Position numbers and translations under genes: made by a program
Origin: a virus
IMG/VR virus record: IMGVR_UViG_3300042346_001122
Span: 1 to 31,118 of that record
DNA length: 31,118 nt
Strand: one strand, 5' to 3'
The notes under the pieces: model-generated
What the model was told of the DNA's origin: nothing
What the model saw: only the letters and a program-made list of their open reading frames with translations
Database searches by the model: none
Part shown: in pieces, positions 1 to 31,118 of the stretch
How the letters are laid out: the number at the start of each line of letters is the position of its first letter
How positions within the stretch are numbered: the first letter of the stretch is position 1

Positions 1-535
1 TGGGTTCAGTTCCCCCTGCGGTTGCTGTTGGTGCTGTCAGGTAGTGGGCTGCGTAAATAGTCGGGAACACGGGGATCGGACTGATGTTATAGCAGTCATT
101 CAAGATTAAATTCTTGAGATAATTGCTGTACAGTCCAGAGATAAAGGTATGATTCAGACCGCCCGCAAGTACGATTAGGCGATCGCGTACCAGGATCGTC
201 TCAACGTCTTCGGCGTGCCAAAAGACGTAACAATTCCCAGCAACGGATGAGTCAAATAATCCAAAACCGACAATTTGACCCCAATTAGCGGTGGCACGGG
301 GGTAGGTAATATCAAGTAACTGGGTAATTGTTCCCGTTGTTGAGTCGCTAAAATAAGTGCCATTCAGTGCTACTCGGTTATATCCCCCGCCCGCAGGTTC
401 AGACCCAGGGCCGTTAACCGATGGGGTAGTGATAAACGCTGCCAAATAGGGAGAATGTGAACTTTTAGAATTGCCTCCAAAAATGTGATCGAGATATTTC
501 TGAGCAGCGAGATTGGTAAAAGATCCTGTAGCCAT
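1..535 (-). CDS. Tail-fibre-like protein, tandem domain, partial at left edge
   Basis: The reading frame opens at ATG 535 behind AGGAGA and stays open to the left edge, so the C-terminus is missing. The N-terminus (MATGSFTNL, then YLDHIFGG, PYLAAFITTP, AGGGYNRVAL, and a TANWGQIVGFGLFDS stretch) follows the pattern of the short beta-rich phage proteins usually annotated as tail fibre (Gp80-like). After about 135 residues the same pattern starts again (FISGLYSNYLKNLIL, then IYAAHYLTAPTATAGGTEP), so the protein seems to carry two copies of the domain. It is the last visible gene of the minus-strand head operon, which fits a virion role. The family assignment is from remembered sequence pattern. 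Its start lies inside the end of the upstream gene, which overlaps it by 71 bases. Confidence 0.6.
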   Translation of the reverse strand, partial: MATGSFTNLAAQKYLDHIFGGNSKSSHSPYLAAFITTPSVNGPGSEPAGGGYNRVALNGTYFSDSTTGTITQLLDITYPRATANWGQIVGFGLFDSSVAGNCYVFWHAEDVETILVRDRLIVLAGGLNHTFISGLYSNYLKNLILNDCYNISPIPVFPTIYAAHYLTAPTATAGGTEP

Positions 536-872
536 TATTATCTTCTCCTATTGAGAAGGGATTGAATTGAGAGATTGATTTGTAGCCGATTGTTTTGGCT
601 AATTCTCGTCTGAGTTTTTCCAAGTGATAACCGATGTCACACCTGCGATGTTCTTTCCATTCAATGACATCTACTCGGGTTAATCCTGTAGCCGCTTCGT
701 CTGATTTATCCTCAAAATCTTTGATTCTAAGAATTAGCTTTTGGGTTTGTTGAACCCAAGCCTCAGAGCGAGTTTCTAAGGTTTCTAGTAGAGTCATTAC
801 AGGCGTTTCTTCGGAAATGTCAACTTGTAAAATTCTCAAAACTTCCCATTTTTCCTCTAAAGTAAAGGGCAT
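465..872 (-). CDS. Small alpha-helical protein of the head operon, function unknown
   Basis: A 135-residue protein starting at ATG 872 behind GGGGGATT. It is charged and mostly helical (EEKWEVLRIL, LLETLETRSEAWVQQTQKLILRI, YHLEKLRRELAK). Its place just after the capsid and zinc-ribbon genes is where head-tail connector genes usually lie, so a neck role is possible, but I do not recognise the family. The last 23 codons overlap the start of the next gene in another frame and look less protein-like (an end rich in Ser, Arg and Phe), so the natural product may once have ended earlier, or the overlap may be real translational coupling. Confidence 0.6.
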   Translation of the reverse strand: MPFTLEEKWEVLRILQVDISEETPVMTLLETLETRSEAWVQQTQKLILRIKDFEDKSDEAATGLTRVDVIEWKEHRRCDIGYHLEKLRRELAKTIGYKSISQFNPFSIGEDNNGYRIFYQSRCSEISRSHFWRQF

Positions 873-881
873 TTAATCCCC

Positions 882-1121
882 CTATTTGACCGGACAATCA
901 GATGGTTTTGGGGTGACAGGACAAATATACTTTCCCGAATCATCCGTCAGTCTTTTTGACCCACAAACGGGACAGGAATAGCCAGCGTATTTTGGATAAA
1001 TAGGCTTAATGCCCTGGACTTTTTCTTGTTTTTTAGTCTCCGGTTTTGGCTCCGCTTTGGGTTGAGTTGGTACCGGATCTAAAATTGTTTCCTTGATGGG
1101 TTCTTTCTCTGAACTTGCCAT
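882..1121 (-). CDS. Small zinc-ribbon protein of the head operon
   Basis: A 79-residue protein starting at ATG 1121 behind a good AGGAG site. The first 45 residues are a low-complexity tail rich in Lys, Pro and Glu (for example PKAEPKPETKKQEK). The rest is a likely single zinc site: CPVCGSK at about 50-56, then YICP and DCPVK near the C-terminus, giving four cysteines in a CxxC...C...C arrangement. It sits 12 bases after the capsid gene. The role is unknown; small zinc-ribbon proteins next to capsid genes are common in cyanobacterial phages and prophages as far as I recall, but I cannot assign a function. Confidence 0.6.
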   Translation of the reverse strand: MASSEKEPIKETILDPVPTQPKAEPKPETKKQEKVQGIKPIYPKYAGYSCPVCGSKRLTDDSGKYICPVTPKPSDCPVK

Positions 1122-1133
1122 TTATTTATGCTC

Positions 1134-3011
1134 CTAAATAGCAACGTCAAGAGTCCGAACTTCAACAACTCTTAATTGTTGATCGTTAGACATTGGGGGA
1201 TTAGAAGCCGGATCTACATCCAAAGCAGCCGCGCATTCATACGAGTTCCAGATGAATCGGTTAATCCGTCCAAAACCGTCCTCTTTGGCTCGTTTAATGG
1301 TGAACGGCATGGCGATTGAACGCCCGATGGTGTCACGCCCTGCGACAAAGGATGACCGAGTGGTTTTAGCACCTGCTCCGGTAGTCTCGGATTGCACACC
1401 CTCAGTACCTACAATTCCTGCACCAAAAGCGTTTGACACAAAGATGTGGAAGTTGGCAACGCTGAACTGATATCCGTCTGTTCTTCCCAAATCATTCATC
1501 GTGGTCTGTTTCAGAAGCGACGTTAAATCATTCATCGCCACGCGGGAGGTGTACCGACTATTCTCTTGTAGGGAATTGGTCAGTGCCGCAGCCGAGAATG
1601 GGTTAGTCACTAGAATATAATGCCCATCATCAAGCGGGGGAATTTGGAGACTCCCATAGCAGTAAGCATAGAGGTTGGTCAAGAAAGTGAGATTAAGTAA
1701 TCCACTGTCACCCACGTTCACGTTGCCTACGGTCGTTGTCACAACACCGTTATCGTTATAAACAATCCGAGTAGTACCACCCCATAGCTCACGAATCAGT
1801 AAGTCTTCAAACTGATTGTAGTTATAGCCAAGATTTCTCTCAATGAATGGCATCAAATCCATCAAGGAAGTCCGCATATAGAACTCAGCAACGGTGAGGG
1901 GTGGCATGGTAGCATCCTTGCCTAGACCATACTCCTCTAAAATCGCTTTGACGTGACCCGCCTCAATAGCTTGATTCGTGGCAGTGATATCTACTAAAGG
2001 ATCTAACTTCCAAGCATTAGTAGAAGTTGCCGAAGCAGAATATCTAACTCGGGGGATTTGAATCGTGTCTCCGACGTTATATCCCAAGGAAATATTGCGA
2101 TTTGCAAATTGCCAGAAGATAAAAGCAGGAGAGTGGTTGACGCGAGTCAGCGCGCTTAAAGTTTCCAGGAAAAACGGTGAAATAGTTGTAGGGCTGGTAT
2201 TATCTGAATTTCGCCCTTGCAACAAACCGCCACGCTTCATTTGTTGATCCAATCCATCAATAATAGAATCTCTATTTTGACGAACAAATCTATCCAAATT
2301 TCCTGTATCTTTAAACTCTACAATCTCACCCGACAAGGGATTAACAGCAGTAGACAGAGGACAATCAGCTTTACTTTCCAGGATACGCTTAACTTCTCTA
2401 TAGGCATCAAGCCCTGAGATTGAGCGAGTCCGACCTTCTACTTGCAGATAAGGTGAGGGTTTATAATCTGACTGAATTTGTTGAACGTTTTGATCTACAA
2501 CGTTTAAATCAAAGCCTGTATCAGCAAAAATCCGAGTCCAATCTGCTGTTTTTTTGCGCTCCTCTTTAATACTTTCTTGATGTCTTTTTTCAGCTTCAAT
2601 CAACTGATCTTTAACTTGTTCAGCTTCTTCTTTGGCTTTTTTAAGTTCATCAAGAGCTTGCTGAATAATCACAGAATCCTTGTCAGCTTGCGCTTTTTCT
2701 TTCTGCTGAATCAAGGATCTTAGTGCCACCATATCAAGTTCAACAGTTTTTCCGTCTTCCCCAACTTCAATCACAGGATCTTTTTGGGGTTGAATAACGG
2801 GAACATCTACTGGACTTTCAGCATTATCTTTTCCGACAATTAAACTCGGTTTTTCCATAGTTGGATTTTCAATTGGAAGGTCTTCTGGCTTGGGAGCTTG
2901 ATCGGTCTTGCGTTTTTGCTTTGCAGCATTTAAACGTTTGATTGCATCCGTTTCCACTCCCGACTCACTATCAGAAAACGTATCCTTTAATATATTTAAG
3001 GCACGCTTCAT
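1134..3011 (-). CDS. Major capsid protein with N-terminal scaffold-like coiled coil
   Basis: A 625-residue protein. Residues 1-95 are polar and low complexity; about 100-165 form a long charged coiled coil (LRSLIQQKEKAQADKD, then LDELKKAKEEAEQVKDQL), as in scaffold or delta domains removed by a prohead protease; about 230-625 read as an HK97-fold shell protein (SPFFLETLSALTRV, VGDTIQIPRVRY, LLIRELWGG, HYILVTNPFSAAAL, and a C-terminal FIWNSYECAAALDV). The downstream fold call is by pattern and context: a probable protease gene lies upstream and a minor-head gene before that. No strong Shine-Dalgarno is visible before ATG 3011 (ATCTTAAAATG), which is odd for a gene expected to be highly expressed. 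The coiled coil in front of the shell domain suggests the scaffold is fused rather than separate. Confidence 0.72.
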   Translation of the reverse strand: MKRALNILKDTFSDSESGVETDAIKRLNAAKQKRKTDQAPKPEDLPIENPTMEKPSLIVGKDNAESPVDVPVIQPQKDPVIEVGEDGKTVELDMVALRSLIQQKEKAQADKDSVIIQQALDELKKAKEEAEQVKDQLIEAEKRHQESIKEERKKTADWTRIFADTGFDLNVVDQNVQQIQSDYKPSPYLQVEGRTRSISGLDAYREVKRILESKADCPLSTAVNPLSGEIVEFKDTGNLDRFVRQNRDSIIDGLDQQMKRGGLLQGRNSDNTSPTTISPFFLETLSALTRVNHSPAFIFWQFANRNISLGYNVGDTIQIPRVRYSASATSTNAWKLDPLVDITATNQAIEAGHVKAILEEYGLGKDATMPPLTVAEFYMRTSLMDLMPFIERNLGYNYNQFEDLLIRELWGGTTRIVYNDNGVVTTTVGNVNVGDSGLLNLTFLTNLYAYCYGSLQIPPLDDGHYILVTNPFSAAALTNSLQENSRYTSRVAMNDLTSLLKQTTMNDLGRTDGYQFSVANFHIFVSNAFGAGIVGTEGVQSETTGAGAKTTRSSFVAGRDTIGRSIAMPFTIKRAKEDGFGRINRFIWNSYECAAALDVDPASNPPMSNDQQLRVVEVRTLDVAI

Positions 3012-3020
3012 TTTAAGATT

Positions 3021-3113
3021 GGTAGGTATGCAATTCTGAGTTTATCCCAAGCGTTTAAGCGAAGTGATACAATTTATTCAGAAGTGATATAGATTGAGGG
3101 GGTAGGTATGCAA
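3021..3113. promoter_or_regulatory. Repeats between capsid and XRE genes; candidate operator
   Basis: GAAGTGATA occurs at 3061-3069 and again at 3081-3089, exactly 20 bases (about two helical turns) apart. GGTAGGTATGCAA occurs at 3021-3033, just upstream of the capsid start on the other strand, and at 3101-3113, where it spans the XRE start codon. Paired sites in a divergent region beside an XRE gene suggest an autoregulatory operator. Binding is inferred only. Confidence 0.4.
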
Positions 3114-3359
3114 ACGAAGCCCAAAAGCCACAATATTCCTAGTGGCTCCGAGGATAATATAAACGAATTTAGCTTAGGAGAATTGATATTAATTGCCAGA
3201 AACCGAGCCAACTTATCCCAGGAAACGCTAGGGAAAAGGGCAGATATTGCCCGATTGAGTATTCATAGATATGAGCATGACCTGTCAGTCCCATCTTGTG
3301 ATCGGCTTGAGAGGATAGCCAAGGTTGTCAATCATCCGATTAATTGGTTCTATCAATAA
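3108..3359 (+). CDS. XRE-family helix-turn-helix regulator
   Basis: An 83-residue protein on the strand opposite to the head operon. After a polar 20-residue tail, residues 23-82 form a typical Cro/C1-type HTH: SLGELILIARNRANLSQETL, KRADIARLSIHRYE, then a stabilising helix ending NWFYQ. The ATG follows GGGGGTAGGT. It is divergent from the capsid gene and preceded by paired direct repeats, so it may control the head operon or itself. It has no extra domain, so a minimal phage Cro-like or accessory repressor is the best reading. Being inside the head module suggests an inserted accessory gene (moron). Confidence 0.85.
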   Translation: MQTKPKSHNIPSGSEDNINEFSLGELILIARNRANLSQETLGKRADIARLSIHRYEHDLSVPSCDRLERIAKVVNHPINWFYQ

Positions 3360-3373
3360 ATTGATTTGTTCTA

Positions 3374-4045
3374 TCAATGATCATAATTTTCTGGTAGCTC
3401 AACCTTAGCACCTGGTAGATTTGGGATTAGAACTAGACTAACTTCTCCCAAATCTTTAGAGCCTTTCCTGATATAAAATGGGGCTGTTATTTCGGTATCT
3501 GGTTCTACTAGGGATGGGATAAGATGGGGACAAGCTGCGTCATAAAATGAGCAGTCGCACAACGGACACCATAGATCCTCTATTGTGAAATTTCCTAGTG
3601 AAACGTAACTAATTGTTCCCAACCAAAGGGATTCCAAGATAGGGGAATCAACGGGGATAATGGCTTTTAACTCTAATTTTGCATAGCCTTCATCCCCAAC
3701 AATCCAACTGTTTAACTCGAAGTTTCCAGCTTTTGCCAGTTCATTGTACGGCGGTTCTTCTTCTTCATACTTAGCATCAAAAACCCGCCCCTGAACTTTA
3801 TTGATATTTTCCCAGTCATGGTCTAAAGTAACGGTAATTCCCGGTGCTAACATTGCTAATTTCAAGAGGGAATCTTTAGACCATTTACCCCGCCCTCGAT
3901 TCATCAAATTGTCGGCTGCGGTGATTTCCACTACCACAACTTGATGGGGTTCGGCATTGGAAAACTTTTTAATTTTTAGCATTTCCTCTGGCGTGGGGTG
4001 AGGGAACCCGATTCTTGTGTTTTGAGTAGTCGAAGTCGTGAACAT
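3374..4045 (-). CDS. Probable prohead maturation protease
   Basis: A 223-residue protein upstream of the capsid gene. Residues 74-90 read LDHDWENINKVQGRVFD, matching the His-containing strand of phage capsid proteases, and residues 144-152 (TISYVSLGN) place a Ser where the catalytic serine is expected; H76 and S149 are the candidate residues. After that comes a cysteine cluster (C160, C163, C165, C172, H174: CPLCDCSF and CPHLIP) typical of the S...C..C...C.H arrangement of several phage prohead proteases, probably a zinc site. It would cleave the N-terminal coiled-coil part of the capsid protein. Known: such proteases precede capsid genes. Inferred: which residues are catalytic. No clear ribosome binding site before ATG 4045. 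Confidence 0.62.
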   Translation of the reverse strand: MFTTSTTQNTRIGFPHPTPEEMLKIKKFSNAEPHQVVVVEITAADNLMNRGRGKWSKDSLLKLAMLAPGITVTLDHDWENINKVQGRVFDAKYEEEEPPYNELAKAGNFELNSWIVGDEGYAKLELKAIIPVDSPILESLWLGTISYVSLGNFTIEDLWCPLCDCSFYDAACPHLIPSLVEPDTEITAPFYIRKGSKDLGEVSLVLIPNLPGAKVELPENYDH

Positions 4046-4091
4046 AGTGATTTTCTAATATAATAAGATTAAATCAATTCTAGGTTAAATT

Positions 4092-4292
4092 ATGGCTGTT
4101 CATGTTGATAAAAATAACCCCCAAGAAATTATCGTTTCTTCTCGCGGAGCCGACGGTCAGTTAGCCCCTGTTGGGGTTTTAACTTTCACCTTTGCGGGAA
4201 CTCCCGAAGTTGCCACCATTGCCATTGTACCCACATCGGGCGAGGCTGTACTTGGTGGCACAACGGCGGCTGTCACCCTAACTTTTTCATAA
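4092..4292 (+). CDS. Small beta-rich protein inserted in head module
   Basis: A 66-residue protein on the strand opposite to its neighbours. The sequence alternates beta strands and turns rich in Thr, Val and Gly (VGVLTFTFAGTPEVATIAIV, AAVTLTFS), as in Ig-like or decoration proteins. A good TATAAT (4059-4064) lies upstream at a workable distance. It lies between the protease and minor-head genes, and its end overlaps the minor-head gene tail by 20 bases. A capsid-decoration or tail-decoration moron is plausible, but there is no firm family match and a Shine-Dalgarno is not evident. Confidence 0.5.
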   Translation: MAVHVDKNNPQEIIVSSRGADGQLAPVGVLTFTFAGTPEVATIAIVPTSGEAVLGGTTAAVTLTFS

Positions 4293-4959
4293 GTATTGAA
4301 AAGTTAGCACAGTCAAAACTTCCAAACCGCTTGACAAAATCTCGCGGTTTTTCTTTGGCGAATTTCTTGGTGCAACCACAATTTGATCCGCATTCGCACC
4401 GCTCCGTAGGGTTGGGAAGTGTGTCTATAGGTTGCCACCCCATGCCTTCATAAGTTATGCAAGGTTGGCAAGATTCCTTTTTGGTTCTGACCCTACACTC
4501 CCAAGAATAACCCGCTTTCTTGTGTCCTTCAGTTCGGGCTTTTTCGTGTTGACCTGATCCGGCGTTGCTATACATCTCTAATCGCCTAAAGAAATCAGCT
4601 TTGCTAACTCCGGTAGTTTGGATTTCCTTAGCAAATTCCCTCAAATATTTGTATTCCTTTTTGAGTCGATTGCCAATTAATCCATAGTCCCGTTGATTCA
4701 TAGAACCTTTACCACCGCGACCAAGTAGGTATGATTGAATATGCAAGTTTTTGAGTGCGATCGCAGTCATTTCTTCCCAAGTTGAGAGGGATATTTTACC
4801 ATTGACCAATAATTCCCCAATGGTCTTAATATCCCCCTGTGTCGCCTCAATGTTGCGCTCCATCATAAACTTAATGGCAGTGGCGGGTACAAACTGACCC
4901 CGACCCGCACCCTGTTTGTAATGGTAGCGTTGAGTTTTAGGATTGAATAAGTAATCCAT
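4273..4959 (-). CDS. Phage minor head protein, Mu gpF-like
   Basis: I start this at ATG 4959 (MDYLFNPK, behind AAGGCACGGG), 228 residues; an upstream TTG at 4983 in the same frame has no better site. The N-terminal part is helical and Arg/Lys-rich. The C-terminal part from about 165 (KKESCQPCITYEGMGWQPID, then ERCECGSNCGC) is the signature of the Mu F / SPP1 gp7-type minor head domain: a C..C pair followed by a Gly-rich stretch and a second Cys-rich end replacing the usual HPNCRC. These proteins sit near the portal and help head assembly. Here the portal gene that normally lies just upstream is missing. It overlaps the upstream gene by 23 bases. Confidence 0.7.
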   Translation of the reverse strand: MDYLFNPKTQRYHYKQGAGRGQFVPATAIKFMMERNIEATQGDIKTIGELLVNGKISLSTWEEMTAIALKNLHIQSYLLGRGGKGSMNQRDYGLIGNRLKKEYKYLREFAKEIQTTGVSKADFFRRLEMYSNAGSGQHEKARTEGHKKAGYSWECRVRTKKESCQPCITYEGMGWQPIDTLPNPTERCECGSNCGCTKKFAKEKPRDFVKRFGSFDCANFSILMKKLG

Positions 4960-5158
4960 TTTCCCGTGCCTTTTCAGTTTCAATCATTCTTGTAGATGCC
5001 AAATCTTTTTCATATTTCAACTTAACTTTTACTAAATTATCAAGCTGATCAGGTGTCAATTTAACCTCCCCACCATAATCATCATTTATAATCCATAAAT
5101 CCCCAAGTTTAGCAAGGGTTGGACAACATCTGTTTGAGCATAGTTCAATTCTTTCCAT
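4937..5158 (-). CDS. Small hypothetical protein in head operon
   Basis: A 73-residue protein whose ATG shares its A with the stop of the upstream gene (TAATG at 5160-5156), a standard translational-coupling arrangement, and whose 3' end overlaps the minor-head gene by 23 bases. It has a Cys pair near the N-terminus (LCSNRCCP) and a charged helical C-terminus (LTPDQLDNLVKVKLKYEKDL). Not recognised. Tight coupling on both sides supports that it is real. Confidence 0.6.
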   Translation of the reverse strand: MERIELCSNRCCPTLAKLGDLWIINDDYGGEVKLTPDQLDNLVKVKLKYEKDLASTRMIETEKARENGLLIQS

Positions 5159-5532
5159 TATTTAGATCCTAAGTTAAATATTTCAATTGGGGTTTTGTAG
5201 TCGGGAATCTCCAAAGTTTTAGGAGTCTTAAAATTTCCCTCTAACTCCTCTATCTGGGATTCAATTATATTCTCAATCGACACCGAAACATAAGCATTAA
5301 ATAAACCCGCAAGAATCCCTGTAACGGGACTAAATGGCATTCCCAGAACAAAATAAACTAGCACGGAACTCTCAAATGTCTGGCAGTATGGACAATTAAA
5401 CAACTCCCTAAAAAGTTGGTGTTTCTGTTTAAGTGATTCCCTAATCCTATCAAGCAATTTGTACTTAAACAAAAACCATCTTAAACCAAGAGACAATAAC
5501 AGGAAAACTAAAACACTTTCAAAATTAGGCAT
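5158..5532 (-). CDS. DUF1360-like small membrane protein
   Basis: A 124-residue protein with an N-terminal hydrophobic helix (SVLVFLLLSLGLRWFLF, about 6-22) and a second hydrophobic stretch after a cysteine pair (LFNCPYCQTFESSVLVYFVLG, about 44-64), followed by a Gly/Ala-rich segment and a polar tail. The CxxC before a helix resembles the DUF1360 family (usually CPFCLGFW), known mainly from phages and phage-like elements but with no known function. It starts at ATG 5532, two bases after the stop of the HTH gene. A membrane protein at this place in a head operon is unusual, since terminase and portal genes are expected here. Confidence 0.6.
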   Translation of the reverse strand: MPNFESVLVFLLLSLGLRWFLFKYKLLDRIRESLKQKHQLFRELFNCPYCQTFESSVLVYFVLGMPFSPVTGILAGLFNAYVSVSIENIIESQIEELEGNFKTPKTLEIPDYKTPIEIFNLGSK

Positions 5533-5534
5533 AA

Positions 5535-6092
5535 TTAATCTTCTGAGATTTCTTGAGTTTGTTCTTTTTCAAGGTTTTCAAAGTATTCGATTAATACCTT
5601 GTTTTGATAGAGTTGATCATCTACCATTGCCAGAGTTTTCAAAACTTCCATCCCATTTCGAGAGTGAACTTGCGCTCCTGACTTGGTGGCTTTAGAACAA
5701 GCCTTTAGGGAGTCTTGCTCATTATTTGCAGCTTTATAGGCATTGTTGGAAAGGGTGAGGGAATATGCTCCGTTAGTCTCTAGGGCTTTCCTAAATGCTT
5801 GCCATGTTTTTTGTTTTTCCTCTAAATCCTGTTGATAAGCCATTCTGTCCTTTTCTATTGTTGCCTTAATTATTTCTGCCCGTTCGGTTAGGAGTTCATG
5901 TCTGATTTGCTCCCAAATAGGTAGTTTTTTCCATCGCCTTAAATTTGTTTCTGAGATGTTAAGCCGCCTACCAATCTCTCGGTTATTCAGGTAAGGGTTC
6001 TCAATAACCTCCCTGACCGCTTCCCTGATCCTTTCAATGTTTGGTACTGAAGCAATAGTTTTATTTAGCGCATGGTGACGCAATAACAACAC
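5535..6092 (-). CDS. HTH protein, possible small terminase-like
   Basis: A 185-residue protein with a HTH at about 30-58 (ENPYLNNREIGRRLNISETN, then LRRWKKLPIW) followed by long charged helices (TERAEIIKATIEKDR, then LEEKQKTWQAF). A DNA-binding N-terminus plus a helical C-terminus at the head of the head operon is the arrangement of small terminase subunits, but no large-subunit gene follows, so this is tentative. The start is uncertain: the longest frame begins at GTG 6092 with no ribosome binding site. It is divergent from the modification cassette, with only 42 bases between them. Confidence 0.6.
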   Translation of the reverse strand: MLLLRHHALNKTIASVPNIERIREAVREVIENPYLNNREIGRRLNISETNLRRWKKLPIWEQIRHELLTERAEIIKATIEKDRMAYQQDLEEKQKTWQAFRKALETNGAYSLTLSNNAYKAANNEQDSLKACSKATKSGAQVHSRNGMEVLKTLAMVDDQLYQNKVLIEYFENLEKEQTQEISED

Positions 6093-6134
6093 TTTAAAGT
6101 TAACATGGTTAAAAGTCTTATTGCAAACTAATTT

Positions 6135-6701
6135 ATGAGTAAACCTAAAATTACTGAGACAGATATCAGCAAACTAACTCCCGATCCGAATAATGCCCGC
6201 AAAAGAACGCCGTTATCAGCTAAGGTGATTTCCAAATCCTTAGAACAGTTTGGGGCTTGCCGTTCCATTGTTATTGATGAAAATGACGTTATCCGTGCGG
6301 GGAATGGAACCTTTGAGGAAGCGGGTCAACTAGGGATTGAGAAGGTTTTGGTTGTAGAAGCCGATGGTAATACGATTGTTGCTGTTAAGCGTAAAGGGTT
6401 GTCAGAGTCGGATTGGAAACAATATGCGATCGCTGATAATACGGCTTCTGATTTCTCAACATGGGACTTTGATCTATTAAATGATTTAGTTCAGGAAGTT
6501 GATCTGAGTGAGTTTTTCCCTGATTATAAATTAAATGAATTGTTGGAACAGTTGGGCAAGGGTGAAGGGTTTGGCGATACTGAACAGCAAGAGGAAGATG
6601 AGGAATCAAAACCACCAGAAGATTTTAAAGAGTATGACGAAGACATCGAAACAGAACATACTTGTCCTAAGTGTGGTTATAAATGGTCAGGGGGTAAATA
6701 A
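6135..6701 (+). CDS. ParB/Srx-fold protein with C-terminal zinc ribbon
   Basis: A 188-residue protein. Residues 5-125 are a ParB-N domain: ISKLTPDPNNARKR at the N-terminus, then SAKVISKSLEQFGACRSIVI and IRAGNGTFEEAG, the phage version of the ParB box II region. After an acidic linker (about 145-172), the C-terminus has HTCPKCGYKW, a half zinc ribbon with only two cysteines. In phages such proteins often lie next to DNA methylases; a DNA-contacting, scanning or nuclease role in the modification is a guess. The next gene starts directly after its stop, so they are one operon. The cassette is on the opposite strand to the flanking head genes. Confidence 0.75.
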   Translation: MSKPKITETDISKLTPDPNNARKRTPLSAKVISKSLEQFGACRSIVIDENDVIRAGNGTFEEAGQLGIEKVLVVEADGNTIVAVKRKGLSESDWKQYAIADNTASDFSTWDFDLLNDLVQEVDLSEFFPDYKLNELLEQLGKGEGFGDTEQQEEDEESKPPEDFKEYDEDIETEHTCPKCGYKWSGGK

Positions 6702-7772
6702 ATGAATACTAAACCTATTTACCGCGTTCCTCTAATGAAAGAGATAGAAGAAATACCCTGGAATGGGTTTAATGTTGTCTCTACATTTAGCGGAACAGGC
6801 GGATCATGTCTTGGTTATCGGATGGCTGGCTATCGAGTCTTGTGGGCTAATGAATTTATTCCTGCGGCTCAGGATTCTTATAAAGCTAATCATCCAAATT
6901 CAATTCTTGACAGGCGAGATATCCGAGAGATTTCTGCTCAGGACATCTTAACAGCAACCGGATTGAAAATAGGAGAGATAGATATATTTGATGGCTCTCC
7001 CCCTTGTGCAGCTTTTTCAACAGCAGGAAAACGTGAAGCAGGATGGGGAAAAGTTAAGCAATATTCAGATACCAAGCAAAGAGTTGATGATTTGTTTTTT
7101 GAGTACGCTCGACTAATCAAAGGAACACAGCCTAAAGTCTTTGTTGCTGAAAACGTATCAGGATTAATCAAAGGAACAGCTAAAGGCTACTTCTTAGAAA
7201 TCCTTAAAACACTCAAAGATTGCGGTTATAACGTCAAGTGTAAAGTGCTAGATGCTCAATGGCTTGGTGTTCCTCAAATGCGACAACGGACTATCTTTAT
7301 AGGTGTTAGGAATGATTTGAAGTTAGAACCTGTTCACCCAAAACCGTTGCATTATCAGTACACAGTTAGAGATGCTTTACCTTGGATAACTCAGATTAGA
7401 CAAACAGATGTTTTTGTCGAAGCAGAAACCGATATCTCAAAATATGCAATTGGTAGAGAATGGGACAAAATAAAACAAGGCGAAAGTTCAGAGAAGTATT
7501 TTTCTCTGACTAAGCCACACCTAGATAAACCGTCTCCATGCGTCACCCAAATAGGCGGTGACAATACTTGTGCATCGGTAGTTCATCCCACAGAAAAACG
7601 GAAATTTTCAATTCAAGAGTTAAAACGAATTTGCGCTTTTCCTGATGATTTTATTCTAACAGGTTCCTATGCCCAACAATGGGAAAGATTGGGTAGGGCT
7701 GTTCCACCTGTTATGATGTCACATATTGCCAAAACAATTCAATTAGAAATACTAGAAAAATGTGTGGATTAG
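6702..7772 (+). CDS. C5-cytosine DNA methyltransferase, possible carboxymethyltransferase
   Basis: A 356-residue protein with the ordered C5-methyltransferase motifs: I FSGTGG (29-34), IV SPPCAAFS with catalytic Cys102, VI ENV (150-152), VIII QMRQR (192-196) and X LGRAVPPVM (330-338). Motif X normally reads GN(A/S)V; here Asn is replaced by Arg332 (codon agg at 7695-7697). In M.MpeI the equivalent Asn374 changed to Lys is known to allow use of carboxy-SAM instead of SAM, giving 5-carboxymethylcytosine. With a CmoA-like gene two genes downstream, I infer that carboxy-SAM is the natural cofactor. Target sequence is unknown. No restriction gene is adjacent. The gene starts immediately after the ParB-like stop and overlaps the next gene by 13 bases. 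Confidence 0.9.
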   Translation: MNTKPIYRVPLMKEIEEIPWNGFNVVSTFSGTGGSCLGYRMAGYRVLWANEFIPAAQDSYKANHPNSILDRRDIREISAQDILTATGLKIGEIDIFDGSPPCAAFSTAGKREAGWGKVKQYSDTKQRVDDLFFEYARLIKGTQPKVFVAENVSGLIKGTAKGYFLEILKTLKDCGYNVKCKVLDAQWLGVPQMRQRTIFIGVRNDLKLEPVHPKPLHYQYTVRDALPWITQIRQTDVFVEAETDISKYAIGREWDKIKQGESSEKYFSLTKPHLDKPSPCVTQIGGDNTCASVVHPTEKRKFSIQELKRICAFPDDFILTGSYAQQWERLGRAVPPVMMSHIAKTIQLEILEKCVD

Positions 7773-9115
7773 CGGGTACATACAAATCCAGCGTAGATGT
7801 AGAGTCTATGCTTCTTAAAATAATACATAGGGGGCGAGATGGTCAAGGTGTTCACAAGCATGAAGACACTGTTCATGGTCACGTTAGGCTGTCTTTACTT
7901 GATTTAAGTTCGGCATCTAAACAACCTTTTATCTTAAATAATTCCACTCTTTCATTTAATGGTGAGATATGGAATTATAGAGATATAAAAAAGAAGTTAC
8001 AAGACGACGGGTGCAAATTCAATACAACAGGTGACACCGAAGTATTGAGTCAATTTTTAGATATTTACGGTGTTTCACGGCTAAATCAACTAGAGGGAAT
8101 GTTTGCTTTTGTATGGAGTAAAGGGGATGAGCATTGGCTTGTGAGAGACCGTTTTGGTGAGATACCCTTGTATCTGGCAAAAACGAATAAAGGGTATATT
8201 TGGGCATCTGAAAGAAAAGCATTTCCTAGTGGTGTTATGCCTGTTGCCGTTCCTCCGGGCTATGCTTTTAATCTAGTGAAAGGCGAGTGGTTTCAATGGT
8301 ACAAGCTACCAGGAACAACACCACAGCAAAATATATTAGATTGCTTGAATAGGGGTGTAGAACAAAGATTAAATGCTGATACTCCCGTCTGCTGTCTTAT
8401 ATCGGGCGGATTAGATAGCGTCTTGGTTCTGCAAATAGCAAAGTCTATAAACAAAAACATCGTAGCTTTTACAGCAAAAATGCGTAATGATTCAAATGAT
8501 TTACTAGCAGCCAGGAAGATATGTAGTGAGTATGAAATTCAATTAATAGAAGTGCCAGTATCTATTGATTTAGATTCTTTAACTAACGCAGCCAAGGTAA
8601 TAGAAATTAACAGCAAAGCTCAAATAGAGATAGCTTCATTATGTCTACCATTAGCACAAAGGATAAGGGCAGAAGGCTTTAAATCTTGCTTATCTGGTGA
8701 AGCTGCCGACGAGCTTTTTGGTGGTTATGGTAATTTCTGTATTCAGGCATCCAAAAGCACAAATACAGAAGTTATATCTCTTAGAAAAAGTCAATTAGCA
8801 AAAATGGCAAGAGGTAATTTTGTTAGGTGCAATAAGTCTTTTATGTATGGTGGCGTAGAGTGTAGATTGCCTTTTATGGATGTGAAGTTAGTTGAATATG
8901 CCATAAACTTAGACCTCTCGCAATCACCACCAAATAAAAAACTACTGAAATCCGCGTCGGCTAGACTGCTACCTAAATGGGTGATATCCAGGGTTAAGGA
9001 TACTTTTCAAGGTGGTAGTGGTGTGTCCGATTGGACAGAGAAAAATATAGCATCGCCAATAAAATTTTACAACAACGAACTAAAGAAAACTTTTGGATAC
9101 TTACCCAAGGATTAA
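7760..9115 (+). CDS. AsnB-like glutamine-dependent amidotransferase
   Basis: A 451-residue protein, shorter than cellular AsnB (about 510-630). The glutaminase half is intact: nucleophile Cys2 (MCGLAG), HRGRDGQG (23-30), SFNGEIWNY (65-73), TTGDTEV (89-95). The synthetase half has the PP-loop SGGLDS (215-220), LSGEAADELFGGY (311-323) and ECRLPFMD. So it can make ammonia from glutamine and activate a carboxylate with ATP. The stretch where AsnB holds aspartate (TTIRAS in E. coli) reads SKAQIEIAS here, so the substrate may not be aspartate. Between a C5-methyltransferase and a CmoA-like gene, amidation of a carboxymethyl base is the best guess. Starting at 7760 puts Cys in position 2, which decides the start. 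Confidence 0.85.
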   Translation: MCGLAGTYKSSVDVESMLLKIIHRGRDGQGVHKHEDTVHGHVRLSLLDLSSASKQPFILNNSTLSFNGEIWNYRDIKKKLQDDGCKFNTTGDTEVLSQFLDIYGVSRLNQLEGMFAFVWSKGDEHWLVRDRFGEIPLYLAKTNKGYIWASERKAFPSGVMPVAVPPGYAFNLVKGEWFQWYKLPGTTPQQNILDCLNRGVEQRLNADTPVCCLISGGLDSVLVLQIAKSINKNIVAFTAKMRNDSNDLLAARKICSEYEIQLIEVPVSIDLDSLTNAAKVIEINSKAQIEIASLCLPLAQRIRAEGFKSCLSGEAADELFGGYGNFCIQASKSTNTEVISLRKSQLAKMARGNFVRCNKSFMYGGVECRLPFMDVKLVEYAINLDLSQSPPNKKLLKSASARLLPKWVISRVKDTFQGGSGVSDWTEKNIASPIKFYNNELKKTFGYLPKD

Positions 9116-9116
9116 C

Positions 9117-9821
9117 ATGAATAATTATCACGTCCCATCTAAAGATAAATGGGAATTTGACGAATCAGTAACAGACATTTTTGATGATATGTTGGCTCGT
9201 TCAATTCCTCAATACGAGGTAATGAGAGACGCTGTTACCAATATCGCTCGTGAATACATAAAACCCGCCAGTTCTGTCATAGATATTGGATGCTCAAGAG
9301 GTGAGCAGATATCTCGACTAATTCAATCCTATGGGACTAATTGCACCTATTATGGAATCGAAGTTAGTCAACCGATGATTAACGCGAGTAGGGAAAAGTT
9401 TAAGGGTTTTGAATGCGTCAGTTTACATGAATTAGATTTAAGAAAAGATTGGTTAACTCTTAAAAACGTATCCATCACTTTGTCGGTTTTAACTTTACAG
9501 TTTATTCCGATTGAATACAGATTAAGACTACTCAAAAAAATCTATGATTCAACTCGAAAAGGCGGGTGTTTTATTTTAGTTGAAAAAGTTATTGGGGGGT
9601 CTGCTGATATTGACAGTTTATTGACCAATCAGTATTATAACTTAAAACATCAGAATGGTTATTCTATTTATGAGATAGAACGGAAAAGATTAAGCCTAGA
9701 GGGTGTACTTGTTCCGGTAACAGCTAATTGGAATGAAGAAATGCTTAGATTGTCTGGTTTTACTGAGGTTGATTGTTTTTGGCGTTGGATGAACTTTTCT
9801 GGATGGATTGCTGTTAAGTAG
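9117..9821 (+). CDS. CmoA-like carboxy-S-adenosylmethionine synthase
   Basis: I start this at ATG 9117 behind AAGGA, one base after the AsnB-like stop, giving 234 residues; a longer frame opens at 9093 but lacks a site. From memory, it aligns along its whole length with E. coli CmoA: KWEFDESVTDIFDDMLARSI at the N-terminus, SAM-binding DIGCSRGE, VSQPMI, LTLQFIPIEYR, VEKVIGG, NGYSIYEIERKRLSLEGV, and the ending WRWMNFSGWIAVK. CmoA converts SAM and prephenate to carboxy-SAM for tRNA cmo5U34; no CmoB is present here, while a DNA methyltransferase is. The KR in ERKRLSLEGV is conserved in CmoA, which I recall uses an Arg to bind the carboxylate. A plain methyltransferase of the same fold is the alternative. 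Confidence 0.82.
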   Translation: MNNYHVPSKDKWEFDESVTDIFDDMLARSIPQYEVMRDAVTNIAREYIKPASSVIDIGCSRGEQISRLIQSYGTNCTYYGIEVSQPMINASREKFKGFECVSLHELDLRKDWLTLKNVSITLSVLTLQFIPIEYRLRLLKKIYDSTRKGGCFILVEKVIGGSADIDSLLTNQYYNLKHQNGYSIYEIERKRLSLEGVLVPVTANWNEEMLRLSGFTEVDCFWRWMNFSGWIAVK

Positions 9822-9887
9822 AATGAAACTAATGGAAAGATTGCCAGATTAATTAATATTAACTGTGATATAATATTAATAGTAAAT

Positions 9888-9943
9888 GCCCTTCGCGATG
9901 TTTCAGCATCCAAGGGCTGTAAACCTGATTCAGAGGTATCACA
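9888..9943 (+). promoter_or_regulatory. Structured 5' leader, copy 1
   Basis: A TATAAT (9869-9874) is followed by a hairpin: GCCCTT (9888-9893) pairs with AAGGGC (9912-9917) and GATG (9897-9900) with CATC (9907-9910) around loop TTTCAG. Then TAAACCT and GATTCAGAGGTATCACA precede the ATG; ACCT can pair with AGGT and hide the ribosome binding site. The same architecture occurs before the genes starting at 11892 and 12397. Confidence 0.6.
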
Positions 9944-10750
9944 ATGAATAACTTTAACAAAGAATTGGCTCTAACCTTAATTGATTCTAGCATTGAGTTT
10001 CCCGTTGACTTTGATGACGCGATGCAATGGTGGGACTGTCGGACTAAGGATGGAAGTCTTACCACTCGACGGCAGTTAGTCGCAAAACTCAAGCAAAACT
10101 TTGATCAAGGATTAGATTGGACTTTTGCACAAATTTATGAAAAAGTCCAAACAGGGCGACCCGTTGATAAAATCTACCTGACAGTGGACACCTTCAAAGA
10201 AATGGGAATGATGTTACCTAGTGGCAAGGGCAAAGAGATCCGGCGTTATTTCCTTGAGTGTGAACGGGAGTTAAAACAACTTAGATCAGAATCCGCCCAA
10301 ACTCAAACAGTCTCATCCCAACCCACGCCGCGCGATATTGCTGATTTTGTCTCTGTCATCCTAAATATCGCGGGTTTGGATCAGAGTATGATTGCAGCGT
10401 CCGCAGCTAATCACGTCGCTAAATATTATCCGGCGCTCCGTCCCTCGGCTGAAGACTTAAAAAAGGAATTAGTCATCGAGACATCGGAAAAACTTCTCAC
10501 GCCCACCGAACTCGGATTAATCCTAGAGCAGCGCACCGGAATTAAACACTCAGCGCAACGGGTCAACAAACTCCTATCTGAGAATGGATTGCAAACCCCA
10601 AACCCTCACGGGAAAGATCCGGCTTGGTTGCCAACGTCAAAAGGATCAGAATTTTCTAAGTTGTTACTCGCCGCACAGAAGGGGATTAAGGACGCAACCC
10701 GTCAACACTTGCAATGGTTTGAATCCGTTGTTGATGTTTTGGCGGCGTAG
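9944..10750 (+). CDS. AntA/AntB-type phage antirepressor
   Basis: A 268-residue protein. Residues 1-110 match the AntA/AntB antirepressor N-terminal domain: FPVDFDDAMQWWD, then IYLTVDTFKEMGMMLPSGKG and IRRYFLECERELKQL. A linker follows, then a helical C-terminus (TPTELGLILEQRTGIKHS, VNKLLSENGLQTP, and a WLPTSKGSEFSKLL stretch) that reads as a DNA-binding KilA/antirepressor C-domain. Such proteins relieve repression or control entry to the lytic cycle. Translation is probably regulated by the hairpin leader just upstream. The start follows AGAGGT at a normal distance. A bidirectional terminator follows. Confidence 0.75.
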   Translation: MNNFNKELALTLIDSSIEFPVDFDDAMQWWDCRTKDGSLTTRRQLVAKLKQNFDQGLDWTFAQIYEKVQTGRPVDKIYLTVDTFKEMGMMLPSGKGKEIRRYFLECERELKQLRSESAQTQTVSSQPTPRDIADFVSVILNIAGLDQSMIAASAANHVAKYYPALRPSAEDLKKELVIETSEKLLTPTELGLILEQRTGIKHSAQRVNKLLSENGLQTPNPHGKDPAWLPTSKGSEFSKLLLAAQKGIKDATRQHLQWFESVVDVLAA

Positions 10751-10761
10751 GGTGAAATAGC

Positions 10762-10793
10762 AAAAAGCCTAGGATTCAACCTCTAGGCTTTTT
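10762..10793. terminator. Bidirectional rho-independent terminator
   Basis: An 11-base perfect stem, AAAAAGCCTAG (10762-10772) with CTAGGCTTTTT (10783-10793), around a 10-base loop. It lies between the convergent ends of the antirepressor and the small minus-strand gene and has T-runs in both directions. Confidence 0.85.
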
Positions 10794-10799
10794 GAATCT

Positions 10800-10940
10800 T
10801 TATTTACTTACAATCCTTACATCTTTTCGATTGTAAGTTTTAATATCGTCCGTCCATTCAGCTAACAGCTTTTCGTCTGGATCGCACCAAGGATAACCCG
10901 GACAATACCAACCTAAACTATCCCTAAATTGAATTTTCAT
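10800..10940 (-). CDS. Small hypothetical protein, 46 residues
   Basis: A 46-residue frame from ATG 10940 to TAA 10800-10802: it starts MKIQFRDSLGWYCPGYPWCD and ends DVRIVSK. It begins three bases after the stop of the RHH gene, and the shared terminator lies directly downstream, so it completes an operon. It has one Cys pair with aromatic residues (YCPGYPWC). Not recognised. Ribosome binding site weak, so only moderately sure. Confidence 0.5.
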   Translation of the reverse strand: MKIQFRDSLGWYCPGYPWCDPDEKLLAEWTDDIKTYNRKDVRIVSK

Positions 10941-10943
10941 GGT

Positions 10944-11129
10944 CTATTTTTCCCGTAACAGATTGTTTACAATATCGCTTCGTGATCCTTCTCCCTGAGC
11001 TACCAGGGCATCTAATTTAGTTAGTAGGTCAGATTCTATACAGATACTAACTGTCACTCTTTTAGAGTCACCCTGTAGCTTTCTGCCACCATTGGGGTAA
11101 GAGCCACCCCGCCCGATGTATTTACTCAT
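10944..11129 (-). CDS. Small ribbon-helix-helix protein
   Basis: I start it at ATG 11129 (MSKYIGRGG), which overlaps the end of the upstream gene by 8 bases (GATGAGTAA), giving 61 residues; a longer frame begins at 11159. The C-terminus fits a CopG/RHH domain: the strand RVTVSICIE followed by SDLLTKLDALVAQGEGSRSD and IVNNLLREK. RHH proteins are DNA-binding, often plasmid or phage regulators or antitoxins. No toxin partner is recognisable. Confidence 0.7.
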   Translation of the reverse strand: MSKYIGRGGSYPNGGRKLQGDSKRVTVSICIESDLLTKLDALVAQGEGSRSDIVNNLLREK

Positions 11130-11439
11130 CTGTTGACTGCAACACTTCAGGGCAATCATCCCAACAGTTACCCCAATCGGATAACTCTGTATAGGTTTTA
11201 TCTAGCTTAACCAGGACGGTTTGACCATTGTCGGTGTAGTAGCCATATCGGTCGTTTTTCATATCAAATAAAACTCCGACCTGTTTGCTGTTGCCAACAC
11301 CTATAACTTCCCAGTCAACAACGTCAATACCAAAACCCAAAGCGTCAAATTCATCAACGCGATTTAATACCAGTTCAATAGCTTCAGGCTCGAAATCATC
11401 GGTTTCAGATACCAAGTCTTCTAGTGTTAGTTCGTTCAT
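11122..11439 (-). CDS. Hypothetical acidic accessory protein
   Basis: A 105-residue acidic protein (NELTLEDLVSETDDFEPEA at the start). The middle looks like beta sheet (KQVGVLFDMKNDRYGYYTDN, then QTVLVKLDKTY) and the end is WGNCWDDCPEVLQ. Not recognised. Its ATG follows AGGAACACGCC, and a strong hairpin stands 34 bases upstream. It is translationally coupled to the RHH gene below it. Confidence 0.6.
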   Translation of the reverse strand: MNELTLEDLVSETDDFEPEAIELVLNRVDEFDALGFGIDVVDWEVIGVGNSKQVGVLFDMKNDRYGYYTDNGQTVLVKLDKTYTELSDWGNCWDDCPEVLQSTDE

Positions 11440-11472
11440 GGCGTGTTCCTGTGTTGTTGTTTAATGGTTGCC

Positions 11473-11498
11473 AGCCCGTGCAACTTGTAGCACGGGCT
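11473..11498 (-). promoter_or_regulatory. Leader hairpin before the gene at 11439
   Basis: A perfect 9-base stem, AGCCCGTGC (11473-11481) with GCACGGGCT (11490-11498), around an 8-base loop, between two minus-strand genes. There is no T-run on the minus strand, so I read it as a leader structure or processing site rather than a terminator. The sequence after it (ATTAAACAACAACACAGGA) resembles the leader of the plus-strand gene at 20775. Confidence 0.55.
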
Positions 11499-11509
11499 GT
11501 TATTGATTG

Positions 11510-11680
11510 CTAACTCAGATCCCCTTCATTTAGTGCTGCCCAGTATTTTTCGGCTGTAATGGTGTAAAGGTATTCGCCGTCGTTTGCGACCCAATAGCCG
11601 TCTTCTAGTCTTAGGTTTTGTAGCTTGTTTTGAGCTACAAATTTATTGACCTGTCCTGCGTTTAATCCATCAACTGACAT
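11510..11680 (-). CDS. Small hypothetical protein, 56 residues
   Basis: A 56-residue frame from ATG 11680 to TAG 11510-11512, starting MSVDGLNAGQVNKFVAQNKL and ending TITAEKYWAALNEGDLS. Ribosome binding site GAGG lies 9 bases upstream in a CACACAGAGG context like other small genes here. Composition is normal and soluble. The function is unknown; the arrangement (HTH-like start, then short beta segments and a helix) is not diagnostic. Confidence 0.6.
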   Translation of the reverse strand: MSVDGLNAGQVNKFVAQNKLQNLRLEDGYWVANDGEYLYTITAEKYWAALNEGDLS

Positions 11681-11709
11681 ACCGTTTTTCCTCTGTGTGT
11701 TTTAATAAT

Positions 11710-11892
11710 TTAGTTATAGCATAGGGCTTTTAGGTTTGTCAATAGGTAATCTAAAATTCTTTCTAGGACTGGATTAGACACCAAAAAACACGGGTTTTGA
11801 CTCCGTGCCTTTTGGTTGTTATGTGGCGATCGCTTAATTCCCTGACTCAATAGACCAGCTAGAATAAGCCTCGATGCGATAATATTGTTCAT
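11710..11892 (-). CDS. Small hypothetical protein behind conserved leader
   Basis: A 60-residue frame starting MNNIIASRLILAGLLSQGIK and ending LLTNLKALCYN. By composition alone it is weak, but it has a GAGGT site six bases before ATG 11892 and one of three copies of the structured leader directly upstream, which argues that translation begins here. A HIP1 octamer lies inside. It may be a truncated gene, since the C-terminal half looks random. Confidence 0.42.
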   Translation of the reverse strand: MNNIIASRLILAGLLSQGIKRSPHNNQKARSQNPCFLVSNPVLERILDYLLTNLKALCYN

Positions 11893-11951
11893 TAGTGAAC
11901 CTCGGTACTAGGTGAACTCACGTCCCCGAATGCAGAAACATTGCGGGGACG
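11893..11951 (-). promoter_or_regulatory. Structured 5' leader, copy 2
   Basis: Read on the minus strand: CGTCCCCG pairs with CGGGGACG (11944-11951 and 11921-11928) and AATG with CATT around loop TTTCTG, with one unpaired C on the 5' side. Then TGAGTTCACCT and AGTACCGAGGT precede the ATG; ACCT can pair with AGGT. Matches copies at 9888 and 12398 in layout, loop start (TTTC) and spacing. Confidence 0.6.
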
Positions 11952-11965
11952 CTTATTATAACAAT

Positions 11966-12397
11966 TTAATCAGTCCCAAACTTTTCCCTGAGTGCCAACA
12001 TAGCTTTTTTCTTCTTATGTCTGAGATATGATTCGGCATCGGTCAGATTCCGACCTGGATAGATTCTCGGCCTCCCTACGGGCTTAGGGTCTGAGGTTGT
12101 TATTTTCTCATGGATTCTCGGTCGCCCCTCTGGTTTGGGATTTGAAATTTGGGACGCTCCGCAGGGTGTACAGCGCCACTTCTGCCTCCCGTCCGAATGA
12201 ACCCCGTTTTTTTTCATCTTGTGTCCGCACTTTGGACATGGCGGGTTTTTCTTGGCTTCATTGGATTTTCGATTCCGTAACCAACAGGGATTGCAGAAAT
12301 ACTTTTGTTTTCCGGTTGGCGTTATCCCAGACTTCCACATCTTCCCACCGCAAGTTAAGCAGCGCGGGTTATATTTTTCCGTGTTATCTTTGTCCAT
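11966..12397 (-). CDS. Double zinc-ribbon protein with two AT-hook-like motifs
   Basis: A 143-residue protein with two transposase-type (InsA/IS1-like) zinc ribbons in tandem: CLTCGGKMWKSG...YFCNPCW (about 13-39) and CPKCGHKMKKNG...WRCTPCG (about 54-79). Then come two copies of an AT-hook-like core, PEGRPRIHEK and PVGRPRIYPG, and a basic tail (YLRHKKKKAMLALREKFG). It therefore looks like a DNA-binding protein, perhaps a regulator or silencer-type protein derived from a transposase N-terminus. No transposase catalytic domain follows. It lies behind copy 3 of the structured leader. Confidence 0.65.
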   Translation of the reverse strand: MDKDNTEKYNPRCLTCGGKMWKSGITPTGKQKYFCNPCWLRNRKSNEAKKNPPCPKCGHKMKKNGVHSDGRQKWRCTPCGASQISNPKPEGRPRIHEKITTSDPKPVGRPRIYPGRNLTDAESYLRHKKKKAMLALREKFGTD

Positions 12398-12455
12398 TAG
12401 TAGCCTGTTCTGTAGGTTTACTCAAGTCCCCAGATGTGGCAAAACATCGTGGGGA
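12398..12455 (-). promoter_or_regulatory. Structured 5' leader, copy 3
   Basis: Read on the minus strand: TCCCCA (12455-12450) pairs with TGGGGA (12432-12427) and GATGT with ACATC around loop TTTGCC, with one bulged C. Then TTGAGTAAACCT and ACAGAACAGGCTACTA precede the ATG; CCT can pair with AGG. Base changes between copies keep the pairing (TCCCC/GGGGA here, CCCTT/AAGGG in copy 1). Confidence 0.6.
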
Positions 12456-12463
12456 TAATTTTT

Positions 12464-12700
12464 CTAGGTACTCAATACAATTGTGGCCGGATAAATTGCC
12501 ATGTAATCGTTTTCACCTAAGCTAATTTTCTGCTGCTCAACTAAAGTAAAAATTGCAAACCAAAATACTTTTTCACTCAATCCCAAATCATCCTGAGCTT
12601 TAGAGGGATAGATAAATACTGCCCTCTTTCCTAGGAATTGAGGGACTAACCATTTTTCCACAATGGTGATCGCATTCTCTAGTTCTTGAGTATTAATCAT
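12464..12700 (-). CDS. Hypothetical protein, 78 residues
   Basis: A 78-residue protein starting MINTQELENAITIVEKWLVP. It has an amphipathic N-terminal helix, a hydrophobic centre (LSEKVFWFAIFTLVEQQ, not long enough to be a clear membrane span) and a beta-rich end (DYMAIYPATIVL). Overall this resembles small winged-helix-like phage proteins, but I cannot assign a family. No strong ribosome binding site. It heads the minus-strand accessory operon. Confidence 0.5.
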   Translation of the reverse strand: MINTQELENAITIVEKWLVPQFLGKRAVFIYPSKAQDDLGLSEKVFWFAIFTLVEQQKISLGENDYMAIYPATIVLST

Positions 12701-12765
12701 AATTTAATCAGCACAAAACTATTGTTTTATTATATAATATAAACAGTTCTAAACGCTAACAAAAT

Positions 12766-13090
12766 ATGGCAATTGCAACGAACCTAAACCAAAGAATAGA
12801 AGGGCAAAAACTTCTATTCACGGCTGCCACTGATTTCTGTAACGGATGCCTATTTTAGCTTAAAACCTTTTATGGTAAATGCTAAGATAGATCAGGGTTT
12901 TCCATTCCAACTCCAGACTAAACTGCTGACATCCAAACTAACAGAGGTTAAGGCTTTTGCTGCTGATGCTCCTGTTAATTTATTTTGGGATTCTAGCGAT
13001 GGTTGGAACTCTGAAGTTTTAGAAGATTGGAACGGGGCAATCCCTAACTTTATTCCTGTATTATCGAATATAACTATAGCGGAGATTTAA
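12766..13090 (+). pseudogene. Frameshifted phage protein gene
   Basis: Frame 1 runs from ATG 12766 (MAIATNLNQRIEGQKLLFTA) but stops at 12856-12858. Frame 2 stays open from about 12803 and reads LPLISVTDAYFSLKPFMVNA and on to 13090, ending NFIPVLSNITIAEI. The ATG at 12872 that would start a separate gene has no ribosome binding site and begins in the middle of a natural-looking protein. The simplest reading is one gene of about 108 residues broken by a single-base indel near 12825-12840, or a sequencing error. It stands just before the tail-like gene at 13095 with four bases between them. Function unknown, likely virion. Confidence 0.5.
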
Positions 13091-13094
13091 GATA

Positions 13095-13577
13095 ATGCCT
13101 TGGATGGGAAGTAAAGCCAATATAGCCGCGATTGTGGCTTTAGATGTGACAACTTTGCAGGATGGTATAACTTTCTGGGCTATTGCAGAAAAAACCTGGT
13201 TAGCATTGGTTAAAACAGACACTACCTCAACAGCAAATAGTAAAAGTTGCTACACTGCCACGGGCGGAGGTAGATGGTTTATATCCAGAGATTCTACGGT
13301 TGTCGCCACTACCACGCCAACGGGGGCGGCTGCGATTGGAACCCGTTGGATATATCAAGAGAATGGGGCGGTCAATAACTATGATTCAGTCCTAACCTAT
13401 GTCTACAACGGCACGGCATGGGTAGAGACAGATGCCAGAATGCGAGTACACACTGACACCCCGGCAAGTGTTTCTAAGACCCCCAATAGTGCGAGAGAGA
13501 CCTGGCGAGATACCTCGACAGGGATTTTATATCGTCCCTTTAACGGGGGGTGGGTAGCAGGAGAGGGAGCTACTTAA
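13095..13577 (+). CDS. Virion-like beta-rich protein
   Basis: A 160-residue protein, rich in Thr, Ala and Gly, with the repeating short-strand pattern of phage tail or fibre proteins (KTWLALVKTDTTSTAN, TATGGGRWFISRD, IYQENGAVNNYDSV, LTYVYNGTAWVETDARMRVH). The C-terminal part (ETWRDTSTGILYRPFNGGWV) resembles the tail-spike style repeat that shows a value on a support. Its stop shares one base with the start of the GH10-like gene, so they are co-translated. Tail or capsid decoration is the likely role. Confidence 0.5.
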   Translation: MPWMGSKANIAAIVALDVTTLQDGITFWAIAEKTWLALVKTDTTSTANSKSCYTATGGGRWFISRDSTVVATTTPTGAAAIGTRWIYQENGAVNNYDSVLTYVYNGTAWVETDARMRVHTDTPASVSKTPNSARETWRDTSTGILYRPFNGGWVAGEGAT

Positions 13578-14326
13578 TGATTCAATTTACCTGTGGAAGT
13601 TCACAACCTTTGGACTTAACGCTATTTGGCGGTGTAGTGATTGGCTACCATTGGCAGTTATTTGTTGACCGGAACGGGACTAAAAACCCTCTGGACTTCC
13701 CAGATAAAATTATCCGAGCGCAATTCCTTTATGGGCATAAACATCATAAGCCCTGTCCATTTTCCGGTTGTGAAACGATAGAACAATGGATTAAAAAACG
13801 AGTTGCAAAATTCCCTAAGATTAATGAATGGGTATTAACAAATGAGTTCACCGATGACATTGGGGTTCCATATCCTAATTACAAGCTCGATGACTTAAAG
13901 CGATATTGTGAAGCCGCGCATATTGCCAACCCCAAAGCTCGATTAATCCTGGGAGATTTTAAGCCCCATCTTTTAAGGAAGTGGGAACAAATAGCGGTTA
14001 TCTGTCACGAATTAAATCGTGAAGGTTTCCCCGTTGAGGTTGGGGTTCAAACCCATATTAAGACCTATAACGCCCCCGTAATTCTTGATAGACTCCCACG
14101 GGTAATCAAGATGTTTGACTGCCCTGTTCATCTAATAGAGGCAAGTCTCTGGTATCAGAATGATGTTGATAGGTTGCTATGTAATTACTTTTGGGGGAAA
14201 TTAGAGGGAATTGCAGACCAACCTAAAGTTAAATCATTTTGTCAGTGGTGGTTATGTTCTGAAGATGTAGAAATTGGGCGACGGATGCCTACTTTTGAAA
14301 ACTTGCAGCTATATGTTCCTAATTAA
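13577..14326 (+). CDS. GH10-like glycoside hydrolase domain protein
   Basis: I start it at ATG 13577 behind GGAG, sharing one base with the previous stop; 249 residues. It follows the family 10 (xylanase-type) TIM-barrel pattern: IIRAQFLYGH near 45, INEWVLTNEFTDDIG with N89-E90 (the WDVVNE position, acid/base), GVQTH at 156-160 and HLIEAS with E188 at the nucleophile position. The usual GH10 length is about 320, so it is short. In a phage it would degrade extracellular or sheath polysaccharide, and the co-translated virion-like gene supports a tail enzyme. Catalytic residues are assigned by pattern. Confidence 0.65.
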   Translation: MIQFTCGSSQPLDLTLFGGVVIGYHWQLFVDRNGTKNPLDFPDKIIRAQFLYGHKHHKPCPFSGCETIEQWIKKRVAKFPKINEWVLTNEFTDDIGVPYPNYKLDDLKRYCEAAHIANPKARLILGDFKPHLLRKWEQIAVICHELNREGFPVEVGVQTHIKTYNAPVILDRLPRVIKMFDCPVHLIEASLWYQNDVDRLLCNYFWGKLEGIADQPKVKSFCQWWLCSEDVEIGRRMPTFENLQLYVPN

Positions 14327-14871
14327 TTAACAAAAACCGCCATATCCAAAAGCCTGCCGTGCGGTCTAAATTCCCATTCTTTGAGAAATTCTCTCATATC
14401 CTCTAATCCCAAGGTTGTAGCTTCTATCTCAATTTCCCTGTCTAATATCCCTTCCTCTTGTGTCCAGTATTTCACTCCGTCATTTGGGTTATTGTTATCA
14501 GCAGGTTTTCGTTTCATTAAAATATATTCCTCGGAAAATTTCAAGGTTTCATTCTTTGGATTTGGAATACCTAAACCTTGAATCCTAGCAGGAATTTTAT
14601 TAATTATATCCAAGGATAAATTCTCGTCTTCTCCGGTTACATTGTAAAGCTCAACAGACCAATTAAATGATTCCTTTGAGCATAAAAAAGCAAGGTTAGA
14701 TGGGAATATAGTTGGAAGGTCTTCTGAACGTGAATACATTGATCCAAGGTCATCATTAGCCCTTCGGCAAGCATTGTACCGATAAAGCGTTCTTTTTAGC
14801 CACTGATAACGCCAATTAGTAATATTATATTTTTGGTCTTCATAATAAGATCGAATGCCTCTAGCTTCCAT
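14323..14871 (-). CDS. Hypothetical protein, 182 residues
   Basis: A 182-residue protein beginning MEARGIRSYYEDQKYNITNW behind a good AGGAGAAT site. The N-terminus is basic and helical (WRYQWLKRTLYRYNACRRAN); the rest is mixed, and the C-terminus (LEDMREFLKEWEFRPHGRLL) is charged and helical. It follows the 769-residue gene in the same operon with 25 bases between them, and its end overlaps the end of the GH10-like gene by 4 bases, so the two operons converge. Not recognised; probably a virion or assembly partner of the large protein. Confidence 0.6.
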   Translation of the reverse strand: MEARGIRSYYEDQKYNITNWRYQWLKRTLYRYNACRRANDDLGSMYSRSEDLPTIFPSNLAFLCSKESFNWSVELYNVTGEDENLSLDIINKIPARIQGLGIPNPKNETLKFSEEYILMKRKPADNNNPNDGVKYWTQEEGILDREIEIEATTLGLEDMREFLKEWEFRPHGRLLDMAVFVN

Positions 14872-14896
14872 TTTATTCTCCTATTTTTGATTGTTT

Positions 14897-17206
14897 TCAA
14901 GTATCCGAACCCTCGCCAACAAGATAACGTGCTGGTTCAAAGTACGGGTACGAATACGGGGAGATTCTAGCCCATTTTACCACTTTTCCTTCTGAATCAA
15001 GAATTGGTGAACCTCTTAGCCGCTCTGATTCTACTACCTCGGCGAAATAGTTCTCTGATGTACGGTCAAAGCCTTCATAAGTGCCCGGAGGAGCTGCTAC
15101 AGGTTTTAAATCAATATAATATCTATAGGGTCTAACACTACTTCTCCCGTGTGCGCTAAATTTAGTCTCAAGCTCAAAGATAAAATAACTGGTATTTGTT
15201 AACGGTTTTTTTGGACGCTCCAATAAATTCCAGAATATCCAATCTTTTTGATTCCACAAGGATTGAGGCTTAATGTAATCAGGGATTGATTCTATTGGGA
15301 AATAACGATTTAATGATAGGTCTGTTGTAAAATCAGGTATTGGGTTTGTAGCCCAAGTACCAGGAATTGTCCCCGCTATTTGTGGGTAGCAAATCGGATT
15401 ACCTGAGAAACCATTGTCCGACGCTCCTAGGTTGGAAATTGAAATCAAATTAAACCTAGCGTTGCTAGTCCCTCTGTTGTCATAAAATGACCGATATCTG
15501 GGGGTTTTCTCTTGAGTTGATATTTCGTAGCCGATAACAAATTGTTTTGTTTCTGTTAAAGGTTCTGGGTATGTTTTTAAAGATTCTGAAACAATAGAAA
15601 ATGTTTTTTTATCTATTGTAAACGTTTTACAATATTTCCAACTGTCTTTTTTGGGTCTGGCATTACTTGTAATTACACCCGTCCCATAATTACGACTTAC
15701 CTTGCTATATTCATCTCCAATAAAAGGCACGGTATCGGGTGACTGTATCCATCCTTGAGTTGTTTCATCGGGTAACTGTTTTCCTGTCTCCCACTCTCTA
15801 ATTGTTCCATACAATATTGAAGCATAAATATTTTCTTTATCCATACTGACACGCCCAACAAAAGCCTCTGAAACTATAGGCTGTTCAGTCGGTCGCCATT
15901 CTGTTGCAGGGATATTGCTTTGAATGTATTCACCAGTTCCACTGCCAATCTTGCCATTTATATCCCCCGTTTCTGTATCCCAATAACTAAGTTTATAATG
16001 TTCTGCGGGTGCATCGGGAATAAATTTAACCTTTGTTGCTCTTGTTGGAAATTCAATTGGAAGGGTTAGTTCTTGTGTTTTTCCTTTTGATTGGTAGTTT
16101 AAAATAATGGAAGAATACCGACCTTTGAATCTCAAGGAATAAACCGGAATCTCCTCCTCAACAGGATCAGGATAGATTTCCCCATTAGCGTCTGTATTAC
16201 ATCCAGATGGTGAAACGCCTCTGACAAATCGAAGGGAGCCGGGGATACCCCAGTAAGCTAAGATTTGATTTAAGTAGCTCTCGATAGCACCCTTTTTATC
16301 GAGTTGGCACATAACCGCAAAATACCCATTTTTATGTGCTTCGTCAGATGCTTCCCCTGCTGCTTCAGGGATAAAAGATTGGTGCGCTGAAATATTGACA
16401 GCGTTAATATCAGAATCTATAAGAGGATGCCAAGCATTGTTATTTAAAACACTACCACAATTGGGAAAAACCTGAAGCTCATTGAGATCCAAAACGGTTA
16501 ACATTCGACTCATTGTATAAAAACCGAAATCTTCCTCGTCTTCCCAATTGACGTATCTCATGACATTCGGTGCTGTTGGGTAGTAATTAATGTATGCCGT
16601 TTCCTCACTCAAAAGTAAAGCCGTTGGAGTCTGAAACATATAATTTTCTTTCTTCCAATTTGGAATTTTTGGGGTTCTAAAACCTATTTTTATTAGTCCC
16701 GAAGGGTAAGGAATCGGTTTAAGAAGGGGACAATGTTGTGGGCTTTGGGTTGGGGCTACTCCTAACAAAAAGTTTGAATCTGGGTATTCTTGCCAATTTT
16801 GCCAAAAGCCATAGAAATTGGGATTATAAGATTGGGTTTCCTTATTGGGATAAGTTGATTGTCCTGCTATTTTAAAAATCTGATAAAATGAAACAGGGCT
16901 ATTCCCACCCTGTAAATCGTAAAATAAAGTAACTAACTTGCTTTGGGGTGTATCAGATGTGTTTGTCCCCTGTCTTTTTGTGTCACTTAAAGCGTCTTCC
17001 TCTGTAGCATAAACTCCTGTGGGTTCGGGAATTTCAAGACAGCATTCTGCTACGCCACCAGGTGACAATATTTTTCTCCACGATGTTGTTCCCCCCGTAA
17101 AAACAAATTCCCTGTCATTTTCTTGAAGTTTTGAATAGAGGAAAGCAAAATCAAGTTTATTAATTATTGCCTCTGTAGAGAATTTATAAGCTCCGTTAAT
17201 TTTCAT
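14897..17206 (-). CDS. Large virion-like protein, 769 residues
   Basis: The largest gene here. It is rich in aromatic residues, Pro, Ser and Thr, with few charges clustered and no visible signal peptide, membrane span or coiled coil: typical for a structural virion protein (tail, spike or fibre). Phrases such as FVFTGGTTSWRKIL, LVTLFYDLQGGNSP and the repeated YRY/YRYYI elements look like beta sheet. It is translated right after the 276-residue gene (ATGA overlap at 17203-17206). I do not recognise a family; the end (SPYSYPYFEPARYLVGEG) gives no clue. A tail-associated or receptor-binding role is only a guess. Confidence 0.65.
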   Translation of the reverse strand: MKINGAYKFSTEAIINKLDFAFLYSKLQENDREFVFTGGTTSWRKILSPGGVAECCLEIPEPTGVYATEEDALSDTKRQGTNTSDTPQSKLVTLFYDLQGGNSPVSFYQIFKIAGQSTYPNKETQSYNPNFYGFWQNWQEYPDSNFLLGVAPTQSPQHCPLLKPIPYPSGLIKIGFRTPKIPNWKKENYMFQTPTALLLSEETAYINYYPTAPNVMRYVNWEDEEDFGFYTMSRMLTVLDLNELQVFPNCGSVLNNNAWHPLIDSDINAVNISAHQSFIPEAAGEASDEAHKNGYFAVMCQLDKKGAIESYLNQILAYWGIPGSLRFVRGVSPSGCNTDANGEIYPDPVEEEIPVYSLRFKGRYSSIILNYQSKGKTQELTLPIEFPTRATKVKFIPDAPAEHYKLSYWDTETGDINGKIGSGTGEYIQSNIPATEWRPTEQPIVSEAFVGRVSMDKENIYASILYGTIREWETGKQLPDETTQGWIQSPDTVPFIGDEYSKVSRNYGTGVITSNARPKKDSWKYCKTFTIDKKTFSIVSESLKTYPEPLTETKQFVIGYEISTQEKTPRYRSFYDNRGTSNARFNLISISNLGASDNGFSGNPICYPQIAGTIPGTWATNPIPDFTTDLSLNRYFPIESIPDYIKPQSLWNQKDWIFWNLLERPKKPLTNTSYFIFELETKFSAHGRSSVRPYRYYIDLKPVAAPPGTYEGFDRTSENYFAEVVESERLRGSPILDSEGKVVKWARISPYSYPYFEPARYLVGEGSDT

Positions 17207-18033
17207 ATTATTATTATCTCCTGAGAATCAAAATAGACCTTAGTTTTTAAAGATTCAGAATAAAACGATTCATTTTTCGATACAACATCTCCCGCAAAAG
17301 CCACCAATGAATCACTATTATACAGGAATAATATATTATAATCCGATGTTGATTCAGTTTTTATATACTCAACTTCGGACGCAAACTTGATGGCAACAAA
17401 TGGGCTAAGGGTTGTAACAGTTGAAAAAGAGATATCAGTATAATTTACTGGTTTTGTTGATGCTATGATTAGATTATTCAAAACATCTTCAGATTTATTC
17501 GTGACAACGCCGTTTTTATCTACTATCAGTTCCGATAAAGAACCCGACAGGGAGCCAAACCCAGTAAACCAATCTACATCGCTACTAAACCACGTCAGAC
17601 ATTCCCTAGAGAAGCAATCCAATGGCGGTGCGGTGGTAACATTATAAGGCTTCTTGTCATAATTAGAAACCATAATAACTTCATTTTTCCCATCTTCATC
17701 TATCCTGAACAAATAGAGTGATTTGGCTTTATTTACCTTAGCAGATGGGATGGAAATATCGTTATAGCCAATATAAACCGGGGACGATTCCTGTCGGGTG
17801 TAGCTAAACGGATTCTTGATTGATAGCGTCCCCGTGGGTGAAGATAAAAACTCTGATTCAGAATTAAGACACAGCCATTCCGAGTTAGTTGTGGAGTGAA
17901 ACATCGGGACAATTGTTGATACTCCCAGGCCATAACTAACGCCTGAATCCCATTGCTTCTTAGCTACCAACTCCAAAAATTCCACTGTTGGCAATAATGA
18001 AACCGAACTAACATAATCAGGTGTCGTTGGCAT
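17203..18033 (-). CDS. Virion-like protein, 276 residues
   Basis: I start it at ATG 18033 (MPTTPDYVSS) behind GAGGGAG; a longer frame begins at 18096 but has no site and a hydrophobic random-looking N-terminus. It is beta-rich with many Ser, Thr and Val residues (YVSSVSLLPTVEFLEL, LYLFRIDEDGKNEVIMV, NLIIASTKPVNYTDISFSTV) and ends YFDSQEIIII. No family recognised. It overlaps the 769-residue gene by four bases (ATGA), which suggests the two products are made together. A second, truncated copy of its start codon region lies about 150 bases upstream. Confidence 0.6.
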   Translation of the reverse strand: MPTTPDYVSSVSLLPTVEFLELVAKKQWDSGVSYGLGVSTIVPMFHSTTNSEWLCLNSESEFLSSPTGTLSIKNPFSYTRQESSPVYIGYNDISIPSAKVNKAKSLYLFRIDEDGKNEVIMVSNYDKKPYNVTTAPPLDCFSRECLTWFSSDVDWFTGFGSLSGSLSELIVDKNGVVTNKSEDVLNNLIIASTKPVNYTDISFSTVTTLSPFVAIKFASEVEYIKTESTSDYNILFLYNSDSLVAFAGDVVSKNESFYSESLKTKVYFDSQEIIII

Positions 18034-18141
18034 TTCTCCCTCTGATCTCTCCAATAATATTCTAACACCCAAACCCACAAAACAAAAAGCCACCAAGCGG
18101 ATGCCGGGTAACTTTAAGAGAGAATCTTTCCACCAATATTA

Positions 18142-18183
18142 TTATAACACGAAAACATTAACATAATCAGTCGTTGTTGGCAT
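18142..18183 (-). repeat. Truncated second copy of a gene start
   Basis: ATG 18183 opens a 13-codon frame (MPTTTDYVNVFVL, then stop) whose first codons copy the start of the gene at 18033 (MPTTPDYVSS). The matching DNA is about 25 bases long, near 18008-18033 and 18159-18183. It has its own GAGGAG site and overlaps the end of the 55-residue gene, so it may be translated as a short peptide or be debris from a duplication. Confidence 0.5.
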
Positions 18184-18334
18184 TGCGATCGCACTCCTCG
18201 TCTACGGGATAAAACACTATATACCCCTTTGAGTTTATTGTCACTTTACACTTGATTGTCTTCCCTTGGTTGTCGAGTAAATACCCTACAATCGACGGCG
18301 CAGCTATTTCCGTTGGTGCTGTTTCTGTTGTCAT
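18167..18334 (-). CDS. Small hypothetical protein, 55 residues
   Basis: A 55-residue frame from ATG 18334 to TGA 18167-18169, with GAGGAAA upstream. It starts MTTETAPTEIAAPSIVGYLL and has a neat beta-hairpin pattern, KTIKCKVTINSKGYIVFYPV, then a short acidic tail. It contains a HIP1 site near its end. Not recognised; probably a small virion or accessory protein of the operon below. Confidence 0.55.
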   Translation of the reverse strand: MTTETAPTEIAAPSIVGYLLDNQGKTIKCKVTINSKGYIVFYPVDEECDRNANND

Positions 18335-18364
18335 TCTATTTCCTCAATTCTTATCTAAATTTGT

Positions 18365-18637
18365 TCATGTTGATCTTTTCCACGCTTTTCTACAATCTTC
18401 AGAAGTAAACTTATACAGTGTTCCTTTATCACGAGATGTCTTGCCGCCTTTACGACCTATCTCAGTCATGTAGTCTTTGTTTCGTGATGTGGAAACCCCG
18501 CCATCGCTACACTCGTCTGGCGTGAATTTATGAAGCGTTCCTTTATCGTGAGATGCTTTACCGCCTTTGCTAGAAATCTCCCGACGTTTTTCTGGGCTCA
18601 TAGCAGCAAAACCACATTTCTTATTTTCTGATTTCAT
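18365..18637 (-). CDS. KGG-repeat stress-type protein
   Basis: A 90-residue, very polar protein with several copies of the KGG/GGK motif: GFAAMSPEKRREISSKGGKA near 9-28, SDGGVSTSR near 44-52 and IGRKGGKTSRDKGTLY near 60-75. The unit (about 35 residues, ending in KGTL.KFT) is repeated twice. This matches the small general-stress KGG family (YciG-type), whose role is not well known. Such genes appear in phages and plasmids as accessory genes. It is encoded next to a divergent methylase gene. Confidence 0.6.
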   Translation of the reverse strand: MKSENKKCGFAAMSPEKRREISSKGGKASHDKGTLHKFTPDECSDGGVSTSRNKDYMTEIGRKGGKTSRDKGTLYKFTSEDCRKAWKRST

Positions 18638-18694
18638 AATTTTACTAACATTTAAGTTAATATTTATTTTAACACAAATACCTTATAATAAAGA

Positions 18695-18732
18695 AAAAGT
18701 ATCTGAGTTTGTAGAGAATCTCAGATACTTTT
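18695..18732. terminator. Terminator-like hairpin in a divergent region
   Basis: A 13-base perfect stem, AAAAGTATCTGAG (18695-18707) with CTCAGATACTTTT (18720-18732), around a 12-base loop, with a T-run on either strand. It lies upstream of both neighbouring genes (18637 minus, 18762 plus), so it does not end a gene. It may be a transcription attenuator or a barrier. Confidence 0.6.
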
Positions 18733-18761
18733 AAAAAGCAAACACACAAAGCAACAACATA

Positions 18762-19310
18762 ATGATTATACAACAACTTTCACTATTTGAAACACAACCC
18801 GTAATTCTTGATTCAAACGAAAATTATACCCCGTCTGATTTGATTGATTTAGTCCATGAGTTTTATGGATTTCCTGAATTAGACCCTTTTAGCTGTGAAC
18901 TTGCCAACCGAACGGTAAAAGCTCAAAAGATATTCACAATTCAAGATGATGGATTTAAACAGAACTGGAGGGCTAAGACACTCTGGTTAAACCCTCCCTA
19001 CAGCGCGGGATTTGTTGAGAAGGTTGTTGATAAATTAATTCAAACCCTGAACGAGACGGAAGCGGAAGCATTCTTGTTAACCAATACTGACAACAGTACA
19101 GCCTGGTATAAAAAGGCTTTGAATCGGTGCGATCGCTTCTGCCTACCCTCAACCCGACTCACATTCTACAGTCCCAAACGGGCGGCGGAAGGAAAAAAAC
19201 AAGACCAAAACAGGTTCTCCCAAACTCTGTTTTATTTTGGATTGCAACCTCAAAGATTTGAGGAAATTTTTGAGGGGTGGGGAACTGTTTGTCAAACTTC
19301 TAAATGGTAG
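18762..19310 (+). CDS. Phage DNA adenine-N6 methyltransferase with N-terminal clamp motif
   Basis: A 182-residue protein of the phage Dam type: short, with SAM-binding part around LDPFSCELAN (40-49) and catalytic NPPYS (77-81) in TLWLNPPYSAGF, followed by VVDKLIQTL and EAFLLTNTDNSTAWY. The first residues read MIIQQLSLFETQ; QLSLF (5-9) fits the bacterial sliding-clamp-binding consensus (QL[SD]LF), so the enzyme may ride on the host beta clamp. Known: phage Dam enzymes protect or mark DNA. Inferred: clamp coupling. Its start codon is about 30 bases after the hairpin at 18695. Confidence 0.8.
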   Translation: MIIQQLSLFETQPVILDSNENYTPSDLIDLVHEFYGFPELDPFSCELANRTVKAQKIFTIQDDGFKQNWRAKTLWLNPPYSAGFVEKVVDKLIQTLNETEAEAFLLTNTDNSTAWYKKALNRCDRFCLPSTRLTFYSPKRAAEGKKQDQNRFSQTLFYFGLQPQRFEEIFEGWGTVCQTSKW

Positions 19311-19331
19311 TAATTTAATCAAAAATAGATT

Positions 19332-19628
19332 ATGAAAGAAGCGTTGGAATTATTGGAAGATAAGATTACTCAGATGGTTTTTGAATCCGACCTTGATATT
19401 TTTGTTAAGTGGCTCAAAAGCATGACAAAAGATGCAAGTGCTGACAATGAAGTGATAGTTTATCAAACCTTAGATGGTCGAAGTGGGGGATTTGATTTTA
19501 GATGCGACCCTTGTACAAAAGCTGCCATGATTGGATTTGCTTTGTCTGGGATTCTTTGGACTCGGACATTCCCTGGGTTGCTAATAAAAGTTAATGCGGC
19601 ATGGAAAAAAGCTAAAATAAAAAAGTAA
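19332..19628 (+). CDS. Hypothetical protein, 98 residues
   Basis: A 98-residue protein with an acidic helical N-terminus (LELLEDKITQMVFESDLDIF), a central stretch with two cysteines (FDFRCDPCTKAA, about 58-69) and a hydrophobic C-terminal stretch (AMIGFALSGILWTRTFPGLL) that may insert in or lie on the membrane. Not recognised. It is 21 bases after the methylase and followed by a terminator, so the two form one unit. Confidence 0.5.
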   Translation: MKEALELLEDKITQMVFESDLDIFVKWLKSMTKDASADNEVIVYQTLDGRSGGFDFRCDPCTKAAMIGFALSGILWTRTFPGLLIKVNAAWKKAKIKK

Positions 19629-19645
19629 ACATGGATTGACGATCT

Positions 19646-19679
19646 AAAAAGCACCTCTATTAATTTAGAAGTGCTTTTT
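19646..19679 (+). terminator. Rho-independent terminator
   Basis: A nine-base stem, AAAAAGCAC (19646-19654) with GTGCTTTTT (19671-19679), ending the methylase unit. A U-rich tail follows (TTTTTATTT). It can work in both directions, since a minus-strand gene ends at 19726. Confidence 0.8.
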
Positions 19680-19725
19680 ATTTGGCAAAGACTAGAAACC
19701 CTTATAATAGATTACTCTTGATTCC

Positions 19726-20010
19726 CTACTCATGATTTTCCTTTGTTTCTGCTAATTCAAATTCCTTTTTAGCCATTTCCCAAGATTTCTTGGTCGCGCC
19801 TACAGATATCTTGTACAAATTCTCTCCTCTGACTTCTTTGGGGATATCCCCAACCTTGACCTCGGCTACCCAAGGAAATCTATGATGATTGTCGCTTACC
19901 CATTTGATCATGGCTGTGCTATAGCCATAGCGATTTTTAACCCCTCTGATTAAATTAGATTTTGTCTCTGATGACTCCCAAAAATGCGCCCATCTATAAC
20001 GCTCGGTCAT
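19726..20010 (-). CDS. Hypothetical protein, 94 residues
   Basis: A 94-residue protein with a strong AGGAGG site before ATG 20010. The sequence begins MTERYRWAHFWESSETKSNL and is basic and aromatic in its first half, with a charged helical end (KKSWEMAKKEFELAETKE). It has no recognised motif. It is a single-gene unit divergent from the RHH-like gene at 20082. Real by its ribosome binding site and codon pattern. Confidence 0.6.
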   Translation of the reverse strand: MTERYRWAHFWESSETKSNLIRGVKNRYGYSTAMIKWVSDNHHRFPWVAEVKVGDIPKEVRGENLYKISVGATKKSWEMAKKEFELAETKENHE

Positions 20011-20081
20011 ATAATCCTCCTGTGATATAATATAATCATAGCACAGGTTATAATAAATATGTCAACCCAATTAAAATAATT

Positions 20082-20297
20082 ATGGACACCAAAAGAGGCA
20101 GAGGGAAACCCCGTGACTACGCCACAATCAAAACTTCTAAGGGCATAAATATCACCGATGTCGCCTGGGACGGCCTTAAAGTCCTGTCAGCGTCCTTTGG
20201 CTTGTCTCGTGCCGAACTCATAGAGAGGTTAGGGCGTGGGATGCTATCCCCGTCCGAGTTTCAGGAAATCTATAAAAAATTTCTGGAAAAGGCTTGA
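20082..20297 (+). CDS. Ribbon-helix-helix-like DNA-binding protein
   Basis: A 71-residue protein. The basic N-terminus KRGRGKPRDY is AT-hook-like. The middle, INITDVAWDGLKVLSASFGL, followed by SRAELIERLGRG, gives the strand-helix-helix layout of small RHH proteins. Sequences of this kind are abundant in cyanobacterial plasmids and phages. It is alone, divergent from the gene at 20010, so autoregulation is likely. No partner gene is recognisable. Confidence 0.6.
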   Translation: MDTKRGRGKPRDYATIKTSKGINITDVAWDGLKVLSASFGLSRAELIERLGRGMLSPSEFQEIYKKFLEKA

Positions 20298-20360
20298 CAT
20301 TCTTTAAGACCTATGGGATATTGGTATTAGTCAAGATACACAAAGCACAGGAGACAAAAG

Positions 20361-20678
20361 ATGGGTAGCTACAGTGTCAAAAGCCAATTCGCATTTACCG
20401 AAAAACAAGAGTCTATATTGGCGCAGTATGGGGTGAAATTTCGTACTGAGTGGATACCGGAGAAACAAGAATGCGGAGGCAAAACCTTTGCACACCACTT
20501 GTCAACTTTTGAATGGGGTGGACAAGACCCCCCTATCCCAAATTCAGTTCTCTGCTACAAACAGGGTGACAAATGGGGTGACCCAGATGACTTGATTCCC
20601 TCGCAGTTAGGCTACTCCGAGAGAAAATCAGAAACCATGAGTTTGACCACTCACGGATTAAGTGGCAGCAAAGACTGA
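20361..20678 (+). CDS. Hypothetical protein, 105 residues
   Basis: A 105-residue protein starting MGSYSVKSQFAFTEKQESIL behind a good GCACAGGAG site. It is polar, with Trp and Gly in the second half (FEWGGQDPPIPNS, GDKWGDPDDLIPS). No family recognised. The CACAGGAG context is shared with the genes at 20775 and 11122 in this window, which suggests a set of accessory genes with like expression. Confidence 0.55.
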   Translation: MGSYSVKSQFAFTEKQESILAQYGVKFRTEWIPEKQECGGKTFAHHLSTFEWGGQDPPIPNSVLCYKQGDKWGDPDDLIPSQLGYSERKSETMSLTTHGLSGSKD

Positions 20679-20680
20679 TA

Positions 20681-20740
20681 GCGATCGCAGGTTAGCTCCT
20701 AGCACGGTTCGACTCCGTGCGATCGCCTTCCCGAAAGGGA
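20681..20740 (+). promoter_or_regulatory. tRNA-like element and GNRA hairpin in leader
   Basis: Right after the stop of the upstream gene, GCGATCG (20681-20687) can pair with CGATCGC (20720-20726), and inside lies a perfect T-arm: CACGG (20703-20707), 7-base loop TTCGACT, CCGTG (20715-20719). The spacing to the 3' strand is like a tRNA acceptor, but only 15 bases replace D-arm and anticodon arm. A second hairpin, TCCC-GAAA-GGGA (20729-20740), follows. The outer pairs are two HIP1 sites, so chance is possible. Confidence 0.45.
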
Positions 20741-20774
20741 TTAAACCAACTACAACACACAGGAGCAAAAGATT

Positions 20775-21059
20775 ATGAATCTTACACACGGACTAACTGC
20801 AAAAGGTCTAAATTATTGGGAGGATGATAGCAAAACTCATCTAATCCAACAAACAGCAACGCGTTCCGCGATCTATGTTTATTACCGTAATCATTTGGTT
20901 ATTGATTGTGGTACCCCTAAAGGTTTAGCATCACAACACGGATTTACACTACTAGGAAAAGAACAAACAAAACCAAAAAAAAGTGGTGTTATACATTGGG
21001 AAATTCCAGAGGAAGCTGAAATGTATTTCCCGATTAGTCCAGACTCTTATGTTCATTAG
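20775..21059 (+). CDS. Hypothetical protein, 94 residues
   Basis: A 94-residue protein starting MNLTHGLTAKGLNYWEDDSK behind a CACAGGAG site. It has alternating polar and aromatic short strands (AIYVYYRNHLVIDCG) and a helix-breaking Lys/Pro stretch, then HWEIPEEAEMYFPISPD. No family recognised. It stands behind a structured leader and before a terminator, so it is likely a single-gene unit. Confidence 0.55.
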   Translation: MNLTHGLTAKGLNYWEDDSKTHLIQQTATRSAIYVYYRNHLVIDCGTPKGLASQHGFTLLGKEQTKPKKSGVIHWEIPEEAEMYFPISPDSYVH

Positions 21060-21142
21060 AGCAAAAGAACAAAGACTAATATCCCTGCTGAATGGGAATT
21101 AGTATCCGAGTAATAACACAGTCGGTAGTTGAGGCTATAAAT

Positions 21143-21177
21143 AAAACCCCGTCCATCAGTATTTTGGACGGGGTTTT
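21143..21177. terminator. Strong rho-independent terminator
   Basis: A near 13-base stem, AAAACCCCGTCCA (21143-21155) with TGGACGGGGTTTT (21165-21177), around a 9-base loop, with T-runs in both directions. It separates the plus-strand accessory genes from the minus-strand late block. Confidence 0.9.
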
Positions 21178-21192
21178 GTTTTGTCCTTTTCG

Positions 21193-21246
21193 TGTCCTAG
21201 CATCCTGCTTTGTCCTAGCCTCCTGCTTTGTCCTAGCCTCCTGCTT
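21193..21246. repeat. Three tandem 18-base repeats over the end of the resolvase gene
   Basis: The unit TGTCCTAGCCTCCTGCTT occurs three times head to tail (21193-21210 with one base change, 21211-21228, 21229-21246). The stop of the resolvase gene (TAG at 21233-21235 on the minus strand) lies in the last unit, so the repeats are 3' of the gene on the minus strand and may be a slipped-strand expansion. Confidence 0.8.
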
Positions 21247-21787
21247 TGCGCCGCAGATATTCAGCAAGGAGAAGTGCCTCGGCCCGCCCGTTGTATTTCT
21301 TGAGCTTTAATTCCATAGCCATCTGGGGGAATAACTGCACCGCAATAATCCTTGATGCGTCCTTGTCTTTCCCAATCAAGCCATAATGCTTTTTCCATTC
21401 TTGAGGGGTCACCAACTCCATAGGAATATTTAACGCTGCGATCACTCCCAACCAAATGCCAAAATTCGTCCCAAAATCAAAGGTTGATCTAACTCCCTGT
21501 CCTGGCATCGAATGAACGCTCTCCATGGCGATTATTGAGTTTGAGGTAATTGACTGTGCTAACTCCGATGCCATTAATGCAGGGCTTGACTTCGTTGTGA
21601 TTTTAGTTTTGGACTTGACTGTTCCCTTGTCCGCAACCTGATTAAATAGCGTGAGGTTTGGCTTTTTGCTTTTAACCTTAGTTTTTATCTCAATAACTGG
21701 ACAATCAATGAGTTTGATTCCCGATGGAGAGATGATAGCAACTCCTCCGGTTTTTCCTGGGTCAATTCCGATGAAAGTATTGATCAT
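21233..21787 (-). CDS. RuvC-like Holliday-junction resolvase
   Basis: A 184-residue protein with the RNase-H-fold RuvC pattern: GIDPGKTGGVAII with D9, IAMESVHSMPGQGVRS with E89, LIGKDKDASRII with D141 or D143 and NGRAEALLLAEYLRR with E170. An insertion rich in Lys and Thr (about 33-68) separates the first strands. These enzymes resolve branched DNA during recombination or before packaging. It is translated with the HTH protein above it (TAATG overlap at 21787). Length agrees with phage RuvC-like proteins. Confidence 0.75.
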   Translation of the reverse strand: MINTFIGIDPGKTGGVAIISPSGIKLIDCPVIEIKTKVKSKKPNLTLFNQVADKGTVKSKTKITTKSSPALMASELAQSITSNSIIAMESVHSMPGQGVRSTFDFGTNFGIWLGVIAALNIPMELVTPQEWKKHYGLIGKDKDASRIIAVQLFPQMAMELKLKKYNGRAEALLLAEYLRRKAGG

Positions 21788-22098
21788 TATTTTATATTTG
21801 CAAGGTTAATGATTGATGGACTGTGGGCAACATTTAAAACCCTTTCAAGTACCCAGGAAAAGTTTTGTTTATTAACTATTTCGCCAGTCTTTTTGCTTAA
21901 AATCCTAAGCATTATTCTTGTTTTATCGCCAATATAACCCTGATCATAGCCTAACTTTTCACCTATCTCTGAATAGGTATTATCTGTTAATATCCCCTCA
22001 ATAATTTTCCTGGTTAAACTGTCAATGTGTTTCCCTGTTTCAGATAAAACCAAGCTATCAACTAACCAAATATATTCTAATTGTTCCCTAGATGTCAT
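21787..22098 (-). CDS. vMAP-N-type HTH protein
   Basis: I start it at ATG 22098 (MTSREQLEYIWLVD), 103 residues; a longer frame begins at 22194 but overlaps the previous gene by about 100 bases. Residues 26-90 match the N-terminal helical domain of cyanobacterial signalling proteins (vMAP-N, vWA-MoxR-associated): LTRKIIEGILTDNTYSEIGE, then KLGYDQGYIGDK, ILSKKTGEIVNKQNFSWVLE. In those proteins the domain stands in front of NB-ARC or WD40 parts. Here it stands alone, which suggests a domain captured from the host, perhaps to interfere with such a signalling or defence protein, or a simple DNA-binding protein. Confidence 0.6.
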   Translation of the reverse strand: MTSREQLEYIWLVDSLVLSETGKHIDSLTRKIIEGILTDNTYSEIGEKLGYDQGYIGDKTRIMLRILSKKTGEIVNKQNFSWVLERVLNVAHSPSIINLANIK

Positions 22099-22381
22099 TG
22101 GTAAAATCTTCCTCTTTGTAATAAACCCCATTGTGAATTCTAAAACCCTCGATATTCTCTGTTTCGATATCCCAGAAATTAACTTGTTCACCAATCATCC
22201 AGATCAATAATTCTCTCAACGTACCAAAACCCGGAAGGTGTGGCAACTCAAGTCTTAGTCTGTCAGGCGTTCCAAAAGCACCCTTAAAATGACTACTAAA
22301 TCTAAAAATAGTGTAATGATGACTAGCTATTTCTTTCGATATTTCTTCTACTTCATTCAGCAAACTTTCCAAATCTTTCAT
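22088..22381 (-). CDS. Hypothetical protein, 97 residues
   Basis: I start it at ATG 22381 (MKDLESLLNEVEEISKEIAS), two bases after the upstream stop; the longer frame from 22393 overlaps it. The N-terminus is a helix with heptad-like Leu and Ile. The rest (HHYTIFRFSSHFKGAFG, then LRELLIWMIGEQVNFWD) is mixed and aromatic. Not recognised. It overlaps the vMAP-N gene by 11 bases, so it is co-translated. Confidence 0.6.
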   Translation of the reverse strand: MKDLESLLNEVEEISKEIASHHYTIFRFSSHFKGAFGTPDRLRLELPHLPGFGTLRELLIWMIGEQVNFWDIETENIEGFRIHNGVYYKEEDFTNDI

Positions 22382-22383
22382 AA

Positions 22384-22650
22384 CTATTTCCATCCCTTCT
22401 TAATACTATTCTGATTAGCAAAAGCTACATGATCTCTGGTGATCTGCCACTCATAACGGGGTCTTAACTCCTCTCCAATCCTGACGCAATCGGAGTCGGT
22501 ATCAGTCAGAGGAGTCACACCATTCTGATATTTAAACAGGGTTTTAGTTACCCAGTTAATATCTGTTAGTTGTTGATTTCCCCCTCGTTTCTTGGCTTCC
22601 TTAACCACTAATTCTGCTATTTGTGGATAGGGTGATTTTGCTTTTACCAT
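22384..22650 (-). CDS. Hypothetical protein, 88 residues
   Basis: An 88-residue protein behind AGGAGAGAGT. The first half is basic and helical (PYPQIAELVVKEAKKRGGNQ), and the middle, TDINWVTKTLFKYQNGVTPL, is like an HTH start. The end, RDHVAFANQNSIKKGWK, is basic. This resembles small phage DNA-binding proteins, but no family is certain. It lies at the front of the resolvase unit. Confidence 0.55.
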   Translation of the reverse strand: MVKAKSPYPQIAELVVKEAKKRGGNQQLTDINWVTKTLFKYQNGVTPLTDTDSDCVRIGEELRPRYEWQITRDHVAFANQNSIKKGWK

Positions 22651-22674
22651 ACTCTCTCCTAATACAATTCAAAA

Positions 22675-23295
22675 TTACCAACTCGGATTACCGCCATTAA
22701 CGGCATCCGTCATGTATTTAGTTCTACGATGCCAACCCGACTTAAACACGGTTTGAGAAGGTCTACTGGTATAAATTGAGGTGTAATAACTATCTTGAGA
22801 CTTGAGATAGTTTAACGCCTGTTCCTGCGGTGTTGACCCTGAGATATCCCACTTTTTACCACTATTAACATAACTATTCATAATAGCTAAATTAAGCGGT
22901 TTCTGGGCTTTATCTGCACCTGAAGCTATCCAGTAGTCGGTGTGATATATCTTTATTGCTTGGGGTAAAGTTATTGAGGAAACGTTTAACCCGTGCCGTT
23001 TAGCTACACTTTCAATAATACCATACTTGGTTTTCCCACCGCCATCGGCAGGGTGATCCGACCAACCTCCTTCTACTTTTAGAATATGCGCGATCGCCCA
23101 TGCAAAACCCTCGTCATTTATACCAGCTTGACTAACAGCTTTCTTGATGTCTTCAGGGGCTTGTGCTTTGGAAATATCACCGGAAACATTACCCGATGGA
23201 TTAACACCCGTTACTGATTGAATGGCGGGAGATTGTAATAAATTGATAAGTGTAAACCCCGTTACCCCTAACATCATTAAGTTATTGAAAATCAT
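22675..23295 (-). CDS. GH108-type muramidase, membrane-anchored
   Basis: A 206-residue protein. An N-terminal hydrophobic stretch (about 1-20, IFNNLMMLGVTGFTLINLL) can act as signal anchor. A linker follows, then a family 108 lysozyme domain: AWAIAHILKVEGGWSD with E75 as catalytic acid, HPADGGGKTKYGI (81-93) and a C-terminal SGWHRRTKYMTD. It cleaves peptidoglycan. It overlaps the M23 gene by four bases (ATGA), so the two wall enzymes are made together. Lysis or DNA-entry role. The Asp-Gly-Gly-Gly version of the usual DPGG motif is slightly unusual. Confidence 0.8.
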   Translation of the reverse strand: MIFNNLMMLGVTGFTLINLLQSPAIQSVTGVNPSGNVSGDISKAQAPEDIKKAVSQAGINDEGFAWAIAHILKVEGGWSDHPADGGGKTKYGIIESVAKRHGLNVSSITLPQAIKIYHTDYWIASGADKAQKPLNLAIMNSYVNSGKKWDISGSTPQEQALNYLKSQDSYYTSIYTSRPSQTVFKSGWHRRTKYMTDAVNGGNPSW

Positions 23296-23894
23296 TTTTT
23301 TGGCTCCATTATTGGGATTACTTTTTTAGGGTCAATATATTTCCCGTTGAGTTTTATTCCTAAGTGTAGGTGATTTCCGGTTGATGTTCCCGTAGTACCA
23401 ACCAATGCAATAGGTGTACCGGCTTTGACTGATTGACCTTTTTGGACTAAAACTTTCGAGGCGTGGCAATATTTGGACAGGTAGCCACCGGAATGATTGA
23501 TCTCAACTGCATTGCCACAACCGCCCATGTCACCCGCAAAAGACACCTGACCATCGGCAACAGCTAAGATGTTTGCACCCCCTGGCGCTGCAAAATCAAT
23601 CCCGTTGTGCATTTTTTGCCCTCCCGTTACAGGATGCTCGCGCATACCAAACCCAGAAGATATTGTGTAGGGTGTTGAATGGGGATAAATAAACTTAGGG
23701 GCATCTTTACCTAACGTGACTGTTGAGGTTTGACTAGATTCTGTTGATTGGGGACTAGAAACTTGGGGAGAGGATTGGTTGAATTTAAGAATCCCAAAGC
23801 CCAACAACAGACAAGTAATGAAAATCCAGAAAAAAGCATCATCCAACTGTTCCTCACAATCCCTTATCCTCTCCTCCAATTTCCGGTTCAACAT
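23292..23894 (-). CDS. Membrane-anchored M23 peptidase
   Basis: A 200-residue protein: a charged cytosolic N-terminus (KLEERIRDCEEQ), one membrane span at about 20-36, a Ser/Gln-rich linker (40-62), then an M23 (LytM) metallopeptidase. Zinc ligands by pattern: H96 and D100 in MHNGIDFAAPGG, and H177 in NHLHLGI, with H175 as base. The domain would face the periplasm and cut peptide cross-links. It is overlapped by the muramidase gene. Two different wall-cutting activities side by side, both tethered, suggest a wall-opening function near an ATPase gene further upstream in the same operon. Confidence 0.85.
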   Translation of the reverse strand: MLNRKLEERIRDCEEQLDDAFFWIFITCLLLGFGILKFNQSSPQVSSPQSTESSQTSTVTLGKDAPKFIYPHSTPYTISSGFGMREHPVTGGQKMHNGIDFAAPGGANILAVADGQVSFAGDMGGCGNAVEINHSGGYLSKYCHASKVLVQKGQSVKAGTPIALVGTTGTSTGNHLHLGIKLNGKYIDPKKVIPIMEPKK

Positions 23895-23898
23895 TGCC

Positions 23899-24249
23899 TT
23901 ATTTTCCCCCCATATCTTGCTTGCCTATTTGTTCTGATTTATCGTTTTGGGGAACGTCAAGGTTGTAGCGCGATCGCAAGCCACCTAATTTAAACTCGCC
24001 ACTAAATAGGTTTTTAGCTGTCTCTTTCTTTTCGGGTTTAGTGGAATCGGAAGATTTTTTATCATCGGTTTTGGGTTCTTCTTTAGGTTTTGCCCAGTCC
24101 TCCTTGGGTATCTGCCTAGTTATTTCTGGGATGGTTTTTACCGTTTCGGCTACACCCTTTTTAAACCACCAAGGGATTGACTGATTCCAACAAAAGTAAA
24201 TCAGAAATACCCAACCCAGAACAGATCCAAAATAGAATAAAACTCTCAT
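23899..24249 (-). CDS. Small membrane protein with Lys-rich tail
   Basis: A 116-residue protein with one N-terminal membrane span (VLFYFGSVLGWVFLIYFCW, about 3-21) and a long polar tail rich in Lys, Glu and Asp (EEPKTDDKKSSDSTKPEKKE). It starts at ATG 24249 overlapping the stop of the gene above. Not recognised. It looks like a small accessory protein of a membrane complex, or a spanin-type lysis protein. Its end contains a HIP1 site and KLGGLRSRYNLDV. Confidence 0.55.
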   Translation of the reverse strand: MRVLFYFGSVLGWVFLIYFCWNQSIPWWFKKGVAETVKTIPEITRQIPKEDWAKPKEEPKTDDKKSSDSTKPEKKETAKNLFSGEFKLGGLRSRYNLDVPQNDKSEQIGKQDMGGK

Positions 24250-24485
24250 TATTTAACATCCTCCAGTGATTCAATTGGGGTAATGGTTGAATCGGAATCG
24301 TCACCTTGACCGGGGGGAAGTTGACGATTATTTGTGGCATTTATAGACCCGCCGAACCAATAGGTTAAAGTCCCTACACTTTTCTCGAATAATGTCTTGA
24401 TAGCGGTTTCAACTGTCATCCCTCTGACTCCAAAAAAGACAAGTAAAGTTAGCGCAGAAACGAAAACAATTCTTGAGGGTTTCAT
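24249..24485 (-). CDS. Small membrane protein
   Basis: A 78-residue protein, one membrane span at about 4-22 (RIVFVSALTLLVFFGVRG), and a short tail rich in Gly, Asp and Ser. Starts behind AGGAGCTTTACTT. Not recognised. Could be a holin or small subunit of the membrane complex encoded around it; no further evidence. Confidence 0.55.
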   Translation of the reverse strand: MKPSRIVFVSALTLLVFFGVRGMTVETAIKTLFEKSVGTLTYWFGGSINATNNRQLPPGQGDDSDSTITPIESLEDVK

Positions 24486-24496
24486 AAGTAAAGCTC

Positions 24497-24907
24497 CTAA
24501 TTAATTTGTGATTGAGTAGCTTGTTCAAAATCAACTGTTACCTTGATTTTCTTGTTAGATTCTTGTTTATTCAATGGATTGAACACTATAATTACCGACT
24601 CTTTCCCTTTAAGAAAAAACTGCATTCTACTAGAAAAAAATCCACTCTCCCTGTAACTGTAGTCTCCTGTTATTGGGTGTCGGGTCATACGACGCAAGGA
24701 AAATCTGGCATCCGAGGAAATAGTGACTAACTGCCTTAGATCAGAGGGGTTGCGAATCCGTTGCCCTTTGGGTTCGCTGCCTACATACACTAGATAATTC
24801 CCTGAGCGATTAAAAACAGGTAGCTCGGCGGTTGATGGCTTTGGAGTAGACAGTAACGATGTCACAGTAATCAATCCGATGGTTAATAATTTCAACCTTT
24901 TATTCAC
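24497..24907 (-). CDS. Exported protein with signal peptide
   Basis: A 136-residue protein starting at GTG 24907 behind AGGAG. A clear signal peptide covers about residues 1-28 (KRLKLLTIGLITVTSLLSTP, then PSTAELP), with cleavage after TAE or nearby. The rest is a beta-rich periplasmic domain (SGNYLVYVGSEPKGQRI, RFSLRRMTRHPITGDYSYR, SVIIVFNPLNKQ). Not recognised. It lies between the FtsK-like ATPase and the small membrane proteins, so it belongs to the same membrane or wall module. Confidence 0.6.
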   Translation of the reverse strand: MNKRLKLLTIGLITVTSLLSTPKPSTAELPVFNRSGNYLVYVGSEPKGQRIRNPSDLRQLVTISSDARFSLRRMTRHPITGDYSYRESGFFSSRMQFFLKGKESVIIVFNPLNKQESNKKIKVTVDFEQATQSQIN

Positions 24908-24918
24908 AACAGATACTC

Positions 24919-26355
24919 CTATTTATTAATTAAGACTTTGGACTGAGAGGACTGAGATAATTGAGACTCCCATGCGGGTTTTAGGTAGTTAATGTAACGC
25001 TTGTTAGTAGAACGCGGCTCTATTCCTAACTCGCTACAAATTTGTTTTAGGGGTGATGGAATCAAACCGTGGGAATATTTAAAAGCCCGAAGTTCAAGAG
25101 AAGATTTAAACAGGGCAGTATTAACCTGCTCCCACCAATCACTATCCGGGTCGGTTGATTTGGCACTGGCAAAGGTAACGTTAAATCCTGATAGGTCAGG
25201 AATTACCACGACACGGCTTTGTCCTTTGATTGTGCAGATAGCCGGGCGTTTACCTTCTTTTAGGAGTCGCTCTGCTATCTCAATTAGCCCTGTTTTCTCC
25301 CCTCCTAAATATTTGATTTGAGACTCAGGGATTGAGGGATAACAAATAATTAGCTGTGCAATATTCTCAAGGGTTGCGAGGGTAAAGCCGCCCTCACCAA
25401 CGGACGCGGATTGACCCACGGGGATTAACTTAATCTTGTAGCCTCTACCCTGCTTAATGATCTCAATTAGCTTATCGAGCCGGGAATTGGTTTTGTCTGA
25501 CTTGTATCGTTCCACGATACTGTCAAATTCTTCGCAGATTAGGCAAATCGGAGTCAGGTCAACTTGAATTTCTGATAACTTGGTAAAGCCGTTTCTGGCT
25601 CCGTCAACACAAGCCTTAATCCGTTTATCTAATTGGGCGTGAACGTGATCAATTAGGCTATCAATCTCGTCATCGGGTTGCTTGATCCATTCGGTGTCCA
25701 ACCCAAACCAATTATTAAGATAACCGTCATTATCGGGCTTTCCATAGTTCGGGTCAGCAATAAACAGTTGACCATCGGGGTTATTCTCAAGCCATTGACT
25801 GATTATCAATCCCAGGAGTTTAGATTTTCCCGACCCCGTGCCACCCGTTAGCCTTTGATGTGGCAACGATAGAAATTCAGATACCCAACCCGAATCATCT
25901 TTGATTGATTGAAACTTAGACTTGATTTCCGGTGGGATAGCTTTGATTAAGAGTTGTGAAGATTTGGCATAACCTTTTTCTCCAAAGTCCCCTAGACTAT
26001 CCAAAGCCTGACCAACTCCCCAAACTGTCCAACTAACTGATTTAGCCAAGGTATCGGGGACGGTGCGGGGTAGATCCTCAAGTTTGACCATAGACTCATC
26101 CCCTAGTATCAACCCCGCTAAAGCACCAAGGCATCCCACGCCCGCTAAATATAGAAGGATTGAATTATTAACGGGTTTACGCTCAATTACCAAAACGCTA
26201 CCCCATTCTCCTTTCTGAGATTGGTGGGGTGAGATACCTTTTAAATCCTCAATCTGAACAGTCGCAGCGCTGAATAAACCAATGGCTGAAAATCCTAAAC
26301 TTGCTGCAACGGCAACTCCCCAATTCTCCTTAGTGAAGTTATTTGGTTTTGGCAT
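24919..26355 (-). CDS. FtsK/HerA-type membrane ATPase, coupling-protein-like
   Basis: I start it at ATG 26355 behind a perfect AGGAGG; 478 residues. Two N-terminal membrane spans (about 10-32 and 64-85) are followed by a motor domain: Walker A GGTGSGKS (171-178), GQLFIADPNYG near 195-205 and Walker B CLICEEFD (271-278), then GYKIKLIPVGQSAS. The C-terminus (LIPSPLKQICSELGIEPRS) looks like a small DNA-binding helix bundle. This is the layout of membrane DNA pumps: FtsK, TraD/VirD4 coupling proteins or HerA. With tethered M23 and GH108 enzymes nearby, a DNA-transfer or packaging role is possible; with no terminase in the window I cannot tell which. Confidence 0.75.
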   Translation of the reverse strand: MPKPNNFTKENWGVAVAASLGFSAIGLFSAATVQIEDLKGISPHQSQKGEWGSVLVIERKPVNNSILLYLAGVGCLGALAGLILGDESMVKLEDLPRTVPDTLAKSVSWTVWGVGQALDSLGDFGEKGYAKSSQLLIKAIPPEIKSKFQSIKDDSGWVSEFLSLPHQRLTGGTGSGKSKLLGLIISQWLENNPDGQLFIADPNYGKPDNDGYLNNWFGLDTEWIKQPDDEIDSLIDHVHAQLDKRIKACVDGARNGFTKLSEIQVDLTPICLICEEFDSIVERYKSDKTNSRLDKLIEIIKQGRGYKIKLIPVGQSASVGEGGFTLATLENIAQLIICYPSIPESQIKYLGGEKTGLIEIAERLLKEGKRPAICTIKGQSRVVVIPDLSGFNVTFASAKSTDPDSDWWEQVNTALFKSSLELRAFKYSHGLIPSPLKQICSELGIEPRSTNKRYINYLKPAWESQLSQSSQSKVLINK

Positions 26356-27145
26356 CTTTAGCCTCCTTTTCTGCCAATTGTTTAGCCTCAAGTTCTAATT
26401 GCTTTTGAAGGGCCTCAGTCCGCTTCTGCTGCTCGTAGGTTAAAGCTCTAAGTGTCATGGCAACCTCAGAGAACCGACGGACATCACTCGCCAAAACCGA
26501 GACATTAACAGAGGTAAACTTTAATTGAATTTGATCTGCCGATGTAGTTTCCCAATGGCGTTTTAGTGCCAAAAGATTTCCCCAAACCTCAAACAACAAA
26601 TCAGCCGCTTGCTTCCGTTCTTTAGGTGAACCGTTAAATTCTCCCTCTAGCGTAGCTTTATCAAGTTTGTTAGCCAGAAAGTTGATTTTCTTAATCAGAA
26701 ATAACTCAATAGAAATGGGTTTCTTTTCAATCTCAGAACGAGCTTGCAACAGGAATGTTTCTGCTACCGCTTCACTCAGATTGTTAACTTGAAAACCTAC
26801 CTCGTTTAATGACTTATCTAATAGCTCATTTCGTGCCATTTCTAAGTCAGGGGATGGTTGAAATTCTCCAGAATTATCATTAGCTTCGGTCGAGGTTTCC
26901 CCTGTTGGTTCTACCGTCATTTGCTGAACTTCGGCAGTTTCAGCTACGGGAACGTTAGGAGCAAACTTCTTGATAATTCCTGATTTATTCCCGACTAAGG
27001 TAATAAAACTACAAACTGCAATAACTGTTAGTAAAACCGCTACTCGTTTTCGTGTTTTATTAGGCTTTCTAGGTTCCCTCTGAGTGGCTTCTGAATCCCC
27101 ACTAAAAGCTGGTAAGTCATCACTAGGCTGTAAACTGTCTAACAT
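26339..27145 (-). CDS. Single-span membrane protein with coiled-coil end
   Basis: A 268-residue protein: a polar N-terminus, one membrane span (VAVLLTVIAVCSFITLVG, about 34-51), a long acidic helical region and a C-terminal coiled coil (QQKRTEALQKQLELEAKQLA, about 241-260). Its end overlaps the ATPase start by 17 bases, so they are coupled. Most of it would face the periplasm. Not recognised; a scaffold or partner of the ATPase is plausible. Confidence 0.6.
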   Translation of the reverse strand: MLDSLQPSDDLPAFSGDSEATQREPRKPNKTRKRVAVLLTVIAVCSFITLVGNKSGIIKKFAPNVPVAETAEVQQMTVEPTGETSTEANDNSGEFQPSPDLEMARNELLDKSLNEVGFQVNNLSEAVAETFLLQARSEIEKKPISIELFLIKKINFLANKLDKATLEGEFNGSPKERKQAADLLFEVWGNLLALKRHWETTSADQIQLKFTSVNVSVLASDVRRFSEVAMTLRALTYEQQKRTEALQKQLELEAKQLAEKEAKDAKTK

Positions 27146-27150
27146 CTATA

Positions 27151-27576
27151 TCAATCTCCCTGTGCATGGTGTGAGGTTTTGGTTTTCTGGGTGTTAGTGT
27201 TTGGAGTGGTGTTTTCGGGCGAAAGTACCTTTCCATAGAGTTCAAGGGCTTCAAAGTATTCAGGACTCCCAGGCTGAAGGCAATTCAGGTGATTCTCGGT
27301 TGCTCTTTGGATCAGTTCACCCAACACAAGGTTAAAGTCTGGTTTTGTGTCTGATCTGTTGGGGCTTGTTTCCTTGTTTGATTGGGTGTTATTGCGGGTT
27401 GTGATAGCCAAGAGTGCAGTAGTTGTGGAACTAGCTACTAATCCGATAAACCCCCCATATTGCATCATTCTAACCTCTGATATTTCCGGTTCTAATGTTA
27501 GGGATAACAGGACTGAACTAATGCCACCAATCACAGTTCCAACCATGATCGCCTTAACGGGTTCTGGGATTTTCAT
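27151..27576 (-). CDS. Two-span membrane protein, holin-like layout
   Basis: A 141-residue protein with two membrane spans (IMVGTVIGGISSVLLSLTL, about 10-28, and YGGFIGLVASSTTTALLAI, about 40-58) and a polar C-terminal half. A short helix follows (DFNLVLGELIQRATENHLNC). The layout fits a small class II holin fused to a tail, or a complex subunit. Not recognised. It overlaps the 41-residue gene and precedes the coiled-coil gene by 5 bases. Confidence 0.55.
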   Translation of the reverse strand: MKIPEPVKAIMVGTVIGGISSVLLSLTLEPEISEVRMMQYGGFIGLVASSTTTALLAITTRNNTQSNKETSPNRSDTKPDFNLVLGELIQRATENHLNCLQPGSPEYFEALELYGKVLSPENTTPNTNTQKTKTSHHAQGD

Positions 27577-27679
27577 ATTGATAGTTTTGGGACTGTTCCC
27601 TGATTCGACTAAAAACTACTTGATTGCTAAATATTAAAAACCCAATAAAGAATGCTGTTAAATAATAAATAGTATTCAT
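27554..27679 (-). CDS. Small membrane peptide, 41 residues
   Basis: A 41-residue frame from ATG 27679 to TAA 27554-27556. GGGAGG lies 8 bases upstream, a near-perfect site. It has one hydrophobic helix (IYYLTAFFIGFLIFS, about 4-18) and a basic-polar tail. Its start overlaps the stop of the 28-residue frame and its end overlaps the next gene. Too short for a family match; a holin-like or membrane-subunit peptide is possible. Confidence 0.5.
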   Translation of the reverse strand: MNTIYYLTAFFIGFLIFSNQVVFSRIREQSQNYQYENPRTR

Positions 27680-27765
27680 TAGAAACAACCTCCCATTAAA
27701 AAGGGCATGACGTTATGTGAGCAGTAAACTCCAAATAGATTAACCAAGTCGATAACGATTCCCAC
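27679..27765 (-). CDS. Short peptide, 28 residues, GTG start
   Basis: A 28-residue frame from GTG 27765 to TAA 27679-27681, behind GGGAGGG 6 bases upstream. It reads VGIVIDLVNLFGVYCSHNVM and ends PFLMGGCF, hydrophobic enough to be a small membrane peptide. It begins right at the stop of the frameshift extension above and overlaps the start of the 41-residue gene. Its good site and tight spacing are the only support. Confidence 0.4.
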   Translation of the reverse strand: MGIVIDLVNLFGVYCSHNVMPFLMGGCF

Positions 27766-27882
27766 TTAAAACCCTCCCATTAATAATTCTAATTGTTGAC
27801 TGATTTCCTTGGGTTGAGGGATTTTTAGGATAACTTCTATTCTCTCAACCCGTGTTTCTAGTTCGTTTATTCTCCGAAAAAA
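27766..27882 (-). other. Slippery heptamer and -1 frame extension
   Basis: T TTT TTC at 27876-27882 (minus strand) is a canonical X XXY YYZ -1 heptamer, with zero-frame codons AGT TTT TTC GGA GAA TAA. The -1 frame then reads CGG AGA ATA and on for 36 codons (RRINELETRVERIEVILKIP, then QPKEISQQLELLMGGF) to TAA 27766-27768. This segment has coiled-coil-like heptads but no start codon before its last Met, and its stop touches the next start (GTG 27765). Confidence 0.55.
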
Positions 27883-28373
27883 CTTCTGACAACTAACTGG
27901 GATTTTTTGGACTTTCCCACAGCTTCGTTAAGTTGCTGTTCTAAAGCCTCAATTGAGATTTCTTGATCAAAGTCTAAGAGGTTTTCCAACTCACACCCGG
28001 ACGCTTGATCAATTGCATTCTTATACTCAGGAATCCCAACCAATAAAGCCTTAGCAGACTCGATTTCATCGTCTGCAATTTCATTTAAGAAAGCCAATTG
28101 TTTTGCTTTTTTAAATAGTTTAGCATCTTCCCGCCCGGAGTTTTGACCCGCAACAATAACGGCTTTAGTGTTAACGATCGCGTTATCTTTAGCTTTCTTT
28201 TGGGTCTTAACAACTGCATCATTGAGTTGATCTGTTGTACTCCCTTTGGTGATAGCTGATTTAGGCTGTTTCGGTTGTTCCGTCTGGGTTTGGGGTTTCC
28301 GTGAGTTCTGATATAACTCGGTAAGTTCCTGTTCCGTTGTGTTGTCGGTAGCTTGAGATTCTTGATAGGACAT
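27867..28373 (-). CDS. Hypothetical protein, with -1 frameshift extension possible
   Basis: The zero-frame product has 168 residues: a Gln/Thr-rich disordered N-terminus (1-45), a helical middle (TKKAKDNAIVN-like, then ESAKALLVGIPEYKNAIDQA) and a helical end (ISIEALEQQLNEAVGKSKKS) closing SFFGE. Behind AAGGAG at ATG 28373. Near the end the heptamer T TTT TTC lies in the right frame for a -1 slip; the shifted frame runs to 27766, adding 36 residues. No family is recognised. The gene overlaps the one above by 113 bases in another frame. Its product may be a regulator or scaffold of the membrane operon. Confidence 0.6.
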   Translation of the reverse strand: MSYQESQATDNTTEQELTELYQNSRKPQTQTEQPKQPKSAITKGSTTDQLNDAVVKTQKKAKDNAIVNTKAVIVAGQNSGREDAKLFKKAKQLAFLNEIADDEIESAKALLVGIPEYKNAIDQASGCELENLLDFDQEISIEALEQQLNEAVGKSKKSQLVVRSFFGE

Positions 28374-28731
28374 CGACTTTAAACTCCTTAAATAGTTGTG
28401 TTGTGTTTAGCATTAACATCTTCTGGAAAACTTCTATCTCGATAGATAAACCGTTGTTTAAACAGTGGTGATAGAGGCTTTGGAACTGGTAATAGGTATG
28501 ATGTTGATATTTGGAACTAACAAAGATATGTAGGAGGTATAAAACGTTTAATTCTGCCCATCCTACAGGTTTTCTTTTAATCCCCAATATCCCTTTGCGT
28601 TCGGCAATAGTCTGGTGAGAAACTTTAAAGATTAACTGGATTTCCTCTGAGGAAAAAGGCTGTAAAGCGTCTTCGTCTTTGAGGTGTATCATCTTTCGGG
28701 TTCCCCCTTTCCTTGTCTCAAAATTAGCCAT
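28261..28731 (-). CDS. HTH regulator-like protein
   Basis: A 156-residue protein. Residues about 26-60 look like a MerR- or HTH-type start: LQPFSSEEIQLIFKVSHQTI, then AERKGILGIKRKPVG. The middle is aromatic and helical (LNVLYLLHIFVSSKYQHHTY, then YQFQSLYHHCLNN), and the end is a Thr/Glu-rich tail. The start may be 28731 or ATG 28692 (MIHLKDEDALQPF, behind AGGGGG); the latter puts the HTH close to the N-terminus. It may regulate the large membrane operon downstream. Its last 113 bases overlap the next gene. Confidence 0.5.
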   Translation of the reverse strand: MANFETRKGGTRKMIHLKDEDALQPFSSEEIQLIFKVSHQTIAERKGILGIKRKPVGWAELNVLYLLHIFVSSKYQHHTYYQFQSLYHHCLNNGLSIEIEVFQKMLMLNTTQLFKEFKVDVLSRISSYRQHNGTGTYRVISELTETPNPDGTTETA

Positions 28732-28801
28732 TCATGGTTTAGTACACCTCTCCTTCTTAGATTGACTCAGGCTTGATTTAACCTGATGTACCAATAATAA
28801 A

Positions 28802-28820
28802 CCCACCGCAAAGGGTGGGC
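28802..28820 (-). terminator. Terminator-like hairpin, minus strand
   Basis: CCCACC (28802-28807) pairs with GGTGGG (28814-28819) around GCAAAG; on the minus strand TTTATTATTG follows. It ends the small-gene unit that stops at 28855 and stands in front of the next operon. Confidence 0.7.
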
Positions 28821-28854
28821 ATAGGGGAAAATACATCTGGGGTGGAATTTGCCA

Positions 28855-29058
28855 CTACTGATTATTCTTTTCTTGCCATTCCATAACATAAAGCGTGTGT
28901 TTGCAAAATCGTTTCAATACATCTCGGTCAACCCATAAGTCCACAAAGGTATTATCTTGATTAATCGTTGTAATACAGTATTGACCATTAACCTTTTGCC
29001 CTAATTTTATTTCCCCTTTTAGGTAATGGACTTCTTGAGAGTGTGAATAATTGTCCAT
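28855..29058 (-). CDS. Hypothetical protein, 67 residues
   Basis: A 67-residue protein with a beta-rich middle (HYLKGEIKLGQKVNGQYCI, TFVDLWVDRDVLKRFC) and a Trp/Glu end. Its ATG shares bases with the stop of the HTH gene above (TAATG). Not recognised. Tight coupling and normal composition make it likely real. Confidence 0.55.
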   Translation of the reverse strand: MDNYSHSQEVHYLKGEIKLGQKVNGQYCITTINQDNTFVDLWVDRDVLKRFCKHTLYVMEWQEKNNQ

Positions 29059-29255
29059 TATATTTTTCCCTCTGATTGTGCTAACAAACCTAAGTGGCGA
29101 CGAAATTGAACGTATTGGGGTTTAGGGTCGTAGCCTTTGCGACGGTGATTTTTTACCGTGTCAGGGTCGGCTCCTGTTAACAATGAAATTTGGTTGATGG
29201 ATTTTCCGGTAAGTAAACGAAATTCATCTACAGATAGTTCTTTTTGTGCAAACAT
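29058..29255 (-). CDS. Small HTH protein
   Basis: A 65-residue protein behind GAGGCTATTACA. FRLLTGKSINQISLLTGADP, then DTVKNHRRKGYDPKPQYVQF gives a helix-turn-helix with a basic recognition helix (TVKNHRRKG). No further domain. It is a minimal DNA-binding protein, possibly a repressor of its own unit, and lies divergent from the RHH gene at 29381 with an intervening palindromic hairpin. Confidence 0.65.
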   Translation of the reverse strand: MFAQKELSVDEFRLLTGKSINQISLLTGADPDTVKNHRRKGYDPKPQYVQFRRHLGLLAQSEGKI

Positions 29256-29293
29256 TGTAATAGCCTCAACTGGGTTAAAGAATGGGTTGGGGT

Positions 29294-29324
29294 GGGGCTG
29301 ATCGGCTGATATCCGGTCAGCCCC
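29294..29324. promoter_or_regulatory. Palindromic hairpin between divergent genes
   Basis: GGGGCTGATCGG (29294-29305) pairs with CCGGTCAGCCCC (29313-29324), with one G-T pair, around a 7-base loop. Weak T-run on the plus side. It lies upstream of both divergent small regulators (29255 minus, 29381 plus), so it may be an operator or attenuator rather than a gene terminator. Confidence 0.55.
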
Positions 29325-29380
29325 TTTCAGTATTTGTGTTAATGTTATGCTGATTATATGCTAAACGACATAAAAAAACA

Positions 29381-29632
29381 ATGGACAAAAGGTATAGAAT
29401 TACGATTAAGATCCCTGCGTGGCATAATAAGCGATTAAGGGAATGGGCAGCACTCAAGGGTGTAGCACCCACAACCTTGGCGGGTAACGTATTGCAAGCT
29501 CGAATAGAAGCAAACGACGAACAAATTGTGGCGATGTTAAAGTCTCGGTCTGAGGATGAAGGATTAACTATTGAGGAATTTATTAAAAAGATTGTCAATG
29601 ATTCAGATGATCAAGAAAAGCCCACTAGGTAG
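29381..29632 (+). CDS. Ribbon-helix-helix protein
   Basis: An 83-residue protein. The start RYRITIKIPAWHNKRLREWA, then ALKGVAPTTLAGNVLQARIE is an RHH fold: a strand (RITIKIP) followed by two helices, and then an acidic helical tail. Proteins with this N-terminus are common in cyanobacterial plasmids and phages. It is alone on the plus strand, flanked by minus-strand genes, with a palindromic site upstream. It is probably a repressor. A toxin partner is not seen. Confidence 0.7.
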   Translation: MDKRYRITIKIPAWHNKRLREWAALKGVAPTTLAGNVLQARIEANDEQIVAMLKSRSEDEGLTIEEFIKKIVNDSDDQEKPTR

Positions 29633-29658
29633 AGTGAGCTTCTTTGGAGTTACCGGGA

Positions 29659-29988
29659 CTAAAACAAACTTAATTGACCTTCACTAACCGTTTTACTTTT
29701 GGGATTGTTCCACGACTCCCCCCTAGAGTTTACACAATTTCGCCAGTGAGGGTAGGTTTTAAATGGCTTGCCTAGCGCGATAAACTTTTGAATTAACCGC
29801 AGTTCCTCAAGCCATATCTTGTAGGGTGAATGTTCCCTGATTCCGAAGGGGTAGCGGTCGTTGCAATACTTCCGGGCATCCTTAGAGTTGGTTTGTTCGC
29901 CCAAACAAGCGCATTGCATCTCATACTCAAGGAGGGAGTTTGATATTCGATTAATCGCATGATCACGCCACGATACTGATTTTTTCAT
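29659..29988 (-). CDS. Hypothetical protein with C-terminal clamp-binding motif
   Basis: A 109-residue protein. The sequence is basic and helical in the first half (DHAINRISNSLLEYEMQCAC) and ends SEGQLSLF, so its last five residues are QLSLF (105-109), the bacterial sliding-clamp-binding consensus. The phage methylase at 18762 has the same motif at its N-terminus. I do not recognise a domain between. Known: peptides of this kind dock to DnaN. Inferred: this may bind, load on or inhibit the host beta clamp. It begins one base after the stop of the 57-residue gene. Confidence 0.6.
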   Translation of the reverse strand: MKKSVSWRDHAINRISNSLLEYEMQCACLGEQTNSKDARKYCNDRYPFGIREHSPYKIWLEELRLIQKFIALGKPFKTYPHWRNCVNSRGESWNNPKSKTVSEGQLSLF

Positions 29989-29989
29989 T

Positions 29990-30163
29990 TCAACTACCTT
30001 CTGAACGATAATTCAACCAATACCAAAAAGCAATGATCTGGTAGTCGTAGCGACTTTTGCGGTAGACAAGATTCCACCATATTTTAAAGTTAACTGTGCA
30101 GTCATGGATTCCGTCATAGAGTCCGCCACGGGTTTCGTCGCGCATCCGATCAAATAATTTCAT
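29990..30163 (-). CDS. Small hypothetical protein, 57 residues
   Basis: A 57-residue frame from ATG 30163 to TGA 29990-29992, with GAGG 9 bases upstream. It begins MKLFDRMRDETRGGLYDGIH and is aromatic and basic near the end (IAFWYWLNYRSEGS). Not recognised. The next gene starts one base after its stop, so they are likely coupled. Confidence 0.6.
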   Translation of the reverse strand: MKLFDRMRDETRGGLYDGIHDCTVNFKIWWNLVYRKSRYDYQIIAFWYWLNYRSEGS

Positions 30164-30196
30164 TGTTTTAATCCTCTAGGGTCTGAGTAGTGGCAG

Positions 30197-30595
30197 TCAT
30201 AGGCTTGTAATATTTAATTGAATGGGAACCTCGTAGCTTGTCAGCAAACCCTTTTTACTCATCTTTGCTAACTCAACCTGAACGTCTGCTATTTCAAATT
30301 GAATCTTTTTCTCGGCTCCCAATGGGGTGACTCCATCACAATTCAGGACTTCAATTAAATTCTCTAGGGTGATTTTTATATCCTTCTCAGTCCCATAAAG
30401 AAGGCGAATCATATAGAGGATGTAAGTAAATTTATTGATCCCCCCTGATATCAAGTCACACTGCAAGTTATAGATGTCTAAGTGTAGTTTTCCCTGTTTG
30501 TTCATCATTGTTCCCTGATTCTTTTCAACAGGGGACTTGTCTGCAAACTGAATAACGTTATCAATTGATTCAGACTCGGGTTCAACTTGTAACAT
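30197..30595 (-). CDS. Hypothetical protein, 132 residues
   Basis: A 132-residue protein behind AGGAGAAT. The first 35 residues are polar; the rest is helical and mixed (LDIYNLQCDLISGGINKFTY, then ITLENLIEVLNCDGVTPLG and IQFEIADVQVELAKMSKKGL). No known domain. It may be a partner of the two small proteins above it in the same minus-strand unit. Confidence 0.55.
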   Translation of the reverse strand: MLQVEPESESIDNVIQFADKSPVEKNQGTMMNKQGKLHLDIYNLQCDLISGGINKFTYILYMIRLLYGTEKDIKITLENLIEVLNCDGVTPLGAEKKIQFEIADVQVELAKMSKKGLLTSYEVPIQLNITSL

Positions 30596-30604
30596 GAGAT
30601 TCTC

Positions 30605-30895
30605 CTATCTAATAAATGGAATTGCATTGTCTTTTAAAACCTCAAACCACTGCGCCTCTGTTGGCATCAGGTGTTCGTTATTTTTGAATGGATAAGGGAA
30701 TATTCTCCTTGCTATTTTTGACGCTGCGATCGCATCTCTTTTTGTAGCAAACCAACCAGGAAAACGTACCCCAAACGGAATATAAGTTATCCCCCAATAA
30801 TCATCATCAAGTCGGTTAACTGCCAACCATTTTCTAGCTGTGGCTTGAGCTTTTCCTAGTCCATAAATTGTCTGTGTTGTAATTGTTTTTCTCAT
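30605..30895 (-). CDS. Hypothetical protein, 96 residues
   Basis: A 96-residue basic protein with a Trp-rich centre (KWLAVNRLDDDYWGITYIPF, then GVRFPGWFATKRDAIAASKI). It overlaps the gene above by 4 bases (ATGA). Similar short proteins with W..T..DA..AS patterns occur as small regulatory or DNA-mimic-like ORFs, but I cannot assign one. Behind CAAGGAGAAC. Contains a HIP1 site. Confidence 0.55.
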   Translation of the reverse strand: MRKTITTQTIYGLGKAQATARKWLAVNRLDDDYWGITYIPFGVRFPGWFATKRDAIAASKIARRIFPYPFKNNEHLMPTEAQWFEVLKDNAIPFIR

Positions 30896-31077
30896 GTTCT
30901 CCTTGTCCTTGTAATAACCGATGTCGGGGTTCCTTTCCAGTTTTCTTCAATAAAAAACTTGTCACTACCTAGAAGGTTTAACCTTTCACATTCCTTTCTA
31001 GCTTCGCTGTGTCTTGAACTTGAAAATACAACTTGACCTAAACTATTCTTGACTACAAAGCCTTTAAATTCGCTCAT
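30892..31077 (-). CDS. Small hypothetical protein, 61 residues
   Basis: A 61-residue protein behind AGGAGG (a very good site) at ATG 31077. It begins MSEFKGFVVKNSLGQVVFSS and reads as a beta hairpin followed by a helix (SEARKECERLNLLGSDK). The pattern (strand, strand, then a helix with A.KECERLN) is seen in small single-domain cyanobacterial and phage proteins. It is the first gene of its unit in the window. Not assigned. Confidence 0.55.
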   Translation of the reverse strand: MSEFKGFVVKNSLGQVVFSSSRHSEARKECERLNLLGSDKFFIEENWKGTPTSVITRTRRT

Positions 31078-31118
31078 TGTCCTCCTGTTAATTTGTTAAA
31101 AAAAGGGGTAGTTCAAGG

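Follow-up and report, generated by a model that had tools for sequence, protein, structure and literature searches.

The phage analysed here very probably adds an acidic side chain to its DNA cytosines and then caps it with an amide, to evade bacterial restriction. Its complete 31,118-base IMG/VR virus record, referred to below as the window, contains at positions 6135–9821 an uninterrupted head-to-tail cassette of genes for a ParB-domain protein, a C5-cytosine methyltransferase (MTase), an AsnB-like amidotransferase and a CmoA homologue. We consider it likely that this cassette performs post-replicative DNA-cytosine hypermodification ending in 5-carbamoylmethylcytosine and directed against restriction. 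The genes are intact, the residues of their products are conserved, the genes co-occur in other phages, and both the ligase and the target-recognition domain (TRD) are exchanged among relatives. The cassette comprises:

6135–6701, plus strand: parB, 188 aa, with a C-terminal CPKCGYKW zinc ribbon (PHROG phrog_620, 1e-32)
6702–7772, plus strand: cmoX, 356 aa, predicted DNA cytosine C5-carboxymethyltransferase (PF00145, 1e-59)
7372–7597, plus strand: TRD of CmoX, about residues 224–299, exchanged entirely between near-identical phages
7760–9115, plus strand: cmoY of the GATase type, 451 aa, predicted glutamine-dependent AMP-forming amide ligase (Asn_synthase, 2e-37; GATase_6/7, ~1e-28)
9117–9821 from an ATG (234 aa), or 9093–9821 from a TTG (242 aa), plus strand: cmoA (TIGR00740, 9e-49)

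The three plus-strand open reading frames of the preliminary description (6702–7772, 7760–9115 and 9093–9821) lie where it placed them, and its family calls (C5-MTase, AsnB-like amidotransferase and CmoA) agree with the profile matches given above. The genes do abut, as it held, but the overlap it saw between cmoY and cmoA disappears from the likely ATG, and parB, a fourth cassette gene directly abutting cmoX, had been missed. The start of cmoA is most likely the ATG at 9117 rather than the TTG at 9093, because an AAGGA Shine–Dalgarno sequence is located 5 nt upstream of it and both elements are kept in five of five relatives checked; cmoA would therefore abut cmoY with no overlap. The zinc ribbon of the ParB-domain protein, a predicted DNA-binding protein and constant neighbour of cmoX, is also present in the ParB homologues of TurkishDelight, Mcat8 and PaBG.

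Phage S-B43 makes 5-carboxymethylcytosine (5cxmC) through CmoA and CmoX, and its CmoY then ligates glycine; for these homologues, carboxy-SAM (Cx-SAM) synthesis, 5cxmC formation and amide ligation on DNA have been demonstrated (Yang et al., Nat Commun Dec 2025, PMC12783734). In the window phage, CmoA would convert SAM and host prephenate to Cx-SAM, and CmoX would flip cytosine out at its recognition sequence and move the carboxymethyl group to C5, yielding 5cxmC. CmoY may then adenylate the 5cxmC carboxylate on DNA, while its N-terminal glutaminase domain would release ammonia from glutamine; this ammonia would reach the acyl-adenylate by a tunnel like that of AsnB, giving 5-carbamoylmethylcytosine. 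The ParB-like protein probably assists DNA targeting, and the neutral, bulky base would block restriction enzymes. What we infer for the window phage is that the product is a primary amide, together with its site specificity and its protection. The order proposed in the preliminary description, CmoA, then CmoX, then AsnB-like amidation, is strongly supported in its pathway logic by the residue tests and by the biochemistry of the homologous cassette in PMC12783734, whereas its final amide stays a prediction, the one characterised CmoY, devoid of a GATase domain, making a glycine amide. Its core idea was right but no longer new, natural 5cxmC and an ammonia-using ligase having already been published and predicted, respectively (PMC12783734).

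The AlphaFold model of CmoY (pLDDT 92) matches E. coli AsnB best among PDB entries (1CT9, TM 0.90), with which it shares the fold, the glutaminase site, the PP-loop and the catalytic Lys. The glutaminase residues C2, R43, N67, G68, E69 and D92 (AsnB Cys1, R49, N74, G75, E76 and D98) are all intact, as are the PP-loop SGGLDS (S215–S220) and K413. By comparison, AsnB T322-T323-I324-R325 (Met-numbered), of which we take T322, T323 and R325 to be the aspartate-site residues, is replaced by A287-Q288-I289-E290 in an ungapped phmmer alignment. CmoY is also about 100 residues shorter than AsnB, stands in a different genomic context and scores 257.0 bits against NCBIfam TIGR01536, under the equivalog cut-off of 267.1. 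A role as asparagine synthetase was rejected because the aspartate site is lost. At this site the GATase-type ligases carry the signature K-x-Q-[IV]-E (K286-A-Q288-I-E290 in the window), found in 83 of 84 viral or prophage GATase-CmoYs versus 0 of 79 bacterial AsnB-like proteins, a count partly biased because the second IMG/VR scan used two patterns, one of which included the motif. Glycine-type CmoYs have K-T-H-F-E at the same position (28/28), and a K-x-x-hydrophobic-E motif is common to both types.

This common motif would also suit a reading in which CmoA and CmoX give 5cxmC but the amine attached by CmoY is larger, be it glycine, a different amino acid or a polyamine, and its GATase domain has a structural role or contributes a secondary activity. 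AsnB-fold enzymes such as beta-lactam synthetase can retain the GATase fold without using it, SpCmoY of S-B43 yields a glycine amide, and some distant GATase-CmoYs vary at the oxyanion/glutamine site (NGE to NGT in the cyanophages L090–L097, NGE to VGE in four contigs). We nevertheless regard a larger amine as unlikely, given that the window glutaminase site is complete, that Cys2 is retained in GATase-CmoYs wherever the N-terminus is complete, that keeping a glutaminase of about 190 residues would be unexplained unless ammonia is used, and that GATase-type and glycine-type CmoYs are alternatives in one slot. The window CmoY carries GATase_6/7 and is not of the short, glycine type. Ammonia use was likewise predicted for a second, published ligase cluster (A0A7T0Q3R0; PMC12783734, Fig. 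8f), in which an AsnB-like ligase with a glutamine-amidase domain stands beside CmoA and CmoX. The window genes fit this GATase-bearing subgroup by domain make-up and context, and gp124 of TurkishDelight provides an isolated-phage example. Against the ammonia reading, the sole proven CmoY uses glycine, and GATase-CmoYs are known from their sequences, the published protein having been insoluble and its product a predicted one (PMC12783734). AsnB/GATase-type enzymes for modified DNA bases are also found among the phage 7-deazaguanine amidotransferases (phage 9g and Achromobacter phage Motura), which show weak similarity to CmoY but lie beside deazaguanine genes rather than CmoX and CmoA; the K-x-Q-[IV]-E signature is absent from the Motura enzyme.

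The recognition domain of CmoX is exchanged as a unit. Three TRD types of 19–23% identity, with those of the window, L006 and L007 as natural variants, occur among phages whose CmoYs are 94–99.8% identical, and the DNA homology of the window with L006, L008 and L009 is interrupted at 7378–7631. The window TRD is unlike that of SpCmoX, which recognizes GC. No phage sequence matched the alternative TRD in L006, for which AlphaFold, working from a shallow alignment, gave a low-confidence fold. Such an exchange would alter which sites gain protection. The same chemistry might instead provide a host-chromatin or regulatory mark in lysogeny, since an integrase is encoded by a near-identical 75-kb relative, so that the window phage is probably temperate, and an anti-repressor gene comes next at 9944–10750. 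This role appears quite improbable, as the TRD exchange and a nearby Lar-like restriction-alleviation gene both point to anti-restriction, and 5cxmC blocks HhaI in vitro (PMC12783734).

The best PDB match of CmoX is SpCmoX (8YF3, 3.5e-72). Its nucleophile C102 is located within SPPC (S99-P-P-C102), and F29, E51, F52, D73, S99–C102 and R332 align with SpCmoX F25, E47, F48, D69, S95–C98 and R350, respectively. R332 thereby takes the position of the Cx-SAM carboxylate-binding Arg (SpCmoX R350), where ordinary 5mC MTases have the motif X Asn (HhaI N304), and all 81 CmoX homologues tested carry the Cx-SAM-specific Arg. An internal contrast is offered by the near-identical phage G001, which also encodes an ordinary C5-MTase with Asn at this position (GNAVPP). 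SpCmoX, with its Arg, accepts Cx-SAM only, and R350N abolishes its activity (PMC12783734). A basic residue at the same motif X position also lets Cx-SAM into M.MpeI N374K, which differs in being engineered and CG-specific (PMC12783734). The prediction that the window CmoX is a Cx-SAM-using cytosine C5-carboxymethyltransferase is thus strongly supported. The same holds for CmoA as a predicted prephenate-dependent Cx-SAM synthase: it matches the CmoA profile (TIGR00740/PRK15451) over its full length (residues 18–242 of 242) with 166 bits, below the curated cut-off of 193.3 but higher than the 115.6 bits of the proven SpCmoA. CmoB was not recognised anywhere in the 31,118-base window, and a tRNA-pathway role for the CmoA-like gene was rejected for this reason.

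Both CmoX and CmoA are present on 78 of 82 distinct IMG/VR contigs having a GATase-type ligase, by comparison with none of 79 loci with ordinary bacterial AsnB-like genes, and the linkage is therefore not due to chance. These controls came from a genome-contig scan in which nearly all matches were such bacterial genes; the scan also revealed the full cassette on one Streptomyces chromosome (L098). A ParB homologue occurs on 65 of the 82 contigs. The search for the same gene order in other phages, which the preliminary description had suggested, found the four-gene order of the window on 61 of the 82 and in the isolate Streptomyces phage TurkishDelight. C5-MTases are frequent in phages (922 phage records match) and cellular roles exist for CmoA and AsnB homologues, but that CmoX is an ordinary 5mC MTase, with its neighbours serving tRNA modification or metabolite synthesis, is highly implausible and was rejected on the motif X Arg, the near-constant three-gene linkage, the missing CmoB and the altered aspartate site of CmoY also speaking against it.

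CmoA and CmoX of the window are homologous to those of S-B43 and keep every cofactor-contact residue, and both phages have an AsnB-like ligase and adjacent genes. The two phages differ in that the S-B43 CmoY has 271 aa, lacks a GATase domain and joins glycine, and in gene order, cmoA-cmoY-cmoX with no adjoining ParB gene as against ParB-cmoX-cmoY-cmoA with a predicted glutamine-dependent ligase. In the S-B43-like cyanophages L090–L097, CmoA and CmoX are 88–100% and 93–95% identical to the proven S-B43 enzymes, and a GATase-CmoY occupies the slot of the glycine CmoY. The predicted amidotransferase ligase thus replaces the glycine ligase in situ, a tree of cyanophage CmoX being compatible with one or with several such events. 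In the literature searched, with subscription papers and preprints outside its scope, no earlier description was found of this exchange, of CmoX TRD swapping between near-identical phages or of the K-x-Q-[IV]-E signature, and only PMC12783734 was relevant to 5-carbamoylmethylcytosine. The first step, 5cxmC, was published in December 2025 for another phage, and the amide product has been predicted before but never demonstrated.

On balance, it seems reasonably probable that 5-carbamoylmethylcytosine is a natural DNA base in many environmental phages, made via a glutamine-dependent ligase, and that the chemistry (ligase) and the protected sequence (CmoX TRD) are swapped as independent modules. 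The cyanophage exchange offers a clean comparison, with the same proven CmoA/CmoX pair and two alternative ligases, and the TRD variants would provide carboxymethyltransferases of differing site specificity for DNA labelling. Confirmation of the product would place a carboxamide beside the glycine amide among the natural caps built on 5cxmC in DNA, and would make the amidotransferase the equivalent, for DNA, of asparagine synthetase. Swapping ligase and recognition domain as modules would illustrate the means by which phages vary a base modification, in its chemistry as well as in its target sequence.

The window carries a real, intact CmoA–CmoX–CmoY cassette of the predicted glutamine-dependent subgroup. 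The preliminary description had placed three overlapping or abutting plus-strand genes, for a C5-cytosine methyltransferase, an AsnB-like amidotransferase and a CmoA-like enzyme, at 6702–9821; the ORFs lie at these positions, cmoX runs 13 bp into cmoY, and Pfam, PHROGs and NCBIfam agree on all three families.

Cassette genes and other genes of the window
6135–6701, plus strand: ParB-domain/zinc-ribbon gene, adjoining cmoX
6702–7772, plus strand: cmoX, C5-cytosine methyltransferase
7760–9115, plus strand: cmoY, AsnB-like protein with glutaminase (GATase) domain
9117 (probable start)–9821, plus strand: cmoA, CmoA homologue
11966–12397, minus strand: Lar-like restriction-alleviation protein (phrog_6422, 1e-37)
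18762–19310, plus strand: small DNA-methyltransferase-like protein, 182 aa (phrog_111 match; WLNPPYS motif)
24919–26391, minus strand: FtsK/HerA-like ATPase (phrog_1358, 1.5e-9)

The 242-aa CmoA ORF opens with a TTG inside cmoY. Because an alternative ATG at 9117, with AAGGA 5 nt before it, is conserved in all relatives checked, the true start is probably this ATG, immediately past the cmoY stop.

In Synechococcus phage S-B43, CmoA (SpCmoA) forms carboxy-SAM (Cx-SAM) with a kcat of 2.33 per second (E. coli CmoA, 0.23 per second), and wild-type CmoX (SpCmoX; structure 8YF3), which uses Cx-SAM as its only cofactor, forms 5-carboxymethylcytosine (5cxmC) at GC; R350 touches the Cx-SAM carboxylate, and R350N is inactive (PMC12783734). 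S-B43 CmoY ligates glycine, and the glycine amide is present in phage DNA (PMC12783734). The same study catalogued 5,615 CmoX candidates, many adjoining CmoA, ligases and ParBc proteins, and suggested ammonia use for the second-largest ligase cluster, whose members contain a glutamine-hydrolysing domain and were insoluble. That work thus already covers the natural occurrence of 5cxmC, the grouping of the three genes, their ParB neighbour and the proposal that a ligase might use ammonia; a primary-amide product is not demonstrated in PMC12783734, and no report of one was found elsewhere in the literature searched.

The same gene order, a search for which had been proposed, recurs widely. Among 82 distinct IMG/VR contigs with a GATase-type CmoY, CmoX is present in 79, CmoA in 80 and both in 78; all four genes occur in 65, and the exact order ParB-CmoX-CmoY-CmoA in 61. 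Two of the three contigs without CmoX end just upstream (L034, L084), and neither CmoX nor CmoA was found near any of 79 bacterial AsnB-like loci. The order is also found in the isolated Streptomyces phage TurkishDelight and in the chromosome of Streptomyces sp. CCM_MD2014 (L098, 4846–10311), where a complete cassette with two ParB genes, presumably a prophage, encodes CmoX, CmoY and CmoA 77–86% identical to those of TurkishDelight. Moraxella phage Mcat8 (L003, 5517–7717) has ParB-CmoX-CmoA, annotated as hypothetical proteins only, with a short, divergent CmoA and no adjoining ligase gene; its 5cxmC may be left uncapped.

The closest PDB structure to the window CmoX is 8YF3 (3.5e-72; runner-up, 4e-28), and all Cx-SAM contacts named in PMC12783734 are conserved: F29, E51, F52, D73, SPPC with C102, and R332. 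All 81 homologues examined, from 79 IMG/VR contigs, TurkishDelight and L098, have the Cx-SAM arginine (R332 in the window), and the remaining contacts are invariant in all 80 covering those positions. A second C5-methyltransferase in G001, a near-identical 75-kb phage contig (61737–62771; L185:1737–2771), carries GNAVPP, with the Asn of ordinary methylating enzymes, and looks like an ordinary 5mC enzyme. Against TIGR00740, the window CmoA scores 166 bits versus 115.6 for the biochemically proven SpCmoA, both lower than the curated cut-off of 193.3, which is therefore uninformative for phage enzymes. The window CmoA and CmoX very likely make 5cxmC.

The window CmoY retains all of these glutaminase residues (C2, R43, N67, G68, E69 and D92), an intact PP-loop (SGGLDS) and K413, and its AlphaFold model (pLDDT 92) best matches E. 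coli AsnB (TM 0.90). K286-A-Q-I-E290 aligns without gaps with AsnB V-T-T-I-R, a segment that, by AsnB mutagenesis, contributes to aspartate binding. K-x-Q-[IV]-E occurs in 83 of 84 phage/prophage GATase-CmoYs versus 0 of 79 bacterial AsnB-like proteins, a count partly biased because the second IMG/VR scan used two peptide patterns, one of which included the motif; it is also present in all sequences found without that pattern (window relatives, contigs L017–L022, TurkishDelight and L098). Glycine-type CmoYs have K-T-H-F-E at this position (28/28), and PaBG has K-T-D-F-E. The aspartate-holding residues of AsnB would thus be replaced by a pocket common to both CmoY types, consistent with 5cxmC-DNA as common substrate, and the GATase domain would determine the nitrogen donor. 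The cmoY genes of the window and the related contig L014 are separated by 68 synonymous codon differences and 24 non-synonymous ones, a pattern that fits purifying selection.

Indirect evidence for the GATase-CmoY substrate is strongest in eight cyanophage-like contigs (L090–L097) that show a ligase exchange. Their CmoA and CmoX are 88–100% and 93–95% identical to the S-B43 enzymes, and a GATase-CmoY lies between them in place of the glycine CmoY (e.g. L091:4306–7510); it would therefore operate beside an enzyme pair already known to make 5cxmC. The glycine type occupies that slot in 28 other contigs, whose CmoX, where present, is 69–97% identical to SpCmoX. All eight have NGT in place of NGE at the putative glutaminase site, and the CmoX tree is compatible with one exchange or several. 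We consider 5-carbamoylmethylcytosine the probable end product of the window cassette.

Recognition domains are exchanged as well, as is known for ordinary methyltransferases. CmoY 94–99.8% identical to that of the window occurs in 11 IMG/VR contigs, and the CmoX proteins of these contigs and the window form one clade of three types with common catalytic and C-terminal parts (catalytic identity to the window 100% in L006 and 82% in L007) and unrelated target-recognition domains (TRDs; 19–23% identity over 53–98 residues). Window DNA is 96.6–99.7% identical to L006, L008 and L009 flanking 7378–7631, and homology is absent within. Type 2 is found in L006, L008, L009, L010 and L011, and type 3 in L007 and L014; L013 has the window-type TRD with a 22-residue insertion. 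Since the type 2 domain is common to five contigs in intact ORFs, it is not an assembly accident. This exchange suggests that the sequence protected by CmoX is under diversifying selection, as anti-restriction would predict. Neither exchange is described in the main text of PMC12783734.

The Lar-like protein is a second putative anti-restriction gene near the cassette. The window, the entire 31,118-base IMG/VR record and probably a genome fragment, also encodes an anti-repressor, GH108 and M23 lysis enzymes and a RuvC-like resolvase; no counterpart of its FtsK/HerA-like ATPase was found in the 75-kb or the 53-kb phage, both related to the window in other respects. G001, whose genes around the cassette are near-identical, is predicted to be a temperate, tailed-type phage because it encodes an integrase, DnaB and a head protein. 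The concept of the pathway is already published; the amide product, ligase exchange and TRD exchange, unreported in the literature searched, are directly testable.

Follow-up and report, generated by a model that had tools for sequence, protein, structure and literature searches.

The CmoA, CmoX and CmoY proteins of Synechococcus phage S-B43 have been described by Yang et al. (Nat Commun, December 2025; PMC12783734). In this system, SpCmoX is a phage cytosine C5-carboxymethyltransferase that moves the carboxymethyl group of carboxy-SAM (Cx-SAM) to cytosine and that has been crystallised with this cofactor (PDB 8yf3). Its Arg350, which stands for Asn304 of M.HhaI, contacts the carboxylate of Cx-SAM; the wild-type enzyme uses only Cx-SAM and refuses SAM, and the R350N variant uses neither cofactor (PMC12783734). 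SpCmoY is an asparagine synthetase homologue that ligates glycine to give 5gcxmC. The same study tallied 5,615 CmoX (defined by SPPC and Arg350), 4,257 CmoA, 2,251 ligases and 1,660 ParBc genes, the latter being reported to adjoin CmoX. It also delineated a second cluster of ligases (A0A7T0Q3R0) with a glutaminase domain, for which glutamine-derived ammonia was suggested as the amine; the glutaminase-type CmoY was insoluble and the amide product has therefore never been seen (PMC12783734).

We analyzed a stretch of 31,118 nucleotides, hereafter the window, from the viral record IMGVR_UViG_3300042346_001122. It contains four adjoining or partly overlapping genes, all on the + strand, that encode a ParB-like protein (6135-6701; phrog_620, E 1e-32), CmoX (6702-7772), CmoY (7760-9115) and CmoA (9093-9821). 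The CmoX and CmoY reading frames overlap by 13 bases. The TTG start of CmoA (9093) overlaps CmoY, and an ATG at 9117, just past the CmoY stop, is equally possible. This cassette is a further, well-supported CmoX-CmoY-CmoA member of the published system type. A first-pass annotation, made from the letters alone, had proposed the use of Cx-SAM; this interpretation is right yet no longer new, the system type being already published (PMC12783734).

The cofactor pocket of CmoX

CmoX, a predicted DNA cytosine C5-carboxymethyltransferase of 356 residues, is a full-length PF00145 C5-methyltransferase (E 1e-59, profile positions 1-323 of 324). The closest solved structure by sequence is that of SpCmoX, 8yf3 (phmmer E 3.5e-72; 42% identity), and this entry, entitled 'DNA cytosine C5-carboxymethyltransferase in complex with Cx-SAM', is also the best PDB fold match of the predicted CmoX model. 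The first-pass annotation had reported that an arginine replaces the near-invariant asparagine of motif X, which reads LGRAVPP. Translation of the ORF and alignment with both 8yf3 and M.HhaI bear this out. Codon 332 is AGG (7695-7697, within ERLGRAVPPVMM), and Arg332 shares its column with Arg350 of SpCmoX, the arginine of ERVGRMVPP in 8yf3, and with Asn304 of M.HhaI, the asparagine of QFGNSV. The AlphaFold model of CmoX (pLDDT 80.5) is poor in the catalytic loop and the recognition region; it is therefore the alignment with 8yf3, not the model, that supports the predicted role of Arg332 in binding the Cx-SAM carboxylate. The same arginine is present in near relatives from independent contigs, hence it is neither a sequencing oddity nor the product of chance. 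The idea that Cx-SAM use could be indicated by a basic residue in motif X together with a neighboring CmoA-like gene is supported by 8yf3 being the closest match both in sequence and in fold.

CmoX possesses S99, P100, P101 and C102 in addition to R332, which corresponds to the SPPC and the arginine at the Arg350 position of the published CmoX definition. The further features of this definition are also found, namely a C5-methyltransferase fold best matched by 8yf3 and adjacent genes for CmoA and an AMP-forming ligase. The other core motifs had been described as intact, and this stands for the catalytic ones but not for the residue that follows the catalytic Cys102. Indeed, in SPPC-A (6996-7010), Ala103 replaces the glutamine observed in every Asn-type methyltransferase sampled (SPPCQ or FPCQ; Gln82 in M.HhaI). 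Judged from the alignment, the cofactor pocket is altered at Ala103 as well as at Arg332.

The motif X asparagine is near-invariant in most C5-methyltransferases, so one would wonder whether its loss reflects decay, CmoX being an inactive methyltransferase kept for DNA binding and the arginine a random loss. Against this, the catalytic Cys, ENV, QxRxR and the other motifs are intact and invariant over 19 homologues, and the arginine is conserved across hundreds of sequences. With all catalytic motifs kept, we rejected general decay, in agreement with the first-pass annotation, and the probability that we give to this explanation is close to nil.

A glutaminase-type CmoY and a CmoA in the same operon

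CmoY is predicted to couple a glutamine amidotransferase to an ATP-dependent amide ligase. A profile search identified GATase_6/7 and Asn_synthase domains, and the best PDB match of the AlphaFold model (pLDDT 85) is 1ct9, AsnB. In the alignment with E. coli AsnB, the glutaminase residues Cys2 (the nucleophile, 7763-7765), Arg43, Asn67, Gly68, Glu69 and Asp92 are kept, as well as, on the ligase side, the ATP pyrophosphate loop SGGLDS (residues 215-220; 8402-8419), Glu314 and Lys413. CmoY thereby displays the class II glutaminase Cys and the SGGxDS ligase domain adjoining CmoX that characterize the glutaminase type. It resembles asparagine synthetase B in its domain order, its glutaminase and ATP residues and its fold, but about 100 C-terminal residues are absent and A-Q-I-E (KAQIE, 8615-8629) is found where AsnB reads TTxR. 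The TTxR motif has been assigned to aspartate and ATP binding (PMC5775275), and Arg325 of asparagine synthetase has been studied by chemical rescue (PMC12018205). Lys286, Gln288 and Glu290 are invariant in an eight-member CmoY set. On TIGR01536, CmoY scores 257.0 bits for a cut-off of 267.1. Loss of the aspartate motif TTxR led us to rule out that CmoY is an asparagine synthetase.

Because CmoY keeps the glutaminase and adenylation residues and has lost the aspartate site, 5-carbamoylmethylcytosine is its likely product, and the likeliest reaction, as predicted from these residues, is a glutamine-dependent amidation of 5-carboxymethylcytosine. Another hypothesis is that CmoX carboxymethylates cytosine but that CmoY uses an amino acid, like SpCmoY with glycine, or some other amine, or that its glutaminase is a relic. 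The synthesis of 5gcxmC by SpCmoY and the variation of the amine site among CmoY homologues (PMC12783734) lend it some weight. However, SpCmoY, a glycine ligase, has no glutaminase domain, whereas in the window CmoY the class II glutaminase is complete, a domain that a glycine ligase does not need, and all the catalytic residues of this domain are kept across relatives 36-95% identical. We consider this hypothesis unlikely and favor amidation.

CmoA, a predicted Cx-SAM synthase, matches TIGR00740 with an E-value of 9e-49 and 166.3 bits, below the NCBIfam equivalog cut-off of 193.3. SpCmoA, which is active, scores 115.6 bits and fails too, so this cut-off does not bound the function. The equivalents of E. 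coli CmoA Tyr39, Asp62, Gly64, Ser66, Asp117 and Arg199 are kept (Y41, D64, D115 and R199 for Tyr39, Asp62, Asp117 and Arg199), and those of Asn132 and Asn90 are not. Arg199 is a carboxylate ligand in E. coli CmoA (PMC3663124); its equivalent lies at 9687-9689, and SpCmoA has a Glu at this position. A Glu is also found there in a short CmoA-like subfamily of about 216 residues encoded beside Arg-type CmoX (L012:7738-8382, L051:7206-7856, L172:5067-5714). We considered and rejected reading such low-scoring neighbors as an absence of CmoA, since the short subfamily matches TIGR00740 with E-values of 1e-14 to 1e-17.

Separately, several viral CmoA genes have long flanks in which no C5-methyltransferase was found (L124:2948-6720, L118:5929-9049, L129:3039-5841, L146:5143-6723 and L149:5384-6699). 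Their neighbors are an N6_N4_Mtase protein (L124), ParB_N proteins of 520-550 residues (L118, L129) or other methyltransferases (L146, L149), and these five loci are possible systems for other carboxymethyl acceptors.

Altogether, we propose with high confidence that the cassette is a phage DNA hypermodification operon in which a carboxymethyl group is put on cytosine via Cx-SAM and then amidated. The family identities, the residues, the operon and the association of the arginine with CmoA are established here by sequence and fold, and published work on the S-B43 enzymes has demonstrated the reactions of CmoA and CmoX and what the arginine does (PMC12783734). We infer the same chemistry for the window CmoX and CmoA. 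CmoA would convert SAM and prephenate into Cx-SAM, whose carboxylate would be held by Arg332 in a CmoX pocket where the motif X Asn became Arg332 and the post-Cys Gln would have become Ala103. CmoX would transfer the carboxymethyl group to the C5 of cytosine at a target that we infer to be set by its own recognition region. CmoY would then adenylate the carboxylate with ATP and amidate it with ammonia from glutamine, released by its N-terminal glutaminase, to give 5-carbamoylmethylcytosine. The DNA modified in this way would resist host restriction, which would be the protective role of the system.

Motif X arginine and CmoA across C5-methyltransferases

Viral contigs were searched with CmoX, CmoA, CmoY, an Asn-type cyanophage methyltransferase, an HhaI-like Arg-type methyltransferase and an Asn-type near relative; additional loci came from genome contigs searched with CmoX (Verrucomicrobiota bins) and from phage records. 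The motif X state was called by profile alignment. The survey gave 243 Arg-type and 21 Asn-type hits, not deduplicated, a ratio that is not a natural frequency because most queries were Arg-type or CmoA, so that only the association is informative. Among the Arg-type hits, 155 stand beside a canonical CmoA-like gene, 81 beside the short form and 7 have neither in the stretch examined; no Asn-type hit is beside CmoA. Of these seven, six are cut by the locus end (among them L001, a fragment of this window), and the seventh, L191, lies where a contig begins. The first-pass annotation had expected the arginine mainly in genomes with a neighboring CmoA-like gene and had named its common occurrence without such a partner as the observation that would count against Cx-SAM use. 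The expected pattern is the one that we found (236/243 against 0/21). When identical ORFs were removed and at least 2.5 kb were available on both sides, a CmoA-like gene accompanied 74/74 Arg-type and 0/11 Asn-type enzymes.

The post-Cys glutamine is replaced along with the motif X asparagine. Identical domains being removed, Gln follows the Cys in 19/19 Asn-type enzymes and in 0/183 readable Arg-type ones, which have Ala or Ser in 180/183. Six control phage methyltransferases of the FPC/SPC kind, added to the set, have both Asn and Gln, with no CmoA annotated in the fetched stretches. The Asn-to-Arg change is confirmed, from independent sequence, as a usable marker of natural Cx-SAM methyltransferases, and the loss of the glutamine after the catalytic Cys supplies a second one.

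Two other observations came from this survey. Bacteroidota phage C5-methyltransferases (L291:3381-4508, L292:3450-4502, L293:3432-4511 and L294:3426-4493) have Met at motif X (IGMSVPP) and Ser after the Cys (SPPCS); both pocket positions are changed in another way, and no CmoA is annotated nearby. CmoX relatives are also present in Verrucomicrobiota genome bins (L278-L284), with several copies in one bin (JAKQDD01), and are probably prophages or phage contigs.

The arginine is also found in enzymes devoid of SPPC. HhaI-like methyltransferases with GFPCA and a motif X Arg stand beside CmoA (L109:4884-5960, L131:4499-5635, L148:1-1143 and L194-L273). This lineage matches M.HhaI best (E 1e-53) and SpCmoX much more distantly (4e-18), and the neighborhoods of its 88 hits revealed neither kind of CmoY. 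In a tree of 72 methyltransferase rows (LG+C20 PMSF), starred branches join the GFPCA Arg enzymes to FPCQ Asn enzymes as sister groups. The tree needs four changes between Arg and other states (those inside the SPPC part being gains or losses), and CmoA presence switches with the Arg/Asn state in all four independent pairs, a number too small for a sign test to reach significance. When all Arg rows are constrained to a single clade, the log-likelihood drops by 219 units (p-AU 0.000125), and a single origin of the arginine is rejected; both trait columns were left in the alignment, a bias towards, not against, one clade. By sequence, the GFPCA enzymes are a probable second carboxymethyltransferase lineage, standing as a whole outside the published set, which cannot contain it because its filter required SPPC together with Arg. 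Another C5-methyltransferase, L133:6702-8141, has YSYPCK and GRG (motif X Arg), overlaps a CmoA gene and is possibly a third lineage.

CmoX could also be thought of as an ordinary SAM-dependent m5C methyltransferase that tolerates an arginine, CmoA serving elsewhere, for example in the cmo5U modification of host tRNA; the CmoA family does normally serve tRNA modification through CmoB (PMC12783734). However, a general survey of the window ORFs brought up none that resembles CmoB, the arginine tracks CmoA in two separate methyltransferase lineages, and the equivalent SpCmoX does not accept SAM (PMC12783734). From the survey and the tree, we judge this explanation very unlikely. Coming back to the carboxymethylation reading, we lean, by a modest degree, towards a broader proposal: that 5-carbamoylmethylcytosine, so far unseen as a natural DNA base, is what the cassette produces, and that C5-methyltransferases switched to Cx-SAM more than once (in the SPPC and the HhaI-like GFPC lineages at the least), always through the same two pocket changes and with the capture of a CmoA.

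Apparent exchange of modules and comparison with known systems

The target-recognition region of CmoX (7378-7631) is variable among close relatives. L007 and L009 are about 97-99.7% identical to the window in nucleotides on both sides of this block, which is itself replaced, and L005, L006 and L029/L030 also differ from the window there. The Arg-type scaffold thus stays constant while its recognition region is swapped. Since this occurs even among near relatives, one should not presume that the window enzyme shares the GC specificity of SpCmoX. Such naturally exchanged regions on one catalytic scaffold could be useful for enzymatic DNA labelling.

The window is syntenic with Planktothrix phage PaV-LD. 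The nucleotide match ends at window position 6598, in the ParB N-terminus, and resumes at 9838, in the anti-repressor. The two phages share these flanks, the first ~147 residues of the ParB-like protein being 75% identical to the PaV-LD protein, but between them PaV-LD encodes a fusion of ParB with an N6_N4_Mtase domain, in the place of the window's ParB and CmoX-CmoY-CmoA. No CmoY or CmoA was found in the PaV-LD genome (tblastn, E 1e-3). Apparently, one DNA-modification module has taken the place of another at a single site, 6598-9838. Elsewhere in the window, a Dam-like N6-adenine methyltransferase (PF05869) is encoded at 18762-19310, and its match in PaV-LD is ORF117R. HIP1 sites (GCGATCGC) number 11 in the window against 0.1 expected, and HIP1 marks cyanobacterial genomes. 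The resemblance to PaV-LD and this excess point to freshwater filamentous cyanobacteria as the likely hosts. We also considered inferring the CmoX target from avoided tetramers. GGCC is found 7 times in the window for 57.8 expected, but it is equally avoided in PaV-LD (NC_016564; 29 for 203), which is without the cassette, and the approach was rejected. Such strong avoidance points to a host that restricts GGCC, whether or not the cassette is present.

To the published account, as covered by the open-licence PMC literature, our analysis adds the post-Cys pocket residue, the lineage without SPPC, the exchange of recognition regions and the PaV-LD module exchange, although an earlier report elsewhere is possible. 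Like S-B43, the window has a CmoA-like protein, a C5-methyltransferase with SPPC and a motif X Arg, and an AMP-forming ligase of the asparagine synthetase superfamily, encoded by adjacent genes in a cyanophage. The gene order differs (CmoA-CmoY-CmoX in S-B43, ParB-CmoX-CmoY-CmoA here), the two CmoX are 42% identical, the target site of the window enzyme is not known to be GC, and the S-B43 CmoY is a 271-residue glycine ligase without glutaminase whereas that of the window is a 451-residue protein of the glutaminase type. For the ligase class whose published representative proved insoluble, this compact cyanophage CmoY offers a new candidate, and its predicted product is explicit.

A parallel can also be drawn with Streptomyces phage TurkishDelight, whose gp121-125 include a ParB, a C5-methyltransferase (57% identical to that of the window), a glutamine amidotransferase-ligase (32%) and a CmoA-like protein in the same order as in the window. 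Its host is different, and its CmoA is divergent, without an equivalent of Arg199. These genes probably represent the second CmoY cluster of the published study (A0A7T0Q3R0; PMC12783734). Finally, the motif X Asn has been changed in engineered enzymes, such as M.MpeI N374K/R, and the variants used with bulky cofactors, M.HhaI Q82A/Y254S/N304A and M.MpeI Q136A/N374A (PMC6009647), also change the post-Cys Gln. At these two pocket positions, where M.HhaI and M.MpeI were altered in the laboratory, the window CmoX has a natural Ala and a natural Arg.

Follow-up and report, generated by a model that had tools for sequence, protein, structure and literature searches.

Three leaders in the window and the genes behind them

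The window, i.e. the whole stretch of 31,118 nt of viral DNA that was analysed (IMG/VR record IMGVR_UViG_3300042346_001122), contains three similar leaders, one on the plus strand and two on the minus strand. Each consists of two hairpins. HP1 is a strong stem with bulged C, HP2 is weaker and encloses the Shine-Dalgarno sequence just 5' of the AUG. Scores in the following list refer to two covariance models: R1 was trained on copy 2/copy 3-type sequences only, R3 only on homing endonuclease leaders of other phages without sequences of the PaV-LD group.

9869..9874, plus strand: TATAAT (-10-like), 13 nt 5' of HP1 of copy 1 (sequence)
9881-9946, plus strand: copy 1 leader, two hairpins (HP1 and HP2)
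9888..9917, plus strand: copy 1 HP1, GCCCUU-C-G-C-GAUG-UUUCAG-CAUC-C-AAGGGC, bulged C at 9894 and 9896 (fold; R3, 42.1 bits; covariation)
9918..9943, plus strand: copy 1 HP2, UGU/ACA and ACCU-N7-AGGU, encloses the Shine-Dalgarno sequence (fold; covariation)
9944..10750, plus strand: antirepressor Ant-like gene behind copy 1, 268 aa (phrog_63, E 8.9e-13; phrog_5817, E 1.2e-11)
11710..11892, minus strand: 60-aa ORF following copy 2, a probable remnant (no family match; nucleotide match to the relative L025)
11954-11890, minus strand: copy 2 leader, two hairpins (HP1 and HP2)
11894..11918, minus strand: copy 2 HP2, AGU/ACU and ACCU-N7-AGGU over the Shine-Dalgarno sequence (fold)
11921..11951, minus strand: copy 2 HP1, CGUCCCCG-C-AAUG-UUUCUG-CAUU-CGGGGACG, bulged C at 11943 (fold; R1)
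11955..11960, minus strand: TATAAT directly 5' of copy 2 (sequence; kept in relatives)
11966..12397, minus strand: zinc-ribbon, Lar-like gene behind copy 3, 143 aa (phrog_6422, E 1.3e-37)
12460-12395, minus strand: copy 3 leader, two hairpins (HP1 and HP2)
12399..12422, minus strand: copy 3 HP2, AGUA/UACU and CCU-N7-AGG over the Shine-Dalgarno sequence (fold)
12427..12455, minus strand: copy 3 HP1, UCCCCA-C-GAUG-(loop of 8)-CAUC-UGGGGA, bulged C at 12449 (fold; R1, 77.7 bits, copy 3 being in the training set)

The minimum-energy fold shows HP1 and a second hairpin in each leader, with z = -3.11 for copy 1 (1 of 200 shuffles equally stable), -4.44 for copy 2 (0 of 200) and -3.00 for copy 3 (2 of 200). 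The outer HP1 stems are GCCCTT/AAGGGC, CGTCCCCG/CGGGGACG and TCCCCA/TGGGGA in copies 1 to 3, the inner stems GATG/CATC, AATG/CATT and GATG/CATC, respectively. As described in a first-pass annotation of this DNA, a bulged C is present in all three copies and (A)CCT pairs with AGG(T) of the ribosome binding site in all three leaders. Copy 1 has two bulged Cs, and the spacing between (A)CCT and AGG(T) is constant at 7 nt. Two details of that annotation had to be revised. The stretch TGAGTAAACCT, taken there to be single-stranded, is mostly paired and represents the 5' side of HP2. Moreover the TTT at the beginning of the loop is not conserved, since in relatives the loop occurs as its exact reverse complement. 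HP1 does not appear in the terminator-scan output at any of the three copies. Most copies of this type in the PaV-LD group likewise have a TATAAT, at a distance of 13-14 nt. The TATAAT of copy 1 is not flagged by a sigma-70 consensus scan and hence lacks a good -35 box.

The structures had also been placed before unrelated genes. This holds for the antirepressor and the zinc ribbon but probably not for the ORF starting at 11892, a likely remnant; none of the three is a homing endonuclease. L025 has an intact KilA-N gene at this position (E 4.6e-16), and the nucleotide match of copy 2 to L025 spans ~90 nt, is mostly leader and stops shortly past the start codon. Judged from this match, copy 2 is probably a leader orphaned when a KilA-N gene was lost, and the ORF is probably not a functional gene.

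Membership, covariation and consensus structure

R1 recovers the held-out copy 1 with 35.7 bits (E 9e-10, 78 kb searched) and also a PaV-LD copy. R3 recovers copy 1 of the window (42.1 bits, E 5e-11) together with three PaV-LD copies, and misses copies 2 and 3 (copy 3: 8.6 bits). With both models finding copy 1, the likeness of the three structures noticed in the first-pass annotation exceeds chance. Model R2 places copies 2 and 3 at their exact positions, on ranks 3 and 4, with weak scores (14.3 and 12.1 bits). Since R3 misses them and R2 scores them weakly, copies 2 and 3 are linked only transitively, via copy 1 and model R1, to the wider family, of which they are a diverged subfamily.

Using covariance models the leader element was found in viral contigs as well as in Planktothrix phage PaV-LD, Variovorax phage V45v66 and Pseudoalteromonas phage XG4. 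R2 matches occur in 30 of 46 whole records, including ten copies in one 142-kb contig and six in one 95-kb contig. A scan of genome contigs for the copy-2/3-type pattern gave 0 matches, and a GIY-YIG protein scan of genome contigs gave no confirmed relative. Rfam yields no match in the window at the gathering threshold and no relevant family in the endonuclease-leader loci at E<=5. The leader family is previously unlisted and absent from Rfam, in line with the earlier statement that it matches no known riboswitch class.

Covariation was evaluated for 62 distinct copies (rows). Of the HP1 cells 96.9% are paired and double-sided changes occur in 11 of 11 pairs, the respective values for HP2 being 81% and 3 of 3. 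Alignments A5 and A6 were guided by the structure, which biases them in its favour. Neither any of 500 shuffles nor any slid register approaches the observed covariation, and against a tree-based null 8 of 14 pairs are significant (7 in HP1, 1 in HP2). RNAalifold on its own recovers HP1 with both bulges. The outer stems that differ yet keep pairing in the window hence reflect real covariation, as had been claimed, and with covarying homologues at hand the proposal of a conserved structured leader survives.

The consensus leader is ~66 nt long and consists of a promoter-like box, directly followed by HP1, a short linker with an invariant UA (both bases 62/62), HP2 and the AUG. HP1 comprises an outer stem, a C bulge, one base pair, a second C bulge, an inner stem of 4 bp and a loop of 6-7 nt. 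The first bulged C is found in 62 and the second in 60 of the 62 rows; the copy-2/3 subfamily has lost one of the two bulges. HP2 is short (3-6 pairs) with some positions unpaired in about a fifth of the cells. Its outer part changed essentially once, from C-G to G-C between the two groups, and a randomisation test on the length of the HP2 stem was not significant. A further helix closing both hairpins (UGUGAU/AUCACA in copy 1, GCUGA/UCAGC in part of the endonuclease leaders) was dropped because its 5' strand would precede the predicted start site and overlaps, in several leaders, the upstream gene's stop codon.

G-U pairs are unexpectedly few in HP1 (3 versus 654 Watson-Crick pairs, plus 16 A-C), which is unusual for an RNA helix. 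This would suit a DNA element, be it a cruciform, a single-strand hairpin or a protein operator by the promoter, with the RNA fold being incidental. The position of HP1 at the predicted start site points the same way, as do the loops in exact inverse orientation, a DNA-level event. However, the stem sequences are too variable for an operator read as duplex DNA, the element always has the same orientation relative to its gene, conservation of the bulges is confined to one side, and HP2 exhibits 14 G-U pairs and covers the Shine-Dalgarno sequence, so that we regard a DNA element as improbable. Loop inversions indicate template switching at these hairpins, and this process could in principle copy one arm onto the other, keeping the pairing without selection and with few G-U pairs. 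But template switching would eliminate the unpaired Cs, which are conserved, and explains neither the fixed position 5' of the start codon nor HP2; a purely mutational origin of the covariation is hardly credible.

Association with homing endonuclease genes

Outside the PaV-LD-like group, essentially all copies precede free-standing homing endonuclease genes (GIY-YIG, HNH). These leaders usually stand right behind a T4-late-like TAAATA, which ends 3 or 5 nt 5' of HP1 in 29 of 37 endonuclease leaders, compared to 3% of shuffles when TAAATA is allowed at any place within the last 18 nt. The T4 late promoter is located at -13 to -6 (PMC1524935); with a 5-nt gap, +1 would thus be the first base of HP1. 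In most phages the conservation reaches the first codons of the endonuclease genes (AUG-ANU-AUU-UAU), which are common to unrelated ORFs, so the leader behaves, as far as the sequences tell, as a 5' cassette shared by them. A C-terminal domain shared by some of the downstream proteins was modelled with a pLDDT of 68 and has no PDB match below E 0.35, hence the label "nuclease-like" is drawn from the motif only.

In PaV-LD-type cyanophages, including the virus of the window, it is antirepressor, KilA-N and zinc-ribbon genes that follow the leader. The element seems to move along with mobile genes and to have been put to new use in front of these cyanophage genes. The "phage regulon" suggested by the first-pass annotation is unsupported as stated, since, in unrelated phages, the family at large goes with free-standing homing endonucleases.

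Such a cassette might mainly be a recombination module, similar to the PeSLs of T4-type phages, that allows phages to exchange the gene following a common promoter and leader, with the fold being secondary. Besides the leader and first codons common to unrelated ORFs, this would account for close relatives diverging abruptly past the leader, for leaders without their gene and for many copies per genome. Homologous recombination would, however, not favour copies that differ in stem sequence yet keep pairing. Moreover the hairpin is situated 3' of the promoter, lacks a U-run and is no terminator. We therefore consider recombination as the main role unlikely, albeit the least unlikely of the alternatives to a regulatory leader.

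Putative function and known systems

Based on anatomy and analogy, the best explanation is probably a structured mRNA leader of phage mobile genes, which likely holds translation low or late. Transcription would start at or just 5' of HP1, resulting in an mRNA with a stable 5'-terminal hairpin that may protect the mRNA and insulate the start site against ribosomes arriving from upstream. HP2 would keep the Shine-Dalgarno sequence in a weak hairpin, making translation low and gateable, either in time or by a factor recognising the bulged-C hairpin. A potentially harmful nuclease or DNA-binding protein would thereby stay scarce until late infection. A riboswitch was not taken as lead reading since the conserved core is small and the served genes have no common metabolic theme.

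A transcript beginning with a bulged hairpin, as predicted, would also be expected if HP1 acted on RNA polymerase like the put RNA of HK022, so that the gene is transcribed past terminators. Yet R2 has no credible match in HK022 (its top hit, with 17.7 bits and E 0.02, shows no visible hairpin of this kind), the genes served are single short ORFs, and HP2 at the start codon would be left unexplained. We consider antitermination very unlikely.

It is conceivable, though speculative, that a single factor of host or phage recognises the bulged-C hairpin and times all mobile nuclease genes of a genome at once. The leaders would then constitute a portable regulon based on RNA, with up to ten or more selfish genes, taken over by temperate-like cyanophages for antirepressor and KilA-N control.

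Among known systems, SAS/ESAS of cluster K mycobacteriophages likewise are repeated and place an inverted repeat just 5' of the start codon in numerous unrelated genes of a single phage (PMC3203893). In contrast to the covarying stems described here, SAS is a fixed 13-bp sequence and the ESAS arms keep a sequence consensus (PMC3203893). The SAS 13-mer GGGATAGGAGCCC is missing from the three window leaders, and R2 has no match in TM4. The PeSLs of T4-like phages, promoter-terminator motifs by title (Arbiol 2010, Comeau 2014; cited in PMC4503421), are also multi-copy units of promoter and stem-loop tied to gene swapping (PMC4503421). Compared to what these titles imply, the present hairpin comes after the promoter, is not a terminator and is located at the start codon; R2 has no credible match in RB49.

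Free-standing homing endonucleases shape phage genomes, and control of their expression is known from a handful of individually described T4-type hairpins. In I-TevI, I-TevII, I-TevIII, SegB and MobE they sequester the ribosome binding site; seg43(25) also belongs here (PMC2988022). Hairpin control of phage homing endonucleases as such is hence already known, and R2 found nothing credible in T4, Aeh1 and phage 25. Both the T4-type hairpins and the endonuclease leaders serve phage homing endonuclease genes, with a hairpin over or beside the ribosome binding site and a late promoter immediately upstream (PMC2988022). A hairpin including this site, HP2, is likewise predicted in all three window copies. 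Unlike the T4-type hairpins, the present leaders carry an extra 5' bulged-C hairpin. Furthermore, transcripts from the late promoter lack the inhibitory hairpin in the T4 cases known so far, whereas late transcripts would here retain both hairpins.

The leader family adds a structured RNA missing from Rfam, suggests a common control point for mobile endonuclease genes and offers a test system for how selfish genes stay tolerable. A single leader RNA across unrelated endonuclease families, with up to ten copies per contig and also preceding regulator-like genes, is moreover a handle for finding and annotating such genes. While the T4-type hairpins were described one by one (PMC2988022), one conserved RNA family serving GIY-YIG and HNH endonucleases as well as non-nuclease genes, i.e. 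the antirepressor, KilA-N and zinc-ribbon genes of cyanophages, appears to be new.

Structured leaders of the window and their nearest relatives

The window is a virus contig of 31 kb, and its nearest named relative at the leader locus is Planktothrix phage PaV-LD. All three leaders in it share one architecture.

9881-9946, plus strand: copy 1 leader, upstream of an antirepressor-like gene
11954-11890, minus strand: copy 2 leader, upstream of a 60-aa ORF
12460-12395, minus strand: copy 3 leader, upstream of a zinc-ribbon, Lar-like gene

Each is predicted to fold into a first hairpin with a strong stem and a bulged C (HP1) and a second hairpin (HP2) which takes in the Shine-Dalgarno sequence and ends 0-1 nt upstream of the AUG. 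Fold energies of copies 1, 2 and 3 are -18.6, -26.5 and -18.2 kcal/mol (z = -3.1, -4.4 and -3.0). HP2 is two-part in every copy, with UGU/ACA, AGU/ACU or AGUA/UACU outside and ACCU-N7-AGGU or CCU-N7-AGG inside. The CCU/AGG pairing proposed in the first-pass annotation is part of this fold, whereas the linker it described as single-stranded is mostly paired and makes up the 5' side of HP2.

Scanning viral contigs by pattern and by protein yielded about 100 related loci. The leaders are kept in near relatives, mostly with a TATAAT-like box upstream. A covariance model trained on sequences of the copy-2 and copy-3 type only (R1) scores window copy 1 at 35.7 bits (E 9e-10); it also gives 42 bits to a PaV-LD leader whose inner stem differs, GACA/UGUC. 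Copies 2 and 3 are a diverged subfamily which has lost the first bulge. They are joined to the family via R1; matches to the model of endonuclease leaders and copy-1 variants (R2) are weak, at the correct positions. A leader of this subfamily also stands upstream of a PAPS-reductase-domain gene in another contig (L101:603-1505). Orphan leader-2 copies, their gene lost or replaced, are seen in L002, L004, L006, L010 and L084 and probably in the window (11890-11954), with abrupt sequence divergence past ACCT(A). Plasmid p3 of Planktothrix agardhii has a weak copy (L219; 22 bits; NZ_LR882966.1, about 15135-15202, minus strand) in front of a gene with a Bro-N domain.

Elsewhere in the window, a small protein is encoded at 18365-18637 (minus strand); it carries a KGG stress-induced repeat (Pfam PF10685, E 1.5e-10), here in a phage contig. 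Judged by its translation, the ORF at 7760-9115 (plus strand; start MCGLAGTY) looks like an asparagine synthetase of the glutamine-dependent kind. It adjoins a gene for a C5 cytosine methylase (6702-7772).

Association with homing endonuclease genes

The copy-1 hairpin is also found in unrelated contigs, directly 5' of HNH and GIY-YIG homing endonuclease genes. In leaders of the HNH gene relatives L106-L113, L117, L141 and L150 this hairpin recurs, although the stems differ in sequence: a single pair is flanked by two bulged Cs, and the linker CUCUAAC is followed by a second hairpin around the Shine-Dalgarno sequence and by AUCAGC-AUG. Upstream of the more distant HNH relatives L114 and L118-L126 the hairpin leader is absent.

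R2, built from these leaders plus copy-1 variants, matches in 30 of 46 whole records. A 142-kb contig has ten copies, a 95-kb contig has six and PaV-LD has three (five once R1 matches are added). Behind copies outside the PaV-LD group lie genes for GIY-YIG or HNH endonucleases, or short remnants of such genes; a sample was assigned by family search and the others from their translations. Fifteen named phage records (~2.7 Mb) were selected for carrying either related endonucleases or ones whose regulation is known. R2 reaches E<=1 in just two of them, Variovorax phage V45v66 and Pseudoalteromonas phage XG4, both times upstream of GIY-YIG genes. A laxer threshold added only weak matches, and the strict search filters could miss weak members.

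A further model (R3) consists of 31 endonuclease leaders and includes zero PaV-LD-group sequences. It matches window copy 1 with 42.1 bits (E 5e-11), the PaV-LD antirepressor leader with 43.4 bits and two more PaV-LD leaders with 33 and 32 bits; its rows were aligned by R2, which was trained with copy-1 variants, such that the alignment, not the sequences, retains some trace of these variants. Window copies 2 and 3 are not found by R3. The window's antirepressor leader belongs to the family directly, the other two by subfamily. The conserved leader reported in the first-pass annotation before three unrelated genes is real and reaches further than noted there: it represents a non-Rfam leader-RNA family that has homing endonuclease genes of phages at its centre.

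In PaV-LD-type phages, three genes that follow a leader, at L025:1060-1644, L197:940-1629 (minus strand) and L258 (from about 311), encode differing N-terminal modules (KilA-N, phrog_32599 and unknown, respectively) and a common C-terminal domain. Its motif, GRID[IV]LtD..lIE[IV]Kd...WK.AIGQ, resembles PD-(D/E)XK nucleases.

Covariation and inversion of the hairpins

Covariation was evaluated on 62 distinct leader copies. HP1 is paired in 96.9% of cells with both-sided changes in 11/11 pairs, HP2 in 81% with both-sided changes in 3/3. None of 500 shuffles matches the pairing or covariation score of the real alignment, and pairing falls to 45-50% once the register is shifted by a single base. 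Under a purpose-made tree-based null, replaying substitutions on a FastTree tree of 54 rows, 8 of 14 pairs reach E<0.05 (seven in HP1, one in HP2). So does the outer HP2 pair (columns 45-91), whose bases are swapped between the two sets, C-G for endonuclease leaders against G-C for the PaV-LD group; it counts as about one event because it is invariant within the endonuclease set. RNAalifold recovers HP1 and both bulges with no structure supplied. The first bulged C and the linker U and A are invariant, the second bulge is C in 60/62, and the HP1 loop measures 6-7 nt in 58/62.

HP1 cells in this structure-aided alignment (window 9888-9917 and 61 others) comprise 654 Watson-Crick, 3 G-U and 16 A-C pairs. 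G-U pairs are far below expectation for an RNA helix; the A-C excess is due partly to one group where a shifted pairing is possible. The inner hairpin of copy 1 is inverted between close relatives (CTGAAA vs TTTCAG) with flanks identical at 79/80 bases. Exact inverses exist for copies 2 and 3 as well, in more diverged contexts.

9888-9917, 11921-11951 and 12427-12455: leader hairpins whose inner stem-loops are found in either orientation, as exact reverse complements, across the window and relatives L006, L025, L042 and L073

Such an inversion happens in the DNA, at inverted repeats, and the comparison points to frequent small inversions at leader hairpins. The loop sequence as such is thus not essential.

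Promoter position and proposed function

Of the 37 endonuclease leaders, 29 have a TAAATA whose 3' end lies 3 or 5 nt upstream of HP1. The T4 late promoter TATAAATA occupies -13 to -6 (PMC1524935), hence a 5-nt gap would put the predicted transcription start on the first HP1 base. Leaders of the PaV-LD group usually have TATAAT, 13-14 nt 5' of HP1. Endonucleases of different families also have the first codons AUG-ANU-AUU-UAU (M[T/S/N]IY) in common. Together, these features indicate that promoter box, leader and start region, with their predicted transcription starts, make up one portable cassette.

Beyond the demonstrated structure, conservation, position and gene association of the leader, HP1 at the 5' end may stabilise the message and insulate the start site. 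HP2 would hold the Shine-Dalgarno sequence partly closed, making the product scarce or late, and the bulged Cs could serve as a recognition feature. Hairpin control of T4-type homing endonucleases is a precedent (PMC2988022). Those hairpins are individually described structures which late transcripts avoid, whereas the leader family described here has a common structure that is predicted to stay on the late transcript.
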